Source: Falsarthrobacter nasiphocae (GTDB lineage Bacteria; Actinomycetota; Actinomycetes; Actinomycetales; Micrococcaceae). Taken from it: a stretch of DNA of 64,000 bases. The stretch covers positions 1,198,965 through 1,262,964 of the forward strand of contig NZ_JAVDUI010000001.1 in NCBI RefSeq assembly GCF_031456275.1, read 5' to 3'. The position numbers and the translations under genes are program-made. The notes beneath the pieces were generated by a model. The model was not told the DNA's origin, did not search any database, and saw only the letters and a list, made by a program, of their open reading frames with translations. Each line of letters opens with the position of its first letter. Positions within the stretch are counted from its first letter, which is position 1. Shown here in pieces: positions 1 through 64,000 of this stretch.

Positions 1-284
1 TCATCGCGCTCTCGCAGCTCAACCGCGGCTCGGAGCAGCGCACGGACAAGAAGCCGATGATCAGCGACCTCCGTGAGTCGGGCTCGATCGAGCAGGACGC
101 CGACATGGTCATCCTCCTGCACCGCGAGGACATCTATGACAAGGAGTCACCCCGCGCGGGAGAGGCGGACGTGATCGTCGCCAAGCACCGCAACGGCCCC
201 ACCCGCACCATCACGGTGGCCTTCCAGGGTCACTACTCTCGGTTCAACAACATGTCTCCCGCTGCGGACGCCGGCGGTTTCTAG
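1..284 (+). CDS. dnaB: Replicative DNA helicase DnaB, C-terminal end (5' truncated)
   Basis: Only the last 93 codons are present, read from base 3; the gene begins before the window. The protein is the ring-shaped replicative helicase that unwinds DNA ahead of the fork. The visible part shows the RecA-fold end of the family: ALSQLNRGSEQR near the start, then SDLRESGSIEQDADMVILLHR and the closing VAKHRNGPTRTITVAF segment with the arginine-finger region. It ends in a short polar tail (NNMSPAADAGGF) and TAG. No intein is visible in this part. dnaB usually lies close to the replication origin in actinobacteria, so the window may start near oriC; that is inference. Confidence 0.96.
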   Translation, partial: IALSQLNRGSEQRTDKKPMISDLRESGSIEQDADMVILLHREDIYDKESPRAGEADVIVAKHRNGPTRTITVAFQGHYSRFNNMSPAADAGGF

Positions 285-361
285 GCCTGTGGCCGCCGTG
301 CGCTGAGGCGCCGGCGGCGGCTGCACGCGTCACGGCCACTCGGACTCAAGGAGCGCTCGGC

Positions 362-982
362 ATGAACATGGACGACGTCGTTATGCCTGACACGACTGCG
401 GTGCGCGCCGCCATGGAACTGGCGAGCATTTATCAGCCCGAATCATTGACGGCTCACGCGATTCGCTCTGGTTACTGGTCAGAAGCAATTGCCCGCGTTG
501 TGGGAATAGCGATCCCGGATCGGGAGCTGCTCTGGGTGGCGGCACTCTTGCACGACATCGGGATTGTCCCCGAGTTCGACAACCACCTGAATTCCTATGA
601 GGACGCGGGCGGGCACGTCGCCGTGGCGCTGACCGCGGGGGCCGGGTGGCCGCACGCGCGGCGACTCCGGGTGCATGAGGTGATCGTGCGCCACAACTGG
701 CCCTCGGTGGACCCTGCCCTGGATGTCGAGGGCCACCTTCTCGAGAGGGCCACGGCGCTCGATGTCGCCGGGGCTCAGGCGGACCTGCTGCCCTCGGGCT
801 TCGCCGCGGAGGTGCTCGCATCCTATCCGCGAGGAGACCTCGCCCAGGTCTTCGGGAAAGCCGTCACTGGCCAGTCAGAGAGGAAGCCGCACACACAGGC
901 TCGGCGGATTGTGCAGGCCGGTGTCGTCGCGAAGATGGCCGAGCATCCCCACGAGGCGAGAGCCGGCTCCCAGGGCCGCTGA
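362..982 (+). CDS. HD-domain metal-dependent phosphohydrolase-like protein
   Basis: This 206-residue protein carries the HD signature (AALLHDIG, about residues 60-68) in a helical context like that of the HD/cyanamide-hydratase-type proteins, which bind a divalent metal through His-Asp pairs and hydrolyse phosphate or nitrile-type substrates. A second histidine-containing stretch (VIVRHNW, near residue 110) may supply further ligands. No signal peptide or membrane segment is seen, so it is probably cytosolic. AAGGAG lies about 7 nt before the ATG. The gene stands alone between dnaB and the PRC-barrel gene. The substrate cannot be deduced. Confidence 0.85.
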   Translation: MNMDDVVMPDTTAVRAAMELASIYQPESLTAHAIRSGYWSEAIARVVGIAIPDRELLWVAALLHDIGIVPEFDNHLNSYEDAGGHVAVALTAGAGWPHARRLRVHEVIVRHNWPSVDPALDVEGHLLERATALDVAGAQADLLPSGFAAEVLASYPRGDLAQVFGKAVTGQSERKPHTQARRIVQAGVVAKMAEHPHEARAGSQGR

Positions 983-1124
983 GGGCACGCAGCCGCGCTC
1001 GCTTTATCACCGGGGCTTCGGTGAACAATGCGGAAAATGGCCATGACTGTTGGTGGACATTTCCCAGGTTCAACCCCCAGTCTGGGCGTTTCCTGAAATT
1101 ATCCCGCAAAGACGGGTCCGCCGT

Positions 1125-1152
1125 TTGACACCCCGGGGCCGGTTGATAATGT
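1125..1152 (+). promoter_or_regulatory. Putative promoter of the PRC/DUF2382 gene
   Basis: A consensus TTGACA (1125-1130) is followed by an AT-rich TTGATAATGT stretch (1143-1152) in otherwise very GC-rich DNA. The spacing is shorter than the ideal 17 bp if GATAAT is the -10 box, and about 16 bp if TAATGT is used. It would give a leader of roughly 70 nt before the ATG at 1232. Confidence 0.45.
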
Positions 1153-1231
1153 GGCTATGGATGCACGGGGACCTAAGGGTTTTGCCGTGCAACACAAAAC
1201 ATGTCACCGAGAAAGAAATGGAGTTCTCAGC

Positions 1232-2128
1232 ATGACTGTCAACCTCAACCTCGAAGCTCTTCGCGGAAGCACTGTCTTCGGCAACGACGGCGAGAAGATC
1301 GGCAAGATCGGCGAGGTCTACCTCGACGACCAGACCAACGAGCCGACGTTCGCCACGGTTAACACGGGCCTCTTCGGCCTCAAGGAGACCTTCGTCCCCC
1401 TCGACCGCGCGCAGGAGACTGCGGACGGCCTGACGGTTCCTTTCTCGAAGGACTTCATCAAGGACGCCCCGAACGTGGACGCTGACGGCAACCTCTCCCC
1501 CGAGGAAGAGCAGCGCATCTACGACTACTACGCCACCAACGGTGCCGCTGGCCGTCGTGACGACGTCCGCGATGACCGTCTGGCCGAGACCGGCGCTGCC
1601 GGTGTCGCTGGCACGGGCTACAACGCTGGCCGCCCCGGCCTCGACGCCGACCGCACCGACGCGATCGACGCCGACCGCCGCAACGCTGCCGACGCTGACC
1701 TCGCCGCCGATCGCCGCGACGCCGTCGCCGGTGACCGCGTTGAGGGCGACCGTGACGTTGTCGCCCACGAGGAGCGCCTCGCGACGTCCGACCGCGTTGA
1801 GACCCGCGAGACGGGCCGCGTCCGCCTCCGCAAGCACGTCATCACGGACACGGAGACCGTTGAGGTTCCCGTCCGCCGTGAAGAGGTGCACATTCAGCGC
1901 GAGAAGATCGACCCGAACTCCGCTGAGGCTCGCGTCTCCGGCGAGGGCGTCTTCGAGGAGGACGAGATCGTCGTCACCACGCACGAGGAGCGCCCGGTCG
2001 TCGAGACCGAGGTCGTCGCCACGGAGCGCATCAACCTCGACAAGGAGGTCCGCCAGGACTCCGAGCAGGTCTCCGGCGAGGTTCGCCGCGAGGAGATCGT
2101 TGTCGACGAAGACGGCAACCGCCGCTAG
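1232..2128 (+). CDS. PRC-barrel and DUF2382 domain protein
   Basis: The product has 298 residues from the ATG at 1232, preceded by a purine-rich stretch (AAATGGAG). Residues 1-100 form a PRC-barrel (start VNLNLEALRGSTVFGNDGEK). Residues 105-185 are a low-complexity linker rich in Asp, Arg and Ala, with repeated DADR-type steps. Residues 185-298 form a DUF2382 domain (RLRKHVITDTETVEVPVRRE, then the RINLDKEVR motif). Proteins of this build are common in Actinobacteria and Deinococcus-type bacteria and are usually linked to stress, but their biochemistry is unsettled. No membrane segment is seen. An upstream in-frame ATG at 1151 lacks homologous sequence and is not preferred. Confidence 0.9.
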   Translation: MTVNLNLEALRGSTVFGNDGEKIGKIGEVYLDDQTNEPTFATVNTGLFGLKETFVPLDRAQETADGLTVPFSKDFIKDAPNVDADGNLSPEEEQRIYDYYATNGAAGRRDDVRDDRLAETGAAGVAGTGYNAGRPGLDADRTDAIDADRRNAADADLAADRRDAVAGDRVEGDRDVVAHEERLATSDRVETRETGRVRLRKHVITDTETVEVPVRREEVHIQREKIDPNSAEARVSGEGVFEEDEIVVTTHEERPVVETEVVATERINLDKEVRQDSEQVSGEVRREEIVVDEDGNRR

Positions 2129-2167
2129 TCGCACCTGAGCCCAAGCGGCCTCGCCGCTGACGCTGCA

Positions 2168-2202
2168 AGGCCCCCGCCCTCGTCTGAGGTCGGGGGCCTT
2201 TT
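2168..2202 (+). terminator. Rho-independent terminator of the DUF2382 gene
   Basis: Ten-base arms AAGGCCCCCG (2168-2177) and CGGGGGCCTT (2191-2200) form a perfect stem followed by TT, 40 nt after the stop codon of the PRC/DUF2382 gene. Confidence 0.85.
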
Positions 2203-2233
2203 GCGTGGCCGGGGGAGCGGGTAGCGTTGTCCT

Positions 2234-2725
2234 ATGAGTGTTCTTTTTATGACGACGACGGGGCCGTCCACCGTGAACCCGCGGTCCTGGGGCCGCGGCG
2301 CCGCTCTGGGGACGGCGGCCTTCCTCTATACGCTGCTGGATCCGCGCAAGCCCGCGGCCCGGCGCGCTGACACGGTGCTGCGTGCGGTGGCCGGAGGGTT
2401 CGCCGGCTGGGCCGTGGCGCGCAGCGCCGAGGGCTCCCGCGATGCGCGCCCCCAGGGACCGGGCTCTCGGCTGAGCAGCGCCACGCCCCGCCGTGCCGGC
2501 ACGGGGGCTCGCCCCTCCTCGCTGGGGCGTGCCGTGGGCGTGGGCCTCGGCGTGGGGGCAAGCCTGCTCATGACACGCCTGGATCACGCCCTCGACGCCC
2601 GCGTGTGCGGGTGGCTGGAGCGGCGGGGTGTCACGAGGCCGCGGCTGCTCCTCGCGGCGGCAGCCGGCGTCGTCGGCATGGCAGAGGGACTCAAGCCGGC
2701 GCCCCGAGGCGCCCGGCACGCCTGA
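2234..2725 (+). CDS. Hypothetical small membrane protein
   Basis: I do not recognise this 163-residue protein. It has a hydrophobic stretch at about 23-36, another around 50-62 (VLRAVAGGFAGWAVA), a basic low-complexity loop (about 65-100) and further weakly hydrophobic segments (GVGLGVGASLLMTRL; LLLAAAAGVVGMAEG), so a membrane location is plausible. The reading frame is supported by a leaderless-type promoter: TAGCGT at 2222-2227 ends 6 nt before the ATG. The unusually basic Arg/Ala/Gly composition is also what a random GC-rich frame would give, so it could be spurious. Confidence 0.5.
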   Translation: MSVLFMTTTGPSTVNPRSWGRGAALGTAAFLYTLLDPRKPAARRADTVLRAVAGGFAGWAVARSAEGSRDARPQGPGSRLSSATPRRAGTGARPSSLGRAVGVGLGVGASLLMTRLDHALDARVCGWLERRGVTRPRLLLAAAAGVVGMAEGLKPAPRGARHA

Positions 2726-2811
2726 GCCGCGCCACACGGGGGGCTCAGAACGCGTCGTAGCAGTCGAAGGTCTCGTGCTCCCGGACCGCCCGCCGTTCAC
2801 GCCCTGGGGCG

Positions 2812-5298
2812 TCAGCGCCGGCGGAGCAGCTCGTAGACCACGGAGTCGTCTTTGCGGCCCAGCCCCTCGCGGTGCCCGCGCTCGTAGACCTCCTGCGCGC
2901 TCGCGGCGAGCGGCACCTCCTGCCCGGCGGCCCGCGCGGCCTCGGTCACGAGCCCCATGTCCTTGACGAAGATGTCCAGGGCGGAGCGCACCTCGTCGAA
3001 GCTCTCCTCGACCATCCGCGCGCCGCGGTCCGCGAACATGAAGGACGCGGCGGCGCCGGTGCCCAGGACGTCGTAGCACTGGCGGACGTCGAGCCCCATG
3101 GAGGAGGCCAGCGCGAGCGCCTCGCCCGCTGCCGCGATGTGCACGCCGCACAGGAGCTGGTTGACGATCTTGAAACGCTGACCGTCGCCCGGCCGCGGGC
3201 CCACGACGGGCGCGTTGGACGCCATCGCGTCGAGGAGCGGGCGGACCGCCTCGACGTCCGTCTCGGCCCCGGAGACCATGACGAGGAGGTCGCCGGTCGC
3301 GGCACGGGCCACGCCGCCGGAGACGGGGGCGTCGACAAGCCGCGATGTCACGCCTGCCAGGCCGGTCAGCGCGGCCTCGATGGCCTCGGGCCCCACGGTG
3401 GCCATGACGAGGACGACCGTCTCCGGGGTGAGGGCGTCCGCGATGCCGGGGAGCGCCGGGCGTCCCTCCGCGGCGGGAGAGCCGAAGAGGACGGACTGGA
3501 GCTGCGGCCCCGTCGCCACCATGATGACGACGACGTCCGCGCCCTCCGCAGCCTCGCGCGCCGAGGCGGCGCCGCTGACACGGGGCGCCACCGCCGCGAG
3601 GGCGTCGGCGGACATGTCGAACGCCGTGACCTCGAGGCCCGCGTCCGCGACGGCCAGGGACATCGGTGAGCCCATGGCGCCGAGGCCGATCCAGGCGACG
3701 CGGGGTCGGGAGGGTGCAGTCATGGCGGTGGTCCTGTTCTCGGGGGTGGCCCCGTGGCGGTTCTCGTCGGTGGCGGTGGCGGGCCCGTTCCCGCCGGCGG
3801 CGCGCTCCCCGGGCTGGCCCTGCTGAGGGGCGGCGGCTGCGGAGAGCCGGTCGACGACGTCGGCCAAGGCCTCCTCGCCGCCGACGTTCCCCGGGAAGAC
3901 GACGTACGGGGCACCCAGGACGCTCTCGGGCGCCTCGACGGGGGTGAAGAGGGAGATCTGGCCGGGGAAGAACTGGCCTTCCACGCGGGCGAGGCGGATG
4001 CCGAGGCCGTTGTGCGCGACCTCGTGGGAGGTGATGCCGCCCTTTGCGACGACCCACGCGGGCCGCTCGGCGCGCAGGCGCTGCACGACCTCCACGACCC
4101 CGTCAGAGACGGAGCGCGCAATGTCCAGAGACTGCGCGGCGCTCTCCTCCCTCACCAGGTCCCGGCTCGTGTAGACGACCACGTCGGAGGTGCGGAGGGC
4201 CTTAGCTGCGGTCGTGACGGCGCCCGCGATGGTCTCCTCGCGCGTCTGCGGGTCCAGGAGGCGGGGCACGTTCAGCTCCACTTCCGCGAGGGTTCCGCGG
4301 CGCTGCACCGCCTCCAGCTGCTTCGTGGTCAGCCCCACGTGGGAGCCGACGACGACGAGGCCGTGGGGCGCGCGGCCGCCCTCAGGCGTCAGCGCCGCCT
4401 CGGTCAGGGGCGCGGAGGAGGACTGGCCGACCAGGGCGCGCACGAACGAGGGGCCGCAGCGGGTCACGAAGGTCCGCCCCTCTGCCTCGAGGCGCGTCAC
4501 GGCGTCCGCGACGACCTCCATGTCCGCGTACTCGGTGGCGTTGACCACGACCCACTGGCGGTCATGAGCGGCGGACAGGAGCTCGGCCACGCGGTCCGCG
4601 CCGCCGGTGCGGATGTCCTCGAGGGAGAGGGTGAGGACGTCGGCCGCCGAGGGCGTCCGCCACGGGGTGTCCGGGTGCTCGCGCCGGTGGGCCTCGCCCT
4701 TCTCGGCGAGGAACGCGGGCAGGTTCGAGGTGGAGTAGCCGAACGTGGCGTCCTGGGCGAAGTCGGTGTCCTCGACAGGGACGTCGCGGCCGTCAACGCG
4801 GGCGTAGTGGACGTTGTCCACCGTGGTGCGACCTGCCTCGATCATGGCGGGGCAGAAGAGGAAGGCGTCGACGGGTCGGCCGTGCTCGGCCAGCACGTCG
4901 GCGATCTCGTTGGGCTCCTCGATGACATGGCCGCGCAGGGTCGAGTCAGAGCGGGAGACGACGTGGAGCCCCGTCGCCGCCCCGTGCGGGGCCGAGACGG
5001 CGCCAGCCGCGTCGTCGTCCGCCCCGTTGGCACCGTCTGCCCCGCCACCCTGACGCGAGGCGCCCGCCCGCCCCGCCTCGGCGAGGTGGCCGGCCACGAC
5101 GCGACGGTTGGCCGCCCGCGCCTCCTCCGGGCCCAGCGCCCGGGTGTTCGTCAGGACGAAGCACACGCTCCCCTCCTCCCGCAGGGCCTCCGCGGTGATG
5201 CGGGGGTCCTCCTCGAAGGCGACGGCGACGCCGCTGACGCACTGGGAGCCGGTCGGGTCGTCGTCGAGGACGAGGAGGCGGCGGGGGGAGGGAAGCAT
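2812..5298 (-). CDS. Four-carbon acid sugar kinase fused to a threonate-dehydrogenase-like enzyme
   Basis: This 828-residue protein joins two enzymes. Residues 1 to about 475 match the DUF1537 (OtnK/DenK) kinase family: the N-terminal sugar-acid-binding motif LLVLDDDPTGSQ and the C-terminal nucleotide-binding AKGGITSHEVA motif (about 417-427). Residues about 480-525 are a Pro/Gly/Ala/Thr-rich linker. Residues 526-828 are an NAD-dependent beta-hydroxyacid dehydrogenase of the LtnD/3-hydroxyisobutyrate type (WIGLGAMGSPMS Rossmann motif, DAPVSGGVARA substrate motif, catalytic lysine in RFKIVNQLL). In known acid-sugar pathways the dehydrogenase oxidises threonate or erythronate and the kinase phosphorylates the product. 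Met526 is preceded by AGGA at good spacing, so a separate dehydrogenase could also be made. It lies 46 nt downstream of the permease, in one operon. Confidence 0.88.
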   Translation of the reverse strand: MLPSPRRLLVLDDDPTGSQCVSGVAVAFEEDPRITAEALREEGSVCFVLTNTRALGPEEARAANRRVVAGHLAEAGRAGASRQGGGADGANGADDDAAGAVSAPHGAATGLHVVSRSDSTLRGHVIEEPNEIADVLAEHGRPVDAFLFCPAMIEAGRTTVDNVHYARVDGRDVPVEDTDFAQDATFGYSTSNLPAFLAEKGEAHRREHPDTPWRTPSAADVLTLSLEDIRTGGADRVAELLSAAHDRQWVVVNATEYADMEVVADAVTRLEAEGRTFVTRCGPSFVRALVGQSSSAPLTEAALTPEGGRAPHGLVVVGSHVGLTTKQLEAVQRRGTLAEVELNVPRLLDPQTREETIAGAVTTAAKALRTSDVVVYTSRDLVREESAAQSLDIARSVSDGVVEVVQRLRAERPAWVVAKGGITSHEVAHNGLGIRLARVEGQFFPGQISLFTPVEAPESVLGAPYVVFPGNVGGEEALADVVDRLSAAAAPQQGQPGERAAGGNGPATATDENRHGATPENRTTAMTAPSRPRVAWIGLGAMGSPMSLAVADAGLEVTAFDMSADALAAVAPRVSGAASAREAAEGADVVVIMVATGPQLQSVLFGSPAAEGRPALPGIADALTPETVVLVMATVGPEAIEAALTGLAGVTSRLVDAPVSGGVARAATGDLLVMVSGAETDVEAVRPLLDAMASNAPVVGPRPGDGQRFKIVNQLLCGVHIAAAGEALALASSMGLDVRQCYDVLGTGAAASFMFADRGARMVEESFDEVRSALDIFVKDMGLVTEAARAAGQEVPLAASAQEVYERGHREGLGRKDDSVVYELLRRR

Positions 5299-5344
5299 GG
5301 GCGGACCTTTCGAGCGGAGGCGAGACTGGGGCGGGCGCGGGGCG

Positions 5345-6724
5345 TCAGGACAGGGCGCTGACGAGCGGCCAGAGGGCCAGGGCCACGAAGAAGCCGACGA
5401 CGGACGTGGCCGTGGTGGTCACCGTGTAGGACTTCAGCGCCGCCGAGGTGCTCACGCCGAAGTAGCGGCTCCAGACCCAGAAGAGCGAGTCGTTGACGTG
5501 GGAGAGGGCCATGGAGCCGATGCCGATGGTGATGGCCACGAGGGCCACCTGGAGCGGCGCGAGGCCCATGCTCGCGGCCAGCGGGGCGATGAGCGGGGCA
5601 GTGGTGATCGTGGCGACCGTCGCCGAGCCCTGGGCCGCGCGGATGAGCGCTGCCATGAGCCAGGCGAGCACGAGGATCGGCAGGCCCGAGGCGGAGAGGA
5701 CATCGGCGACGGCCTTGGCGACGCCGGTCTCGGCGAGGATGAAGCCGAATGTGCCGCCGGCACCCGTGATGAGGATGACGGCCGCGGTCGCGGGCAGGGC
5801 GGAGGCGACGACGTCCTCGGCGTGCTTGAGGCTCCAGCCGCGGCGGAAGCCGAGGAAGAAGATCGCGAGGAGGACGCCGATGAGGAGGGCCGCGGGGGAC
5901 GCGCCGATGAGCGCGAAGAAATTCCGGACCCACGAGCCCGCCGGGAGAGTCAGGGCGGTCACGGTCTGACCCATGATGAGCAGGAGCGGGATGAGGATCA
6001 TCGCGAGCACGAGTCCCATGCTCGGGAGGTTCTCCTCCGCGATCTCCTCGCGGGCGTTCGTCGCGGCGCCGGCCGCCTCCTCGCCCTCCACGGGGACGGG
6101 GGAGAAGACGCGGCGGACGATGAACCCGCTCATGACCTGGGCGAAGAGCCACATGATGACGGCGGGGATGAGGCCGAGGAGCAGGACCATGCCGACGTCG
6201 GCGCCCATGAGCTCGGAGCCGCCGACGATGCCGGGGTGCGGCGGGAGGACGACGTGCACGGTGAGGAGCGCCATGACGGTGGGGAGCGCGAAGACGAGCA
6301 TGTTGACGCGGCCGGTCAGGCGGCGGGCCACCGAGAGGACGATGGGCACGAGGACGATCGTGGCGACATCGACGAAGACGGGGATGCCGAAGATGAAGCT
6401 GGCCGCGCCGAGAGCCCACGGGGCGCGGCGGGGGCCGAATGTCTTCAGGAGGCGGTTGGCGAGGACGTCTGCGCCGCCGGAGACCTCGACGATGCGCCCG
6501 AGCATGGCGCCCAGGGTGACGATGAGGGCCACGCTGCCGAGGGTCTTGCCCATGCCCTGCTGCAGTGCGGGCACGACCTTCTCCATGGGGATGCCGGCGG
6601 CGAGGGCGAGGCCGACGGACACGAGGAGGAGGGCGATGAAGGGGTGTGTCCGTCCCTTGATGATGAGGGCCAGGATGACCGCCACCGAGGCGAGGCCGAG
6701 GAGGACCAGGATTGTTGTGGACAT
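5345..6724 (-). CDS. GntP-family gluconate/sugar-acid:proton symporter
   Basis: This 459-residue, strongly hydrophobic protein has about 12 membrane segments and the look of the GntP (gluconate:H+ symporter) family: an N-terminal LVLLGLASVAVILALIIKGR helix, the conserved PHPGIVGG motif near residue 165, and the C-terminal SHVNDSLFWVWSRYFG motif. It likely imports the four-carbon sugar acid used by the downstream kinase-dehydrogenase. A clear ribosome site (ACGGAG, 7 nt before ATG) supports the start. The promoter appears to overlap the palindrome at 6782-6803, so control by the divergent GntR-type regulator is expected. The exact substrate is inferred from the neighbours, not from the protein. 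Confidence 0.92.
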   Translation of the reverse strand: MSTTILVLLGLASVAVILALIIKGRTHPFIALLLVSVGLALAAGIPMEKVVPALQQGMGKTLGSVALIVTLGAMLGRIVEVSGGADVLANRLLKTFGPRRAPWALGAASFIFGIPVFVDVATIVLVPIVLSVARRLTGRVNMLVFALPTVMALLTVHVVLPPHPGIVGGSELMGADVGMVLLLGLIPAVIMWLFAQVMSGFIVRRVFSPVPVEGEEAAGAATNAREEIAEENLPSMGLVLAMILIPLLLIMGQTVTALTLPAGSWVRNFFALIGASPAALLIGVLLAIFFLGFRRGWSLKHAEDVVASALPATAAVILITGAGGTFGFILAETGVAKAVADVLSASGLPILVLAWLMAALIRAAQGSATVATITTAPLIAPLAASMGLAPLQVALVAITIGIGSMALSHVNDSLFWVWSRYFGVSTSAALKSYTVTTTATSVVGFFVALALWPLVSALS

Positions 6725-6781
6725 TGAAATCTCCGTTGATTTCGCCGGGGTGCCACTCGGATATAAGTGTGACCGACGTCT

Positions 6782-6803
6782 ACTTATCAGATGTCTGATA
6801 AGT
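6782..6803. promoter_or_regulatory. Perfect 22-bp palindrome, probable GntR/FCD operator
   Basis: The arms ACTTATCAGA and TCTGATAAGT are exact inverted repeats separated by TG. The site lies between the permease gene and the divergent GntR/FCD regulator gene. On the minus strand it sits where the -35 box of the permease promoter would be, with TTATAT (6761-6766) as a possible -10 box, so binding should block the permease operon. Confidence 0.75.
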
Positions 6804-6924
6804 TAGAGCCGTTCCTCCTGGCTTGTCAACCCCGCCCCGAGACGGGATGGCCGGCTGAGGCGGGACGAGCGTCAAGTGAGATCCTGGGAGGAGTCCACCG
6901 ACCTTCCGGCCAGGAGAGCACCCC

Positions 6925-7656
6925 ATGAAGATGTCCGAGCAGACTGCGAGCCGGATTCTCAACGACATCGCCGACGGCGCCTTTGCCGTCGGCGAGCCCC
7001 TGCCCGCCGAGGCCCAGCTGGCCGAGACGTACTCCGTCTCGCGCCTCACCGTCAGGGAGGCGATCGTGAGCCTCGCCTCGCGGGGCGTCGTCGAGGTGAG
7101 GCACGGCAAGCGTTCCACGGTGGCGCCGGTGGCGAGCTGGTCCGTCCTGGACCCGGCGATCCTCATGCTTCGCGGGCGCCTCACCGAGGACTCGGCGAGG
7201 CTCGTCATGGAGCTCATTGAGGCCCGCAGGGTTCTCGAGATCGCCTTCGCGCGGCTCGCGGCCACGCGCATCACGGACGCGGAGATCGCTGACCTTCGCT
7301 GTCACCTCGGGGCCATGGTGGAGGCTCTGGATGACGACGACGCCCTGCGCAGCGCCCAGGCGGACCTCCGTTTCCACAGGGGGATCGTCGAGGCGGCGGG
7401 GAACCCGTTCCTCGCGGGCTCGTACGCGCCGCTGGAGCACGTGCTCATGGCGGTGCGCATCAAGACGAGCACCCCGCGCTCCGTGCGCCAGGATGCCATC
7501 ACCTGGCACGGGCGCATTCTCGAGGCGCTCGAGGCGCGGGACCCCGCGCGGGCTGCGGCCGCCATGCAGGGCCACATGGACCAGACGGCGGACGCGGCGT
7601 CAGGGATGGACCTGGGGCGCCCCGAGGCCTCGGCAAATTCATTTGGCGGAATATAA
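6925..7656 (+). CDS. GntR-family regulator with FCD effector domain
   Basis: The 243-residue protein has an N-terminal winged helix-turn-helix of the GntR type (about residues 5-70; VGEPLPAEAQLAETYSVSRLTVREAI and a wing VEVRHGKRSTV) and a C-terminal all-helical FCD domain (about 95-225) of the FadR subfamily, which usually binds a carboxylated ligand and a metal. AGGAG lies about 7 nt before the chosen ATG. Divergence from the permease-kinase operon, the palindrome between them, and the DenD gene directly downstream all suggest a local repressor relieved by a sugar acid. The natural inducer is unknown. Confidence 0.93.
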   Translation: MKMSEQTASRILNDIADGAFAVGEPLPAEAQLAETYSVSRLTVREAIVSLASRGVVEVRHGKRSTVAPVASWSVLDPAILMLRGRLTEDSARLVMELIEARRVLEIAFARLAATRITDAEIADLRCHLGAMVEALDDDDALRSAQADLRFHRGIVEAAGNPFLAGSYAPLEHVLMAVRIKTSTPRSVRQDAITWHGRILEALEARDPARAAAAMQGHMDQTADAASGMDLGRPEASANSFGGI

Positions 7657-7714
7657 ACATGAAGGAATAGACGCGGAGGGGGTGGAGCCCCCGCCCCGGA
7701 AGGGAGATTGGGCA

Positions 7715-8677
7715 ATGAAGATCATCATCACTGGAGGCGCCGGGTTCCTCGGCAGCCTCGTGGCCACGGAGCTGCTGCGAGCGGCGGACGCCGGTCAGGC
7801 CCCGATCCCCTTCGACGAGATCCTCTCCGTGGACCTCGCCCCCTGCCCCGTCCAGGACGAGCGCGTCACGTCTCTCGTGGGGGACCTGGCGTCCCCTGAT
7901 GTGCTGCGGGAAGCGGTGACGGCCGAGGTCGTCGGCATCTTCCACCTGGCCGCCGTCCTCTCCGGGGGATCCGAGGCGGACTTCGATCTGGCGATGCGCG
8001 TCAACGTGGACGGCACGCGGGCGCTGCTCGAGGCGGCGCGCGCCGCCGGCTCCGCCCCGCGATTCGTCTTCACGAGCTCCCTGGCGGTCTTCGGCGGGAA
8101 TGTCCCGGAGGTCGTCCCCGAGACCTGGGCCGCCCAGCCTGACTCGACCTACGGCGCGGCCAAGGCGATGGGGGAGCTGCTCGTCAACGAGTACTCCCGC
8201 CGAGGGTGGGTGGACGCGCGCATCTGCCGACTCCCCACGATCTCCGTCCGGCCGGGGGTGCCGAACTCCGCGGCGTCCTCGTTCGCGAGCGGGATCATCC
8301 GCGAGCCACTCGCCGGCGTGGAGTCCGTCTGCCCCGTGCCGCACGAGACCCGCATGTGGCTGAGCTCCCCCGAGGCCGCCGTGCGCAACCTGGTCTTCGC
8401 GCTCGGGGTGCCCGGCGAGGCGCTCGGCGCGTGGCGCGGGATCAACATCCCGGGCATCAGCGTCACGGTGGGGGAGATGCTCGCGGCGCTCGACGAGGTC
8501 GGCGGGCCGGACGCGCGGGCCCTCGTCCGGGACGAGCGGGACCCGGCCGTCGAGGGCATCGTGTGCTCCTGGCCCGGGGAGTTCGAGGTTCAGCGGCTCC
8601 TCGACGCCGGATTCACGCGGGACGAGGACTTCCTCTCCGTGGTTCGCCGCTACGCGGACGGTCTCGCCGCGCGCTGA
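7715..8677 (+). CDS. denD: D-erythronate dehydrogenase-like SDR (DenD type)
   Basis: The 320-residue product is an extended short-chain dehydrogenase/reductase. It starts MKIIITGGAGFLGS (NAD-binding TGxxGxxG), has the catalytic pair YGAAK (about residues 148-152), and carries the LPTISVRPG stretch typical of DenD proteins, which oxidise D-erythronate to 2-oxo-tetronate. The start at 7715 has GGGAG upstream and matches the start of the Rossmann fold; longer upstream frames are not coding. It follows the regulator by 58 nt and probably shares its transcript. The product would be phosphorylated by the DUF1537 kinase of the divergent operon. No PdxA2, OtnC aldolase or OtnI isomerase gene is nearby, so later steps must be encoded elsewhere. 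Confidence 0.85.
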   Translation: MKIIITGGAGFLGSLVATELLRAADAGQAPIPFDEILSVDLAPCPVQDERVTSLVGDLASPDVLREAVTAEVVGIFHLAAVLSGGSEADFDLAMRVNVDGTRALLEAARAAGSAPRFVFTSSLAVFGGNVPEVVPETWAAQPDSTYGAAKAMGELLVNEYSRRGWVDARICRLPTISVRPGVPNSAASSFASGIIREPLAGVESVCPVPHETRMWLSSPEAAVRNLVFALGVPGEALGAWRGINIPGISVTVGEMLAALDEVGGPDARALVRDERDPAVEGIVCSWPGEFEVQRLLDAGFTRDEDFLSVVRRYADGLAAR

Positions 8678-8758
8678 TCGTGTCCACCCCTCCGCGTAGG
8701 CTGAAGCTTCATCTCGGCGCGGATCGCGTGCCGCCTCAGCCTTGCGAAGGAGTCCCCC

Positions 8759-9334
8759 ATGCATCAGATCATCGTCACCGAGTTCATCACCCTTGACGGC
8801 GTCATCGAGGCCCCCGGAGGCGGGGACTACGCCCACGCCGGGTGGACCTTCAAGGACATCGAGTTCGTGCCGGAGGCCTACGAGATCAAGGGGCGGGAGC
8901 AGGAGGAGGCCGCGGGCCTCCTCCTGGGTCGCGTGAGCTTCGAGGAGTTCGCGCCCGTGTGGCCGAGCATGGACGAGGAGTTCCCTCTCTACAACCGCAT
9001 GCCCAAGTACGTGGTCTCCACGAGCCTGACAGAGGCAGAGGTCACCGAGTGCGGGTGGGAGAACTGCCGCCTCCTCCGCTCCATCGAAGACGTGCGCGCG
9101 CTCAAGGAGCAGGGCGAGGGGCCCATCTACGTCCACGGCTCCGCGAGCCTCGCGCAGAGCCTTGCCGAGGCAGGCATCGTGGACCGCTACCACCTCCTCA
9201 CGTTCCCGCTCGTGCTCGGCGAGGGCAAGCGCCTCTTCGCGGAGGACGGGGACCGCAAGCAGCGCCTCTCGCTCGTGGAGGAGAAGGCGTTCTCCAACGG
9301 CATCCGCCTGGCGGTGTACGACGTCGTGGCCTAG
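8759..9334 (+). CDS. Dihydrofolate reductase/RibD C-terminal domain family protein
   Basis: This 191-residue protein belongs to the RibD-C (DHFR-like) family: an N-terminal IVTEFITLDGVIEAPGG strand, LLLGRVSFEEFAPVWP near residue 60, and YVHGSASLAQSLAEAG followed by PLVLGEGKRLF near the end. Members reduce pteridine-like or other substrates with NADPH, but most stand-alone copies have no assigned substrate. A strong ribosome site (GAAGGAG) precedes the ATG. No partner gene is evident. Confidence 0.92.
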   Translation: MHQIIVTEFITLDGVIEAPGGGDYAHAGWTFKDIEFVPEAYEIKGREQEEAAGLLLGRVSFEEFAPVWPSMDEEFPLYNRMPKYVVSTSLTEAEVTECGWENCRLLRSIEDVRALKEQGEGPIYVHGSASLAQSLAEAGIVDRYHLLTFPLVLGEGKRLFAEDGDRKQRLSLVEEKAFSNGIRLAVYDVVA

Positions 9335-9476
9335 CGGCGCCTGGGGTGGCTTCGTCCGGGGGGTCGGAGACGTTCACCGGGAGGACACCCACGGGTTAGA
9401 AGGGAGCCTTAGGGTGGCTGGGCAGGCCTCGCCGCGGGGCCTGCCACTCCGCAGCCCAGTCTCCGAAGGATCCCTC

Positions 9477-10835
9477 ATGAGCCTGTCCCCTCGTTCGCGC
9501 CGCATCGGTGCCTCGGCCCGCCTGGCCGCGGTGGGAGGGGCGGTGGCCCTCCTTGCCGCGGCGGCCGCCCCCGCGCAGGCCGGCGTCGGCCAGGGTCCCG
9601 CCCGAGGCGCCGCCGTGGGCGCGTCCCACCAGAGTTCCGCCCATCCGGGCACACCCGGCCAGGGCGCGTCCCATCAGAGCTCTCCTGCTCATGGGCCCAA
9701 GACAGGGCGCGACAGCGTCCGGGTGGCCACGTTCAACGCGAGCCTCAACCGCGGCGCCGAGGGCGAGCTCCAGCGTGACCTGTCCACGCCGGGCAACGCC
9801 CAGGCCCGCGCGGTCGCAGACGTCATCCAGTCGGCCCGGCCGGACATCGTGCTCGTCAACGAGTTCGACTACGACTCCGCCCACCGCTCCGCCAGCCTCT
9901 TCCGCGCCAACTACCTCAATGTGGGCCACGGCGGGCATGCGCCTATCGACTACCCGTACATGTACACCGCACCCGTCAACACGGGCATGCCCAGCGGCGT
10001 GGACCTCGACCGCTCCGGGAGCGTCGGCGGCCCCAACGACGCCAAGGGTTTCGGCCTCTTCCCCGGCCAGTACGGCATGGTCATCTACTCGAAGTACCCC
10101 ATCGACACGGCGAAGGTCCGCACGTTCAAGAACCTCCTCTGGAAGGACATGCCGGGAGCGGCCCTGCCAGATGACCCCGCGACCCCCGAGCCGGGGGACT
10201 GGTACAGCCCTGCCGCGCTCAACGTCCTCCCGCTGTCCAGCAAGTCCCACTGGGACGTCCCGGTCCGGGTCGGCGGCAAGACCATCCACGTCCTCGCCTC
10301 CCACCCCACGCCGCCGTCCTTCGACGGGCCGGAGGACCGCAACGGGCGCCGCAACCATGACGAGATCCGCCTCTGGGCGGACTACGTCTCGCCGTCGCCG
10401 CGGGCATCCTCCTACATCGTCGACGACGCCGGGCGCCGCGGCGGCCTCCCCGCGAACGAGCGGTTCGTCATCCTCGGGGACATGAACGCCGATCCTGTGG
10501 ACGGGGACTCCTACGGGAAGGCCATCTGGCAGGTCCTGGCGCACCCCCGGGTGACCGCAACGAGCCCCATGAGCCTCGGCGGACCGGAGGCCTCCCGGCT
10601 CCAGGGCGGGGCCAACGCGACCCAGAAGGGCGATCCGCGCCTTGACACCGCGGACTTCGGCGACAACGCCCCCGGCAACCTCCGCGTGGACTACGTCCTG
10701 CCCTCCAAGCAGCTGACCCCTCGCGGCTCTGGCGTGTTCTGGCCGGCGCAGGGGCAGCCCGGCTCGGAGCTGACGGGCGTCTACCCGTTCCCGACGTCCG
10801 ACCACCGCCTCGTCTGGGTGGACCTCAAGGGCTAA
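9477..10835 (+). CDS. Secreted endonuclease/exonuclease/phosphatase family protein
   Basis: From the ATG at 9477 (AAGGA 7 nt upstream) the 452-residue protein starts with a signal peptide (RRIGASARLAAVGG, hydrophobic core to about residue 36 ending AQA). A short linker contains GASHQSS twice. The catalytic domain shows the EEP fold motifs: VATFNASLNRG, LVNEFDYD, a central His-containing VLASHPTPP, LGDMNADPVDGDS and the final SDHRLVWVDL. Such proteins hydrolyse phosphodiester or phosphomonoester bonds outside the cell, for example extracellular DNA, lipids or phytate-like compounds. The substrate cannot be chosen from sequence. It has its own upstream region and appears monocistronic. Confidence 0.92.
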   Translation: MSLSPRSRRIGASARLAAVGGAVALLAAAAAPAQAGVGQGPARGAAVGASHQSSAHPGTPGQGASHQSSPAHGPKTGRDSVRVATFNASLNRGAEGELQRDLSTPGNAQARAVADVIQSARPDIVLVNEFDYDSAHRSASLFRANYLNVGHGGHAPIDYPYMYTAPVNTGMPSGVDLDRSGSVGGPNDAKGFGLFPGQYGMVIYSKYPIDTAKVRTFKNLLWKDMPGAALPDDPATPEPGDWYSPAALNVLPLSSKSHWDVPVRVGGKTIHVLASHPTPPSFDGPEDRNGRRNHDEIRLWADYVSPSPRASSYIVDDAGRRGGLPANERFVILGDMNADPVDGDSYGKAIWQVLAHPRVTATSPMSLGGPEASRLQGGANATQKGDPRLDTADFGDNAPGNLRVDYVLPSKQLTPRGSGVFWPAQGQPGSELTGVYPFPTSDHRLVWVDLKG

Positions 10836-10863
10836 TCCTCTGGGCGCGAGCCGCGCCGTCGCC

Positions 10864-10892
10864 TTGACCGAATTCATTGCCTGTTATATCTA
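10864..10892 (+). promoter_or_regulatory. Putative promoter of the MFS gene
   Basis: TTGACC (10864-10869) and an AT-rich TATCTA (10887-10892) are 17 bp apart in a locally AT-rich intergenic stretch about 90 nt before the MFS start codon. Confidence 0.4.
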
Positions 10893-10980
10893 TTGTGGCT
10901 AGAAGGACGGGCGGCCCGCTCCAGGCCCATTAAGCGGGCATCATCGTCAGGGAGGCGTCGTACGCCGCCCGGCGCTCGCG

Positions 10981-12108
10981 ATGAAAAGAATCTACGCCTA
11001 CTCATTTTTCGCTGCGGCGGCGATCACCTCGTTCACGGTCGTCGACATGCTGTACTTCACCGGGGCCGGGTACTCCCTGGCGTTCGTGGGGACGATGTTC
11101 CTCGTCTTCAACGGCACCGTCTCCGCAGCGGAGCTCCCGCTTGCGGTGCTCTTCGACCGCTTCTCCGGCACCAAGGTCATCTACATCGGCCTGGTCCTCC
11201 GCCTGGCTGCCCTGGCCATCTTCTTCGTCAATCCCGGCGAGGGGTGGCTCCTCGTGGCCCAGCTTCTGGCGGGTATCGCGGTCGCGGCCCTCAGCGGGAC
11301 CATCCCCGCGTTGATCGCCAACAGCATCGAGGACCAGTCCATCGAGGGGTTCGCCAGCGCATACCGGATCCTCGACTGGATGGGCGGCGCGGGAAGCGTC
11401 ATCGGCGGGGTAGCGGGCGGCCTCATCTTCCAGGTCTACCCGCAGGGGATCTGGCTCTCCGCCATCGTGTTTCTCGCGGCGGGGACGATCGCCATGATCG
11501 GGTTCCGCGCCCCGGAGGCCGAGGTCGAGCGCACACCCCTGCGCGGCTACCTCGTCAAGGTGCTGGGGGTCTTCAAGAATCACTCCATGTGGGTGGGGTG
11601 CGCGGCTGGGACGGCGTCCGTGGCCCCGTACATCCTCTGGCAGATGCGCTTCGCCGAGACCTCGGTGCCCTTCGTCATCGTGACCTTCGTGTCCATGTAC
11701 CTCGTTGGCCTCCTGTCCCCGGCGATCCAGCGGAAGGTCCCCGTCCGCCGCCCGCAGATGGTGGCCGTGGCGGTCCTCAACGCGGTCGCCATGGCCGGGT
11801 TCGCCCTCGCCCCAGCCGGCGCCTGGTCCTTCGTGACCTTCATGGTGCACATCGTGCTCCAGGGGGTCCTCTCCCTCATGATCGGCGCGTACTTCCAGAG
11901 CCAGCTGACCAATGACGTCCGCGCGGCCTCGGGCTCCATGAGCTCGCTGTGCAATTCGCTCTGGGTGGCGCTCGCGGCGCCCATCGTGACGCGGGTGGCA
12001 CAGGATCAGGGGGCCGTGACGGCCATGCTCTTCGCCGTGGTGTCCTTTGCCGTCACCGCGCTCATTGCGGCGCTGCGGCCCATCGGCGCCGCGGAGGCCT
12101 CCCGGTAG
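10981..12108 (+). CDS. Major facilitator superfamily transporter
   Basis: The 375-residue protein is hydrophobic throughout, with about 10-12 membrane helices (for example ITSFTVVDMLYFTGAGYSL, GVAGGLIFQVYPQGIWLSAI and ALFAVV-type closing helices). The loop after helix 2 reads AVLFDRFSGTKVIYIG, a version of the MFS G-x-x-x-D-R-x-G-R/K motif. It is somewhat shorter than the usual 400-450 residues. Its substrate is unknown. It converges on the M6 protease gene, separated by two strong hairpins. Confidence 0.88.
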   Translation: MKRIYAYSFFAAAAITSFTVVDMLYFTGAGYSLAFVGTMFLVFNGTVSAAELPLAVLFDRFSGTKVIYIGLVLRLAALAIFFVNPGEGWLLVAQLLAGIAVAALSGTIPALIANSIEDQSIEGFASAYRILDWMGGAGSVIGGVAGGLIFQVYPQGIWLSAIVFLAAGTIAMIGFRAPEAEVERTPLRGYLVKVLGVFKNHSMWVGCAAGTASVAPYILWQMRFAETSVPFVIVTFVSMYLVGLLSPAIQRKVPVRRPQMVAVAVLNAVAMAGFALAPAGAWSFVTFMVHIVLQGVLSLMIGAYFQSQLTNDVRAASGSMSSLCNSLWVALAAPIVTRVAQDQGAVTAMLFAVVSFAVTALIAALRPIGAAEASR

Positions 12109-12115
12109 AAGCCAG

Positions 12116-12159
12116 CGACGACGGGGCCGCGGGGCGCAACCCCCGCGGCCCCGTCGTCG
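12116..12159. terminator. Long perfect hairpin, probable terminator
   Basis: A 19-bp perfect stem with a 6-nt loop (CGCAAC at 12135-12140) starts 7 nt after the MFS stop codon. It carries two inverted copies of the 14-mer CGGCCCCGTCGTCG found elsewhere in the window. No uridine run follows it. Confidence 0.7.
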
Positions 12160-12172
12160 TCCGCAGAACACA

Positions 12173-12210
12173 AGAGTGCCCCGCCCGGAATATTCCGTGC
12201 GGGGCACTCT
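12173..12210. terminator. Second hairpin between convergent genes
   Basis: Twelve-base arms AGAGTGCCCCGC (12173-12184) and GCGGGGCACTCT (12199-12210) pair perfectly around a loop that is itself palindromic (CGGAATATTCCG). It lies between the convergent MFS and M6 protease genes and could serve either strand. Confidence 0.6.
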
Positions 12211-12265
12211 GTCACGGTGCGGGCCCGGAGCGCCAGAGGCGCGGAGCCGGCCCGTCCCGTGGGGC

Positions 12266-14506
12266 TCAGCCCTGGGGGTTGGCGATGGTCACCGTCAGGG
12301 AGCCGTCAGCGTTCTGCTTGACCACGGTGGCCTTCACTCCGTGCCCCGCCACCTTGACCGAGTGGTACGGGAGGGCGGTGGAGTAGTAGGCGTCCGGGTT
12401 CGAGTCATCGAAGACCGGGGCCTGCGGCGCGGCGGGAGCGCACGGGGTCACGAGGCCGGTGTTCGTCTCCGTGGGGAGGCAGAGCTTGGCCCACGTGCCG
12501 AGGCCGAACGTCGCGTCGTACGCCTGGCGACGGCCACCGAGCGGCATGAGGCCGTTCTCCGCAACGATGGGGCTGATGCGGGCATCGACGGGGAGGACCC
12601 GCCCGGCGCCCGGGTGCTGGGACGTGTTGTTGTTCTCGTACGCGTGGTCCACGTACCAGACGAGCATGCCCGGCGTGTAGGAGAAGAACGTCACCCAGTC
12701 CGGCTTGGTCAGGCGGTTGCCGAAGTTGTACGGGCCCGTCTTGAGGACGGCGTCATACCCCTGGAACTGGCGGTTCTCGATGAGGTAGTAGCGGTCCGTC
12801 GTCGTGTCCAGGTAGCCCGGGTTCGCCGTCCAGTTGGCGTCCGCCGTGAAGCCCTTGGGGAGGTTCTTGGGCTCGCCGTTGAGCTTCATGTTGACGCGCT
12901 TGCCCTTGATGGTCAGCGAGTCGACGAAGACGCCGTTCTCCGTCACCGCGCCGTCCGTGGCATAGCGGAGGCGGAACTGGGAGGCCTTGCCGCCCGTCTC
13001 GTACTGGTACGTGACGGTCTTCCACTGGCCCTCGCTCGAGCCGGTGAGGGGCTCGGTGCCGAGCTCCGGGCTCGTCGCCAGCTTCCACGTCTTGCCGCCG
13101 TCGAGGGAGTACTCGGCGTAGAGGAAGTCGTAGTCCTGCTCGATGGCCCAGTTCATCTGGGCGGAGACCGTCACGCTCGGGGTGGCCGGAACGTCCGCGG
13201 TCAGCGAGCCGTTCAGCCCGTCCGCCGCGCCGCTCCACATCGCCTTGCGGCCCTGGACCGGGGTCGGGAACACCGTGCGGACCGTCTTGTTCGGGAGGTC
13301 GACGCGGACCGCCTGGTCCTGGCCCGCCGTGTGGAACTGGGACGGGTTCAGGGTGCGGGTCTGGGTGGCGCCGAGCGGGACGTTTGAGCCGCGCAGCCAG
13401 CCGAGGTTGAGCTTCTCCTCGGGGCCGAAGTTTCCGGGGGTGTCGCCGGTGCCCTGGATCTCGTTGCGGCCGAGCCAGGAGCCCGCGCTCATGATTGTCC
13501 AGAAGCCAGTGCCGTTCTCGGCCTTGTTCGTCGTGTCGTAGAAGTCCGGCAGACCGAGGTCGTGGCCGTACTCGTGTGCGAAGACGCCGAGGCCGCCGTT
13601 CTCAGGCTCGGTCGTGTAGTCGCCGATCCAGTACTTGGACTGGCCGATGCGCGTGCCGCCGGCGAGGTTGCCCTGGGGGCCGCTCGTGCCGGCCTGGTTG
13701 CCGAACGCGTACCAGCGGTGGGACCAGATGGCATCCTCGCTCGCGCCGGCCTCCTCGCCCTCGCCCGCGTGGACGGCCTGGAAGTGGTCGATGTAGCCGT
13801 CGGGCTCGTTGAAGTTGCCGTCGCCGTCGAAGTCGTAGCGGTCCCAGACGTCGAACTGGGCGAGGTACTCGTCAATCTGCGCAGGCGTCTTGCCTGCGGC
13901 GAGCTGGGAGTCGTACCAGGAGTTGCCCGTGTCCTTGATGTAGTTCCAGGCGCCGCCCTTCTGCTCAACGGTGTTTGCGCCGTAGGACGCCGCGTTTCCG
14001 GGGACCGTGACCCAGTTCTGCACCGAGTTCGTCACGGAGTACTTGCCGTTGGACTGCTTCTCGTAATAGTCCTTCATCGAGAACGCGGGGCCGTTGAACA
14101 GGTTTTCGTAGTGGGCCAGGCCGAAGTCCTTGGTCCACAGCGTGGAGTTGTCCTTGGTGCGGTCCGGCTCCGGAATCTGGTTGTGCTTGGGGCCGGTCCC
14201 GCCGAACTCGGAGAGGATCGTGAGGATCTTGTCACTCTTCGGGGTGGTGGTCTCGGCGAAGCTGTTCTCGGCGAGCTGCACCACGCCCTTGGCGTTGGGC
14301 TTCTTCTTGCCGCTGCGGACGAGCTTCTGAGCCTCCGCGCGCAGCGCCTTCTGCTTCTCGCTGAAGGGCCCCGAGAGGTTGTCCTCCCGCGGCGCGGCCT
14401 GCGGGGTGCCCTGGGCATCCTTGAGCGGCGGCGCGGCGGACGCTCCGAGGGGAGTCAGGGCCAGGACGACGACGGCGGCCGCCCCGGCAAGACGAATGTT
14501 CTTCAT
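12266..14506 (-). CDS. Secreted M6-family (immune inhibitor A-like) metalloprotease
   Basis: The 746-residue protein is preceded by a signal peptide (MKNIRLAGAAAVVVLALTPL, cleavage near ASA-APP). The zinc-protease motif HEYGHDLGLPD (HExxHxxGxxD) lies at about residues 310-320, followed by the Met-turn-like FWTIMSAGSW. This is the M6 family, including InhA of Bacillus; InhA-type proteases cleave antimicrobial peptides and host proteins. The C-terminal half has a MAM/immunoglobulin-like beta region typical of this family. The start at 14506 is preferred over an in-frame TTG at 14518 because the signal sequence begins there. An inverted repeat upstream (14531-14561) suggests regulation. Confidence 0.93.
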   Translation of the reverse strand: MKNIRLAGAAAVVVLALTPLGASAAPPLKDAQGTPQAAPREDNLSGPFSEKQKALRAEAQKLVRSGKKKPNAKGVVQLAENSFAETTTPKSDKILTILSEFGGTGPKHNQIPEPDRTKDNSTLWTKDFGLAHYENLFNGPAFSMKDYYEKQSNGKYSVTNSVQNWVTVPGNAASYGANTVEQKGGAWNYIKDTGNSWYDSQLAAGKTPAQIDEYLAQFDVWDRYDFDGDGNFNEPDGYIDHFQAVHAGEGEEAGASEDAIWSHRWYAFGNQAGTSGPQGNLAGGTRIGQSKYWIGDYTTEPENGGLGVFAHEYGHDLGLPDFYDTTNKAENGTGFWTIMSAGSWLGRNEIQGTGDTPGNFGPEEKLNLGWLRGSNVPLGATQTRTLNPSQFHTAGQDQAVRVDLPNKTVRTVFPTPVQGRKAMWSGAADGLNGSLTADVPATPSVTVSAQMNWAIEQDYDFLYAEYSLDGGKTWKLATSPELGTEPLTGSSEGQWKTVTYQYETGGKASQFRLRYATDGAVTENGVFVDSLTIKGKRVNMKLNGEPKNLPKGFTADANWTANPGYLDTTTDRYYLIENRQFQGYDAVLKTGPYNFGNRLTKPDWVTFFSYTPGMLVWYVDHAYENNNTSQHPGAGRVLPVDARISPIVAENGLMPLGGRRQAYDATFGLGTWAKLCLPTETNTGLVTPCAPAAPQAPVFDDSNPDAYYSTALPYHSVKVAGHGVKATVVKQNADGSLTVTIANPQG

Positions 14507-14530
14507 AGAAAGCCCCAAAGTGTGAGAGGT

Positions 14531-14561
14531 GGATCACATGATTGTGATGATGATGTGATCC
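14531..14561. promoter_or_regulatory. Inverted repeat upstream of the M6 protease gene
   Basis: Arms GGATCACAT (14531-14539) and ATGTGATCC (14553-14561) are exact inverted repeats with a 13-bp spacer, 25 bp upstream of the protease start. The spacer holds a further TGTGA. The position fits an operator overlapping the promoter. Confidence 0.5.
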
Positions 14562-14640
14562 TACTGTGTGGAGGCTGCGCGCTGTCAATGCGGCCCCGAA
14601 TATTCGATATCTCAGCCTTGAAGACTCAGGCGGAACGCGC

Positions 14641-14680
14641 CGAGGGGCGGCGCCGTTCGCGTGAACGGCGCCGCCCCTCG
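14641..14680. terminator. Perfect 18-bp hairpin after the AI-2E exporter gene
   Basis: The arms 14641-14658 and 14663-14680 are perfect complements around the loop GCGT. The hairpin lies 14 nt beyond the stop of the AI-2E-type gene, which runs on the minus strand. There is no clear uridine run. Confidence 0.7.
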
Positions 14681-14693
14681 GGTGAGCAACGGC

Positions 14694-15863
14694 TCAGGCC
14701 GACGGCGCGGCGTGCGAGCCCCGGCCACCGCGAGGCTCGGGGGATGCCGTTCCGGCGGCCCCGTCGTCGTCGGCCTCCGAAGCGGGGGCACCGTGCTTGG
14801 AGTGGAAGACCGGGGAGTACAGCCCGCGCCCCTCCATGACGCTCTTGACCGCGGCCCAGACGACCGCCGTGATGGGGACCGCCACAATGGCGCCGGAAAT
14901 GCCGCCCGTGTGCGCCCCGATGGCCAGGGCAATGAGAATGACGGAGCCGTGAAGGCCCAGCGAGTCTCCCATGACTTTCGGCTGGAGGATGTGGTGCTCA
15001 ATCTGGTTGACGAGAATGACAATTCCCACGAGGACCAGGGCGGGGATGGGGCCCAGGGTCACGAGGGTGACCAGGGCCGCGAGAACACCCGTCACGAGCG
15101 CCCCGAGAATGGGAACGAAAGCGCCGAAGAAAATGAGCGTGCCGAGCGGAATGGCGAGCGGCGCGCCCATGACGAGCATGGCGACCGTGTCCACGATGGC
15201 CGCGAAGGCCGCGATGAACACCGTCCCCCGGACGTACGCGCCGAGGACCTTCACGCTCGTGACACCGGCCGTGTGTGCCTCGTCGCGCCGTCGGGCGGGG
15301 ATGAACCGCTTGATGAAGGTCCACATCCGGTCTCCGTCAAGGAGGAAGAAGAACAAGAGGACGAGCGTGAGCAGCGTGCCCGTTCCGATTTCCCCGGCTG
15401 TGGCGACGCCGTGAAGCGCCCGCGAAGCCAGGTCCCCGCCTGAACTGGAGTTGAGGCTCTTCTCGATGGCGTCGAATCGTGCCGCGTCCACCTCGACCCC
15501 CAGGCTGCGCAGCCAGTCCTGGAGGCGCGTCACACCCTCCACGGCCCGGGCCGCGAGGACATCGCTCTGCCGGTAGATCGAGATCGAGACGAGGGTGAAG
15601 ATGCCGATGAGCAGCAGCAGCGTCCCCGTGAAGGTGATGGCGGTGGAGCCGATCCGGCCCGCGCCCCGCCGCCTCAGGGCCACGAGGACGGGCTGGAGGG
15701 CGGAGGCGAGGATGATGGCAATGAGGATCGGCAGCGTGGTCAGGGCCTGCGACGTCAGCGCCCAGACCACCACCGCAAGGCCGGCCGCGAAGATGAGGAA
15801 CTGAAGGACTCGGGTAGCCGGGCGTCCAACGGAATCGGACCAGAGAGCACGGGGAGCGTCCAC
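14694..15863 (-). CDS. AI-2E family transporter (TqsA/YdiK-like)
   Basis: This 389-residue membrane protein has about eight helices and the family hallmarks: an N-terminal pair of helices (VLQFLIFAAGLAVVVWALTS; LPILIAIILASALQPV), a middle amphipathic region with a soluble segment, and the conserved C-terminal LVNQIEHHILQPKVMGDSLGLH followed by a final helix pair. The family is named after an autoinducer-2 exporter, but most members have no proven substrate and some act in Na+/H+ exchange. Translation starts at GTG (15863). The last 35 residues are hydrophilic and disordered. Confidence 0.92.
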   Translation of the reverse strand: MDAPRALWSDSVGRPATRVLQFLIFAAGLAVVVWALTSQALTTLPILIAIILASALQPVLVALRRRGAGRIGSTAITFTGTLLLLIGIFTLVSISIYRQSDVLAARAVEGVTRLQDWLRSLGVEVDAARFDAIEKSLNSSSGGDLASRALHGVATAGEIGTGTLLTLVLLFFFLLDGDRMWTFIKRFIPARRRDEAHTAGVTSVKVLGAYVRGTVFIAAFAAIVDTVAMLVMGAPLAIPLGTLIFFGAFVPILGALVTGVLAALVTLVTLGPIPALVLVGIVILVNQIEHHILQPKVMGDSLGLHGSVILIALAIGAHTGGISGAIVAVPITAVVWAAVKSVMEGRGLYSPVFHSKHGAPASEADDDGAAGTASPEPRGGRGSHAAPSA

Positions 15864-15972
15864 AACGGGGCCTTTCGGAGGGGATCGGGGCCGTTGCCAT
15901 CCTAGGCCTCACGTCTGTGGGGCCGGGACGGGGCCGCCTCCGCGTGGTGGCGCGGAGCCGAGGGCGGCCAGC

Positions 15973-16587
15973 CTACGCGCGCCCGCGCCCCCGCGCCCGG
16001 CCGCGCCCCCGCGCGAGGATCTCCGCGACGACGTCGCTCTTCGCGTCCGCATAGTCGTTCATGTCGGCCCAGTCCTGGGCGGCGAGACGGCGCTTGGTGT
16101 CCTCGTAGAGGGCCCGGTCTTCGGGGCTCGAGCGCAGCCCGTCGCGGAAGACGAGGTACGCCTCGATGGCCTGGTCCCCCTCCTGGAAGATGTGGACGTG
16201 GGCGTCACGCTGGGGCGTGCGGACCATGCGGTGGCCGGGCTCGCGGACGCGCAGCTCGTACCCGGCGCCGAGCAGGTGGCCCAGCCAGTCTTCCTCCGCG
16301 GTGATGTCCTCGACGATGAGAAGGACATCGATGATCGGCTTCGCCGCGAGCCCGGGCACGGACGTGGAGCCAATGTGCTCGATTCCGAGGGCTGCCGCCC
16401 CCACGGCACCGCGGATGCGCTCCTCGTGGGCCCGAAAGGCAGAGGGCCAGGAGATGTCGGGGTCGGCGAGGATGACCGCGCGGCGCTCCGCCCCGCCGAC
16501 GAGCTCCAGCTCCGTGACGTCCGGGTGGCGGGGCCGGCGCCGGGGGCTGGGCCCGGGGTGGCTGCGAGACTGGGGCGTGTCATTCAT
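15973..16587 (-). CDS. GrpB family nucleotidyltransferase-fold protein
   Basis: The 204-residue product matches the GrpB (UPF0157) family: EHIGSTSVPGLAAKPIIDVLL is its signature, with the GST...D nucleotidyltransferase-like pattern, followed by HVHIFQEGD. GrpB proteins may act in coenzyme A-related or nucleotide chemistry, but the role is unproven. The start at 16587 is chosen because coding character begins there; upstream frame is Arg-rich nonsense. The C-terminus (ARGRGRARGRGRA) is a simple Arg-Gly-Ala repeat not usual for the family. Confidence 0.88.
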   Translation of the reverse strand: MNDTPQSRSHPGPSPRRRPRHPDVTELELVGGAERRAVILADPDISWPSAFRAHEERIRGAVGAAALGIEHIGSTSVPGLAAKPIIDVLLIVEDITAEEDWLGHLLGAGYELRVREPGHRMVRTPQRDAHVHIFQEGDQAIEAYLVFRDGLRSSPEDRALYEDTKRRLAAQDWADMNDYADAKSDVVAEILARGRGRARGRGRA

Positions 16588-16627
16588 GAGCCCAAACCTA
16601 GCGCGCTCTCCCCGGGGCTCCCGCGCC

Positions 16628-16703
16628 GTGCCCCGTGCCCCGTGCCCCGTGCCCCGTGCCCCGTGCCCGCGCCCTGCGCCCTGCGCCATGCGCCCTGCGC
16701 CCC
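16628..16703. repeat. Heptanucleotide tandem array
   Basis: About eleven 7-bp units run head to tail: five GTGCCCC, one shortened GTGCCC, then GCGCCCT variants ending in GCGCCCC. It fills the gap between the divergent GrpB and DUF2087 genes, immediately upstream of both. Confidence 0.9.
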
Positions 16704-16755
16704 GTGCAGCCGGAGCGCAGGTGACCCCGCACGCTCGTTGTGAGAAAGTGTCCCT

Positions 16756-17286
16756 ATGAGCGCTGCATCCTCTGACGCCCTCCCCCTCCTCGCGGCCCTG
16801 GCCAATGAGAACGCCAGGCGCGCCCTGGCGCTCGCCATCCTCGGGCAGCTTGGGCCTGAAGGTGTGCCGGGGCTCCCGCCCCGGAAATCGGCGACGGCGA
16901 TCGAGCGCGCCCGCCCCTTTCTCCGCCCAGACGGGGACGGCGGGTTCACGTTCGACGAGTCCGTCGTCGTCGCCCTCATGCGCGCAGGCGCAGAGGCCCG
17001 CTCCTCTGAGAGCGCGGCCATCCCGGGGTTCGAGGCCCACTGCGGCCAGGACGGCCGGCTCGTGAGCTACCCGGCCAAGCCCGGGCGCCGGGGGCCGCTG
17101 CTTGCGGCGCTCGCGGACAGGGCGCTCGGGCCTGGCCGCACCTACACGGAGCCCGAGGTCAACGAGGCGCTGGCCGCCGTGGCCGAGGACGTCGTCACGC
17201 TGCGGCGCTACCTCGTGGATGCGGGCCTGCTGGAGCGCTCCGTGGACGGGGGTGAGTACCGCCGCCGCGTCGATCCAGCAGGGTGA
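16756..17286 (+). CDS. DUF2087 domain-containing protein
   Basis: The 176-residue protein has an N-terminal helical part like a winged-helix (residues 1-60) and a C-terminal DUF2087 domain: LVSYPAKPGRRGPLLAAL, then a GRTYTEPEVNEAL helix, a DVVTLRRYLVDAGLLERS helix and a terminal DGGEYRR strand. DUF2087 is frequent in putative transcriptional regulators of Firmicutes and Actinobacteria and resembles a DNA-binding winged helix. No target can be named. No ribosome site is obvious before ATG; the heptamer array lies just upstream. Confidence 0.85.
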   Translation: MSAASSDALPLLAALANENARRALALAILGQLGPEGVPGLPPRKSATAIERARPFLRPDGDGGFTFDESVVVALMRAGAEARSSESAAIPGFEAHCGQDGRLVSYPAKPGRRGPLLAALADRALGPGRTYTEPEVNEALAAVAEDVVTLRRYLVDAGLLERSVDGGEYRRRVDPAG

Positions 17287-17306
17287 CCGCCCCTGGGGCG
17301 GCAGCC

Positions 17307-17332
17307 GAGGTCGGGTGGCGCACCCCGGCCTC
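17307..17332. terminator. Imperfect hairpin between convergent genes
   Basis: GAGGTCGGGTG and CACCCCGGCCTC pair with one bulge and one G-T pair around GCG. It lies in the 72-nt gap between the convergent DUF2087 and acyl-CoA ligase genes. Confidence 0.45.
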
Positions 17333-17358
17333 ACGGGCGCGCCAGCCGCCGGGCCAGA

Positions 17359-18858
17359 TCAGCTGTGGGAGGCCCTGATCTCCCGCCGCAGGATCTTGCC
17401 CGTGGGCCCCTTGGGGAGGCCGTCGAGAATCCACACCACCGCCGGCTTCTTGTACGCCGCGAGCCGCTCGGCCACAAACGCCCGGATCTCCTCCGGTGTC
17501 ACCGTGGACCCTGGGGTGAGGCTGACCGCTGCGGCCACGTTCTCGCCGTACGTCTCATCCGGGATGCCGACGACGGCCGCCTCCGCGATGGCCGGGTGCT
17601 CGTAGAGGACCTCCTCCACCTCGCGGGGGTACACGTTGTATCCACCGTGGAGGATCATGTCCTTCTTGCGGTCAACGATCGTGACGAACCCGTCCTCGTC
17701 CATCGTCCCGATGTCCCCCGTGCGGAACCAGCCGTCCGGGATGGCCGCCGCCGTGGCCTCGGGGTTCTCCCAGTAGCCCTTCATGACGTTGTCCCCTCGC
17801 ACGGCGACCTCGCCGGACTCGCCGCGGGGCAGCTCGCCGCCCATGTCGTCGAGGATCCGCACCTCGACCCCGGGCACGGCCGCGCCCACGGTGCCGGGGC
17901 GGCGCTCGCCGGTCATGAGGTTGAACGTGGCGATGGGCGCCGTCTCGGAGAGGCCGTAGCCCTCGAGAATGAGGCAGTCGAACGCCTCCTCGAAGTGCCG
18001 CATGACCTCTAGCGGCATGGCGGAGCCGCCGGAGATCGCGGCGCGCAGGGAGGACACGTCAGGCATGCCGGACCCGCTCCGGGCGGCTGCCGCCGCCGCG
18101 AGCAGCCCCTGGTACATCGTGGGGACGCCCTCGAAGAGGGTCACCTTGTCCCGCTCGAGCATCTCGAGGGCCTTCGCGGAGTCGAACCGGGGCAGGAGGG
18201 TGAGTTCGGCGCCGCCGAGGATGCACGCGTTCAGCCCGCACGTCAGCCCGAAGACATGGAACAGCGGCAGGCAGCCCATGACGACGTCCTTCTCTGTGAT
18301 GAGGAGGAGGTCCTTCTGGCCGACCAGGGCGTTCGAGCGCATGTTCCAGTGGGTCAGGCGTGCGCCCTTGGGCCGGCCCGTCGTGCCGGAGGTGTAGAGG
18401 ATGACGCAGTCGTCGTCGTCGGCCCGCTCCACCGCGTCTGCGAGGGCCGGCTCGCGTGAGGCGAGCGAAGCGCCGAGGGGGTCCACCTCGATCACCTCCG
18501 CTTCCCCGGCCCCGGAACGCACCTCGTCCGCCGTGGCCCCCAGTGTGAAGACGGCCCGGCTGCCGGAGTTCTCGAGGTGGTAGTGGATCTCGCGGGCCTT
18601 GAGGAGCGGGTTCATGGGCACGGCCACGAGGCCCGCCAGCTGGATCCCGTAGAAGTAGATGCCGTACGCGGGCACGTTGGGGAGGATGAGCCCCACGCGG
18701 TCCCCGGGGGTGAGGCCTTTGGCGATGAGGTCGTCGGCCACAGCGCGGGCCCGCTGGGCGAACTCGGCGTAGGTCACCGTGTGCTCGTCCAGGGTGAGCG
18801 CACGTGCGTCGGGGAGGCGGGCTGCGGTCTCGAGGAGGTGGGTGGCGAGGTTGGTCAT
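17359..18858 (-). CDS. AMP-forming acyl-CoA ligase (long-chain fatty acid type)
   Basis: The 499-residue enzyme is of the ANL superfamily. Visible motifs are the P-loop-like YTSGTTGRPKG (about residues 153-163), GYGLSETAP (about 306), WFRTGDIG (about 393), the hinge region DRKKDMI and the C-terminal catalytic lysine in PTGKILRREI. It activates a carboxylic acid with ATP and loads it on CoA. The length fits medium/long-chain ligases (FadD type). AGGAG precedes the ATG. A 13-bp palindrome lies in the region shared with the divergent VOC gene. The acid substrate is not determinable. Confidence 0.93.
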   Translation of the reverse strand: MTNLATHLLETAARLPDARALTLDEHTVTYAEFAQRARAVADDLIAKGLTPGDRVGLILPNVPAYGIYFYGIQLAGLVAVPMNPLLKAREIHYHLENSGSRAVFTLGATADEVRSGAGEAEVIEVDPLGASLASREPALADAVERADDDDCVILYTSGTTGRPKGARLTHWNMRSNALVGQKDLLLITEKDVVMGCLPLFHVFGLTCGLNACILGGAELTLLPRFDSAKALEMLERDKVTLFEGVPTMYQGLLAAAAAARSGSGMPDVSSLRAAISGGSAMPLEVMRHFEEAFDCLILEGYGLSETAPIATFNLMTGERRPGTVGAAVPGVEVRILDDMGGELPRGESGEVAVRGDNVMKGYWENPEATAAAIPDGWFRTGDIGTMDEDGFVTIVDRKKDMILHGGYNVYPREVEEVLYEHPAIAEAAVVGIPDETYGENVAAAVSLTPGSTVTPEEIRAFVAERLAAYKKPAVVWILDGLPKGPTGKILRREIRASHS

Positions 18859-18955
18859 CGGAACTCCTGTCGTGGGGCGCCGTACGGCGCGTGGGGCCAG
18901 TCTATGTGGTCCATCTCACCCTTGGGGCTCGTCGTCCGGAGAATATTTCGGCTGG

Positions 18956-18968
18956 TGAAACGGTTTCA
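18956..18968. promoter_or_regulatory. LacI/TetR-like palindrome TGAAACGGTTTCA
   Basis: The 13-bp sequence TGAAAC-G-GTTTCA is a perfect odd palindrome in the 151-bp region between the divergent acyl-CoA ligase and VOC genes, in an AT-richer stretch with AATATTTC next to it. It resembles operators of LacI-family regulators, though none is encoded nearby. Confidence 0.5.
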
Positions 18969-19009
18969 GAGGGGAGCGCCCCGCCCCACTCCACCCAGAA
19001 GAAGGACAT

Positions 19010-19921
19010 GTGAACACGCCCGAGCAGACCCTCCACCCGGATGCGCGCATGGGCGCCGTCACCCTCAACGTCGGGGACCTGCCGGCCATGGCGTCCTACT
19101 ACGAGCGCGCCTTCCTCCTGGAGCCCCTCGAGGAGCGCGAGTCCGGCGGCGTCCGCAGCCGCGTCCTGGGCCGGGGCGCCACGCCCATGATCCGCCTCGA
19201 CGAGACGCCCGGACTCCCCGCGTGGAGCCCCCGATCCGCGGGCCTCTTCCACACCGCGTTCCTCTTCGAGTCCCAGGCGGACCTCGCCGCGACTGTTCTG
19301 CGGGCCAGCGGCCACCCCCAGACGCGCTTCGCCGGCGCCGCGGACCACCTTGTCAGCGAGGCGTTCTACTTCACCGATCCCGAGGGCAACGGCGTGGAGC
19401 TCTACTGGGACCGCCCGCGCGCCCAGTGGACCCGCGAGGGCGGGGAGATCCGCATGGCCACCCTCGCGCTGGATCCTTCCGCCTACCTTCGGCGGCATCT
19501 GGCCGACGACGGCGCAGCCGCCCGGCCCACCTCCGCTGGCAGCGTGGGCCACGTCCACCTCCAGGTCGGCGACATCCCCAAGGCCCGGGACTTCTACGTC
19601 AACGCCCTCGGGTTCGACATCGCCAACTCCCAGATCCCCACAGCCCTCTTCGCCTCCGCGGGCGGCTACCACCACCACGTGGCCATGAACACGTGGAACT
19701 CGCGCGGGGCCGGGCCGCGGGCGGCGAGCCTCGGGCTCGGCTCGGTGAGCATCGAGGTGCCCGGCCGCGAGGACCTGGACGCCCTGGCGGCCCGGCTGCG
19801 CTCGCGGTCCGTGGGCTTCGAGGACGACGGCGCGAGCGTCGCCGTGGCGGACCCGTGGGGAACGCGGGTCCGGGTCTCGGTGCCGGGCGCGGATGCGGGG
19901 ACGCTGCTCGCTCGCGCGTAG
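19010..19921 (+). CDS. VOC family protein with two glyoxalase/dioxygenase modules
   Basis: The 303-residue protein holds two vicinal-oxygen-chelate modules. The first (about residues 8-130) starts GAVTLNVGDLPAMASYYERA and ends EAFYFTDPEGNGVELYWDRP, which carries the typical metal-binding glutamate. The second (about 180-300) starts VGHVHLQVGDIPKARDFYVNAL, includes a HHH stretch (YHHHVAMNTW) and ends VADPWGTRVRVSV. The layout is that of CatE-type catechol 2,3-dioxygenases of Firmicutes and Actinobacteria, which need Fe(II), but the substrate is unproven. The start is GTG with AGAAGGA 4-5 nt upstream. Confidence 0.9.
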   Translation: MNTPEQTLHPDARMGAVTLNVGDLPAMASYYERAFLLEPLEERESGGVRSRVLGRGATPMIRLDETPGLPAWSPRSAGLFHTAFLFESQADLAATVLRASGHPQTRFAGAADHLVSEAFYFTDPEGNGVELYWDRPRAQWTREGGEIRMATLALDPSAYLRRHLADDGAAARPTSAGSVGHVHLQVGDIPKARDFYVNALGFDIANSQIPTALFASAGGYHHHVAMNTWNSRGAGPRAASLGLGSVSIEVPGREDLDALAARLRSRSVGFEDDGASVAVADPWGTRVRVSVPGADAGTLLARA

Positions 19922-19938
19922 CCGGGTCGGCGGGGGCC

Positions 19939-20036
19939 ATGCTGCGGACTCGGGTACTGTCGGACGCCGAGTGGGGGGCGAGCCGTTCGTGCCGTCCGGC
20001 GGTGCGAGTGTGGCTGCGCTTGGCAGTTTTCCCTAG
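19939..20036 (+). pseudogene. Remnant of an IS5-type transposase N-terminus
   Basis: The 12-residue start MLRTRVLSDAEW is the typical opening of IS5/IS427-group transposases. After GAGTGG the frame is broken; a different frame continues EPFVPSGGA and stops at TAG (20034-20036). The intact version would read on for at least 100 more residues. Nothing else of the element is visible, so this is a decayed fragment. It lies directly before a GNAT gene of atypical composition. Confidence 0.7.
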
Positions 20037-20091
20037 GTAGCCATGAAATTCCGTTGCGCTCGATCCAGGGGGTCAGCAATGATCTTGAGGC

Positions 20092-21021
20092 ATGAGGATC
20101 GAGACACCCACACCAGAGCTGCTGCACGAAGCCGCCACCATGGCGACCGCGTCCGGGACTGGGATGACATCCGTCCAGATCGAGACAGAGATCGCTGCCG
20201 GGCGTCTGCAGCCTCAGTGGTCACAGGTCGCCATCGACGATACTGGCCAAGTCATCGGCCGAGCTTTGTGGTGGGGGCGTGACCACCAGACTCCCATAGC
20301 ACTGGACGTGTGGGATGTCATGGCCGGCCACGCCGAGGCGGCAAAGGTCCTCCGTGCACTCCTGGAGCGCGGCCACGCCATTCTGGCAGCTCGCGGCGTC
20401 CCTGTTCCGTTGCCGCACACCATGCGTGTCCCCGTCGCGTGGCGAGACGCCGCCGCCGTGGCCGAGGAGGTGCACACGAAGATCGTGGAAGCCGCAGGCG
20501 TCGGCCTCGGTCACCACAACGAGCGGCGGCAGTTCGAGTGGGTTCAAGGAACACCCGTAACCTCGCCCAGCCCGCGGCTGCGGTTCGAGCCAGCTGATGA
20601 CGATACGTTCATCAGTCTCTTCGCCCGCGCCGCGCACGGCTCCCTCGACGTCATGACCCGACGCGAACTGGCCACCACCGATGCGCTGAGCTTGGCGCGA
20701 GAAGAGGTGGGCTATTACCGCTCCTGCCCCGGCGATCGGGACTGGTGGCGCCTCGCGCGTGACAAGCGCGGCGCCATCGTGGGGATTGCCATCCCTTCGG
20801 CAACGCCGACGAATCGCAATGTCGGCTATGTGGCGGTCTTGCCAGAACACCGTGGGCACGGATACGTCGATGATCTCCTCGGATTCATCACCGCTTTCCA
20901 TGCCGCGTCCGGAGCGGAGAGGATCACTGCAACTACAGATGCCGTGAACACACCCATGGCAGCGGCGTTCGAGCGGGCCGGCTACCAATGCGTCGAGACA
21001 CGAATCGACCTCGAACGCTAA
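20092..21021 (+). CDS. GNAT family N-acetyltransferase
   Basis: The 309-residue protein ends with a clear GNAT acetyl-CoA fold: NVGYVAVLPEHRGHGYVDDLL (motif A, Q/R-x-x-G-x-G/A variant, about residues 240-260) and ATTDAVNTPMAAAFERAGYQ (motif B). The N-terminal half may be a second, degenerate GNAT module. Codon use is less GC-biased than the neighbours (many codons ending in A or T), and an IS5-type transposase remnant lies just upstream, so horizontal acquisition is likely. The acetyl acceptor is unknown. There is no strong ribosome site. Confidence 0.87.
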   Translation: MRIETPTPELLHEAATMATASGTGMTSVQIETEIAAGRLQPQWSQVAIDDTGQVIGRALWWGRDHQTPIALDVWDVMAGHAEAAKVLRALLERGHAILAARGVPVPLPHTMRVPVAWRDAAAVAEEVHTKIVEAAGVGLGHHNERRQFEWVQGTPVTSPSPRLRFEPADDDTFISLFARAAHGSLDVMTRRELATTDALSLAREEVGYYRSCPGDRDWWRLARDKRGAIVGIAIPSATPTNRNVGYVAVLPEHRGHGYVDDLLGFITAFHAASGAERITATTDAVNTPMAAAFERAGYQCVETRIDLER

Positions 21022-21094
21022 CCCATCTCCGCACGCGCTCTCGCTGCCGGGCGCGTATCGCCATGACAGGACAGCCGCAAGTGGAAGGCAGGCC

Positions 21095-24000
21095 CTAGCT
21101 GAGGGGCCGCACGAACGGGAACGTGAGCACGTCCCGGATGTTGGTGCCGGTGAGCAGCATGATGAGCCGGTCCACGCCGATCCCGAGCCCACCCGCCGGG
21201 GGCATGCCCGTCTCGAGGGAGTAGAGGAAGTCCTCGTCCACCGCCATGGCCTCGGGATCGCCGTGAGCGGCCTTGAGGGACTGCTCCGTGAGGCGGCGGC
21301 GCTGCTCGACGGGGTCCGTCAGCTCGGAGTAGGCGGTGCCGATCTCCATGCCGTTCGCCACGAGGTCCCAGCGCTCGGCGAAGCCCGCCTTGGTGCGATG
21401 GGGGCCCGCGAGGGGGCTCGTCTCCACGGGGAAGTCCACGTAGAAGGTGGGCCGGATCGTGGCGGGCTCCACGATCTCCCCGTAGAGCTCCTCGATGAGC
21501 GCTCCGGGACCCATGTCAGGGCGGTAGTCCACCTCGTGGCGGCGGCAGAGGTCCAGGAGCACCTCGATCTCCGTGTCCAGGCCCACGGGCACGCCGACCG
21601 CCTCAGAGACGGCGTCCACGACGCTCACCACGGCCCACGGCTCGGAGACGTCCGTGAGGGCCGTGGTCCCGTCCTCTTGGCGCAGCGGCAGAGCCACGGC
21701 CCCGTGCGCGTCGAAGGCCGCGCGCTTGATGAGCTTCTCGGTGAGCAGGCGCATCGTCGTGTAGTCGCCGAAGGGCTGGTAGGCCTCCAGGGCCGTGAAC
21801 TCGGGGTTGTGGGTGGCGTCCGCGCCCTCATTGCGGAAGTTGCGGCCGATCTCGAAGACCGGTCCCAGGCCGCCGACGAGGAGGCGCTTGAGCTGGAGCT
21901 CCGGGGCGATCCGCAGCGTGAGGTCCATGCTGTAGGCGTTGATGAAGGTCCGGAACGGGCGGGCCGAGGCGCCGCCGTGGACGGTGTTGAGCATGGGGGT
22001 CTCAACCTCGATGAACCCCTCGCCGATGAGCACCTCGCGCAGCGCATGGACGGCCCGGGAGCGCAGCCGCAACCTGGCGACCTGGTCCGGGTTGGTGAGA
22101 AGCTCCGTGGACCGCCGGCGCAGGCGCGCCTCCGGGTCCGTCATGCCCTGGAACGGGATGGGGTGGAAGGCCTTGGCGGCCATGCTCCACGAGGAGAGAA
22201 TAAGGGACGGTGTGCCGTTGCGGGAGGCGCCGGGCACGCCCCGGACGAGGATGAGGTCCCCGGTGCCGAGCCCCACCCTCAGGGCGGTGAAGTCCTGGCT
22301 GGACCCGCGCTCAGCAACCACCTGCAGACGAGCCCCGGAGTCCACGAGGTCCACGAAGATGACCCCGCCGTGGCGGCGGACGGACGCCGCGCGCCCGTAG
22401 ACGCTGAGCGGGGCGCCGGAGGTCCAGTCGGCCTGGGTGAGGTCGTGGAGGGCGATCGTCTCTTGGGCGCCGAGCGGGAAGGGCGGCATGCCCTCCCGCA
22501 TGAGGCGCGTGGCCTGGGCGAGGCGCAGGCGAGTGTGGCTCGAGGGCACATGCGTCACCTCGTCGACGCGGGGGCGGCGCAGCATGAGGGACTGACCCCG
22601 AAGGCGGTCGAGCGCCTCCTGGCACAGCGGCGCGCGGCGGGCCGGGCGAGCCCACGGCAGCTCCGGGAGGAAGCCCTCGGCGACGCCCGCGGCCACGGCG
22701 GCCCGGGGGAGCGAGAAGATTCCGTCGAAGAGGAAGTAGCGCGGGGACCACTCGGGGTGGAACTTCGCGTTGGCCCGGTAGAGGCTCTCCACCTGGGTGA
22801 ACCGGTTGAGGACGCCGAGCAGGCCCGTGTTGACGCGGGTGGCCAGGCCCGCGCCGAGGCGTTCCCCGTCCGCGAAGATCGCGCGGAACACGGCGAAGTT
22901 GAGAGAGACTTTTGAGACGCCCTGGGCGCGGCCGAAGGCCATGAGCTCGGCGACCATGAGCTCGGTCGTGCCGTTCGGCGCCCCTGGGCGGCGGAGCATG
23001 AGGTCGAGCGAGAGGCCGCGCGTTCCCCACGGCACAAAGCTGAGGAGGCCGTGAAGCTCGCCGTCTGCGGTGTGCGCGAGGACGACGACCGTGTCCTGGT
23101 CCGCCGGGTCGTTGAACCGGCCGAGCGCCATGGAGAAGCCCCGCTCCCGCTCAGTGCGCCAGTCCTCCACCGTGGCGGCGAGGGTCTCGCGCTGGTCCGC
23201 AGGGAGGTCCCCCATGCGGTGGATGCCGACGTCGAGGCCCGCCCGGCGGGCTCGCCCGACGGCCTGACGGACGCTGGTCATGGCCTCTGTGTTGAGGGTG
23301 AAGGAGTCGGGCTTGAGAATGGCCTCGTCTCCGAGGGCGAAGACGCTCAGGCCCGTCTCGAGGTACGCGCGGGCAGCTTCCTCCGAGGCACCGATGACCG
23401 CCGGAACCCACCCATAGGCGCGGCAGGTGCTCATCCACTCGCGGGCCAGGGCCGGCCAGGAGGCGCGATCGCCCACGGGGTCCGCCGCGACGAGGCACAC
23501 AGGGCCGATGATGCGGTACGCGAGGCTCGCCTTCCCGTCCGAAGACGTGAAGATCCGCTTGTCCCGGCGGGTGGCGAAGTACGAGAGGGAGTCCGGGCGG
23601 TCCATGTGGAGCATCTGCTCCCGCAGGCGCTCCTCGGCGCTCGGGTCTTCGGCCTCCGAGCGGCTGCTCGGCCGCAGCAGCACGTACAGGCCGGCGCAGA
23701 TGCTCCCGGCCAGGAGCATCGAGGTCAGCTGTGAGATCGCGTAGACCGTGCGCACGGCCTCGCGGGGCAGGCGGGCGACCTCCAGGCCGAGCGCCCGTTT
23801 GAGGGCGGCGGCGAAGAGCTCGGAGTCGTTGAGCCCCGGAACCTGGGTCAGCGTGAGGAGGAAGGCTGAGAGGCCGAGCGCGACGACGAAGCCCGTCAGC
23901 GTGATCGCGACGGCGCGCATCCACAGCCGCGAGCGGATCTTCGCGGGGAAGGCCGCCCGGCAGCGGTAGAGCACGAAGGGCATGACGATGCCGAGCACCA

Positions 24001-24409
24001 CGCCGCTGATGGACTGAACCACTGTGAAGAGGGCGAGCGGACCCGGGGCCCCCTCCTGACCCCTGCCGTGCTGGAGGAGGGACACGAGTGCTGCGAGCGA
24101 CAACAGGCCGCCGGAGATCTGGAGGACGATGACCGCGATGAGCGCAATCCGCTTGCGGCGGGCGAGCGCACCCCAGATGATCCACAGAACGATGACGGAG
24201 AGGGGCGTCGAGGCCAACGGCACGTTGAGGGAGCCGAACAGGTCCTCGAGGAACGAGCTGCCGCCCGGCCGCCGTCCCCCACGAGAGAGCAGGACGAAGA
24301 CCGAGATGAACGCCGCCACCGCGTACACAGCGATGACGACACGGGCCACCGCCTCGTGGGAGCGAGCGGGCGGGGTGCATCCCTGAGCACGGTCGAGCTG
24401 TTTGGTCAC
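21095..24409 (-). CDS. lysX: Bifunctional lysyl-phosphatidylglycerol synthase / lysyl-tRNA synthetase
   Basis: This 1104-residue protein is the actinobacterial LysX fusion. Residues 1-250 contain about six membrane helices, 260-600 a DUF2156 (MprF-type) domain that transfers lysine from lysyl-tRNA to phosphatidylglycerol, about 620-735 an OB-fold anticodon-binding domain, and 755-1104 a class II lysyl-tRNA synthetase core (motif 2 FRNEGADATHNPEFT, motif 3 GLGIGVDRLIMLLTG). Lysylation of membrane lipids lowers negative charge and protects against cationic antimicrobial peptides. The start is GTG, 12 nt after the tag stop codon, so the two genes are probably co-transcribed. A second, ordinary lysS is expected elsewhere. 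Confidence 0.96.
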   Translation of the reverse strand: MTKQLDRAQGCTPPARSHEAVARVVIAVYAVAAFISVFVLLSRGGRRPGGSSFLEDLFGSLNVPLASTPLSVIVLWIIWGALARRKRIALIAVIVLQISGGLLSLAALVSLLQHGRGQEGAPGPLALFTVVQSISGVVLGIVMPFVLYRCRAAFPAKIRSRLWMRAVAITLTGFVVALGLSAFLLTLTQVPGLNDSELFAAALKRALGLEVARLPREAVRTVYAISQLTSMLLAGSICAGLYVLLRPSSRSEAEDPSAEERLREQMLHMDRPDSLSYFATRRDKRIFTSSDGKASLAYRIIGPVCLVAADPVGDRASWPALAREWMSTCRAYGWVPAVIGASEEAARAYLETGLSVFALGDEAILKPDSFTLNTEAMTSVRQAVGRARRAGLDVGIHRMGDLPADQRETLAATVEDWRTERERGFSMALGRFNDPADQDTVVVLAHTADGELHGLLSFVPWGTRGLSLDLMLRRPGAPNGTTELMVAELMAFGRAQGVSKVSLNFAVFRAIFADGERLGAGLATRVNTGLLGVLNRFTQVESLYRANAKFHPEWSPRYFLFDGIFSLPRAAVAAGVAEGFLPELPWARPARRAPLCQEALDRLRGQSLMLRRPRVDEVTHVPSSHTRLRLAQATRLMREGMPPFPLGAQETIALHDLTQADWTSGAPLSVYGRAASVRRHGGVIFVDLVDSGARLQVVAERGSSQDFTALRVGLGTGDLILVRGVPGASRNGTPSLILSSWSMAAKAFHPIPFQGMTDPEARLRRRSTELLTNPDQVARLRLRSRAVHALREVLIGEGFIEVETPMLNTVHGGASARPFRTFINAYSMDLTLRIAPELQLKRLLVGGLGPVFEIGRNFRNEGADATHNPEFTALEAYQPFGDYTTMRLLTEKLIKRAAFDAHGAVALPLRQEDGTTALTDVSEPWAVVSVVDAVSEAVGVPVGLDTEIEVLLDLCRRHEVDYRPDMGPGALIEELYGEIVEPATIRPTFYVDFPVETSPLAGPHRTKAGFAERWDLVANGMEIGTAYSELTDPVEQRRRLTEQSLKAAHGDPEAMAVDEDFLYSLETGMPPAGGLGIGVDRLIMLLTGTNIRDVLTFPFVRPLS

Positions 24410-24421
24410 AAGGTCATGTTA

Positions 24422-25096
24422 TTAGCCGTCGCTGGGAGGAGCTCCAGGGGCGACCTTTGGGGCGAGCACGGCACGCCCGTGCTCGTCCAGCACCCACACG
24501 CCAGACGCGCCGCGGCGGTGCGAGCCCACAAGGTGTGTGTCCACCACGCCGACTGCCTCCATGAGGGCGAACATCGTCGTCGGGCCCACGAACCGGAACC
24601 CCTCCTTCTTGAGCGCGGCGGAAAGCGCGCGTGACTCCGGGCTCTGGGACGGGACCTCCTCGAAGCTCGCGGGCGCAAGCCCCTCCGCGGGCTGGAACGA
24701 CCACACGAACCGCTCCAGGCCGCCCTTCTCCCGCAGGCGGATGACGGCTGCGGCGTTGGAGATGGTCGCCTCGATCTTCTGGCGGTTGCGGATGATGTCC
24801 GCGCACCCCATGAGGCGCTCGACGTCGGCCGCGCCGAACTCCGCCACCGCCTCCGGCACGAAGCCCGCGAACTCCCGCCGGAACGCCGGGCGCTTGCGCA
24901 GAACTGTGGCCCAGGACAGGCCCGCCTGGAAGCCCTCGAGGGCGAGACGCTCGAACATCGCGGCCTCCCCGTGCACGGGCATGCCCCACTCGGTGTCGTA
25001 GTACTCCCTCATGAGCGGGTCCGTCGCGGCCCACGCCGGGCGCGCGAGGCCGTCCCCGCCGATCACGATGTCCTCAATCACGGTGTCCTCCGTCAT
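24422..25096 (-). CDS. tag: DNA-3-methyladenine glycosylase I
   Basis: The 224-residue protein is of the TAG family, which removes 3-methyladenine from alkylated DNA. It shows PLMREYYDTEWGMP, the central FQAGLSWATVLRKRPAFRRE and KKEGFRFVGPTTMFALMEAVG motifs of the family. AGGAGAG before ATG (25096) fixes the start; an earlier in-frame start at 25138 is less likely. Compared with the E. coli enzyme as I recall it, three of four zinc ligands appear replaced (Cys4 by Pro, His17 by Tyr, Cys179 by Ser; the His in DTHLVG remains). It forms an operon with lysX. Confidence 0.93.
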   Translation of the reverse strand: MTEDTVIEDIVIGGDGLARPAWAATDPLMREYYDTEWGMPVHGEAAMFERLALEGFQAGLSWATVLRKRPAFRREFAGFVPEAVAEFGAADVERLMGCADIIRNRQKIEATISNAAAVIRLREKGGLERFVWSFQPAEGLAPASFEEVPSQSPESRALSAALKKEGFRFVGPTTMFALMEAVGVVDTHLVGSHRRGASGVWVLDEHGRAVLAPKVAPGAPPSDG

Positions 25097-25239
25097 GGTC
25101 TCTCCTCTCCCGGCGCCACGCGGCCGATGGACTGCCACTGTAGGCGCGGGGGAGCAGCGTGCGCGCCGTGCCCCGGCAGAACGTGGATAAGTCCCCGCGG
25201 CCCCGTCGTCGCCCGCTGGGGCAGGGGAGGGGCACCCGG

Positions 25240-25701
25240 CTAGGCCTGGCGCGAAAGGTGCGCGTCCAGCTTCTGGAAGGAGGAGGCCCAGCCGGCCGAG
25301 GCGGGCTCGAAGACCGCGAGGGGAAGGGGCGCCTGGCGGATGACGATGCTCGTGCCGCCCTCGACCCGTGTCAGCACGGTCTCCATGACGACGTCCTGGG
25401 GGAAGCCCAGGGCCGCGTACGCGGAGTCGGTGGCGCGGATGTACTCCGGCGCGCGGAGCTCGTCGATGACAGCCGTCACGGGGGAGGACTGCTCCGCGTC
25501 CTCGTCGTTGACCATCGTCAGGCGATACGCCCCGCCCTCGCGCGGCTCAATCGCCACGGACTCGGCGGGCACGCTCCAGCCGGCCGGACCGAACCAGGCG
25601 GCGAGCCCCTCGGTCGTCATGAAGGCCTCGTAGACCTTCTCGATGGGGGCCTCGACGGTGTGTCCGGTCTCGAACTCTCCGAAGCCTTCGGGGTGGCTCA
25701 T
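25240..25701 (-). CDS. SRPBCC (AHSA1-like) domain protein
   Basis: The 153-residue protein is a single helix-grip domain of the AHSA1/START type: an N-terminal TGHTVEAPIEKVYEAFMTTEGLAAWFGP, a central PREGGAYRLTM strand and a long C-terminal helix (WASSFQKLDAHL). Such domains bind hydrophobic ligands or act as Hsp90 ATPase activators; function here is unknown. GGGAG 7-8 nt before the ATG at 25701 supports this start rather than the longer frame to 25758. Confidence 0.9.
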   Translation of the reverse strand: MSHPEGFGEFETGHTVEAPIEKVYEAFMTTEGLAAWFGPAGWSVPAESVAIEPREGGAYRLTMVNDEDAEQSSPVTAVIDELRAPEYIRATDSAYAALGFPQDVVMETVLTRVEGGTSIVIRQAPLPLAVFEPASAGWASSFQKLDAHLSRQA

Positions 25702-25812
25702 GCGGTGTCTCCCTCGTGCGCGTGTGGGGCCGTTCTCTGAGGCGGCGCGGTGGCCCATTCCCGCCGTCCCAGCCTAATCCCCTGGGCTCGGCCGCCCTGG
25801 AGGCCCACCGCC

Positions 25813-25818
25813 TAGACT
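25813..25818 (+). promoter_or_regulatory. Leaderless-type -10 box before the CPBP gene
   Basis: TAGACT ends 7 nt before the ATG at 25826, and no ribosome site is present, the arrangement expected for a leaderless mRNA in actinobacteria. Confidence 0.55.
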
Positions 25819-25825
25819 TGACTGC

Positions 25826-26662
25826 ATGCCTGAACCTCACGCTTCACGCGGCAGATTCCTCCCCACGGGGGAGTGGGCTCCCGTCCCGCCGGCCGCGCTC
25901 ACGCCCGTAGCCGACATGGACCGCGTGGACGGCCCGCCGTGGACGCTGCCATTCGGCGGCCGCGACTGGGTCGTGGTTGCCGCCTATGTCTTCACGATGA
26001 TCCTGCCCGTGCCGCTCATCGTGGTTGTGGCCGCGCTCAGCGCCGCCGGCCACCCGCTGGACTTCAAGGACCCCGTGACCCAAGCGGCGGCACAGACGTC
26101 CATCTACGTCATCGTGACGCTCATCCTCCTCGTCGCCGTGCGCAAGGATGTGGCCCGCGCGGCCCGGACCTTCACGGACCACCCGGGCCTGAAGTGGGGC
26201 CTCGTCCCCGTCTTCTTCTTCGGCAACCTCATCGTCCTGACGGTCGCCTCCGCGATCGTCACGGCCCTGACCGGCGGCGTGGCGGAGTCCGCGAACCAGA
26301 CCGGCCTGACCGAGATGGCCAAGGCGCAGCCGTTCGCCCTCATGGCCATCTCCACCGTCCTCTGCGCGCCGCTCGTCGAGGAGTACATCTTCCGGAACCT
26401 GCTCATCGGCAAGCTCTCCCGGCGCGTCAACCAGTGGGTCTGCCTTGGGATCTCCTCCGTGGCATTCACGCTCCTGCACGCGCTCGCGGGCTGGCCGGAG
26501 AACCCGCTGACGCTCGTGCCGTACCTCGTCATGGGTCTCACGTTCGGCACGATCTACATCCTCTCCGGCAAGAGCTTCGTGTACTCCACCATCATTCACG
26601 CGCTGCACAACCTCATGGCGCTGTCCTTGATCTACGTCCTGCCCTCGAATCTGCCGACGTGA
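25826..26662 (+). CDS. CPBP family intramembrane glutamic endopeptidase
   Basis: The 278-residue protein has about seven membrane helices and the conserved CPBP (Abi/CAAX-like) motifs: EEYIFRN (EExxxR, about residues 182-188) and SSVAFTLLHA (FxxxH, about 210-219), then SFVYSTIIHALHN with the third motif. These glutamate and histidine residues form the intramembrane active site of the Rce1-type family. Bacterial members act in peptide maturation or self-immunity, often to bacteriocins; nothing here proves that. It overlaps the MATE gene by GTGA, so the two are translated together. Confidence 0.92.
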   Translation: MPEPHASRGRFLPTGEWAPVPPAALTPVADMDRVDGPPWTLPFGGRDWVVVAAYVFTMILPVPLIVVVAALSAAGHPLDFKDPVTQAAAQTSIYVIVTLILLVAVRKDVARAARTFTDHPGLKWGLVPVFFFGNLIVLTVASAIVTALTGGVAESANQTGLTEMAKAQPFALMAISTVLCAPLVEEYIFRNLLIGKLSRRVNQWVCLGISSVAFTLLHALAGWPENPLTLVPYLVMGLTFGTIYILSGKSFVYSTIIHALHNLMALSLIYVLPSNLPT

Positions 26663-28017
26663 TCCGCGCCCGGGGGCCGCGCCCTGACCGCGCGGGCGTC
26701 AGCCGCGAGCTTCTCGTTCTCGCCGTTCCGGCCCTGGGCGCCCTCGTCGCCGAGCCGCTCTTCGTCCTCGCCGACACCGCCATGATCGGCCACCTCGGGG
26801 CCGCCCAGCTCGGCGGCACGGGCGTCGCCTCCACGATCATCCAGACCGCCCTCGGCCTGCTCGTCTTCCTCGCCTACGGCACCACGCCGCGGGTCTCCCG
26901 GCTCGTGGGCGCGGGCCGCATGCGGGAGGCCCTGGGCGTCGGCAGGGACGGTGTGGCCCTGGCCCTTGGCCTCGGCCTGGCCCTCACGGCCGCGGGGGCG
27001 TTCGCGGGCCCAGCCCTCGCGGAGGCCCTCGGCGCCCGGGGCGCGATGGCGCCCTACGCGGCCGAGTACATCCACGGCTCCCTCCCTGGCCTGACGGGCA
27101 TGCTCGCCATGTTCGCGCTGACGGGGGTCTTCCGCGGCCTCGGAGACGCGAAGACCCCGCTGCGCGTGGCGGTGGCGGGCGCGGTGGCCAACGTGGGCGT
27201 CAACGCCCTCTTCATCTACGGCCTGGGGCTCGGCGTGTTGGGCTCCGGCCTCGGCACCTCGCTCGTCCAGTGGGGCATGGCGGTGACGCTGGGTCTCGTG
27301 CTGGGGCGGCGCATGGTCCGCGAGGGGGTCTCCTTCATCCCCACTCTCCCGGGCGTCCGGGCCAACGCGGGCGCGGGCGTGTGGCTCGTGCTGCGGAGCG
27401 TGACGATGCGCGCGGCGATTCTCGCGGCCCTCGTCGTCGTCACCGGATGGGGGCCGGAGGCGGCCGCCGGCCACCAGATCATCCAGGGGCTCTTCATGCT
27501 TCTCTCGCTGGCGCTGGACGCGATTGCCATCGCCGCGCAGACGCTCATCGCCCGTGAGCTCGGCGCCTCGAACGCCGAGCGCGTCCTCGTGTTCCTGAAG
27601 ATCATGCTGCGGTGGGGAGTGGGCGTGGGCCTCGCAGCGGGGGCCGTGTTGGCCGCGTGCTCGCCGTTCGTGGCCGGGTGGTTCGGCCAGGCGCAGATCG
27701 CCCCGGCGGTCACGGCGGCGGTCCTCGTTCTGGCGGCCTCGCAGCCGCTCGCGGCGGTGGTGTTCGTCCTGGACGGCGTGCTCATCGGGGCCTCGGATCT
27801 CAAGTACCTCGCGCTCGTGTCCATCGCCACGCTCGCGGTGTACGCGGCGTGCCTCGCCGGGGTGGGGCTCGCGTTTCCGCCGGGGGCGCGTCAGATGCCG
27901 ACGGCGGAACTTGCGTGGCTCTGGGCCGCCTGGTCCGTGGGCTTCATGGCGGCGAGGGCCGCGACCCTGTGGGTGAGGGCCCGCACGGGGGCGTGGGTGC
28001 GCCTCGGCGCGGACTGA
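26659..28017 (+). CDS. MATE family multidrug efflux transporter
   Basis: The 452-residue protein has 12 predicted membrane helices in two related halves, beginning VSRELLVLAVPALGALVAEP and FVLADTAMIGHLGAAQLGG, the latter being the MATE N-terminal signature (DxxxIGHLG). It is of the DinF-like subgroup by overall look. MATE proteins export cationic drugs in exchange for Na+ or H+. It starts at GTG (26659), overlapping the stop of the CPBP gene, so it is translationally coupled. Confidence 0.93.
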   Translation: MIRARGPRPDRAGVSRELLVLAVPALGALVAEPLFVLADTAMIGHLGAAQLGGTGVASTIIQTALGLLVFLAYGTTPRVSRLVGAGRMREALGVGRDGVALALGLGLALTAAGAFAGPALAEALGARGAMAPYAAEYIHGSLPGLTGMLAMFALTGVFRGLGDAKTPLRVAVAGAVANVGVNALFIYGLGLGVLGSGLGTSLVQWGMAVTLGLVLGRRMVREGVSFIPTLPGVRANAGAGVWLVLRSVTMRAAILAALVVVTGWGPEAAAGHQIIQGLFMLLSLALDAIAIAAQTLIARELGASNAERVLVFLKIMLRWGVGVGLAAGAVLAACSPFVAGWFGQAQIAPAVTAAVLVLAASQPLAAVVFVLDGVLIGASDLKYLALVSIATLAVYAACLAGVGLAFPPGARQMPTAELAWLWAAWSVGFMAARAATLWVRARTGAWVRLGAD

Positions 28018-28181
28018 CCCGCCCGGGCTGGGTCGCCGCGTAGGCCGCTGTGTGGGCCGACGGCCATTCGACGCGGCGTGACACCGCAGACCGACGCACT
28101 CGGCCGGGCCCAAGGCTGACCGCGTAGAATCGGGGTTTGACCCCCGCCCACCGTGAATTCGTGACAGAGGAGCCCCTCCGC

Positions 28182-28637
28182 GTGCAGACCCCTTGGTACA
28201 AGCGAGACGCCGTCAAGATCCCGTTGCTCTTTGCCACCTGCGCGGGCGCCGTGGCGGGCTGGGTCTCCATGCTCGCCATGACCGGGGGCTCGGACCACCC
28301 GCTGCGCGTGGACGTGGGGGCCATCGGCTTCGGCATCGCGTTCATCGCCTCGCTCGTGGTGGCCGCCATGCTTCAGATGGTGGAGAAGCCGAATGACCCC
28401 GAGCTGGGCCAGGGCTCCGGCATCAACCGCCGGTCCGCGGACATCCCCGGCGGGGCCATGAACGTGCCGGATCCGCGCAAGCCTCAGGCCTCCCGGCCTG
28501 CTGCGGACGACGACGCAGCCGCCGCACAGCACCCCGCCGGCTCCGAGGACGCCGCAGCGGAGGCCGCCGCCGCCGCGGGCCATCCCTCGGCCGCTGAGCC
28601 CGAGGACCTCGAGCGCGGCGGCTCGAGCCGCGCCTAG
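28182..28637 (+). CDS. Hypothetical two-helix membrane protein with disordered tail
   Basis: I do not recognise a named family. The chosen GTG at 28182 has GAGGAG 9 nt upstream and gives 151 residues. Two membrane helices (IPLLFATCAGAVAGWVSML about residues 12-30; VGAIGFGIAFIASLVVAAML about 42-61) are followed by NDPELGQGSGINRRSADIPG and a long Ala/Glu/Asp-rich tail. Starts at 28137 (TTG) or 28161 (GTG) are also possible; a TAGAAT box at 28125-28130 lies upstream. The gene converges on copA and the two stop codons share one CTAG. Confidence 0.72.
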   Translation: MQTPWYKRDAVKIPLLFATCAGAVAGWVSMLAMTGGSDHPLRVDVGAIGFGIAFIASLVVAAMLQMVEKPNDPELGQGSGINRRSADIPGGAMNVPDPRKPQASRPAADDDAAAAQHPAGSEDAAAEAAAAAGHPSAAEPEDLERGGSSRA

Positions 28638-30844
28638 CGCCCCTCCCACCGGCGGAGCCGGAGGGAGTTGGCCACGACGAGCACGCTCGAGGCCGCCATG
28701 GCCATGCCCGCGAACATGGGGCTGAGCAGCCCCAGCGCGGCAATTGGAATGCCGATGACGTTGTAGGCGAACGCCCACCCCAGGTTCGTGCGGATGGTCC
28801 GCAGGGTCCGGCGCGCCAGCGCGAGCGCGGTGACCACGGTGCCGAGCCGGTCGGCGAGGATGGTCATGTCGGCGGCGCCTTGGGCAGCATCCGTGCCGGT
28901 GGTGAGGCTGATGCCGAGGTCCGCGGTCGCGAGTGCAGCCGCGTCGTTGAGCCCGTCGCCCACCATGACCACGCTGCCGTGCTCCGCGCGGATCCGCTCA
29001 ATCTCCCGCACCTTGTCCTCCGGCAGGAGCCCGGCGCGCACACGGCCTTCCTCAATGCCGACGGCGTTGGCCACGCTGCGGGCGGCCCCCGCGTGGTCAC
29101 CCGTGAGCATGTAGACCGCCAGGCCGTCCCGGGTCAGCTGGGCCACGGTCTCGGCGGCATCCTCGCGAGGGGCGTCGGAGACCGCGAAGAGGGCTGCGAG
29201 GCGTCCATCCACGGCCACCGCGGCGAGGGTCTCCCCGCCCGTCAGCCCCGCGTCCGCGAAGGCGCCCTCGGGGACGTCGATCCCCGCCGAGCGGAGCGCC
29301 CGGGGCGAGCCTGCGAGGACCTCGCGCCCCTCGACGCATCCGCGCACGCCGCCGTCCGCGAGGAGCGCCATGTCCTCGACGGCCAGCGCCGCTGCGTCCT
29401 GCTGGGGCGCAGGGCCGGGGGTCCAGGCGGCGATGGCCTGGGCGATGGGGTGGGTCGACTCCCGCTCGAGGGCCGCCGCGAGTCGCAGCGCCTCAGGGTC
29501 CCCCCACGTGCTCGACACCGACATCCGCCCGGTGGTCAGGGTGCCGGTCTTGTCGAAGACGACAGCCTTGAGTCCCGAGGCCCGCTCGAGCGCCTGCGGG
29601 CCAGAGATGAAGATCCCGAGCTCGGCGCCGCGCCCGCTTCCGGCCACGAGCCCCACCGGGGTGGCGAGCCCCAGGGCGCACGGGCACGCGATGACGAGGA
29701 CGGCCACGGCGGGGCCGAGGGCCTCGGCCGGCGAGCCAGTGACGACCCACCAGGCGGCGAACGTCAGGACAGCCAGGACTACGACTACGGGTACGAACAC
29801 GCCAGAGACGCGGTCCGCGAGGCGCGCGATCCTCGCCTTCTTGGTCTGCGCGTCCGCGACGAGGCGGCTCATGCGCGCAAGGCGGGTCTCCGCGCCGACC
29901 GCCTGGGCCCGCAGGCGCGCTGAGCCGTCGAGGACGACGGCGCCCGCATGGGCCTCGTCCCCCGGGCGAGCGGAGCGCGGGACGGACTCGCCCGTCATGG
30001 AGGACGTGTCGAGGCTGAGCGTGCCCGATTCCACGGTGCCGTCCGCGGGGACGAGGTCGCCGGGGCGGACCTGGACCAGGTCCCCAGTGCGCAGGCTGGC
30101 CGAGGCCACCGGGGCGGGCTCGGGCAGAGGCATCCCCTCCCGCTCGAGGAGCAGCGCCGTCCGGGGCGAGGCGTCCCGCAGGGCGGCCAGGGCCGCGGAG
30201 GCAGAGCGCGTGGCCCGCGCCTCAAGGATGCGCCCCAGGAGGAGGAACGTCACGATGACTGCCGCGCTCTCGAAGTACAGGGCTGGCCCGCCGTGTCCGG
30301 CCCCGTGGCCGGAGCTCGCGGACGCATCGCCGTGGAGGACGAGCCCCACGAGGGAGGAGATCCAGGCGGCCGCTACGCCGAGGGACACGAGCGTGTCCAT
30401 CGTGGCGCCGCCGTGCCGGGCGTTGACGGCCGCGGCCTTGTGGAACGGCCAGGCGGCCCAGGTGGCCACGGGAGTGGACAGAGCTGCGACGACCCATGCG
30501 CTGCCCGGGAAGGCCAGTGCGGGAACCATGCTGAGGAGGACCACCGGGAGCGTGAGAACGGCGGCCACGACGAGGCGGGGGACGAGGCGGCGCGAGCCGG
30601 CGTCGTCGTGCTCAGGGGCGGACTCCGCAGAGGCGAGGGAGGCCGAGTAGCCGGCCCGCTCGACGGCCGCGATGAGCTCCTGGGTGTCAACGGACTCGGG
30701 GGCCGTGACGGTGGCGGAGTGGAGGGGGAGGTTGACGGAGGCCTCCACCCCCTCCACGGCGCTGAGGCGCTTCTCGACGCGGCGGACGCACGAGGCGCAC
30801 GTCATGCCGCCGATATTGAGCTCGAGAACGCGCGAGTCAGTCAC
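28634..30844 (-). CDS. copA: Copper-exporting P-type ATPase
   Basis: The 736-residue protein is a P1B-type metal ATPase. Residues 5-70 form one heavy-metal-binding domain with GGMTCASC (Cys16, Cys19). Eight membrane helices follow, with the transport motif CPC (ACPCALGLATPVG, near 386), the phosphorylation site DKTGTLT (Asp near 431), a nucleotide-binding HP motif (ESTHPIA) and the hinge MVGDGLNDAAAL. The CPC motif with flanking Asn/Tyr and Met-Ser residues, and its place in a csoR-copZ operon, indicate Cu(I) export. It starts at GTG, 4 nt after copZ. Confidence 0.96.
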   Translation of the reverse strand: MTDSRVLELNIGGMTCASCVRRVEKRLSAVEGVEASVNLPLHSATVTAPESVDTQELIAAVERAGYSASLASAESAPEHDDAGSRRLVPRLVVAAVLTLPVVLLSMVPALAFPGSAWVVAALSTPVATWAAWPFHKAAAVNARHGGATMDTLVSLGVAAAWISSLVGLVLHGDASASSGHGAGHGGPALYFESAAVIVTFLLLGRILEARATRSASAALAALRDASPRTALLLEREGMPLPEPAPVASASLRTGDLVQVRPGDLVPADGTVESGTLSLDTSSMTGESVPRSARPGDEAHAGAVVLDGSARLRAQAVGAETRLARMSRLVADAQTKKARIARLADRVSGVFVPVVVVLAVLTFAAWWVVTGSPAEALGPAVAVLVIACPCALGLATPVGLVAGSGRGAELGIFISGPQALERASGLKAVVFDKTGTLTTGRMSVSSTWGDPEALRLAAALERESTHPIAQAIAAWTPGPAPQQDAAALAVEDMALLADGGVRGCVEGREVLAGSPRALRSAGIDVPEGAFADAGLTGGETLAAVAVDGRLAALFAVSDAPREDAAETVAQLTRDGLAVYMLTGDHAGAARSVANAVGIEEGRVRAGLLPEDKVREIERIRAEHGSVVMVGDGLNDAAALATADLGISLTTGTDAAQGAADMTILADRLGTVVTALALARRTLRTIRTNLGWAFAYNVIGIPIAALGLLSPMFAGMAMAASSVLVVANSLRLRRWEGR

Positions 30845-30848
30845 GTCC

Positions 30849-31073
30849 TCAGGCCTCGCCCACGACGCTGTACCCGGCCTCCGCGACGGCCTCGGAGATC
30901 TCGGCGGGGCTGACGGGGGCGCTCGAGGTGACAGTCACGCGGCTGGGGCCGTCCTCGGCCAGCTCAACGGCGACGTCGGTGACCGCCTCGATGGAGGTGA
31001 GCTCCTCGGTGACGGCCGTGGCGCAGTGCCCGCACGTCATTCCCTCGACGAGCACGGTGGTGGTGTTCGACAT
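30849..31073 (-). CDS. copZ: Copper chaperone (heavy-metal-associated domain)
   Basis: The 74-residue protein is a single ferredoxin-like HMA domain with the Cu(I)-binding motif GMTCGHC (Cys14, Cys17). It would shuttle copper to CopA encoded 4 nt downstream, or to CsoR. GGAG lies 6 nt before the ATG at 31073; the in-frame start further upstream is less likely. Confidence 0.95.
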   Translation of the reverse strand: MSNTTTVLVEGMTCGHCATAVTEELTSIEAVTDVAVELAEDGPSRVTVTSSAPVSPAEISEAVAEAGYSVVGEA

Positions 31074-31159
31074 GATGTCTCCTTCGGTCGGTGGATTTGC
31101 CTCTTGGTTAGGCAATCGTGCAATTTTTGACCCCCGGCACGGCCTGCGCCGAGGGGCTT

Positions 31160-31504
31160 TCAGCGGACGAGGCGGGAAATGGTCGTGATGACCTCTTCCA
31201 CCTTGGCGTCCAATTCCTGACCTTCAGCGTGGGCCACGCAATGGCCGACGTGCTTTTCGAGGAGTTTGATGCTGACCCCGCGCAGTGCCGAGTCTGCGGC
31301 GTTGACCTGCGTCAGCACGTCAATGCAGTATTCGTCCTCCTCGATCATTCGGCGGATGCCGCGGACCTGCCCCTCGATGCGTTTGAGGCGGGCGAGCAGC
31401 GCCTTCTTGTCCCCGCTGTAGCCAGGGGCGTCGGGCGCGGGTGCCTCTGCGGACTCCACGGGGCCCGGGGCCGCTGTGGGGTGGGTGTCATGCGGGGGGA
31501 TCAT
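31160..31504 (-). CDS. csoR: Copper-sensing repressor CsoR
   Basis: The 114-residue protein is an all-helical CsoR/RcnR-family repressor. The Cu(I) ligands are visible as Cys60, His85 and Cys89, with the same spacing (25 and 4) as Cys36-His61-Cys65 of the M. tuberculosis protein. The N-terminal 30 residues are a disordered extension. The start at 31504 sits 7 nt after a TAGGAT -10 box and has no ribosome site, suggesting a leaderless mRNA. A CsoR-type operator lies in the promoter spacer. copZ and copA follow on the same strand, so this is the first gene of a copper-resistance operon. Confidence 0.95.
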   Translation of the reverse strand: MIPPHDTHPTAAPGPVESAEAPAPDAPGYSGDKKALLARLKRIEGQVRGIRRMIEEDEYCIDVLTQVNAADSALRGVSIKLLEKHVGHCVAHAEGQELDAKVEEVITTISRLVR

Positions 31505-31511
31505 GGCAGTG

Positions 31512-31540
31512 ATCCTATACCCCCCTGGGGTATGGGTCAA
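31512..31540 (-). promoter_or_regulatory. Promoter of the csoR-copZ-copA operon
   Basis: On the minus strand, TTGACC (31540-31535) and TAGGAT (31517-31512) are separated by exactly 17 bp, and the -10 box ends 7 nt before the csoR ATG. The spacer is almost filled by the CsoR operator. Confidence 0.8.
31517..31533. promoter_or_regulatory. CsoR operator
   Basis: ATACCCC and GGGGTAT are exact inverted repeats around CCT, matching the known TATACCCC...GGGGTAT type of CsoR site. It lies between the -35 and -10 boxes of the csoR promoter. Confidence 0.85.
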
Positions 31541-31566
31541 GGGGGCTGGTGCCGCCGGGCACACGA

Positions 31567-31603
31567 AAGAGGCCCGCCCCGCGGCGTGCGGGACGGGCCT
31601 CTT
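31567..31603 (-). terminator. Terminator of the GlsB-type gene
   Basis: A 16-bp stem with one mismatch (arms 31567-31582 and 31588-31603) is followed on the minus strand by TTTCG. It lies 60 nt past the stop of the GlsB-type gene and before the csoR promoter, insulating the two. Confidence 0.8.
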
Positions 31604-31662
31604 CAGGCTGCGGCGGTCACTGGGCTGCCGTCAGGCAGCAGCCGCCGAAGGGGCTGCGTGAA

Positions 31663-31923
31663 TCAGCCCTTGCGGCGCTGGAACGCGCCCCAGGCGAAGG
31701 ACACGATGAGCGAGCCGATGACGGCCCAGAAAAGCGTGGCCATGTTGAAGCCGGAGTTCGTGTTGATGTTGAAGATGGCGCTGCCGATGAAACCGCCGAC
31801 AAAAGCGCCGATCACGCCGAGGATCATCGTGGCGAGGAAACCGCCACCCTGCTTGCCGGGCATGATGAGCTTGGCGAGAGCGCCAGCGACGAGGCCGACA
31901 ATGAGCCAGACGAGGAAGTTCAT
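31663..31923 (-). CDS. GlsB/YeaQ/YmgE family stress-response membrane protein
   Basis: The 86-residue protein has three membrane helices and the family pattern FLVWLIVGLVAGALAKLIMPG, GGFLATMILGVIGAFVGGFI and a final FWAVIGSLIVSFAWG helix with a basic end (RRKG). These transglycosylase-associated proteins are induced by stress in many bacteria; the mechanism is unknown. AAGGAG lies 8 nt before the ATG at 31923. It is monocistronic, with its own terminator. Confidence 0.93.
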   Translation of the reverse strand: MNFLVWLIVGLVAGALAKLIMPGKQGGGFLATMILGVIGAFVGGFIGSAIFNINTNSGFNMATLFWAVIGSLIVSFAWGAFQRRKG

Positions 31924-32116
31924 GATTGTGCTCCTTAGCAAGATTCACGCACGTAGCTATGTCTCAGCGCGTGGGGGACAGTCCATTGTATGCAGGTAGG
32001 CAAAGCAAAGTCACGTGAGAAGTTTCTACGCGCGCGTAGGTTTGGGGGCCGCCCTTAGGATTGAAGGCACGCGGCCTGCCGCGCGACGCTGGACAACCAA
32101 GGGAGACGACGACCGC

Positions 32117-32794
32117 ATGGACACCACTGCCCGAACCATCGTTGCGGTGAGCGGAGGCCTCAGCCGAGACTCCTCCACGCGTCGCCTCATCGACCTGCTC
32201 GTCGACTCGGTCGTGCGTCAGGCCGCCGAGCGCGGCCTCACGGTGGAGCCCCGCATCGTCGACCTGCGGGACTACGCGCGGGAGCTCGGAGAGGGCCAGC
32301 TGACGGGCCTGACGGGCGGGCCCCTCAAGGACGCGGTGGACGACCTCGTCACGGCCGACGCCCTCGTCGTCGGCTCCCCGACCTTCAAGGCCAGCTACTC
32401 CGGCCTCTTCAAGAGCTTCTGGGACCTGACCGTGGACGGTGCCATCGCGGGCCTGCCGACCCTCCTCGCCGCCACGGGCGGCTCGGGGCGCCACAGCCTC
32501 ATGATCGAGCATCACCTGCGCCCTCTCTTCAGCTACCTCAAGGCCCTCGTCCTGCCCACCGCGGTCTTTGCGGCACCGGAGGACTGGGCCGACGACGCCC
32601 TGCAGCAGCGCGTGGATCGCGCCGCCCGGGAGCTTGTAGGCCAGCTGAGCGTGGGCGTGGGCTTCGGCAGGGGCCAGCAGGCTGTGGCCGCCGTCGGCCT
32701 GACCGAGAACGCCGTCCAGGCGGCGCTCGACGCCGACCCGTTCGTGGACCCCGCCGCGCAGGTCGGGGCCTCCCCGAAGGGGGCTGAGGGGTGA
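32117..32794 (+). CDS. NAD(P)H-dependent FMN reductase (CE1759 type)
   Basis: The 225-residue flavodoxin-fold protein begins TIVAVSGGLSRDSSTRRL (phosphate-binding loop for FMN) and has VVGSPTFKASYSGLFKSFWD, the flavin-ring-binding P-T-F/Y-x-A-S-Y-S-G segment of the SsuE/MsuE/CE1759 reductases. It reduces FMN with NAD(P)H, often to serve a two-component monooxygenase, none of which is nearby. The ATG at 32117 matches the start of the domain; GGGAG is about 11 nt upstream. Confidence 0.9.
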   Translation: MDTTARTIVAVSGGLSRDSSTRRLIDLLVDSVVRQAAERGLTVEPRIVDLRDYARELGEGQLTGLTGGPLKDAVDDLVTADALVVGSPTFKASYSGLFKSFWDLTVDGAIAGLPTLLAATGGSGRHSLMIEHHLRPLFSYLKALVLPTAVFAAPEDWADDALQQRVDRAARELVGQLSVGVGFGRGQQAVAAVGLTENAVQAALDADPFVDPAAQVGASPKGAEG

Positions 32795-32822
32795 GGCGCG
32801 CGCCGGGCCTGACGGCCTGGGC

Positions 32823-34262
32823 TTAGCGCACGGGCAGCCGCACCTCGAAGCGGGTGCGCCCGGGCCTCGACTCGACGCCCACAGACCCGCCGTGGCTGCG
32901 CGCCACCGCGTCCACGATGGACAGGCCGAGCCCCGTGGTCCCGTCAGAGCCGGAGCGGGCCTGGTCCGCGCGCGTGAAGCGCTCGAAGATGTGCGGCACG
33001 AAGTCGCTCGCGATCCCCTCGCCGTTGTCCGTGACGCTGAGCACCACCCACTCGCCGTCGGGGGTGATCCGTGCGCCCGTCGTGATCTCCGTGCCGGGTG
33101 CCGTGTGCTTGCGGGCGTTCGAGAGGAGGTTCGTCAGCGCCTGCTGGACCTGGCGCTCGTCCGCCCGCACCACCGCGGGCTCCTCGCCGAGGTCCAGCCG
33201 CCAGGCGTGGTCCGGCGCCGCCACGCGGAAGTCGTTGACGGACTCGAGGACCATGCGCGTCACGTCGACCTCCGTCACGGAGACGGGACTGCCCTCGTCG
33301 AGCCGGGCCAGGAGGAGGAGGTCCTCCACGAGGGTCCCCATCCGGCGCGCCTGGGCCTGAACGCGGCCCAGCGAGCGGAACCCGTCCTCGGAGAGCTGTT
33401 CCGTGGCGGCGAGGAGCTCGGAGTATCCGCGGATGGCCGCGAGAGGGTTGCGCAGCTCGTGGCTCGCATCCGCCACGAACTGGCGGACCTTCATCTCCGA
33501 GGCCTGGCGGGCCTCGAGCGCTCCCTCCACCGAGTCGAGCATGCGGTTGAGCGCGACGCCGACCGCGCCGACCTCGGTCCCCGCCCGGGCGTCGCCGTCC
33601 TCGACCCGTGCGGCCAGCCGGACCTCACCGGCGTCCAGGGGGAGACGGGAGACGTCGTCGGCCACATCCGCGAGCCGCTCGAGCGGACGAAGCCGCTGGC
33701 GCACGACCACCGCGCCCAGGACCCCGCCCGTGAGCACGGCCGCGCCGCCCACGCCGAGGATGATGATCGTCAGGTTCTTCAGGGAGCGCTCCGTCGCGGC
33801 CAGCGGCAGGCCCGTCACGAGGCTCTGGCCGTCAGAGACGGCCACCGCCTGGACGCGGTACTTCCCGGCCGAGAGGGTCACCGTGGTCGGCCTCGCGCTC
33901 GCAGCGATGGTCTTGAGCGCGCTCGCGTCCTCCGCGCTCAGGGCCTCCCGGTTGCCCGTCTTCGCGTCGATGATCTGCCCGCGGACCACGGTTCCCGAGG
34001 TCACGAGGGCCTGGAGGGTGCCCGGCCCTTGCCCCGGGGCGTTGAGGGGGTCCGGGGCGCTCGCGTCAGCGGCCGACGGCGGGGGCGAGTCCCGGTAGTG
34101 CGCCGCCCGGGACGACGAAGCCCTGAGCTGCTCGTCGGCCTGCCGCAGGAGCGAGCGCTCCATGAGGGCGTGCGTGAAGAATCCAAGGGCCGCCACCACG
34201 GCGGTCAGGAGCATGACGACCGTGATGGTGAGCGTGACGCGGAGGGAGAGCGCGCGCCTCAC
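32823..34262 (-). CDS. Sensor histidine kinase
   Basis: The 479-residue protein has a first membrane helix at about 6-27 (VTLTITVVMLLTAVVAAL), an extracellular domain of about 120 residues, a second helix at about 155-178 and a HAMP linker. The HisKA domain contains FVADASHELRNPLAAIRG (His near 267), and the HATPase_c domain shows N, G1 and G2 boxes (LLSNARKHT, SVTDNGEGI, GTTGLGLSI). It would autophosphorylate and pass phosphate to the response regulator upstream, whose stop codon it overlaps through GTGA. The signal sensed is unknown. GTG 34262 is chosen over longer frames that merely shadow the regulator gene. Confidence 0.95.
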   Translation of the reverse strand: MRRALSLRVTLTITVVMLLTAVVAALGFFTHALMERSLLRQADEQLRASSSRAAHYRDSPPPSAADASAPDPLNAPGQGPGTLQALVTSGTVVRGQIIDAKTGNREALSAEDASALKTIAASARPTTVTLSAGKYRVQAVAVSDGQSLVTGLPLAATERSLKNLTIIILGVGGAAVLTGGVLGAVVVRQRLRPLERLADVADDVSRLPLDAGEVRLAARVEDGDARAGTEVGAVGVALNRMLDSVEGALEARQASEMKVRQFVADASHELRNPLAAIRGYSELLAATEQLSEDGFRSLGRVQAQARRMGTLVEDLLLLARLDEGSPVSVTEVDVTRMVLESVNDFRVAAPDHAWRLDLGEEPAVVRADERQVQQALTNLLSNARKHTAPGTEITTGARITPDGEWVVLSVTDNGEGIASDFVPHIFERFTRADQARSGSDGTTGLGLSIVDAVARSHGGSVGVESRPGRTRFEVRLPVR

Positions 34263-34996
34263 GTGGCCGGCTTGAGGACGTACCCTGCGCCGCGGACGGT
34301 GTGGATCATGGGCTCGCGGCCCGCGTCGATCTTCTTGCGGAGGTAGCTCACGTAGAGCTCGACGATGTTGACCTGTCCGCCGAAGTCGTAGTTCCACACC
34401 GTGTCGAGGATCTTCGCCTTGGAGATGACGCGGCGCGGGTTCTCCATGAGGTACCGCAGCAGGTCGAACTCCGTGGCGGTCAGCTGAATCTCCTCCCCGG
34501 CCCGGCTGACCTCGCGGGAGTCGAGGTCCATCCGGAGGTCTCCGACGACGAGCTGGGAGTCGTCCGCCGCGATGACACCGGAGCGCTGGACGAGCCGGTG
34601 CGCGCGCAGGACGACCTCCTCAAGCGAGAACGGTTTGGTCACGTAGTCGTCCCCGCCGGCCGCGAGCCCCTCGATGCGGTCCTCCACGCTGTCCTTCGCT
34701 GTGAGGAAGAGGGCGGGGACGCCGGGGGCGAACGTGCGGATCTTCGCGAGGGCCTCCACCCCGGAGAGGCCTGGCATCATGCGGTCCAGGATGCAGAGGT
34801 CGGGGCGGAAGTCGCGGGCGGCCGCGACGGCCTCGTCGCCGTTCGAGGCCGTCCTGACGGACCAGCCCTGCATGCCGAGGCCCATGTTGAGGAGCTCGGT
34901 CAGGTTCGGTTCGTCGTCGGCCACGAGGACGCGGACGGGGGTGCCGTCCGGGTGTTCGAGGCGGGGGAGCTGGGCGGGGGAGAAACGTGAGGACAT
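34259..34996 (-). CDS. OmpR/PhoB-family response regulator
   Basis: The 245-residue protein has a receiver domain (about 20-135; acidic pair in VADDEPNLTE, phospho-acceptor Asp in LCILDRMMPG near residue 71, Lys in VTKPFSLEE) and a C-terminal OmpR-type winged helix (about 150-243; TATEFDLLRYLMENPRRVISK, LYVSYLRKKID, TVRGAGYVLKP). It resembles the TrcR/TcrA group of actinobacterial regulators. The start at 34996 follows GGAAGATCGAAG; the longer frame to 35281 is not coding. It is the first gene of the two-component operon. Confidence 0.95.
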   Translation of the reverse strand: MSSRFSPAQLPRLEHPDGTPVRVLVADDEPNLTELLNMGLGMQGWSVRTASNGDEAVAAARDFRPDLCILDRMMPGLSGVEALAKIRTFAPGVPALFLTAKDSVEDRIEGLAAGGDDYVTKPFSLEEVVLRAHRLVQRSGVIAADDSQLVVGDLRMDLDSREVSRAGEEIQLTATEFDLLRYLMENPRRVISKAKILDTVWNYDFGGQVNIVELYVSYLRKKIDAGREPMIHTVRGAGYVLKPAT

Positions 34997-35103
34997 AGCT
35001 TCGATCTTCCGTGGGGGCGGTGGGGAGGAGCTGGGGCGGCTCTGTGCCTGGGCTGTGAAGCTGGCGGCGGAGGACGTATATGACAGCTTGTGGGTACTGG
35101 CTT

Positions 35104-35132
35104 TTACGCTCCGGTAGCCTTCAGAATAGAGT
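35104..35132 (+). promoter_or_regulatory. Putative promoter of the ornithine-cyclodeaminase-family gene
   Basis: TTACGC (35104-35109) and TAGAGT (35127-35132) are 17 bp apart in an AT-richer stretch, about 50 nt before the start codon. Confidence 0.4.
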
Positions 35133-35184
35133 ACGTGTGTTCGCCTCACCACGAGTTGGGTGTCAGAACCGGAAGGACTTGCAC

Positions 35185-36240
35185 ATGCGAGGGAAGAGGA
35201 GCATCCCCCGGAGCGTCGCGTCTCCCGTCCAGGCCGAGCCGCGCTGGGTAGGAGCGGCTGAGATCCGAGCGAGCCTTGCACCGGAGCGCGCCGTGGCAGC
35301 GCTGCGCGCCGTCCTGGACAGCGGGTTCTCCCCCGAGACGGACGCCCCGCGCGGCCGCGTGGACACGCCCGGCGGCTCCCTGCTCTACATGCCGTCCTCC
35401 CTCACGCTCCGGGACGGGTACGTCTGCTCCGGTGTCAAGATTCTCACGCTCACGCCCGCCAACGGGGTGCTCGGCGCGCCCGTCATCCAGGGCACGTATC
35501 AGTTCTTCGGGGGCCCTCAGCAGGCCCCCGTTGCTGTGCTCGACGGCGCGGCCCTGACCAGCGTGCGCACGCCCGCCGTCTCGGCCCTCGGCGCCGAGAT
35601 GCTCTTGAGCCCCGAGGCGCGGGAGGAAGCCCTGCGCATGCTCATCATCGGCACGGGCGTCCAGGCCTGGGAGCACGCTCGCACGTTTGCGGCGCTCTTC
35701 TCGCTCGGCGAGATCGTCGTCGCCGGCCGCTCGTACGGCAAGGCCGAGGCGCTCGCGGCGCGGATCCGGGCGGAGCTCGGTGTGCCCTCGCGCGCCGTCA
35801 CGATGGACGAGGGCCCGCTGGGCTCTCCGCTTGAGCCGGAGGTGCGCCGCGCGGATCTCATCGTGACCTGCACGGCGGCCACGGAGCCCCTCTTCCGGGG
35901 GGAGTGGGTCAGCGACCAGGCGGTCGTCATCGCCGTGGGCGCCCACACACCGGAGGCCCGGGAGCTCGACGACACCCTCATGGGCCGTGCGGAAGTCCTC
36001 GTGGAGTCGCGGTCCACGGCCACGCGGGAGTCGGGCGAGGTCATCCAGGGGCTCGAGAACGAGGTCATCGTCAGCCAGTACAGCCTCGTGACCCTGGCCG
36101 AGATGACGCTCTTCGAGCGCCGCGGATTCGCGCGCCCGGGCGTCTTCACGACGACGGGCATGCCGTGGGAGGACCTCGCCCTCGCGGCGGAGGTCGTCCG
36201 CGGCCTGGGGGAGGAGACGGCTGCGGGGGGCTGGGTCTAG
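35185..36240 (+). CDS. Ornithine cyclodeaminase / mu-crystallin family protein
   Basis: The 351-residue protein has the two-domain fold of this NAD(P)-binding family. The Rossmann motif MLIIGTGVQAWEHARTFA lies near residues 152-169, with PGGSLLYMPSSL and GVKILTLTPAN before it and VIAVGAHTPEARELDDTLM after it. Members include ornithine cyclodeaminase, alanine dehydrogenase and ketimine reductases; the family cannot be split by eye. GGAAGG lies 8 nt before the ATG at 35185. Its stop codon shares CTAG with that of the opposite-strand gene. Confidence 0.9.
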   Translation: MRGKRSIPRSVASPVQAEPRWVGAAEIRASLAPERAVAALRAVLDSGFSPETDAPRGRVDTPGGSLLYMPSSLTLRDGYVCSGVKILTLTPANGVLGAPVIQGTYQFFGGPQQAPVAVLDGAALTSVRTPAVSALGAEMLLSPEAREEALRMLIIGTGVQAWEHARTFAALFSLGEIVVAGRSYGKAEALAARIRAELGVPSRAVTMDEGPLGSPLEPEVRRADLIVTCTAATEPLFRGEWVSDQAVVIAVGAHTPEARELDDTLMGRAEVLVESRSTATRESGEVIQGLENEVIVSQYSLVTLAEMTLFERRGFARPGVFTTTGMPWEDLALAAEVVRGLGEETAAGGWV

Positions 36241-36545
36241 GCCTCGCCCCTGCGGGAGAGGTACGCGTCCTCGAACTCGGCCGCCGTCATCTGGGCGAGG
36301 ACGCGCTCGAGGTCGTCGCACTCGGCCTCGGCCTCCTCGAAGGAGCCGGGCTCGGTGCGGAGGACGGCCTCGTCGTCCGAGCGGCGGCGCACGACGACCT
36401 CGGCCTGCCGCGCGTCCACGCCCGTGCCCCCGAAGAACATCTCCGCAGCAGCGACGAGCCACTCGCCCGCGCGGCGGATGACGTTGCCCTCGGCGCTCTC
36501 GATGCGGGCGTCATACACGGTGTTGGCAAGCTGGCTGTCAGACAT
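36237..36545 (-). CDS. Small conserved-looking cytosolic protein
   Basis: I do not recognise the family. The 102-residue product begins MSDSQLANTVYDARIESAEG and is acidic and mostly helical, with a FFGGTG motif near residue 36 and a charged beta-like stretch (AEVVVRRRSDDEAVL). It has no signal or membrane segment. The amino-acid balance is that of a real protein. The start at 36545 is chosen over 36590 because the upstream frame is atypical; no strong ribosome site is seen. Confidence 0.65.
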   Translation of the reverse strand: MSDSQLANTVYDARIESAEGNVIRRAGEWLVAAAEMFFGGTGVDARQAEVVVRRRSDDEAVLRTEPGSFEEAEAECDDLERVLAQMTAAEFEDAYLSRRGEA

Positions 36546-36611
36546 GGCTGGTCCATTCGTCGAGGCGGAAAGATGGCACGAGTTTAGCAACCGGCCCAGG
36601 CCCGGGCGGCG

Positions 36612-37232
36612 TCAGGAGGCGAGGCGGCCCCCGGACTCGGTGAGGTAGCACGTGGCGCAGAGGGACTCGTACGTGACGGCCTCGCCGTCGATCGCGACCT
36701 GGTCTCCGTCGAAGATGAACGTCTCGCCGATCTTCCTCCCGTTGAAGACGGCCTTGCGCCCGCAGCGGCAGATGGTCTTGAGCTCCTCGAGCGTGTGCGC
36801 GATCTCCAGAAGGCGGGCTGCGCCGGGGAACGCCCGGGTCTGGAAGTCGGTGCGGATGCCGTAGGCCAGGACGGGGACGTCGTCGAGGACGGCGATCCTC
36901 AGAAGGTCGTCCACCTGGTCCTCCGTGAGGAACTGCGCCTCGTCGACGAGCAAGCACGCCACGTCCGCAAGCGGCAGCTCGGGCACGAGGGACTCGCTGC
37001 CTCGATTGGCCGCGTGGAAAAGGGCCCGGGCGTCGTCGTCGGCCCCGATGAGGACGTCAACGGGACGGGTGACGCCGAGGCGAGAGACGAGGTCTCCCTC
37101 GCCCTTGGAATCGATGCTCGGCTTGGCGAGGAGCACGCGCTGGCCGCGCTCTTCATAGTTGAAGGCCGCCTGCAGGAGCGCCGTGGTCTTGCCGGAGTTC
37201 ATGGCGCCGTAGCGAAAATACAGTTTGGCCAT
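36612..37232 (-). CDS. tdk: Thymidine kinase
   Basis: The 206-residue enzyme phosphorylates thymidine in the salvage pathway. It has the P-loop GAMNSGKTTALLQ near the N-terminus, the DEAQFLTEDQVDDL Walker B-like and catalytic Glu segment, the lasso region with VAIDGEAVTYESLC, and a zinc site formed by CRCG (about 157) and CATC (about 190). MAKLYFRYG is the usual family start (37232); an ATG three codons earlier (37241) is possible. An AT-rich palindrome at 37346-37375 lies about 110 nt upstream. Confidence 0.96.
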   Translation of the reverse strand: MAKLYFRYGAMNSGKTTALLQAAFNYEERGQRVLLAKPSIDSKGEGDLVSRLGVTRPVDVLIGADDDARALFHAANRGSESLVPELPLADVACLLVDEAQFLTEDQVDDLLRIAVLDDVPVLAYGIRTDFQTRAFPGAARLLEIAHTLEELKTICRCGRKAVFNGRKIGETFIFDGDQVAIDGEAVTYESLCATCYLTESGGRLAS

Positions 37233-37296
37233 GGGATCCATTCTTGCAGGGGCGGCGGGGTGCAGGCCCGGCCGGGAGCGGTGAGCTGGGGACGTG

Positions 37297-37342
37297 TGAA
37301 GCCCCCTCGCCGTGCGGGACGGTGCGGGGCGAGGGGGCTTCA
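37297..37342 (-). terminator. Terminator of purB
   Basis: A perfect 15-bp stem (TGAAGCCCCCTCGCC at 37297-37311 with 37328-37342) lies 60 nt past the purB stop codon on the minus strand. Confidence 0.75.
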
Positions 37343-37345
37343 GGG

Positions 37346-37375
37346 CTATTACGCTCTCTCAGCGTAGCGTAATAG
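37346..37375. repeat. AT-rich perfect inverted repeat upstream of tdk
   Basis: CTATTACGCT (37346-37355) and AGCGTAATAG (37366-37375) are exact inverted repeats around a 10-nt centre that holds one more AGCGT. It lies between the purB terminator and the purB stop codon, upstream of tdk. Confidence 0.7.
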
Positions 37376-37401
37376 GGGTGGGCGTGTCACTGCCTCCCGT
37401 G

Positions 37402-38826
37402 CTAATGGCCAACGAGCTGCGAGGCGACGCCCGTGTACCCCTCCGGCGTGAGCTCGAGAAGACGCCGCTCGGCCGCCTCGCTCAGGCCGAGGCCCTTGAC
37501 GAACTCCTGCATGCGGGCCGCGTCGACGCGGTGTCCGCGAGTGAGCTCCTTGAGGCGCTCGTACGGGTTCTCCATGCCGGCAACGCCCGCGATGGCCTCG
37601 GCGCGCATGACCGTCTGAATGGCCTCGCCGAGGACCTCCCAGTTGGTGTCGAGGTCCGCGCGCAGAGCCTCCACGTTGACATCCAGCTGGCGCAGGCCCT
37701 TGGCCACGTTGCTCAGCGCCAGGAGGGAGTGCCCGAACCCGATGCCGATGTTGCGCTGCGCCGAGGAGTCCGTGAGGTCCCGCTGCCAGCGGCTCGTGAC
37801 GAGGGTCGAGGCGAGCGAGTCGAGCACCGCGCAGGAGAGCTCAAGGTTGGCCTCGGCGTTCTCGAAGCGGATCGGGTTGACCTTGTGCGGCATGGTCGAG
37901 GAGCCCGTGGCGCCGGCGACGGGGATCTGCTTGAAGTAGCCGATGGAGATGTAGCTCCACACGTCCGTGCAGAAGTTGTGGAGGATGCGGTTGAACCGCG
38001 CGACGTCCGCGTAGAGCTCCGCCTGCCAGTCGTGCGACTCGATCTGCGTGGTCAGCGGGTTCCACGTGAGGCCGAGGCCCTCGACGAACGTCCGGGAGAT
38101 CTCCTGCCAGTCCACGGCCGGGGCCGCGGTCACGTGGGCGGCGTAGGTGCCCGTGGCGCCGTTGATCTTGCCGAGGAACTCCTGGCGGCCGATCCGCTCC
38201 AGCTGGCGCTCGAGGCGGCGGGCCGTGACGGCGAGCTCCTTGCCGAGGGTCGTGGGGGTGGCGGGCTGGCCGTGCGTGCGGGAGAGCATCGGCGTGTCCG
38301 CCTGCGCGGTGGCCAGCTCGCGGATCTGCTCGACGACGCCGCGTGCCGCCGGCAGCCAGACCTGCTGGACGGCGTCCCGCACGCCCAGGGCGTAGGCGAG
38401 GTTGTTGATGTCCTCGGAGGTGCACGCGAAGTGGACGAGGGGGCGCAGACGGGCAAGGCCCAGGCCCTCGAGGCGGTCACCGATGAAGTACTCGACTGCC
38501 TTGACGTCGTGGACCGTGACGGCCTCGGTCTCGGCGAGCTCGGCCACGGAGCTTTCGTCGAACTCGGTGACGATGCGCCGCAGCCCGGCGACCTGATCCT
38601 CGGTCAGCGGCTCGAGGCCGGGGAGGACGCGCTTCTCGCAGAGGTGGATGAGCCACTCGACCTCGACATGCACGCGGTCTCGGTTGAGGGCCGCCTCGGA
38701 GAGGTAGTCCACGAGGGGCGCGGTCTGCGGCCGGTAGCGCCCGTCGAGGGGGCCGAGGGCCAGGGAGGAGGAGGCGAGCGAGGCGCGCCCCGTGGACGTG
38801 AGCTGTGCGTCGGAGTACTCAGGCAT
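37402..38826 (-). CDS. purB: Adenylosuccinate lyase
   Basis: The 474-residue enzyme cleaves SAICAR and adenylosuccinate in purine synthesis. The fumarase/aspartase superfamily signature GSSTMPHKVNPIRFEN lies near residues 307-322, with HFACTSEDINNLAYAL and SRTHGQPATPTTLGKE carrying the conserved catalytic residues. This is the E. coli-type (about 456 residues) group by its TGTYAAH and QIESHDWQ segments. MPEYSDAQL at 38826 is the likely start, preceded by GGGAGAA; the longer frame is noncoding. Confidence 0.96.
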   Translation of the reverse strand: MPEYSDAQLTSTGRASLASSSLALGPLDGRYRPQTAPLVDYLSEAALNRDRVHVEVEWLIHLCEKRVLPGLEPLTEDQVAGLRRIVTEFDESSVAELAETEAVTVHDVKAVEYFIGDRLEGLGLARLRPLVHFACTSEDINNLAYALGVRDAVQQVWLPAARGVVEQIRELATAQADTPMLSRTHGQPATPTTLGKELAVTARRLERQLERIGRQEFLGKINGATGTYAAHVTAAPAVDWQEISRTFVEGLGLTWNPLTTQIESHDWQAELYADVARFNRILHNFCTDVWSYISIGYFKQIPVAGATGSSTMPHKVNPIRFENAEANLELSCAVLDSLASTLVTSRWQRDLTDSSAQRNIGIGFGHSLLALSNVAKGLRQLDVNVEALRADLDTNWEVLGEAIQTVMRAEAIAGVAGMENPYERLKELTRGHRVDAARMQEFVKGLGLSEAAERRLLELTPEGYTGVASQLVGH

Positions 38827-39028
38827 GGCCCCATTCTCCCACGGCGTGCCCTGGTCTGCGGGGGCGCGGCTGCAGTGGCCGACGACGGCGTTGCCGCCCG
38901 TCCTGACGCCGGAGCCGAGAGATATCCACGTTTGCGCGCAGCCCGGCACGCGCGGGCCGGAACCCCCGTACGGTCTCTGCCATGGACCGCGCAGGAGGGC
39001 GCGGGGGAGACCGAAGGGGGAGACAGGA

Positions 39029-39298
39029 ATGAACGGGTTTGGGGAGCCCGGACTGGTGGCGGCCGAGGCGGGGGCGTGGGAGGAGCGCGTCCTGAGGGCC
39101 CTCGCGGAGGCGGAGCTCGTGACGGGGGCCGTGTGGTCCTCGAGGGCCGGGAGGCGGTTCAGGGTCCGCGTGGAGGAGGCGCGGCACGGGCTCGCGGACG
39201 TGCTCCGCCGTGTGGAGGAGTGCCGTGAGGCGGCGCGGGCGCTGGAGGGCGCGCTCGCGGCGGCCCCGGGCGCGCGGGCAGAGGCGGGTGGCTGGTGA
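39029..39298 (+). CDS. WXG100-like small helical protein
   Basis: The 89-residue protein is all-helical, without a signal peptide. A WSSRAGRRFR motif (Trp36, Phe44) stands at the turn between two long helices; this W-x-S-x-A-x-x-F-R pattern is typical of WXG100/ESAT-6-like partners of actinobacteria, and the size (about 100 residues) fits. GGGGGAG lies before the ATG. Its stop overlaps the start of the lipase-like gene (GTGA), so both are made together and may form a complex. The link to type VII secretion is inference; no secretion ATPase is in the window. Confidence 0.65.
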   Translation: MNGFGEPGLVAAEAGAWEERVLRALAEAELVTGAVWSSRAGRRFRVRVEEARHGLADVLRRVEECREAARALEGALAAAPGARAEAGGW

Positions 39299-40716
39299 TC
39301 GCGGGGGCGCCCGTGGGGCCGGCCCTCCCGGAGCTGCCTGGGGCCGCGGACCCCTGGGCGGACGGGGAGGGCCCGCTCATGGTGGACGGCATGCTCGTCC
39401 GCGGCGGCGCGGAGAGCATGGCCTTCGCCTGGGAGCAGGTCGCGGCCGTGCCCGGGCAGCTGCGGTCAGCGGCGGAGGCTGTCTCCCAGGTGCAGGACGG
39501 GGCGGTGCGGCGGCTCCTCGCGCCCCCGGGCCTTGGCCCGGACGCGGGGAGCGCCGCCCAGTGGGCGGCCCAGCGCCTCGAGGAGGCCCTGACGGAGCTC
39601 AGCCGCTCAGCCGGGCGGACGGCCGGGGAAATCGAGGCCCTGGCGCGGGCCGTGGACACCGCCTACGCGAGCTACGTGCGCATGGAGGATGACGCCATCC
39701 GGGCGATGTACAACGGCCCTCGCCTGCCCGCACTGCCGCTGGCGGGCCTGCTCGTCCTCACGTCCGTGAGCGGCCGCGGGGTGGAGCGGATGCTTGGCCA
39801 GTGGTCCGGCCTGGGGCGGTGGCTCGGCCCGGGCCTCGCGGCGGGCGGGTTCAGGGAGCGGCAGCGCCCCGTCGTCGTCGAGGGAGACCCGGAGCGGGTG
39901 GAGGGGCCGGGCATGGACCCCGGGGCTGGGGTGGCGTCCTACCTCGTGGGCGGACTGGACGCCGTCAAGCGGCACGCCGTCCCGCGGGAGGGCTCCGACG
40001 GCAGCAGCATCCTTGTCGAGAGGATCCGCAGGCCGGGGGAGCCGGACACGTTCGTGGTGTACCTGCCGGGCTCGGCGGACCTGACCCACGTGGGCTCGCA
40101 GAACCCCAATGGGATCCTGGGCGTCGCGGACGCACTCTATGGGCAGTCGGAGGCCATGCGGTCCGGCGTGGAGGCCGCGCTTGAAGGGGCAGAGTTCAGC
40201 CCGGGAGACCGGCTAGTCCTCGCGGGACACAGCCAAGGAGGGATGCACGCGGCCAACCTCGCCGCGGACCCGGCGTTCGCATCGCGCTGGAACGTGCGTG
40301 GCCTCTTCACCGTGGGTGCGCCGACGGGCCTGGCGGAGCCCCAGCCAGGAGTCGCGGCCCTCCAGATTGAGAACTCCGGGGACGCCGTGCCGGGGCTCGA
40401 GGGGGTGCGGAACCGGGCCACGGCTGAGCGGGTCACCGTGACGGTCCCCTATGAGCGGCCGGACGTCGCCAACCTTGCCGCTGGGGGATTCCCGGTGGAG
40501 CACGCGCTCACCGCCTACGCCGAGTCCGTGAAGGGCGTGGACCGGGCGGAGGGTCGGCCCGGCATCGCCTCGGCCGCGAGGCCCCTGGGGGACCTTCTCG
40601 GCGCGGGCGGCAGCGGGGTCACCCGGGACTACCTGGCGTTCGGCGTGCGGCAGGACGCGGCGGCCCCGCCCCCGCACACCTCGTGGCAGTGGGGCGGGGA
40701 CAGGGGTCGGCGGTGA
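39295..40716 (+). CDS. Alpha/beta hydrolase (lipase-like) with helical N-terminal domain
   Basis: The 473-residue protein has an N-terminal helical region (about 35-145) that resembles ESX-type helical hairpins (AWEQVAAVPGQLRSAAEAV; AGEIEALARAVDTAYASYV). A short hydrophobic segment follows (LPALPLAGLLVLTSVSG), then an alpha/beta hydrolase domain with the nucleophile elbow GHSQGGMHAANLA (Ser near 314), VVYLPGSADL earlier, and a probable Asp/His pair in NSGDAVPGLEG and VEHALTAYAES. It starts at GTG overlapping the small WXG100-like gene. The combination suggests an exported or surface-acting esterase, but no substrate is known. Confidence 0.8.
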   Translation: MIAGAPVGPALPELPGAADPWADGEGPLMVDGMLVRGGAESMAFAWEQVAAVPGQLRSAAEAVSQVQDGAVRRLLAPPGLGPDAGSAAQWAAQRLEEALTELSRSAGRTAGEIEALARAVDTAYASYVRMEDDAIRAMYNGPRLPALPLAGLLVLTSVSGRGVERMLGQWSGLGRWLGPGLAAGGFRERQRPVVVEGDPERVEGPGMDPGAGVASYLVGGLDAVKRHAVPREGSDGSSILVERIRRPGEPDTFVVYLPGSADLTHVGSQNPNGILGVADALYGQSEAMRSGVEAALEGAEFSPGDRLVLAGHSQGGMHAANLAADPAFASRWNVRGLFTVGAPTGLAEPQPGVAALQIENSGDAVPGLEGVRNRATAERVTVTVPYERPDVANLAAGGFPVEHALTAYAESVKGVDRAEGRPGIASAARPLGDLLGAGGSGVTRDYLAFGVRQDAAAPPPHTSWQWGGDRGRR

Positions 40717-40757
40717 AGGGCGGCAGTCGTGCCCTGTTGTTCGGCAAGAGGGGGCCG

Positions 40758-40763
40758 TAGGCT
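40758..40763 (+). promoter_or_regulatory. Leaderless-type -10 box before the aminotransferase gene
   Basis: TAGGCT ends 7 nt before the ATG at 40771 and no ribosome site is present. Confidence 0.6.
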
Positions 40764-40770
40764 GTGACGC

Positions 40771-41895
40771 ATGACTCACAACAATCGCCCTGTGCACCCG
40801 CGCTCCGCCATTGGGCGCCTTCCGGTGTACCGAGCGGGGAAGAGCCCCGCACCTGTCGACGGCCTGACCAGCTACAAGCTCTCCTCGAACGAGAACCCCT
40901 TCCCGCCCCTTCCGGTGGTTCTCGAGGCGATCCAGGCAGAGTCCGCCGTCAACCGCTACCCGGATCCGGCCACCACTCGCCTGCGCGGGGCCATCGGGGC
41001 GGCCCTCGGGGTGGACCCGGAGGACGTGGTCACCGCGGCGGGCTCCCTCGGCGCCCTGAGCCAGGTCCTCGCGGCCTTTGCTGGGCAGGAGCCGGAGGGG
41101 GACGCGGACGAGGTCGTCTTCTCGTGGCGCTCCTTCGAGGCGTACCCCATCTGCGTGACGCTCGCGGGTGCGACCCCCGTGCCCGTGGCCAATGCGGCGG
41201 ACGGCTCACACGATTTCGACGCGCTCGCGGCCGCCGTCACCCCGGCCACCCGCGTCATCCTCCTGTGCTCGCCGAACAACCCCACGGGCCCTGCGATGAC
41301 CCACGAGCAGGTCGAGGCGTTCCTGGCCCGGGTGCCCGAGGATGTCGTCGTGGTCCTCGACGAGGCGTACATCGAGTTCGTGCGGCTCGAGGGAGCGGTG
41401 GACGGCGTCCGCCTCTATCAGGAGCACCCCAACGTCGTGGTCCTCCGCACCTTCTCGAAGGCGCATGGCCTCGCAGGCCTGCGCGTCGGCTACTCGCTCC
41501 AGGGGTCGGCCCTGCGGGGATACGTCCGGGCCGCCGCCACGACCTTCGCCGTGACAAGCATGGCCGAGGCCGCGGCGAGCACCTCCCTGGAGCACATGGA
41601 GGACGTCCTGGCCCGGGTGGACGAGCTCGTCGAGGAGCGCCAGCGCGTCGTCGCCGGTCTCAAGGAGCTCGGGTGGGTCGTTCCCGAGACGCACGCGAAT
41701 TTCGTCTGGCTCGACTATTCGGGTGGCGAAGGGGATGCTGCCGAGTTCGCTGCGGCCGCAGAAGCGCGGGCCCTGTCCGTGCGGGCCTTCGCAGGCGAGG
41801 GAGTCCGCGTGAGCATCGGGGAGGCGGAGGCCAACACTCGGTTCCTCGAACTGTGCGCGGAGTACCCAAGGGCCCCTCACGGCTCGCAGGCCTGA
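40771..41895 (+). CDS. Histidinol-phosphate/aromatic amino acid aminotransferase
   Basis: The 374-residue PLP enzyme is of the HisC/Pat group: LSSNENPFPPLP at the N-terminus, SPNNPTGPAMT, DEAYIEFV and the PLP-lysine motif RTFSKAHGLAGLRVGY (Lys near 230). Actinobacterial Pat enzymes use aromatic amino acids; HisC uses histidinol phosphate. The location beside the 2-oxoacid dehydrogenase operon rather than his genes favours an aromatic or general aminotransferase. The mRNA is probably leaderless. Confidence 0.9.
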   Translation: MTHNNRPVHPRSAIGRLPVYRAGKSPAPVDGLTSYKLSSNENPFPPLPVVLEAIQAESAVNRYPDPATTRLRGAIGAALGVDPEDVVTAAGSLGALSQVLAAFAGQEPEGDADEVVFSWRSFEAYPICVTLAGATPVPVANAADGSHDFDALAAAVTPATRVILLCSPNNPTGPAMTHEQVEAFLARVPEDVVVVLDEAYIEFVRLEGAVDGVRLYQEHPNVVVLRTFSKAHGLAGLRVGYSLQGSALRGYVRAAATTFAVTSMAEAAASTSLEHMEDVLARVDELVEERQRVVAGLKELGWVVPETHANFVWLDYSGGEGDAAEFAAAAEARALSVRAFAGEGVRVSIGEAEANTRFLELCAEYPRAPHGSQA

Positions 41896-42121
41896 CGGAG
41901 CCGACCGGGGTCTAGTTGGCCAGCGGGTTATATGCGGAAATCAGAATATAAACATCGCCCGCCCGGTGGGTGACAATGGCAGAGGCTGGCCGCTCCGGGT
42001 TCGCCCGGAGACGGCCGCCTGCCCACTGAACAGGGCGCGCGGGTGAGGCCTGGCCTCCCCGCTCTCGAGACCACCCGGGGTCAGCGACGAGCCCCGCTTT
42101 CGACACACGGAGGCTCTAGAC

Positions 42122-43201
42122 ATGCTCCAATTCCTTGACCCCGAGGGGCGCTTCACCGTCCCCGAGGGCTACGAGGAGGACGCCAAGGCGCTGACGCCGG
42201 ACGTCATGCTCGGCCTGTACCGGGACATGGTGCTCACGCGCCGGTTCGACGCGGAGGGCACGAGCCTCCAGCGCCAAGGCCACCTCGCCCTCTGGCCCCC
42301 GATGCTGGGCCAGGAAGGCGCACAGATCGGGATCGGCCACGCCATGAAGCCCGAGGACTTCGCGTTCCCCACCTACCGGGAGCACGGTGTGGCCCTCACA
42401 CGCGGGATGGACGTCGCCGACCTCTTCGAGACCTTCCGCGGCGCGGCCCACTCGGGGCGGGACCCCCGCGAGCACAACTTCCACCATTACACCCTCGTCC
42501 TCGCCGCCCAGACGCTCCATGCCGTGGGCTACGCCATGGGCACGTCGTGGGACGCGCAGCGCGACGGCCGGACCGAGCCGGGGGAGGCTACCGTGGCCTT
42601 CTTCGGGGACGGCTCCTCCAGCGAGGGCGACGTCCACGAGGCCATGGTCTTCGCCGCCTCCTACAACGCGCCCATCGTCTTCTTCGCCCAGAACAACCAG
42701 TACGCGATCTCCGTGCCGTTCTCCGTCCAGTCCAAGCGGCCCCTGGCCGAGCGGGCGGCCGGCTACGGATTCCCCGGGATCCAGGTGGACGGCAACGACG
42801 TCGTCGCGACCTTTGTGGCCTCCAGCCGAGCGCTCAGGCGAGCGCGCGCCGGAGAGGGCCCCACGCTCATCGAGGCCCAGACGTACCGCCTCGCCGCGCA
42901 CACCACCGCCGACGACCCCACGAAGTACCGGGTCAAGGACGAGGAGACCGAGTGGCACGCCAAGTGCCCCATCTCCCGGATGGAGCGCTACCTGCGCGCG
43001 GAGGGGATTCTCGACGACGACGCGGCCGCCCGCATCGAGGCGGCGGCCACGGAGCTGGCCATGCACGTGCGCGAGCGCGTCCTCGCCAGCGAGTCGCCAG
43101 TCATCGAGGACTCGTTCCGCACGGTCTACGCCGAGGAGCACCCCCTCGTGGCGGAAGAGCTTCAGGCTCACCTCGCCTACACCGCCGGACTCGAGGAGTA
43201 A
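42122..43201 (+). CDS. 2-oxoacid dehydrogenase E1 component, alpha subunit
   Basis: The 359-residue protein binds thiamine diphosphate through FFGDGSSSEGDVHEAMVFAA ending NN (GDG...NN motif, about residues 161-192) and has the phosphorylation-loop-like YRLAAHTTADDPTKYR. It pairs with the beta subunit encoded 3 nt downstream to decarboxylate a 2-oxoacid. The short N-terminal part and the E1-alpha/beta/E2 gene order fit branched-chain 2-oxoacid or pyruvate dehydrogenase of actinobacteria (BkdA/PdhA). No E3 gene is present here. The 226-nt region upstream contains AT-rich stretches (TTATATG, AATATAAAC) that may be the operon promoter. Confidence 0.94.
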   Translation: MLQFLDPEGRFTVPEGYEEDAKALTPDVMLGLYRDMVLTRRFDAEGTSLQRQGHLALWPPMLGQEGAQIGIGHAMKPEDFAFPTYREHGVALTRGMDVADLFETFRGAAHSGRDPREHNFHHYTLVLAAQTLHAVGYAMGTSWDAQRDGRTEPGEATVAFFGDGSSSEGDVHEAMVFAASYNAPIVFFAQNNQYAISVPFSVQSKRPLAERAAGYGFPGIQVDGNDVVATFVASSRALRRARAGEGPTLIEAQTYRLAAHTTADDPTKYRVKDEETEWHAKCPISRMERYLRAEGILDDDAAARIEAAATELAMHVRERVLASESPVIEDSFRTVYAEEHPLVAEELQAHLAYTAGLEE

Positions 43202-43204
43202 GAC

Positions 43205-44200
43205 GTGGCAACCCAGAACATGAGCATCGCCAAGGCGATCACCGCGGGGCTCCGCCGCGTCCTCGAAACGCACGAGAAGTCCCTCATCATGGGCGAGGAC
43301 GTCGGCCGGCTCGGCGGCGTCTACCGCGTGACGGAGGGGCTCCAGGCGGACTTCGGGACGGATCGCGTCATCGACTCCCCGCTCGCGGAGTCCGGGATCG
43401 TGGGCACAGCCATCGGCATGACGATGCGCGGCTACCTGCCCGTCTGCGAGATCCAGTTCGACGGCTTCATCTTCCCCGCCTTCAACCAGATCACCACTCA
43501 GCTCGCCAAGTTCCGCACCCGCAGCGCCGGCCGGATGAGCGCGCCCGTCGTCATCCGCGTGCCGTACGGCGGCGGGATCGGCTCCATTGAGCACCACTCC
43601 GAGTCCCCGGAGGCGCTCTTCGCGCACACCGCGGGCCTGCGCATCATCACGCCGTCCAACCCGCAGGACGCGTACTGGATGATCCAGCAGGCGGTCGAGT
43701 GCCAGGACCCCGTCATCGTCTTCGAGCCCAAGCGTCGGTACTGGGTCAAGGGCGAGGTGGACACGGACACGGACCCGGGCAGTCCCTTCACGGCGCGCGT
43801 CGTGCGTGAGGGCACGGACGCGACGATCGTCGCCTACGGACCCCTCGTGGCCACGGCCCTCGCGGCGGCGGAGGCCGCGGAGGAGGAGGGCCGCAGCGTG
43901 GAGGTGGTGGACCTGCGCTCCATCTCGCCGATCGACTTCGACACCCTTGTGGCGTCAGCCCGCAAGACCGGCCGGATGATCGTCACCCACGAGGCCCCGA
44001 CGTTCGGCGGCATCGGCGGCGAGATCGCGGCCCGCGTCACCGAGCGGGCGTTCTTGTCCCTTGAGGCGCCGATCCTGCGCGTCGGCGGATTCCACATGCC
44101 GTACCCGGTGGCCAAGGTGGAAGAGGAGTACCTGCCGGACGTCGACAAGCTCCTCACCGCCCTTGACGAGCTGTACACCTACGAGGAGCCCGCATCGTGA
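43205..44200 (+). CDS. 2-oxoacid dehydrogenase E1 component, beta subunit
   Basis: The 331-residue subunit completes the thiamine-diphosphate site. It has MGEDVGRLGGVYRVTEGL at the start, the DSPLAESGIVGTAIG and EIQFDGFIFPAFNQI motifs, and the C-terminal transketolase domain (VVDLRSISPIDFDTL, VTHEAPTFGGIGGEIAA). It starts at GTG with GAGGAG inside the end of the alpha gene, and its stop overlaps the E2 start. Confidence 0.95.
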   Translation: MATQNMSIAKAITAGLRRVLETHEKSLIMGEDVGRLGGVYRVTEGLQADFGTDRVIDSPLAESGIVGTAIGMTMRGYLPVCEIQFDGFIFPAFNQITTQLAKFRTRSAGRMSAPVVIRVPYGGGIGSIEHHSESPEALFAHTAGLRIITPSNPQDAYWMIQQAVECQDPVIVFEPKRRYWVKGEVDTDTDPGSPFTARVVREGTDATIVAYGPLVATALAAAEAAEEEGRSVEVVDLRSISPIDFDTLVASARKTGRMIVTHEAPTFGGIGGEIAARVTERAFLSLEAPILRVGGFHMPYPVAKVEEEYLPDVDKLLTALDELYTYEEPAS

Positions 44201-45648
44201 GCACGCACATTTTCAAGCTGCCGGACGTCGGGGAAGGCCTGACGGAGGCGGAGATCGTCTCCTGGCGCGTCGCCGAGGGGGACGAGGTCGCCCTCAACCA
44301 GGTCGTCCTCGAGATTGAGACGGCCAAGTCCCTCGTCGAGCTCCCCTCTCCGTTCACGGGGCGGATGGCGCGCCTCCTCGTCCCTGAGGGCAAGACGGTC
44401 AGCGTGGGCACCCCCATCTATGAAGTGGCCGACGACGCCGAGCCGCAGGGCTCAGACCCCGCCGGCGGCGAGAACGCCGCATCGGCGCCAGAGGCCGATG
44501 CCGCATCCCTCGCTGCGGCCGACAACGCCGACGAGGTCATGAAGCCGCTCGTGGGCACCGGCCCTAAGGCGGAGTCCGTGACACGGCGCCGCCGCCGCTC
44601 GGGGGCGGCTGGCTCCACGGCGCAGGCTCGCCCCGCGGCGGACACGCCTGCGCCTGCGCCGGCCGCGGGGGTGGCCGCCGCGCCAGCTCCGTCGTCGTCC
44701 GCTCCGGTGGAGAGGCCGCTGGCCAAGCCGCCCGTGCGCAAGGCGGCGAAGGACGCAGGCGTTGACCTGGCCGACTGCACCCCTACCGGCCTGCGGGGCG
44801 AGGTGACGCGCAAGGACCTCGAGGACTTCATCGCCCAGCGGGATGCCGAGGACGCGCCCAAGATCAAGGTGCCGCTCAGCGGGATCGAGATCGGCACTGC
44901 GGCCGCCATCGCCCGCCAGGCGCACGAGGGCGGGCCGGGGTTCTCACGCGGATTCACGGGCGACGTGGAGCGCGTTCCCGTCCGCAGCGTCCGCAAGATG
45001 ACCGCGGCCGCCATGGTGGACTCCGCGTTCACCGCGCCGCACGTGACCGTGTTCAAGGAAGTCGACGCGACCGCCACGATGGAGCTTGTGCAGCGCCTCA
45101 AGAAGCGCCGCGACTTCGAGGGCATCAAGATCTCGCCGCTGCTCATCGTGGCGAAGGCCGTCATCTACGCGCTGGAGCGCAACCGCACCGTCAACTCGAT
45201 GTGGGCGGGCGAAGAGATCCTCGTGAAGAACTTCGTCAACCTCGGCATTGCCGCCGCGACGCCCCGCGGGCTCATGGTCCCGAACATCAAGAACGTTCAC
45301 GAGATGGGGCTGCGGGAGCTGGCAATCGCCATCAACACGCTCATCCTCACGGCGCGCGAGGGGCGGACCCGCCCCGCGGAGATGCAGCAGGGCACCTTCA
45401 CGATCACGAACATCGGCTCCCTGGGGCTGGACTCCGGCACGCCGATCATCAACCCGGGCGAGGCCGCGATCCTCGCGTTCGGCACGATCAGGCAGAAGCC
45501 GTGGGTCGTGGACGGCGAGATCAAGCCGCGCTGGGTGACGACGGTGGGCGGGTCGTTCGACCACCGGATCGTCGACGGTGACGTGGCCGCACAGTTCACG
45601 GTGGACGTGGCGAGCGTGCTCGAGGACCCGCTGCTGCTCCTGAGCTAG
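44197..45648 (+). CDS. Dihydrolipoamide acyltransferase (E2)
   Basis: The 483-residue protein has one lipoyl domain (about 3-78; lipoyl-lysine in [11 protein letters not shown] near 43), an Ala/Pro-rich linker, a peripheral subunit-binding domain (about 173-212; [29 protein letters not shown]) and a catalytic domain (about 245-483) ending with FDHRIVDGD, the HRxxDG active site. It forms the core of the complex and transfers the acyl group to CoA. It starts at GTG overlapping the E1-beta stop. A hairpin follows 68 nt later. Confidence 0.95.
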
Positions 45649-45715
45649 GGCGTCGGCGGGGCCTGGCAGCACGGCTGGCCTGGCACCCTCACCCGTTCGC
45701 CCCCTGTTCTGGTGT

Positions 45716-45759
45716 TTGCCCCCTGCAATGTCAGTGGCAAACGCCAATCCAGGGGGCAA
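45716..45759 (+). terminator. Probable terminator of the 2-oxoacid dehydrogenase operon
   Basis: TTGCCCCCTG (45716-45725) and CAGGGGGCAA (45750-45759) are exact complements with a 24-nt loop containing a smaller TGGC/GCCA stem. It lies 68 nt after the E2 stop codon and has no uridine run. Confidence 0.55.
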
Positions 45760-45868
45760 GCCGTGTGGGATGGCCGCACCCGGTTATTCCAAGCTTGTTC
45801 CAGAGGTGCCGGACCGCGGTGTCCGAAAACCGCTGGCGCCCCGGCCCCGTGTGGTGTGGACTGGGGAC

Positions 45869-47671
45869 ATGACGACGCCCCATAACTCCGCCGACGCCCT
45901 CCATGCTGAGCGGCACCGTGCCCTCTCGTCGCGGGACAGGCGGTTTGACGGCCAATTCGTCGTCGGCGTCCTCAGCACAGGGATTTACTGCCGCCCGTCA
46001 TGCCCCGCACGGACCCCGAAGCCGGAGAACGTGCGGTTCTACCTGACGTCGGCGGCCGCGCATGAGGCGGGGTTCCGGGCGTGCAAGCGGTGCCTGCCCG
46101 AGGCGACGCCAGGCTCGCCCCAGTGGGATGTGCGCGGAGATGTCGCGGCGCGGGCGATGCGCCTGATCGGCGAGGGCATCGTGGACCGGGAGGGCGTTCC
46201 GGGGCTGGCCGCGCGCCTGGGCTACTCGCCGCGGCAGCTCCAGCGTGTCATGACGGCTGAACTCGGGGCGGGGCCGGCCGCGCTCGCCCGGGCGCAGCGG
46301 GCCCAGACGGCGCGCGCTCTCATCGCCGGGACGGATCTGCCCATGTCTGACGTGGCCTTCGCGGCGGGCTTCGGCTCGGTGCGCCAGTTCAACGAGACCA
46401 TGCGCGAGGTCTTCGCCGTGGCCCCAGGGGACTTGCCCCGGCGGACCGCGGGGGATCGTCGCGGTGCACGTCAGGGCGTCGGCGCGGCCCGCAGTTTGGG
46501 CGGGCACCGCGGCGCAGACCAGGGGGCTGCCGCCCTCCGGAGTGTCCGCGCGGCCCAGGACGGCGGCGCGCCCAGGGGCGAGAGCCCATCCAGCCCCGGA
46601 GACGCGATCCGCTTGACTGTGGACCTGCCCGTCAGGCAGCCGTTCGACGCGCCCGGTGTCTTCGAGTTCCTCGCGCCGCGCGCGCTGGACGGCGTGGAGC
46701 GGATCGACCTCTCCGACCCCGACCGCCTCGTCTACGCGCGGACGCTCCGCTTGCCGGGCGCGCCCGGGGCCGCCCGGGTCATCGCGGAGAGGCGCCCAGT
46801 TCGCGGCGGCGCGGCCAGGGTTCGCGGCTCCAACGCCACACCGGCAGTCACAGCCGCGCCCCCGTCATACCCAGACAGCGGCCCCAGAGCAGCGGGGCAG
46901 CCCGTGGCCGAATGGACCCTGTCCGCCGACCTGGAGCTGGGCGCGCTCTCCGACCTGCCCGCCGCCATCGCCCGGCTGCGCCGCCTCTTCGACCTCGATG
47001 CGGACCCGGTCGCCGTGGACGCGGCCCTCGCCGCCTCGCACCCCCGTCTCGCGGAGGGCGTCGCGGCCACCCCGGGCATGCGCGTGCCGGGAGCGGCGGA
47101 CGCCCACGAGATGCTCGCCCGGGCCATCGTGGGCCAGCAGATCACCGTGGGCGCCGCGCGGGGGCACCTCTCGCGCGTGGCCGAGCTGGGACCGGCCGTG
47201 TCCTTCGGGTTCGACGGGCTGACGCGGCTGTTCCCCACCGCGGAGGAGTGCCTCGCCGTCGTCCCAGACCCCGGCCCCAAGGACGTGGCGCTGGAACCGG
47301 GGCGCCCGCTGCGGCTGCCGCGGCGGAGCATCGTGGCGTTCCGGGGCGCCATGGCGGCGCTCGCCTCGGGGGATCTGGTGCTCGACGCCGGGCGGGACCG
47401 CGCCGAGCTCGCCCGGGATCTCGTGGCTCTGCCCGGCATTGGGCCGTGGACGGCCGCGTACGTGACGATGCGCGTCCTCGGTGACCCGGATGTCTGGATG
47501 CGCGGGGATGTCGCGCTCATTGCCGGCGCGAAGCGTTTAGGCCTCCTTGAGGCGGACATGCCGGCGCGCACCGCCCATGTGGAGCTCGAGCGCATTGCCG
47601 CGGACTGGTCGCCGTGGCGCTCCTACGCGCAAATGCACCTGTGGCGGGCAGTGGCGATGCCCGCGCCCTAG
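45869..47671 (+). CDS. Ada-type methyl-phosphotriester/AraC domain fused to AlkA 3-methyladenine glycosylase
   Basis: The 600-residue protein has an Ada N-terminal zinc domain (about 15-85; [20 protein letters not shown], then [11 protein letters not shown]), with the Cys that accepts methyl groups from phosphotriesters, and an AraC-type DNA-binding part (about 95-185; [31 protein letters not shown]). An Arg/Gly/Ala-rich linker follows (about 190-245). An AlkA domain closes the protein (helix-hairpin-helix [17 protein letters not shown] and catalytic Asp in GDPDVW). It senses alkylation, activates repair genes and removes damaged bases. The start is ATG 45869. The gene for Ogt follows 158 nt later. 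Confidence 0.92.
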
Positions 47672-47829
47672 CCCGAGGCGGCGGGCGCAACGTGTCTGGC
47701 CCGCCACGCCGGCGCCGCGTTGCCCGAGCTTCCCGCCATTCGCGCCGGCCCGGACCAGTCCAGCCTTGATTCGACCACCCCTGACCCGATCAGCCCGCCT
47801 CGCCGGGCCCCCATCCCTAAGGACACCTC

Positions 47830-48420
47830 ATGAACGCATCGCCGCAGCCCAGCACCACGGCCCCGTCTTCTGGCGCGGCCTCGTCCCCCGATCACACCCC
47901 CGCCGTCACCGCGACGCTCACCACGGAGGACGGCCCGTTCACGGTCATCGCCAGTGACGGCCACGTCCTCGCCTCCGGCTGGACCAATGATGTCTGGGCT
48001 CTGCGGGAGCTCATCCACGCGCGCCTGCGCCCCGCTGAGGTGGACCTCGTGGATGACGACGACGAGCGGATCACCCACGCACTCAACGCCGTCCGCGCCT
48101 ACTACGCCGGGGACCTGGACGCCCCGGCGGCGGTGCCTGTGCGTCAGGACTCGGCTGAGTTCAGGGCTCATGCCTGGGATGTCCTGCGACAGGTCGGTCC
48201 CGGGGCTCCCGTGACATACGCCGAATACGCCGAGCGAGCGGGCCGCCCGGCCGCAGTCCGCGCCGCAGCCGGTGCGTGCGCCTCGAACGCGGCCGCGCTC
48301 TTTGTGCCATGCCACCGGGTGGTGCGAACGGGCGGCGGGATGGGAGGGTTCCGCTACGGGACTGAGATCAAGGAGCGTCTCTTGGCGCGGGAGGCTGGGC
48401 GCCTGCCTCTTTCTCGTTGA
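47830..48420 (+). CDS. ogt: Methylated-DNA--protein-cysteine methyltransferase
   Basis: The 196-residue protein transfers the alkyl group from O6-alkylguanine to its own cysteine. The active site PCHRVV lies near residue 159 (Cys about 160), after the helix-turn-helix region VTYAEYAERAGRPAAVRAA and before GFRYGTEIKERLL. AAGGA lies 7-8 nt before the ATG. It follows the Ada-AlkA gene and completes a small alkylation-repair cluster. Its 3' end overlaps the convergent methyltransferase gene by 53 nt. Confidence 0.94.
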   Translation: MNASPQPSTTAPSSGAASSPDHTPAVTATLTTEDGPFTVIASDGHVLASGWTNDVWALRELIHARLRPAEVDLVDDDDERITHALNAVRAYYAGDLDAPAAVPVRQDSAEFRAHAWDVLRQVGPGAPVTYAEYAERAGRPAAVRAAAGACASNAAALFVPCHRVVRTGGGMGGFRYGTEIKERLLAREAGRLPLSR

Positions 48421-49120
48421 TTGTGGGCTCGCCGCCAGAAATGGGCCCGTTTCCGGCATTGAGCCGCCAATTGAGGGCCGTGCCGCGTCGGCAGACGATG
48501 GCTGCGTGCGGGCGGGCGCCGTCGTCGTGCCGTTGATGCACCTCAGTCACACGGAACCCCGCGCGCTCAAGGAGAGCGGACATGCGGGAGACCGGCCAGC
48601 GGTAGGCCGTGGTCACCGCGTGATCAAAGGGGCTGAGCTCCGGCCCTTCGAAGAACCCGACGAGCAGACTCCCGCCCGCTGTCAGGGCCGTCCGGATCCA
48701 GGCGAGGTGCTGCGGGAGCTCGGCCGGGGGCAGGTGAATCAAGGAGTACCAGGCCAGGATGCCCGCCGCGCCCCCGGGCTGGAGGTCTGCGGCGGTCCCG
48801 CGCCAGAAGTGCACCCCCGGGTGCTCGCGCGCGGCGAGGCGGGCGAACTCGGTGGAGGGGTCGACGCCGTCAATCGTGCAGCCGAGACCCGCGAGGTGTG
48901 CCGTCCAGTGCCCGGGCCCGCACCCCAGGTCGACGATGGGCCCGTCCTGCTCGAGGGCCCAGCGGGTCACGAGTTCGCGGTCCGGGGCGGCGACGGCATC
49001 CATTGAGCCCAGAGCGGCCGCGTACTCTGCGGCGCGGCGCGTGTAGGCGTCCGCCGCGGCGGAGGTTCCACCGCGGGCACCGGAAGGGCCACCGTGGTCT
49101 GGGTCCGCAACCGTCCTCAC
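48368..49120 (-). CDS. Class I SAM-dependent methyltransferase
   Basis: The 250-residue protein has a Rossmann SAM-binding fold with PIVDLGCGPGHWTAHLA (motif I, about residues 61-77), IDGVDPSTEFARLA (motif II) and GILAWYSLIHLP (motif IV region). The substrate is unknown. Its last about 35 residues derive from a palindromic repeat (48422-48476) and run into the end of ogt, suggesting a C-terminus created by that repeat. A second copy of the repeat lies just upstream of its start (49138-49192). It starts at GTG; the region before the GTG is weakly conserved. Confidence 0.88.
   Translation of the reverse strand: MRTVADPDHGGPSGARGGTSAAADAYTRRAAEYAAALGSMDAVAAPDRELVTRWALEQDGPIVDLGCGPGHWTAHLAGLGCTIDGVDPSTEFARLAAREHPGVHFWRGTAADLQPGGAAGILAWYSLIHLPPAELPQHLAWIRTALTAGGSLLVGFFEGPELSPFDHAVTTAYRWPVSRMSALLERAGFRVTEVHQRHDDGARPHAAIVCRRGTALNWRLNAGNGPISGGEPTINEKEAGAQPPAPRDAP
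48422..48476. repeat. Palindromic repeat, copy 1
   Basis: This 55-bp element matches copy 2 (49138-49192) at about 45 of 55 positions in the same orientation. Its core from GCCAGAAA to TTTCCGGC (24 bp centred on GGGCCC) is a near-perfect palindrome. It lies inside the 3' end of the methyltransferase gene. Confidence 0.75.
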
Positions 49121-49137
49121 AGGGTCACGCTCCTCGG

Positions 49138-49192
49138 TTGTGGGCCCGCCGCCGGCAATGGGCGTGTTTCCGGCATCCAGGCACCAATCGAG
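49138..49192. repeat. Palindromic repeat, copy 2
   Basis: Second copy of the element, between the methyltransferase start and the aminotransferase stop. Its core GCCGG...CCGGC palindrome is more decayed in the centre than copy 1. Confidence 0.75.
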
Positions 49193-49210
49193 TCGGACGG
49201 AGCCCAGAGC

Positions 49211-50452
49211 CTAGCCCCGCGCGCCCTCGATGGCCCGCATGAGCACGGGCTTGAGGCGGCGGAAGCCCTCGTCAATCTGCTCCGGCGTGACGTTGGAGAA
49301 CGCGAGGCGCAGGTGGTGATTGGGCTCGTCGTTGGGGGAGAAGGCCACGCCGGGGATGAAGACCACGCCGGCGTCGATGCCCTCGCGCATGAGCGGGTAC
49401 GTGTCGATCCCCTCGGGCAGGGTGACCCACACGAAGAAGCCGCCCTCGGGCACGGTCCACGAGACGCCCTCGACATCCCCGAACTCGCGCTCGAGGGCCG
49501 CGAGCATCGCCTCGCACCGCTCCTTGTAGAGCGCGCGAGACTCGCTGATGGCGCCGCGCCAGTCGATCGAGGTGAGGTATTCGGACACGAGCAGCTGCGT
49601 GACGGTGGACGGCGTGAGGACCACGGCCTCTGCGGCGAGGTAGAAGCGCCGGAAGAGGGCCTTGGGGATGACGGCCCAGCCGACGCGGACGCCGGGGGCG
49701 AGGATCTTCGAGAACGAGCCGAGGTAGATGACGTCGTCCGGGTTGTCGGCGACGAGGGGTCGGAACGGCTTGCCGTCGAACTTCAGGAGACCGTACGGGT
49801 TGTCTTCCAGGACGAGAATATTCTCCGCGCGGCATGCGTCAACGACGGGCTGGCGGCGCTCTTCCGCGAGCGAGATCCCGGACGGGTTGTTGAACGAGGG
49901 GATCGTGTAGAGCATCTTGACCCGCTTGCCCGCGGCCTTGAGGGAGCGGATCGTCTCGGTGAGCGCCTCGGGAATGATGCCGTGCTCGTCGGTCGCCACA
50001 GGCACCACCTCAACGCGGTACACCTCGAACGCGTTGAGCGCGCCCACGTACGTGGGGTCCTCGCAGAGGATGACGTCGCCCTCGTCGCAGAACACCTTCG
50101 CCGCAATGTCCTGCGCAAACTGCGAGCCGGTGGTCACGAGGACCGTCTCCCAGTCCACGTTCTCTGCGCCTTCCAGCGCCATGACCTCGGTGATCTGCTT
50201 CCGCAGCTGGTCCATGCCGGTGCCCACGCCGTAGTTGAGCGCCTCGGCGGAGTGGTCGACGACGACGCGCCTGGCGGCCTCCCCAAGCTCCTCGACCGGG
50301 AGGGCCTTCAGGTTGGGGCTGCCGCTGGCGAAGGAGACGAGCCCGGGCTGGACGGAGATGTCGAAGACGTCCCGAACTGCGGACTGCTTGATGTGCGCGC
50401 TGCGCTCGGAGAAGAGGGCTTCGAGGGGATTCGAGAAGGCGTTGTCAGTCAC
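49211..50452 (-). CDS. PLP-dependent aminotransferase, class I/II (2-aminoadipate/valine-pyruvate type)
   Basis: The 413-residue enzyme is a fold-type I aminotransferase related to the free-standing MocR-like/2-aminoadipate group: LVSFASGSPNLKALP, LNYGVGTGMDQLRKQI, TTGSQFAQDIAAKVF, MLYTIPSFNNPSGIS, and the PLP-lysine motif YLGSFSKILAPGVRVGW. The start is GTG 50452, 7 nt after a TAGGCT -10 box with no ribosome site, so the mRNA is probably leaderless; longer frames upstream are noncoding. The amino donor is not determinable. Confidence 0.92.
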   Translation of the reverse strand: MTDNAFSNPLEALFSERSAHIKQSAVRDVFDISVQPGLVSFASGSPNLKALPVEELGEAARRVVVDHSAEALNYGVGTGMDQLRKQITEVMALEGAENVDWETVLVTTGSQFAQDIAAKVFCDEGDVILCEDPTYVGALNAFEVYRVEVVPVATDEHGIIPEALTETIRSLKAAGKRVKMLYTIPSFNNPSGISLAEERRQPVVDACRAENILVLEDNPYGLLKFDGKPFRPLVADNPDDVIYLGSFSKILAPGVRVGWAVIPKALFRRFYLAAEAVVLTPSTVTQLLVSEYLTSIDWRGAISESRALYKERCEAMLAALEREFGDVEGVSWTVPEGGFFVWVTLPEGIDTYPLMREGIDAGVVFIPGVAFSPNDEPNHHLRLAFSNVTPEQIDEGFRRLKPVLMRAIEGARG

Positions 50453-50459
50453 AGTCTTC

Positions 50460-50465
50460 AGCCTA
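50460..50465 (-). promoter_or_regulatory. Leaderless-type -10 box before the aminotransferase gene
   Basis: On the minus strand TAGGCT ends 7 nt before the GTG start at 50452, and there is no ribosome site. Confidence 0.55.
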
Positions 50466-50579
50466 GCCTGTCCGGGGCCTCTCGCGCCCCGGCTCGCGCC
50501 CGGGATGCCGGTGCGACGGCTCATGCCCAGCGCCCCACACCTCGCCGTCTCCGGCCTCGGCGCCGCCCCGAACGCGGAG

Positions 50580-52598
50580 TCAGCCGCGAAGCCCAGCAGC
50601 GGGTTCGAGCCTGGCGGCAATGCCGGCGGGCACTACAGCGGCAATGGACCCCACCCCCAGGCCAAGCAGGACCGCGACGAGGGGCATGACGACAGGATCG
50701 AGAATCGGGATCCATCCTTGGGTCATGGAAAGGCCCACGACGAAGAGCACGCCGAGAAACAGGCCACCGAGTCCGCCCACGAAGCCGAGAAGGGAGCCCT
50801 CGAGGATGAACTGCCGTGCGATGGACAGGCGACTTTGCCCGAGGGCCCGGCGCAGCGAGATTTCACCTGTTCGGCTGAGGACGGAAATATACATGCTGGT
50901 GGCGGCGGTGAGCGCCGCGAGAATGAGCAGGACGATCCCCATGATGCGGACCATGAGGGTCAGGTCCCCCGCAACGCCTTTCTTGAGATTTCGCAGATCC
51001 GCCGTCCGTTGAACGTGGACAGCGGCAGGGGCTCCGGGGCTCAGTGTTTGAGCAACCGCTTCGCCGACGGCTGTCGGATACCCGGGACGCGTTTTCACGA
51101 CGTAGGCGTGTTTTACGTCGCCTACGGTGCGGGCGAGGTTGAGGTTGCCGAAGACACCTTGATCGATGATTGGGTCACCTCGCCCTGGAAGAACCGCCAC
51201 CACGGCCGCACGGGTGTCGCCCACGTACACATTGACCCCAGGCCCGGCGCGGGCCACGGACAGCTTCTGGGCGGCCTCAGCGCCCAGGATGGCCTGGTGC
51301 CCGCCCTGCGGGGAGTCCCAGAGAGCGACGCCTCCGGTCACGAGGAACTGCTTGACGCGTTCACCGTTGACGGCGGTTAGTGTCGAGATGACGGTCTTGG
51401 CGCCCGGACCGGGTTCGTGCAGGCGTTTGATCGAGACGGTGTCGGCCGTAGCCTCGTACCCCACACTGAGGACGCCATCGATCGACGCGGCCTGCTCGGA
51501 CACGGCGCGGACAATCGCGTCCGATGGAACGGGGCCCCGAGTCGCGTCTCGGGGGTCCCGCTGGCCGGCGGGGACGGGGAGCGTGGGTCTGTCGCGAAGG
51601 TCCTGGAATCGGACCTCGCTCAGGGCCGCGTCGTCGAGGCGGTCGCTGATGTGAGCGCTCGTTGTCGCGGTGAGGCCCGACGCCGCGATCAGACCGCCCA
51701 CACCAAGCGCAAACGCCGTGATGAGGAGGGCGGAGCGAAACGTGAGAGACCATAGAGCGTTGACCCCGTCAGCCAAAGTGTCTGCCCATCGGGAGAGGGC
51801 CCGCCCCTTGGGCAGTGTGGGCTTCCTGCTGCCTAGCCCGCCTGTGTCCACCCCGAGGTGTTTTCTGGTCACGGACCCGGGCCGCGCCTGCGCAGGAGTC
51901 GTCTCTTTGGGCCTCGGGGGTGCCGACACGCGGCCATCAAAGACGTCCAGACGGCGGTCTGCGGCAGCTGCCACAGTTGGGTCGTGCGTGATGACGACAA
52001 CGGCGACACCCGCCCGCGCGAGGCCCTTCAGCTGCCGCATGACTCCCGCGGCGTTGCGGGAGTCCAAGTTTCCCGTGGGCTCGTCGGCAAGGAGGAGCTC
52101 TGGGTGCCCTGCGGCGGCCCTCGCGATCGCCGCTCTCTGGCGCTCGCCACCGGATAGAAGGGCGCCAGGCGTAGCCGCACGGTCGCTGAGTCCGTAGGTC
52201 TGCAAGAGTTCGGTGATGCGGTCATCGCGGTAACCCTGGTCAACGCCTCGCACCCTCAGGTTGAGCCCGACGTTGTTCGCGGTGGACTCGTAGCCAATGA
52301 GATGACTCGACTGGAAGACGAACCCGATATGGAGGCCCCGGAAGACGTCGCGTTCGCGTTCAGACAGGGTGGTCACGTCGCGCCCGAGGATCTCGATCGA
52401 GCCGCGCGTCGGCCGGTCCAGAAGACCCATGAGATTGAGCAGCGTGGACTTGCCGGCTCCGGACGGCCCGACGACCGCCACCAGTTCTCCGGGCCACACC
52501 TCGAAGCTCGCCTCGGCGAGGGCGACGGTTGTGGGCCCCGTTCCGAACTCCCGTCTCACGCCCCGCAGGCGGAGAACGGGGGTCCCTATGGAATCCAT
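50580..52598 (-). CDS. MacB-like ABC transporter (ATPase-permease fusion)
   Basis: The 672-residue protein has an N-terminal ABC ATPase (about 8-225; Walker A GPSGAGKSTLLN, signature LLSGGERQRAAIARA, Walker B LLLADEPTGNLD). A FtsX/MacB-type membrane part follows: one helix near 285-305, a large extracellular domain (about 310-535), then three helices (GIVLLILAALTAATSMYISV; LLGFVGGLGGLFLGVLFVVG; PLVAVLLGLGVGSIAAVVPAG). MacB-type proteins are mechanotransmission exporters working with an adaptor. It is the last gene of a three-gene operon with the adaptor (13-nt overlap) and the lipoprotein. Likely substrates are a peptide or antibiotic; see the I36-type gene nearby. Confidence 0.92.
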   Translation of the reverse strand: MDSIGTPVLRLRGVRREFGTGPTTVALAEASFEVWPGELVAVVGPSGAGKSTLLNLMGLLDRPTRGSIEILGRDVTTLSERERDVFRGLHIGFVFQSSHLIGYESTANNVGLNLRVRGVDQGYRDDRITELLQTYGLSDRAATPGALLSGGERQRAAIARAAAGHPELLLADEPTGNLDSRNAAGVMRQLKGLARAGVAVVVITHDPTVAAAADRRLDVFDGRVSAPPRPKETTPAQARPGSVTRKHLGVDTGGLGSRKPTLPKGRALSRWADTLADGVNALWSLTFRSALLITAFALGVGGLIAASGLTATTSAHISDRLDDAALSEVRFQDLRDRPTLPVPAGQRDPRDATRGPVPSDAIVRAVSEQAASIDGVLSVGYEATADTVSIKRLHEPGPGAKTVISTLTAVNGERVKQFLVTGGVALWDSPQGGHQAILGAEAAQKLSVARAGPGVNVYVGDTRAAVVAVLPGRGDPIIDQGVFGNLNLARTVGDVKHAYVVKTRPGYPTAVGEAVAQTLSPGAPAAVHVQRTADLRNLKKGVAGDLTLMVRIMGIVLLILAALTAATSMYISVLSRTGEISLRRALGQSRLSIARQFILEGSLLGFVGGLGGLFLGVLFVVGLSMTQGWIPILDPVVMPLVAVLLGLGVGSIAAVVPAGIAARLEPAAGLRG

Positions 52599-53683
52599 AG
52601 AACGCTTCCCACAGGGAGGTCCGTCTCCGGGGCAATAGCCGCCCAGCCGTCCGCCTGGCGCAGGACCTTGACGTTGATGCGCCGCGGCTCGTCCGATCGT
52701 GATCGCGCTGCCATGACATAGGTCTGTCCGTTCTCCTCGCGGAGTGCAATCATCGGAACAGCGGGCCCCGGGCCGGCAGTGCCCTTTGGGGTGATGGACA
52801 CTGTCGAGACCGAGCTGAGGTTCCCGTCCGGCCGGACGGTGACGTCTCGCGCGGAGATGCCGCTGTCGTCAGTGCGGAAATCACCCACATCCGTCACCGT
52901 GCCTGTGGCGGTCTTCTCGCCTGCCGCCAGGCCGACGACGTCGCCCTTGCGGATCTCATCCGCCGTCGGCAGCGTGACGCGAGCGGTGACGATGGCGTCC
53001 CCCCGGGAGATGGTGAGCAGCGGCGATTTTTCGCTCACGCTGCTGGCCACAGCGGCCGCCTTGGTCACAATCCCGCTGCCGTCCCCGAAGCGCAAGAAGT
53101 GGGCGTGATGGAAGACAGTGTCCTTGGCCGTCTTGCCGGGGGCCTCGAGCCCCTGGTTCGTGTAGACGAGGCGCACAGCCTCGAGCGTCACGGCGTCAAC
53201 GGAACCGCTGGAGGAGACCCCTGGGAACCCGTGCGAGGAGAGAAAGTTCTGCAGCATGAAGACGTCGTTTCCCCTGTCGCCGAGTTTCAAGTCCCGAAAC
53301 AGTGGGATCGAGGCGCTCATGGCGAAGACGGGCTGCTCGCCAAGAGACCCCAGGTATTGCAGGGGCAATACTTTCGCCCCAGGGGAGAGGGGCATATGTG
53401 TGACCACGGGGCTTGCCGCGACGGCACTCGTGCCGATGGCGCTGCTCTGTCCCGATGAGAGCGTGCCCGTGATGCGTTCCGTCGCGTTGACAGTGCGCTG
53501 TTCGACGACCGCGTAGCTCTGGACGGACGCGGGGGCCTCCTGGAGTGCTTTCTGAGACGGGCTGGTGACAAGCCGTCCGAGGAGAAAAGCGCCGCCGATG
53601 GCGCACACGATGAGGAGCGCCATGACGGCGGTGGCCACGGGGCGCGTGAGGCGTGGGGTGCGGGTCCTGCGTGGCCGGGTCAT
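52586..53683 (-). CDS. Transporter adaptor with peptidoglycan-binding domain (HlyD/MacA-like)
   Basis: The 365-residue protein is anchored by one N-terminal membrane helix (VATAVMALLIVCAIGGAFLL), with the rest outside the cell. A peptidoglycan-binding type 1 domain (about 120-170; LKLGDRGNDVFMLQNFLSSHGF) stands where MacA/HlyD proteins have the coiled-coil hairpin, followed by beta-barrel and lipoyl-like modules (ARVTLPTADEIRKGDVVGL, NVKVLRQADGWAAI). This build is common in Gram-positive ABC exporters. It overlaps the lipoprotein gene by ATGA and the MacB gene by 13 nt. Confidence 0.88.
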   Translation of the reverse strand: MTRPRRTRTPRLTRPVATAVMALLIVCAIGGAFLLGRLVTSPSQKALQEAPASVQSYAVVEQRTVNATERITGTLSSGQSSAIGTSAVAASPVVTHMPLSPGAKVLPLQYLGSLGEQPVFAMSASIPLFRDLKLGDRGNDVFMLQNFLSSHGFPGVSSSGSVDAVTLEAVRLVYTNQGLEAPGKTAKDTVFHHAHFLRFGDGSGIVTKAAAVASSVSEKSPLLTISRGDAIVTARVTLPTADEIRKGDVVGLAAGEKTATGTVTDVGDFRTDDSGISARDVTVRPDGNLSSVSTVSITPKGTAGPGPAVPMIALREENGQTYVMAARSRSDEPRRINVKVLRQADGWAAIAPETDLPVGSVLWIP

Positions 53684-54516
53684 TGAGCGGAGTGGGTTGC
53701 GGCATACCGTTTGGCGGCTGCGACCTCTTTGTCGATGGCATCTCGCTGGGCCTTGAGCGCGGCCTCATTCTGAGTCACGAGCGTCTGCTGATAGGACGCT
53801 TCGAGGTCGGCCAGTTTCTGGATCATGCCTGTGGATTCTTTGCAGGCGACGTCGTCGACGGCCATGCGAATCTCATTCTCTCGACTCAGCCCGTCTGGTT
53901 TGTCTGGCGACCACTTCTCGGCGCCGTCCTCTATGTGGTGGCCCTTGGAACGGAGGCAGGTCTTCCAAGCTCCGACGTACTCGTTCCATGCGGGGTTGGC
54001 CTGTGCGGTGAGGCGTGCCTTGAGACGCAATTGTTCGGAGAGGCTGTCGAGCGTGACACCCGGGAGGTTTGCGCCAGGGACGCCATTGAGGCGATTCAGA
54101 CAGTCGTCCCATGCCTGGTTTTGTGTAGCACTGAGAGTGCTCAGATCCAGGTCTTCTGAGCCCTCTCGGGGTGGAAGCTGGTAACCATACTTTGAGGCTT
54201 TCGCCTTGGACCAAATGCCGTATATGCGGTCTTCCTCCGGAATGGTGACGGACGTGTCCGGGACAATAACCCCGGTTGGTTTCATGCACGCACGCATCGC
54301 AAGGTCGATTGCTTTCTGTCCGGCTTTCTTGTCCGCGACTGTGGGGGCGTAAGCGTTGAGTGGGAGCGTGATGGCGCCAGTCGAGGGGTCGAGACGGGCT
54401 TTGGTTGGAGTTGGGGAAATCTGGTCCTGAGGAGCGTTGGCGGGAGTCGTGGTACAACCCGAGACGGCGAGGAGCGATGCCACGGCGATGACGAGAAGAG
54501 AACGGTATGAAGACAT
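53680..54516 (-). CDS. Lipoprotein of unknown function in an ABC-exporter operon
   Basis: From ATG 54516 the 278-residue protein has a lipoprotein signal (LLVIAVASLLAVSGC, lipidated Cys21). I do not recognise the mature family. Four further cysteines are spaced in short motifs (ACM, DCLN, TCLRSKG, ACKE), suggesting two disulfides, and the C-terminal 60 residues form an Ala/Lys/Glu-rich coiled coil. Codon use and GC content are lower than average. It is first in the operon with the adaptor and MacB-like genes. It could be a receptor, immunity protein or accessory to the exporter; nothing here decides. Confidence 0.85.
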   Translation of the reverse strand: MSSYRSLLVIAVASLLAVSGCTTTPANAPQDQISPTPTKARLDPSTGAITLPLNAYAPTVADKKAGQKAIDLAMRACMKPTGVIVPDTSVTIPEEDRIYGIWSKAKASKYGYQLPPREGSEDLDLSTLSATQNQAWDDCLNRLNGVPGANLPGVTLDSLSEQLRLKARLTAQANPAWNEYVGAWKTCLRSKGHHIEDGAEKWSPDKPDGLSRENEIRMAVDDVACKESTGMIQKLADLEASYQQTLVTQNEAALKAQRDAIDKEVAAAKRYAATHSAQ

Positions 54517-54547
54517 GGTGTATTCAGAAAACCAGGAGAAAACTGAC

Positions 54548-54581
54548 TGAGGGCCCACCCCGTGAGACATGTGGGCCCTCA
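54548..54581 (-). terminator. Terminator between the I36-type gene and the ABC operon
   Basis: TGAGGGCCCAC (54548-54558) and GTGGGCCCTCA (54571-54581) pair perfectly. On the minus strand the stem is followed by GTCAGTTTTCT, a weak uridine run. It lies between the I36-type gene and the lipoprotein gene. Confidence 0.8.
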
Positions 54582-54602
54582 AGGAGGGAAGTTGTGTCCT
54601 AC

Positions 54603-54986
54603 TCAGTACGTGATGTAACTGGAGATCTCGTCGTTCCAGTTCGTCCACCAGGGATAGATCCCACGTGGAAGAATGTAGCTGCTCAGGTTGTTGACCGACA
54701 TCCCGGGCTGAAGAGTGATCTTGTATCCCATTTGGTGGGCGTCTGTGTAGAAGGCGGTTTGCCGGTTGATTCGGTTGTGCAACGAAGTTGCCTGGTCGTT
54801 TGCTGATCCGACGTTGTCAACCTTTCGCGGAGAGAAGTTCCACTTGGGTCCGCTGTAGTTGATGTCCTGCCACAGGCACACATTGGAATTGCAGTCGAAG
54901 GCTGCTTGGGCGGGTGTTGCTGCGGCGACTACCCCGCCGGACGCGAGCAGTCCGCCAAGGAGGGCTGTAGTCACTGGCTTCTTCAC
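54603..54986 (-). CDS. Secreted peptidase-inhibitor I36 / beta-gamma-crystallin-like protein
   Basis: The 127-residue precursor starts at GTG with AGGAGG 5 nt upstream. It has a signal peptide (residues 1-28, cleavage after TPAQA), leaving about 99 residues. The mature part begins FDCNSNVCLWQDINYSG, the Cys-x4-Cys-LWxD opening of the I36/beta-gamma-crystallin-like family of Streptomyces (Cys32, Cys37), and ends with WTNWNDEISSYITY. Relatives include metalloprotease inhibitors and killer-toxin-like proteins. The GC content is lower than the flanks. It sits upstream of the lipoprotein-adaptor-MacB operon, separated by a terminator. Confidence 0.8.
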   Translation of the reverse strand: MKKPVTTALLGGLLASGGVVAAATPAQAAFDCNSNVCLWQDINYSGPKWNFSPRKVDNVGSANDQATSLHNRINRQTAFYTDAHQMGYKITLQPGMSVNNLSSYILPRGIYPWWTNWNDEISSYITY

Positions 54987-55145
54987 GTAACCTCCTGGTT
55001 CGATCCTGTCCTGCGAGATGCAGGCAATCACATCATACATAGAACGATCGAACGTGTAACGAATGTTGCGGAATGTGTCTTTGCGGATGCGTTGAGGCCC
55101 CCGGCAACCCTGGTGGGCCTCTAGCTAAGGCCCGGCCGACGCAGA

Positions 55146-55195
55146 AAGGGGGCTGGCCGCCGGAGACGCGATCGTCTCCAGCAGCCAGCCCCCTT
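55146..55195 (-). terminator. Terminator of ald
   Basis: Two nested stems (AAGGGGGCTGGC 55146-55157 with 55184-55195, and GGAGACG with CGTCTCC inside) are followed on the minus strand by TTCTGC, 21 nt after the ald stop codon. Confidence 0.85.
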
Positions 55196-55215
55196 CGAGG
55201 GAGACGTGAGTCCCC

Positions 55216-56313
55216 TTAGGCGAGCTCGGCCTCAAGGCCCAGGGCCACGGCCACGGGCTTGTTGGCGAGCTTGCCGTCACGCACGTTGAGGCCCTCGGCG
55301 AAGCCCTCGTCCGAGGCGAGAGCGGCCTCGACGCCGAGGCCGGCGAGCTTGACCGCGTAGGGCAGGGTCACGTTGGCGAGCGCCGCGGTGGACGTGTGGG
55401 ACACGCCGCCGGGCATGTTGGCCACGCAGTAGTAGATCGCGTCGTGCACCTGGAACGTGGGGTCCTGGTGCGTGGTCGGGCGCGAGCCCTCGAAGCAGCC
55501 GCCCTGGTCGATGGCGATGTCGACGAGGACCGAGCCCGGGCGCATCTTGGAGACCATGTCGAGCGTGACGAGCTTCGGAGCCTTGGCGCCGGGGATGAGG
55601 ACGGAGCCGATCACGAGGTCGGCGCTCGTGACTTCCTGCTCCACGCTCAGCTTGTTGGACACGAGCGTCTTGAGGCGCCCGCCGTAGAGGGCGTTGAGCT
55701 CGCGGAGGCGGTCGACGTTGATGTCCATGACGGTCACGTCGGCGCCGAGGCCCATGGCCATGACGGCCGCGTTGGTGCCCGCGACGCCCGCGCCGAGGAC
55801 GACAACCTTCGCCGGTGCCACACCCGGAACGCCGCCGAGGAGCTTGCCGGAGCCGCCGTTGGGGGCCATGAGCGCGTTTGCGCCGACCTGCACGGACATG
55901 CGGCCGGCGACCTCGGACATGGGCGCGAGGAGCGGGAGGGCACGGCCGCGGCGCACGGTCTCGAAGGCGATGGCCGTGACGCCGGCGTCCATGAGGGCTC
56001 GGGTCAGCTCGGGCTCGGCCGCGAGGTGGAGGTACGCGAAGAGGATGAGGTCCTTGCGGAAGCGGTGGTACTCCTCCTTGACCGGCTCCTTGACCTTGAG
56101 GACCATGTCGGCCGCGGCCCAGAGCTCGTCGGCCGAGTCCATGATCTCGGCGCCGGCTGCGATGTACTCCTCGTCGGGGATGCCGGAGCCGAGGCCTGCG
56201 CCCTTCTCGACGTAGACGGTGTGGCCGGCGGCGACGAGCTCGTGCACGCCCGCGGCGGTGGCGCCGACGCGGAACTCGTTGTTCTTGACCTCGCGGGGGA
56301 TGGAAATGCGCAT
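55216..56313 (-). CDS. ald: Alanine dehydrogenase
   Basis: The 365-residue enzyme interconverts L-alanine and pyruvate plus ammonia with NAD. The N-terminal catalytic half has [13 protein letters not shown] and VKVKEP-type segments ([15 protein letters not shown], Lys near 75) and HLAAEPEL; the Rossmann motif [20 protein letters not shown] lies near residues 170-190; [20 protein letters not shown] is a family signature. The length matches the family (about 370). The gene is divergent from a PucR-type regulator, with twin palindromes between them. Confidence 0.96.
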
Positions 56314-56447
56314 GGGCTCTCCTGAATCGTGTGGTGTTTCTTCCAGCGTAGGGCCGGGATTCGCGTCACGTTCGGGGTGCGTGAGGGGGATGCGGACGAC
56401 GCCGGGGCCGCTTCGGCCTCATGCCGGGCAGGCGGAGCCTCGTCCGC

Positions 56448-56483
56448 TCGACATCTGTCGAGCGCTCCCTCGACGAATGTCGA
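56448..56483. promoter_or_regulatory. Twin palindromic operators between ald and the PucR regulator
   Basis: TCGACATCTGTCGA (56448-56461) is a perfect palindrome with a 2-nt centre, and TCGACGAATGTCGA (56470-56483) is nearly so. Their centres are 22 bp apart, two helical turns. The second lies in the -35 region of the regulator promoter. Confidence 0.7.
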
Positions 56484-56504
56484 CCTTCGTCCCAGTCCGC
56501 CCCG

Positions 56505-56510
56505 TAGAAT
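56505..56510 (+). promoter_or_regulatory. Leaderless-type -10 box of the PucR regulator gene
   Basis: TAGAAT ends 6 nt before the GTG start at 56517, and no ribosome site precedes the gene. Confidence 0.6.
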
Positions 56511-56516
56511 CAGGGT

Positions 56517-57806
56517 GTGCAGTCCATTGAGGAGCTTGTCGAAGAGGCCGGGCAGAGGATCGGACACGGCGTGTCCCTGGAGGATCTTGACGGGCTTCTT
56601 CTCGCCTACAGCTCCAACCAGGCGGACGCTGACCCGGTGCGCGTGCGGTTCCTCCTCGCCAAGCGGGTTCCTGCGGATGTCGCGTCATGGCAGCGCTCGC
56701 ACGGGATCGAGGATGCGGTGCGCCCCGTCGTCATCCCCGCAAACCCTGCGCTCGGCATGCGCCCGCGCGTGTGCGTCCCCCTCCTTGAGCGGGGGTTCCG
56801 GGTCGGGTATTTCTGGGTCCAGCTGGCGGAGGAAGACGAGGCCCCGGAGGTCTTGGACCGTCTTGCGGCGGGGGCCGGCTCAACGGCCCTTCTCGCCCAG
56901 CGCATCCTGGACACCAACACAGGCCAGACGGAGCACCGCCGGGCCAGGGAGGCGGTGTTCCTCGGGGCGTGCCACGGACGCCCCCGCTCCGCGGCCGAAC
57001 TGGAGGACTGGCCCGAGATCCACGGCACAGGCCCGTGGATCCTGACGGCGATGACGCTGCTCGAACCGTCTCAGGAGACCGCGCCGAGCCTGGGCGGGCG
57101 CGGGGAGAAGCTCGCCCTCTCCGGGGACGACGTCGACATCGTCCACCGAACCTCCGCACTTCAGGCGACGCTGGGGAGGGCGAGCGCCGTCTTCTCCGCA
57201 GGGGACAAGACCTGCGCCCTCGTCCTCGTGTCCGCTGAGGACGTCGCCGGGCTGAACCGGGACGTGCGGGCGGTGAACCGCGCGTACGGGCGTGAGGCCG
57301 CGGCTCGAGGATCAGTTCGAGGCGCGCGGCTCGTCGTCGGACGCTCTGGAGTGTTCCGGTCCGTCCACCATTTGCCGCAGCACTATGGGCAGGCCGTGGC
57401 AGCCCTGCAGGGGGCCGCGGTGGACCCCTCTGTGGGCGAGCGCTGGGGCCAGCCTGGGGTCGCCGGGCTGTCCGAGGCCGCCGAGGCGCCGTTCAGCGGG
57501 CTGGGCGTCTATCAATTTCTTGCGGGGACGCGCATGGGCCAGTCTCCCGTCCACTCCTCGCACGTCACGCGGATCGCGCGCCAAGAGGACGGGGCGGAGC
57601 TCCTCGCACTGCTGGAGGCCGTCTACGACCGCAACGAGTCCGTCACGGCCGTCGCGGAGCGGCTCCACGTCCACCGCTCCAGCGTCTACAACAAGCTGGG
57701 GCGCGTTCGCGAGCTGATCGGCGTTGACCCCCTCCACGGCCCCGTGCGCCTGGAGATCCACCTGGCGCTCAAGGCGATGCGGTGGGAGAGGCGCCCGCGC
57801 CTGTAG
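56517..57806 (+). CDS. PucR/CdaR-family transcriptional regulator
   Basis: The 429-residue protein ends with the PucR-type helix-turn-helix (about 378-405; VTAVAERLHVHRSSVYNKLGRVRELIG). The central part (about 190-320) resembles the GGDEF-like CdaR domain, and the N-terminal part is a sensor of unknown ligand. PucR-family proteins activate or repress nitrogen-metabolism genes. Divergence from ald and the two palindromes suggest it controls alanine dehydrogenase and itself. Its 3' end overlaps the convergent DUF998 gene by 38 nt. Confidence 0.9.
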   Translation: MQSIEELVEEAGQRIGHGVSLEDLDGLLLAYSSNQADADPVRVRFLLAKRVPADVASWQRSHGIEDAVRPVVIPANPALGMRPRVCVPLLERGFRVGYFWVQLAEEDEAPEVLDRLAAGAGSTALLAQRILDTNTGQTEHRRAREAVFLGACHGRPRSAAELEDWPEIHGTGPWILTAMTLLEPSQETAPSLGGRGEKLALSGDDVDIVHRTSALQATLGRASAVFSAGDKTCALVLVSAEDVAGLNRDVRAVNRAYGREAAARGSVRGARLVVGRSGVFRSVHHLPQHYGQAVAALQGAAVDPSVGERWGQPGVAGLSEAAEAPFSGLGVYQFLAGTRMGQSPVHSSHVTRIARQEDGAELLALLEAVYDRNESVTAVAERLHVHRSSVYNKLGRVRELIGVDPLHGPVRLEIHLALKAMRWERRPRL

Positions 57807-58497
57807 CGGGGCGGGCCCGGCGGGCAGAGAACGCGGTCCAGGCGATCCAGAGGATCGGGGCGTAGATCCCCAGGCGCTCGAACACGCCGATGGGCATCCC
57901 GAGGTCCTTGACCCCGGTGGCCGCCTGGGCGCCGAGGATCAGGGGCGCCACCGCGCCGAGAGCCACGTCTGCCCACCCCGCGCCCCGCCCCGCACGCAGC
58001 CGGCCGACGCCCTGGCAGATCGCGAGAACGCTGGCAGCGAGGACACCGACCGCCGCAGCCGTGCCGTGGATCATCATGTGCGTCGTGTTGCCCACGAGCA
58101 CCTCGGCGTACGAGCCGGGGAAGAGCCCCACCCCCGCGATCCCCGCGCCGCACACGATGGCGGCGGCGACCCACACCCACGGGGCGCGCCGTCGTCGTTC
58201 TCTGAGGAGGACCAGGGGAAGGAGGGCCGCGACGAGAACCCCCGCCCCGATGAGGCCCGCATTGAACCACCCCGGATGCGGGGGACAGACGAGGCGGCCG
58301 TTGGAGTGGCGGCACGTGGCGGCCCCGAGGTCGCTCACATAGTTGTGGACGTAGCTGTAGCCGGGCTCGGGCCAGCCCAGGGACCCGGCGAACTCCAGGG
58401 CGAAGAAGAGGACGGGCGCGGCGAGGAGCCCTAAACGAGCGGCGCTGGCGAGGCGTCGGCGGTGCGACGTCTCGGCGCCGGAGGTCAGGTGGGGCAT
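57769..58497 (-). CDS. DUF998 family membrane protein
   Basis: The 242-residue protein has six membrane helices and the DUF998 features YSYVHNYVSDLGA near the start and MIHGTAAAVGVLAASVLAI in the middle. The function of the family is unknown. The start at 58497 (MPHLTSG) is preferred to 58572. The extreme C-terminus overlaps the PucR gene. Confidence 0.88.
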   Translation of the reverse strand: MPHLTSGAETSHRRRLASAARLGLLAAPVLFFALEFAGSLGWPEPGYSYVHNYVSDLGAATCRHSNGRLVCPPHPGWFNAGLIGAGVLVAALLPLVLLRERRRRAPWVWVAAAIVCGAGIAGVGLFPGSYAEVLVGNTTHMMIHGTAAAVGVLAASVLAICQGVGRLRAGRGAGWADVALGAVAPLILGAQAATGVKDLGMPIGVFERLGIYAPILWIAWTAFSARRARPATGAGASPTASP

Positions 58498-58620
58498 CAC
58501 GGCCTCTCGATTGGTGGCAGCGTGCGTGCGTTTGGCCGGCACAGACCTGGCCGCGCACTGGTCCTGGCCCACGATACGCGGGCCGGAATAACTCCGGAAC
58601 GATGCGGGTTCCTTTCAATC

Positions 58621-59136
58621 ATGAAGAAACTTCGCATTGTTGTGACCTCGACCCGTCCGACCCGTATCGGGGGCCGCCTCGGCCAGTGGGTCGCGGATCA
58701 GATTTCCCCCGAGGAGTGGGACGTGGAACTTCTCGACCTCGGCGCGCTGGACCTGCCCATGCTGGATGAAGACGACGTCCCGCGCCTGGGGAACTACACC
58801 CGCCCGCACACGCTCGCCTGGGCCAAGACCGTGAGCGAGGCTGACGCGCTCATCATCCTCACCCCGGAGTACAACGCGTCCTTCACGGCGCCGCTCAAGA
58901 ACGCCATTGACACCCTCTTCGCGGAGTGGAACGAGAAGCCGATCGGCGTCATCGGCTACGGGTGGGGTGGCGGAGCGCGGGCGACGGCGGCGCTCTCGCC
59001 CGTCCTCAAGAACGTCCAGGCCGACGAGCGCGGCGTCGTCCACGTGCACTTCAACAAGGACATCGACCCGGCCGGCGAGGTCCTGAGCGATGAGCTCGCG
59101 GGCAAGGTCCAGGAGCTCGCGGCGAAGCTCGTGTAG
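58621..59136 (+). CDS. NADPH-dependent FMN reductase family protein
   Basis: The 171-residue flavodoxin-fold protein has the FMN phosphate loop VVTSTRPTRIGGRLG and the flavin-ring segment LTPEYNASFTAPLKNAIDTL (T-P-E-Y-N family signature). It is of the azoreductase/chromate-reductase-like group (YieF/ChrR, Lot6p). It reduces FMN or quinones with NAD(P)H. No ribosome site is visible before the ATG. Confidence 0.93.
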   Translation: MKKLRIVVTSTRPTRIGGRLGQWVADQISPEEWDVELLDLGALDLPMLDEDDVPRLGNYTRPHTLAWAKTVSEADALIILTPEYNASFTAPLKNAIDTLFAEWNEKPIGVIGYGWGGGARATAALSPVLKNVQADERGVVHVHFNKDIDPAGEVLSDELAGKVQELAAKLV

Positions 59137-59292
59137 CCCGAGCCGGAGCCCGAGCCCGCGGCTCCGCGCTGTCAAACCACGTCACCATTGGAAAATCCCG
59201 GTCTTCTTCGGGGCCTCCACGCCGCTAGATCTCGCGGCGAAGGTGGCGTGGTTTGTTCGTTGGCGGCGTGAATCGCCAGCGGCCCGGGGCCG

Positions 59293-60294
59293 CTAGAGCC
59301 ACTTCTTCAGACGGAAGATCCCCCAGAGCAAGGCCGCGAAGACCACCATGAGGAGCACCGCGAACGGGTACCCGAACGCCCAGTGGAGCTCCGGCATCTC
59401 GTCGAAGTTCATCCCGTAGATGCCCGCCACGAGCTGGGGAGCGAAGAAGATGGCGGCCCACGAGGAGATCTTCTTGACCTGGTCGTTCTGGGTGATGCTC
59501 TGCTCGGTCATCCGCTGCGTGACGAGGGTGGAGTGCACTGTCAGGGCGTTGTCGAGGATGGACCGGAACGAGTTGACGCGCTCGCTGAGGCGGATGGCGT
59601 GGTCGTGGACGTCGCGGAGGTGGCGCTGAAGCTCGACCTCCCCTTTGACGTCCCGGATGTGGCGGAGCAGCCCCTCGAGCATCCCGGTCAGCGGGGCCGT
59701 GGCCCTCTGGAACTGGATGACCTCGCGGGAGAGCTGATAGATGCGGCGGGACAGGGCGTCGTCGTCCGCGGCGGCGAAGAGCTCGGTCTCGATCTCGTCG
59801 ATGTCGTTCTCGAGGCCGGCCACGACGGGCTCGTACTCGTCCACAACCTCGTCCAGGGTGGCGTAGAGAACCGCGTCCGGGCCGAGAGAGAGCATCTCGG
59901 GGTCTTCCTCGAGGCGCTCGCGGACGGGCGTGAGGCTCGGGCGCTCGGCGTGGCGGATGGTCACGACGAAGTTGGGGCCGGCGAAGACGTGGAGCTCCCC
60001 GAACTCCACGCGCTCGTCCGCGTCGATATAGCGTGCGGGCCGGAGGACGGCGAAGAGCGTGTCTCCGTACTGCTCCAGCTTGGAGCGCTGGTGGCCGCTC
60101 ATGGCGTCCTCGACGGCGAGCTCGTGGAGGTCGAACTCGCGGGCGACGGCGCGGATCTCCTCCTCGCTGGGCCGGTACATGCCGATCCACGCCATGCCGG
60201 AGTGCTCCCGGAGGAGATCGAACGTGACGTCGAGGCTCGCGGGGGTCGCGACGCGTCGCCCGTCGACATAGACGGCGTTGTCGATGATGGCCAT
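59293..60294 (-). CDS. corA: CorA-family magnesium/cobalt transporter
   Basis: The 333-residue protein has the large acidic N-terminal cytosolic domain of CorA and two C-terminal helices. The signature YGMNFDEMPELHW (GMN near residue 294) closes the first helix, and the second ends LKKW. It forms a pentameric channel for Mg2+ (and Co2+). AAGGA lies about 6 nt before the ATG. A GC palindrome (59278-59294) overlaps its stop codon. Confidence 0.95.
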   Translation of the reverse strand: MAIIDNAVYVDGRRVATPASLDVTFDLLREHSGMAWIGMYRPSEEEIRAVAREFDLHELAVEDAMSGHQRSKLEQYGDTLFAVLRPARYIDADERVEFGELHVFAGPNFVVTIRHAERPSLTPVRERLEEDPEMLSLGPDAVLYATLDEVVDEYEPVVAGLENDIDEIETELFAAADDDALSRRIYQLSREVIQFQRATAPLTGMLEGLLRHIRDVKGEVELQRHLRDVHDHAIRLSERVNSFRSILDNALTVHSTLVTQRMTEQSITQNDQVKKISSWAAIFFAPQLVAGIYGMNFDEMPELHWAFGYPFAVLLMVVFAALLWGIFRLKKWL

Positions 60295-60437
60295 AGGGTC
60301 CTTCTCTCAGTGGGCCGAGCTATGGGGTCTGCGCGGGCGAGGCACCCGCCTCGTCGAATTCGGCACCCTGAATTCTAGGGCCCCGAGGTGGGGGTCTCGG
60401 TCCGGGCCCTCGCAGCGTCAGCTCCGCCCGGCCCGTC

Positions 60438-60479
60438 CCCGGCCCCGCCGCGCGGCCAGCCCGGCCCCGCCGCGCGGCC
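60438..60479. repeat. Tandem 20-bp GC-only repeat after the oatA-like gene
   Basis: A 20-bp sequence starting CCCGGCCCCGCC and ending GCGGCC occurs twice (60438-60457 and 60460-60479) with a 22-bp period, immediately downstream of the acyltransferase stop codon (minus strand). It could fold into hairpins but has no uridine run. Confidence 0.75.
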
Positions 60480-60486
60480 GCCCCGT

Positions 60487-62424
60487 CTAGGGCGCGCTCG
60501 GCCCCGGCGTGATCTTCCACCCCTTGGGGATGGCCCCGCCGCTGCGCTCTGCGAGGTCGTGGAACGCCTGTTTGACGACGTCCCCGTAAAGGTAGAGCCC
60601 AGCGATGTCCGGGTGCGTTCCGTCCGCTTGGAGGACGCTCGGGTCCTTCTTCACGGCGGCGTGCCATTCGCCGATGATGACGTTGGGCCGCCCCTTGGCC
60701 GCGTCACGGTAGGCGGCGTTCGCGGCGTCGATGAACGTGCTCTGCCCGTAGATGGTCATGAGCACGACGGCGCGGTCGGGCCCGAGGGCGTCGAGCACGC
60801 GCGTGACCGCCCCGGCGTCGGGCACCCCGCCGTTGGTCCCGAAGTCCACGACGACGGCCCGGGGCAGCGTCCCGTCCGCGGCATGCTGCTTGACGAGCGC
60901 CTCGGCCTCGTCCCACTTGCGGTTGGGCACCCCGTCCACGGCGGCGTCGGGGAAGCGGTCCACGATGCCCTGCGCGCTCGTCGAGACGATCGAGTCCCCG
61001 AGGAACAGGATGTCCTCGCTCTTGGGGTAGTCGAAGGCCTTGCGGTCCCCAGGGGCGGGGGAGGGCGACGGCGGTGCTGGCGCGGCGCTGCCCCCGCGGG
61101 AGGACGCGCGCTGCTTGGCCTTGGCCTGGCTCTCGGCGAGGAGCCGCTCGTTGTCCTTGATGCTCTGCTCCACGGTGGAGCGCGCGGGGGCGGTGGCGAT
61201 GCCGGCGGCGGCCAGGAGCACCGCTGCTGCCGTGACTCCCGCCGCGATCCGGGCCGCGAGGGGCCTCGCCCCGGGGGAGCCGTCCCCGAGCAGCGCCGCC
61301 CGAGCGGCGGCCCACGTGGCCCGGAACCCGTTGCGGCGGATGGGCGCCTCAATCCACCGCGCGGACGCGGCCGCGGCCCCGAAGGTCAGCGCCACGGCGA
61401 CGGCCTGCACGCCCCACCAGGCCGCGGAGAACGGTGCGGCCGGCGCGAGGTCGTTGACGATCTTGAGCGCGGGCCAGTGCCAGAGGTAGATCCCGTAGGA
61501 GCGCTCGCCGACCCACCGGACGGGCGCGGACTCGAAGACCGGCTGGAGCGGCGCGCTGGAGCCGAGCTGGCTGAAGATCAGCGCGGCCGTCGCGAGGCTT
61601 GCGAAGAACAGCCCGCCGCGGTAGGTGAAGGTCCCGTCCTCGGTGACGAGCGCGAGGCACGCGGCGAGCCCTGCGAGGCCGGCGAGGACCGCCCCGCGGC
61701 GGGCCTGGCGGACGGCGCGCGTGTCGGCGTCGAACCCTTGCCCGGCCGCCCAGGCGAAGGCGAGCGCGATGCCCGCGAAGAGGCCGAACGAGTGCGAGTC
61801 CGTGCCGTAGTACGCTCGCGTGGCGTCCTGGCCGGGGGCGACGAGGACGGCCATGAGGACGGCCGAGAGGAGCGCAGCCGTCGCGGCGAGCCCCACGCGC
61901 GCCCGGCGCCCCGGCACCGCCTTCATGACGAGGATGAAGAGCAGCGGCCACACGAGATAGAACTGCTCCTCGACCGCGAGGGACCAGAAGTTCATGAAGA
62001 GAACGGGCGAGGTGTGGTTGAAGTAGCTCGAGCCGTGGGCGATCTCGATCCAGTTGGTCGAGAACGTCAGCGCCCCGAGCGTCTGCCGCAGGATGCCGAC
62101 CCGGAGGTCGGGGCTCCCCGCGAGGCTCGCGGCAATGGAGATGACGACGACGACGGCGAGCGCGGGGAGAAGCCGCCGGGCCCGCCTGACCCAGAACTGG
62201 CCGAGATCGATCCGCCCGGTGCGCGCATGCTCGCGGAGCAGGAGCGTGGTGATGAGGAACCCGGAGACCACGAAGAAGACGTCCACGCCGATGAACCCGC
62301 CGGGCAGCAGCGCCGGGTGGACGTGGAAGGCGAGCACGGCGAGGACCGCGACGGCCCGGAAGGCGTCGAGGCCCAGGATGCGGAACGGCTGCGCGGGTGT
62401 GCGCTCTGCTGAGGAGACCTGCAT
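60487..62424 (-). CDS. OatA-like peptidoglycan O-acetyltransferase (acyltransferase-3 plus SGNH domain)
   Basis: The 645-residue protein has an N-terminal acyltransferase-3 domain with about 10-11 membrane helices (about 15-385; GLDAFRAVAVLAVLAFHVHP, GVDVFFVVSGFLITTLLL, FWSLAVEEQFYLVWPLLF). An extracellular SGNH hydrolase-like domain follows (about 465-640; FLGDSIVSTSAQ with Ser near 475, FGTNGGV, and DGTHP with the Asp-His pair near 599). This is the OatA layout, in which the membrane part passes acetyl groups out and the SGNH part puts them on muramic acid, giving lysozyme resistance. Other surface polysaccharides are possible targets. Confidence 0.92.
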   Translation of the reverse strand: MQVSSAERTPAQPFRILGLDAFRAVAVLAVLAFHVHPALLPGGFIGVDVFFVVSGFLITTLLLREHARTGRIDLGQFWVRRARRLLPALAVVVVISIAASLAGSPDLRVGILRQTLGALTFSTNWIEIAHGSSYFNHTSPVLFMNFWSLAVEEQFYLVWPLLFILVMKAVPGRRARVGLAATAALLSAVLMAVLVAPGQDATRAYYGTDSHSFGLFAGIALAFAWAAGQGFDADTRAVRQARRGAVLAGLAGLAACLALVTEDGTFTYRGGLFFASLATAALIFSQLGSSAPLQPVFESAPVRWVGERSYGIYLWHWPALKIVNDLAPAAPFSAAWWGVQAVAVALTFGAAAASARWIEAPIRRNGFRATWAAARAALLGDGSPGARPLAARIAAGVTAAAVLLAAAGIATAPARSTVEQSIKDNERLLAESQAKAKQRASSRGGSAAPAPPSPSPAPGDRKAFDYPKSEDILFLGDSIVSTSAQGIVDRFPDAAVDGVPNRKWDEAEALVKQHAADGTLPRAVVVDFGTNGGVPDAGAVTRVLDALGPDRAVVLMTIYGQSTFIDAANAAYRDAAKGRPNVIIGEWHAAVKKDPSVLQADGTHPDIAGLYLYGDVVKQAFHDLAERSGGAIPKGWKITPGPSAP

Positions 62425-62487
62425 ATGCGGATGATGTCCTGGTTGAATGCGGGGTGACGGGGACTGCGGATCAGTCTAGTGGGCGGG

Positions 62488-62495
62488 TATAGGCT
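62488..62495 (+). promoter_or_regulatory. Putative -10 region of an orphan transcription unit
   Basis: TATAGGCT is AT-richer than its surroundings and resembles the TAGGCT boxes before other genes in the window. It lies 43 nt before a 27-codon frame with a ribosome site. The -35 region is not clear. Confidence 0.35.
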
Positions 62496-62537
62496 TGGAT
62501 TCGCGCCAGCAGCACCGTCTCCTGAGGACCCTGTGCC

Positions 62538-62621
62538 ATGACCGTCAGTCCCGCCTCCCGCCTCGTGCGAGGCTGGCTGGCTGCGCTTGTGAGCACCTTG
62601 ACGGCGTCCGCCTCCCGCTGA
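62538..62621 (+). CDS. Putative 27-residue peptide
   Basis: ATG at 62538 is preceded by GAGGACC 7-8 nt upstream and opens a frame encoding a 27-residue basic, weakly hydrophobic peptide (start MTVSPASRLVRGW, end TASASR). It lies between a putative -10 box (62488) and a strong hairpin (62667-62702), in the only stretch of more than 300 bases in the window without an assigned gene (62425-62759). It may be a leader peptide, a small membrane peptide or chance. Confidence 0.3.
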   Translation: MTVSPASRLVRGWLAALVSTLTASASR

Positions 62622-62666
62622 CTGAACGCGGTCGGTCCTGAGCCGGCTCAGCCTCTCGCGAACAGC

Positions 62667-62702
62667 GAAGACCCCGAGATTTCGCAGAATCTCGGGGTCT
62701 TC
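62667..62702. terminator. Strong 15-bp hairpin terminator
   Basis: Perfect arms (62667-62681 and 62688-62702; core GACCCCGAGATT) close a 6-nt loop and are followed by TTGC on the plus strand. It can serve the short plus-strand unit upstream or the zinc-ribbon gene on the minus strand. Confidence 0.75.
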
Positions 62703-62759
62703 TTGCATGTGCTGCGGGAAATAGCGCCGCAGGACGAGCGCGCAGAGTGCCGCCGGTGC

Positions 62760-62924
62760 TCAGCGGCCGAAGAGCTTGGCGAGGAAGCCGGGCTCTTTGG
62801 GCTCGTTCTCGTGGCCCTGGCAGCGGTCAGCAGGGGGGACGTTCTTCATCACCTGGTCGACATGCTGGCCGCATCCGGCCCATGTGGATTTTCCGCACTT
62901 GCGGCAGGTAACTGCTCGGCACAT
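62760..62924 (-). CDS. Small cysteine-rich zinc-ribbon protein
   Basis: The 54-residue protein begins MCRAVTCRKCGKSTWAGCG, with cysteines at 2, 7, 10 and 18 and a later Cys-x-x-His (RCQGH), a pattern that suggests one bound zinc. Very similar short proteins (CRxVTCxxCGKxTWxGCGxHVDQV) are widespread in Actinobacteria; no function has been assigned to my knowledge. AAAGGA lies 7 nt before ATG 62924. Confidence 0.88.
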   Translation of the reverse strand: MCRAVTCRKCGKSTWAGCGQHVDQVMKNVPPADRCQGHENEPKEPGFLAKLFGR

Positions 62925-63031
62925 GGTGATTCCTTTCGATCGAGTGAATGCTGTGTGGTGCTTGCGGTGCGTGAAAGCGCGGTTGCGGGCACCCAAAGCA
63001 CCACACAGCGGGACGGGGAGAGGGAGCGTGG

Positions 63032-64000
63032 TCAGGAGGCGGCGGCCCAGGCGGCGTAGCTGCCCTTGAGCTCGGTCACCGTGAAGCCTGCGCGTCGCAG
63101 GGCGCTTGAGACGACGACGTTGCGGGCTCCCGATTGGCAGAAGGTGATGATTGCGCCGGGTTTGCCGGTGGCGGGGTCGTGGGGAAGCTCGTCTAGCCGC
63201 CACATGGCGGAGCCGCCGGAGAGGTGCTGTGCCCCGGGGATGGTGCCGTCCGCGTACTCGGATTTCGCGCGGATGTCCACGAGCGCGTCGCGGTCCGTGG
63301 AGTCCAGCTCGTCGACGGAGATCGTCGGAGGGACGAAGCTCCGCAGCCCGTCGAGGCTTTCGGCGTAGCAGCAGAGCGAGTCGATGCCCACGCGATGCAG
63401 CGACGCCCGAAAACTCTCAGCCGCGTCTTCGGAGGGGGCCAGAGCAATGAGCGGGCGCTTCTCCTTTTCGGGGTCGATCACCCAGGCTCCGAAGTTTGAG
63501 GCGGAATTGCCTGCGGGCACGACGAGGGCGCCGTCGACAGTCCCTTCCAGCACGGAGTCCCTGTCTCGGGTGTCGATGAAGATGGCCGCGTCGGCGTCGA
63601 GCTTGGCCTGGACCTCGGTCGCGCTCAGGGCCTCGAGGGGGGCCAAGGGGCCGAGCACTGCAGGCCCGACTCGATTCTCGCGCTTCATGCGCGCGAAGTA
63701 CGCGTGTGCGTCGGGCTGCCCGTCCAGGAGTTCGGCCACGAATCCAGCCTCGTCGTTGTTGAGGAGGTGACGCGACCACCATGCGTGGGCGCGCTCGTAG
63801 CCGACCGTCGTTGAGGGGACGGCCCCGAGCGCCTTTCCGCAGGGGCTGCCTGCGCCATGAGCCGGGTGGACCTGCACGTAGTCGGGCAGGGTGAGGAAGA
63901 CCTCTCGGAGACTGCGGAAGAGGTCCTTCGCCCCGGCGAAGCGGGTGTCGACGCCGCCTGCGGCCTCGTCGAGGAGATCGGGGCGGCCGAGGTCGCCGAC
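63032..64000 (-). CDS. MBL-fold hydrolase with rhodanese domains (5' truncated at the window end)
   Basis: The frame runs open to base 64000, so the start lies beyond. The visible 322 residues include the end of a metallo-beta-lactamase domain (VGDLGRPDLLDE and VQVHPAHGAGSPCG, with the metal-binding Asp and His) and two rhodanese modules. The first has LDADAAIFIDTRD but no clear catalytic Cys; the second has FCQSGARN with the persulfide cysteine and ends LKGSYAAWAAA. This is the layout of persulfide-dioxygenase/sulfurtransferase fusions that act on glutathione or other low-molecular-weight persulfides. In actinobacteria the thiol would be mycothiol; that is inference. Confidence 0.92.
   Translation of the reverse strand, partial: VGDLGRPDLLDEAAGGVDTRFAGAKDLFRSLREVFLTLPDYVQVHPAHGAGSPCGKALGAVPSTTVGYERAHAWWSRHLLNNDEAGFVAELLDGQPDAHAYFARMKRENRVGPAVLGPLAPLEALSATEVQAKLDADAAIFIDTRDRDSVLEGTVDGALVVPAGNSASNFGAWVIDPEKEKRPLIALAPSEDAAESFRASLHRVGIDSLCCYAESLDGLRSFVPPTISVDELDSTDRDALVDIRAKSEYADGTIPGAQHLSGGSAMWRLDELPHDPATGKPGAIITFCQSGARNVVVSSALRRAGFTVTELKGSYAAWAAAS

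Follow-up and report, generated by a model that had tools for sequence, protein, structure and literature searches.

The window (the whole 64,000-nucleotide stretch of Falsarthrobacter nasiphocae DNA that we analysed) contains a gene that runs as a single frame of 828 codons on the minus strand, from ATG to TGA (5298..2812), and that joins a DUF1537 kinase, through a linker, to an LtnD-like dehydrogenase (Table 1). The 3′ end of a GntP-family permease gene lies 46 nt upstream on the same strand, and a GntR/FCD transcriptional regulator and a D-erythronate dehydrogenase (DenD) are encoded divergently. Because DenD (as recognised by NF043036), GntP and GntR/FCD adjoin the fused gene, the setting in C4 sugar-acid catabolism that the initial annotation had assigned to it is supported.

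The locus is conserved: the same divergent five-part set (DenD, GntR, GntP, kinase and dehydrogenase) is common to the loci of Rothia nasimurium (L005), Rothia santali (L008) and genome G374 (L041), and in these Rothia-type loci the kinase and the dehydrogenase are separate neighbouring genes. At E < 1e-12, no GntR match was present at the locus of Mobilicoccus pelagius (L009) and no DenD match at that of a Rothia MAG (L007). The partners of the kinase–dehydrogenase pair are a 3-hydroxyacyl-CoA-dehydrogenase-like gene and GntP at L006, L040 and L044, and at L042 and L043 kinase, dehydrogenase, GntP and a class II aldolase-like gene stand in a row. Scans of the window returned no promoter-like sites and two terminator-like sites, both within genes, against a chance mean of 0.7.

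Table 1. Features of the fused gene and its neighbours (positions are those of the window).
Feature	Position	Strand	Evidence
Fused gene: DUF1537 kinase, linker and LtnD-like dehydrogenase, 828 aa	2812..5298	-	Single frame, codon statistics
Kinase part, residues 1 to about 487 (SBD_N and NBD_C)	3838..5298	-	Pfam and alignment
Linker, residues 488–525, where split relatives have the gap between the two genes	3724..3837	-	Alignment, codon statistics, pLDDT
Retained internal start: AGGA, 8 nt, ATG (Met526)	3721..3735	-	Position of the dehydrogenase start in split relatives
Dehydrogenase part, residues 526–828 (NAD_binding_2 and NAD_binding_11)	2815..3723	-	Pfam; nearest NCBIfam model is L-threonate dehydrogenase
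GntP-family permease	5345..6724	-	PF02447, 5.4e-121; TIGR00791 over cut-off
GntR/FCD transcriptional regulator, divergent	6925..7656	+	PF07729, PF00392
D-erythronate dehydrogenase (DenD)	7712..8677	+	NF043036, 422.1 bits, cut-off 325

Two enzymes in one reading frame

Four Pfam domains lie in the frame, each above its curated cut-off: SBD_N (2.3e-40, in two stretches, the best at residues 103–289), NBD_C (residues 314–478, 1.8e-31), NAD_binding_2 (residues 533–697, 5.6e-33) and NAD_binding_11 (residues 704–824, 3.3e-29), the two kinase domains scoring 139.3 bits (cut-off 25) and 110.3 bits (cut-off 28.3). These domains bear out the earlier reading of a kinase–dehydrogenase fusion in one 828-codon frame. 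The beginning of the dehydrogenase at residue 526 also stood, but the kinase does not end near residue 475: in an alignment with five relatives its C-terminal end falls at window residues 487–490, which leaves a linker of about residues 488–525. Among split relatives, most kinases end 7–16 residues beyond the position aligned to window residue 480, and those of L009, L029 and L032 end 23–38 residues beyond it. The kinase part also carries a low-complexity insert at about residues 77–106 that is absent from most of the aligned relatives.

Both parts are homologous to the enzymes of related loci, with 60–62% identity for the kinase part (to L005–L009, L040, L041 and L044) and 66–73% for the dehydrogenase part (to L005–L009 and L041). 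Neither half of the fused protein looks decayed, since all 160 columns in which at least 95% of the 67 other kinase–dehydrogenase rows share one residue, over both domains, are kept in the window. With NAD_binding_2 and NAD_binding_11, a glycine-rich motif and a catalytic lysine, the dehydrogenase part belongs to the beta-hydroxyacid dehydrogenase superfamily, of which this motif and this lysine are the functional hallmarks; the stretch G538–M546, D656–G662, K710 and N713 are conserved across relatives.

Among NCBIfam models, the second half of the protein scores best with L-threonate dehydrogenase LtnD (NF043037), at 238.2 bits and thus under the cut-off of 350; this cut-off probably reflects other lineages, because L042, L008 and L009 have dehydrogenases that do not reach it either (245, 264 and 260 bits). 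Among solved structures, 3g0o (YgbJ of Salmonella according to its title) comes closest to the dehydrogenase in both sequence and fold, and we take YgbJ to be LtnD. The kinase half resembles 4xgj and 1yzy in fold, both of them DUF1537 proteins; a phmmer search of PDB sequences with the kinase part gave no match even at E 10, and the window protein reached 53.5 bits with the D-threonate kinase model NF047819, below its cut-off of 450. These fold matches were obtained with a structure predicted from an 11-row alignment (pLDDT 66.9, as compared with 38.5 for the prediction from the single sequence), a model that has stretches of pLDDT below 50 outside the linker too (e.g., residues 721–771) and from which the domain arrangement is not readable. 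We infer both the type of the kinase, which would be a four-carbon acid-sugar kinase of the 2-oxo-tetronate-kinase type, and the cofactor of the dehydrogenase.

The pathway and its last step

Bacterial oxidation of L-threonate proceeds by LtnD, after which one branch leads through isomerisation by OtnI, phosphorylation by 3-OtnK and decarboxylation by 3-OtnC, an enzyme of the aldolase-II type (PMC12540250); in the other branch, 2-OtnK phosphorylates the 2-oxo acid and 2-OtnC, of the class II aldolase type, yields DHAP (Guo et al., 2024, as related in PMC12540250). The genome of the window (G000) is a single contig of 2.195 Mb that is 98.6% complete, and in it the fused protein is the sole DUF1537 protein; a search with the fused protein itself brought up nothing else at E 0.001. 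A search of this genome at the same threshold returned no match to OtnI (NF043033), to Aldolase_II OtnC (PF00596) or to PdxA (PF04166), leaving the four-step route (LtnD/DenD, OtnI, 3-OtnK, 3-OtnC) without OtnI and Aldolase_II, and a route of the DtnK–PdxA2 type without PdxA. As for the three-step route (LtnD, 2-OtnK, 2-OtnC), no class II aldolase-like 2-OtnC was found in the locus or in the genome; the genome's one F_bP_aldolase match shares 26% identity with the L042 protein that resembles a class II aldolase. When set against the bacterial three-step route as presented in PMC12540250, the window thus has the same dehydrogenase and kinase families, which are encoded by adjacent genes in that route, but differs in that the two are fused, that DenD is present and that no class II aldolase-like partner was found in the locus.

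Two further families were searched for in the window's genome. OMPdecase (PF00215) gave one full match, presumably PyrF, and one partial match under the cut-off, and HpcH/HpaI (PF03328) gave four matches, three of them over the cut-off and all outside the window; the latter family had no match in the genomes of two relatives (G396 and G399). The genome of M. pelagius (G401) shows the same gaps in third enzymes as that of the window, as does the 1.5-Mb Rothia MAG (G399), which is also without F_bP_aldolase. A second F_bP_aldolase is present in the genome of R. nasimurium (G398), and Aldolase_II and OtnI-like matches below the cut-off occur in G374 and G400; the contents of these three genomes count against a clean rule of absent third enzymes.

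Judging from the gene content, the locus probably serves to take up, oxidise and phosphorylate D-erythronate and L-threonate. In the D-threonate route, PdxA2 oxidatively decarboxylates the 4-phosphate. It is conceivable, if rather doubtful, that the fused enzyme and DenD finish the pathway without the known decarboxylases: the kinase would act first and the dehydrogenase part would then oxidatively decarboxylate the 4-phosphate to triose phosphate, in two steps within one protein, or else an enzyme of an unrecognised family would take the 2-oxo-4-phosphate onward. Such a finish, if true, would explain the presence of a kinase–dehydrogenase pair in a genome that gave no match for the known third enzymes. 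We regard the missing last enzyme, which is a concrete and testable gap in C4 sugar-acid catabolism, as more interesting than the fusion itself.

Fused and split pairs among relatives

The kinase and the dehydrogenase are, as had been stated in the initial annotation, normally separate proteins: among the Actinomycetota loci counted, 65 of the 68 distinct adjacent kinase-then-dehydrogenase pairs are split and three are fused, although 3 of 68 is no unbiased frequency, the pairs being chosen matches from 142 of 396 genomes of the order and 33 of 396 genomes of the phylum, together with five loci of a genome scan. What is new is one gene for two enzymes that nearly all relatives examined encode as two neighbouring genes, a modest novelty. 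Besides the window, the fusions are those of L016 (the same as L040; genome G396) and L048 (genome G389), found on looking for the same domain order in other genomes, as had been proposed for the window; both read kinase, linker, dehydrogenase and hold the same four Pfam domains as the window protein, to which L048 is only 31 and 36% identical.

Seven duplicate loci (L040, L045, L110, L111, L112, L114 and L115) were left out of the 68, and among the genomes of L034–L035 and L037–L039, G089 was counted in as L108. Four further split pairs stand outside the count, namely L031 and L123 (with gaps of more than 900 nt), L128 (truncated at the start of its contig) and L084 (an ordinary split pair). 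There was no dehydrogenase match in the stretch examined at L022 and L113 (which belong to one genome), L116, L117 and L129, nor in those of G061 and G045, where a kinase is present; in G159 the kinase and the dehydrogenase are on different contigs. The order of the pair also varies outside the 68: at L168 (G213) the dehydrogenase gene comes first, and at L171 (G282) the two genes lie on opposite strands, both of these pairs being split. This variable order, like the LtnD score under its cut-off and the third enzymes not found in the genome, was counted against the explanation of the locus that we prefer below.

A fusion of this kind has arisen more than once, and that of the window is recent-looking. 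On a tree from a quick search, in which L048 is a very long branch, three changes of state are needed, and the starred branches force three; a single clade of the window and L016 was rejected in a quick tree without L048 (p-AU 6e-5). One old fusion with many subsequent splittings is less likely, given that the tree places the window next to Rothia-type rows that are split (support 93) and L016 within f11 rows that are split too; the fusions are most simply viewed as independent. Of the 62 measured gaps between kinase and dehydrogenase, 56 measure between −4 and +115 nt (seven are 4-nt overlaps), and both genes are in one frame in 16 of the 65 split pairs, 14 of which are parted by one stop codon alone. 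Fusion is thus mutationally easy, with 14 of 65 split pairs one stop away from it, and yet uncommon, at three of 68; this speaks against a great benefit, and nothing points to strong selection in its favour.

Equal open-frame lengths of the kinase and dehydrogenase matches were rejected as a sign of fusion, because in several such pairs a stop codon separates the two genes. Long frames in Pseudomonadota were likewise rejected as instances of the same fusion. The 147 SBD_N matches there, from 92 of 398 genomes, included 15 with an open frame of at least 649 aa that were inspected, and none of the 15 is a whole kinase–dehydrogenase fusion; the length of 13 derives from an upstream frame alone, in which no domain was recognised by eye, L163 has a piece of NAD_binding_11 before the kinase (37 residues; 28.2 bits against a cut-off of 30), and L158 is a kinase–PdxA fusion. 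Like the window protein, DUF1537–PdxA fusions, as confirmed at L158, place the DUF1537 kinase first and a dehydrogenase of a C4-acid route second, although PdxA is a dehydrogenase family unrelated to that of the window. Among fusion cases in the PLP pathway, PMC4921024 lists DUF1537. Titles and abstract openings of the open-licence papers listed gave no bacterial kinase–dehydrogenase fusion of this order, which is weak evidence.

A fusion of related composition is the plant LTD protein AT1G18270, which is built of four modules, LtnD-LtnD-OtnK-OtnC (PMC12540250). It resembles the window protein in having LtnD-type and OtnK-type domains in one chain, whereas its order as given there, with LtnD modules before OtnK and a terminal aldolase module, is not that of the window protein, in which the kinase comes first, the dehydrogenase last and no aldolase module is present; a common origin of the two fusions is not implied.

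The junction and the origin of the fusion

A stop or frameshift between the two domains had been named as what would undo the fusion, and the sequence contains neither; codon statistics favour one frame. Residues 488–525 have no counterpart in the five aligned relatives, save for a handful of tail residues from L006 and L009, scattered there by MAFFT, and pLDDT is below 50 over residues 491–528 of the predicted structure. Across the 38 codons of the linker, A/T occurs 9, 11 and 1 times at codon positions 1, 2 and 3 (P = 0.002; P = 0.003 for the second half), and the codon log-likelihood is −3.49 per codon in the reading frame, as against −4.39 and −4.37 in the other two, all of which supports one coding frame across the linker. 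Because the linker stands where relatives have their intergenic gap, loss of the kinase stop with read-through of the spacer is the best explanation of its origin, and would be the simplest course.

We consider it quite probable that the gene encodes one polypeptide, consisting of a C4 acid-sugar kinase and an LtnD-type dehydrogenase, which arose from adjacent genes of an operon by in-frame stop loss. The starting point would have been a GntP–kinase–dehydrogenase operon in which the two enzymes were encoded by adjacent genes; upon in-frame loss of the kinase stop codon, the old intergenic spacer would have turned into a flexible stretch of some 38 residues linking the two parts. D-erythronate or L-threonate may enter the cell through GntP; the separate DenD (D-erythronate) or the dehydrogenase part (L-threonate) would oxidise it to the 2-oxo acid, which the kinase part would then phosphorylate at C4. 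Within the fused frame, the dehydrogenase's former ribosome site and ATG persist, such that some dehydrogenase-only chains may be made. The locus offers a snapshot of a young-looking fusion, with split relatives, a spacer turned linker and the old start codon in place.

That Met526 is preceded by AGGA at ribosome-site spacing, as the initial annotation had noted, was confirmed. The motif was rejected as proof of an internal start: counting both strands, 342 of the window's 1395 ATGs are preceded by a Shine-Dalgarno match of at least 4 nt at a spacing of 4–12 nt. However, the ATG of Met526 is the sole one of the 14 in-frame ATGs inside the fused gene to have such a match, and among the dehydrogenase starts called in split relatives, 56 of 72 have one of at least 4 nt (duplicates are counted, and several of the calls, being GTG or TTG, could be mistaken). 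By its position, Met526 with its AGGA corresponds to the retained start of a formerly separate dehydrogenase gene. This lends a second product more plausibility than the motif would on its own, and a dehydrogenase-only product from Met526 is possible in the window's organism.

This start could also support a different view, which is possible though on balance unlikely: the fused frame would be real but yield mainly two proteins, with most of the dehydrogenase made from Met526 and the fusion a near-neutral accident. An ATG and AGGA kept at the ancestral start fit this view, and the frequency of split pairs a single stop codon from fusion makes a chance origin feasible, rare as fusions are. However, the window's 4-nt match is at the weak end, given that 41 of the 72 called starts in relatives have a match of at least 5 nt, and the independent fusion of L016 has no Met at the position of Met526. 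A separate dehydrogenase thus seems dispensable in that lineage, and the short product is not generally needed.

Less likely still is that the fusion was selected for the channelling, put forward in the initial annotation, of an unstable 2-oxo acid from the dehydrogenase to the kinase. In the three-step route as published, one step directly follows the other, and a plant fusion of dehydrogenase, kinase and aldolase exists (both according to PMC12540250), to which can be added the three origins of fusion among the loci counted. Against such selection stands the rarity of fusions despite their easy origin; moreover, the linker is of low confidence, and contacts between the domains are not readable from a model with a pLDDT of 67. 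It is very improbable that the genes are in truth split with a 4-nt ATGA overlap and were joined in the assembly by one extra base in the linker: exactly where the ATGA of Met526 stands, the +1 frame does run into a TGA, such overlaps do occur among the measured gaps of relatives, and the window sequence is that of one strain, but in the fused frame the linker has the statistics of coding sequence (although P = 0.06 for its last 10 codons alone), and L016 and L048 demonstrate that fusions of this kind occur.

The single polypeptide with an in-frame linker can moreover be compared with the two further independent fusions: L016 has 24 codons and L048 has 27 between the positions that align with residues 480 and 533/534 of the window protein, as opposed to 52–53 in the window.

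Gene content around the kinase-dehydrogenase loci

In the window's own genome, kinase, dehydrogenase, DenD (D-erythronate dehydrogenase) and the permease GntP occur together at one locus, and a genome search there for the known last-step enzymes OtnI, aldolase-II OtnC, PdxA and a second class II aldolase returned no match. PdxA was matched in one of the ten genomes searched, that of L006, a Brachybacterium MAG locus where the kinase-dehydrogenase pair has a PdxA-like gene roughly 4 kb away. At Rothia-type loci, DenD stands in place of the 3-hydroxyacyl-CoA-dehydrogenase-like gene of the loci L044, L040 and L006; that gene may be an alternative first dehydrogenase.

Features at the window and related loci
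Feature	Position	Strand	Remarks
Kinase-dehydrogenase fusion	L048:5689-8052	minus	787 aa; third found
SBD_N + NBD_C + PdxA fusion	L158:170-2626 (G1096:C22)	minus	819-aa frame; PdxA 358 bits
Frame with partial NAD_binding_11	L163:1292-3301 (G1121:C11)	minus	piece lies upstream of DUF1537 kinase; 28.2 bits (cut-off 30)
PdxA-like gene	L006:3071-4060	minus
3-hydroxyacyl-CoA-dehydrogenase-like gene	L044:4640-5608		adjoins GntP-kinase-dehydrogenase
Same	L040:10438-11457		adjoins GntP-kinase-dehydrogenase
Same	L006:5560-6510		adjoins GntP-kinase-dehydrogenase
Low-complexity kinase insert	window 4981-5070	minus	residues about 77-106

Other fusions of the kinase

The L048 fusion shares only 31 and 36% identity with the two halves of the window's protein, and its substrate may be a different one. 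The Pseudomonadota locus L158 joins the same kinase family to a different partner, PdxA. The sub-threshold NAD_binding_11 piece at L163, also from Pseudomonadota, is perhaps the remnant of a dehydrogenase gene. Judged by eye, genes adjoining the L048 fusion resemble branched-chain amino-acid genes.

Low-complexity insert in the window kinase

Third-position GC is 0.86 across residues 74-108, which span the insert. In the alignment, the insert is missing from most relatives; the L008 kinase has an insert in the matching position, plus another that is longer and sits close to window residue 307.
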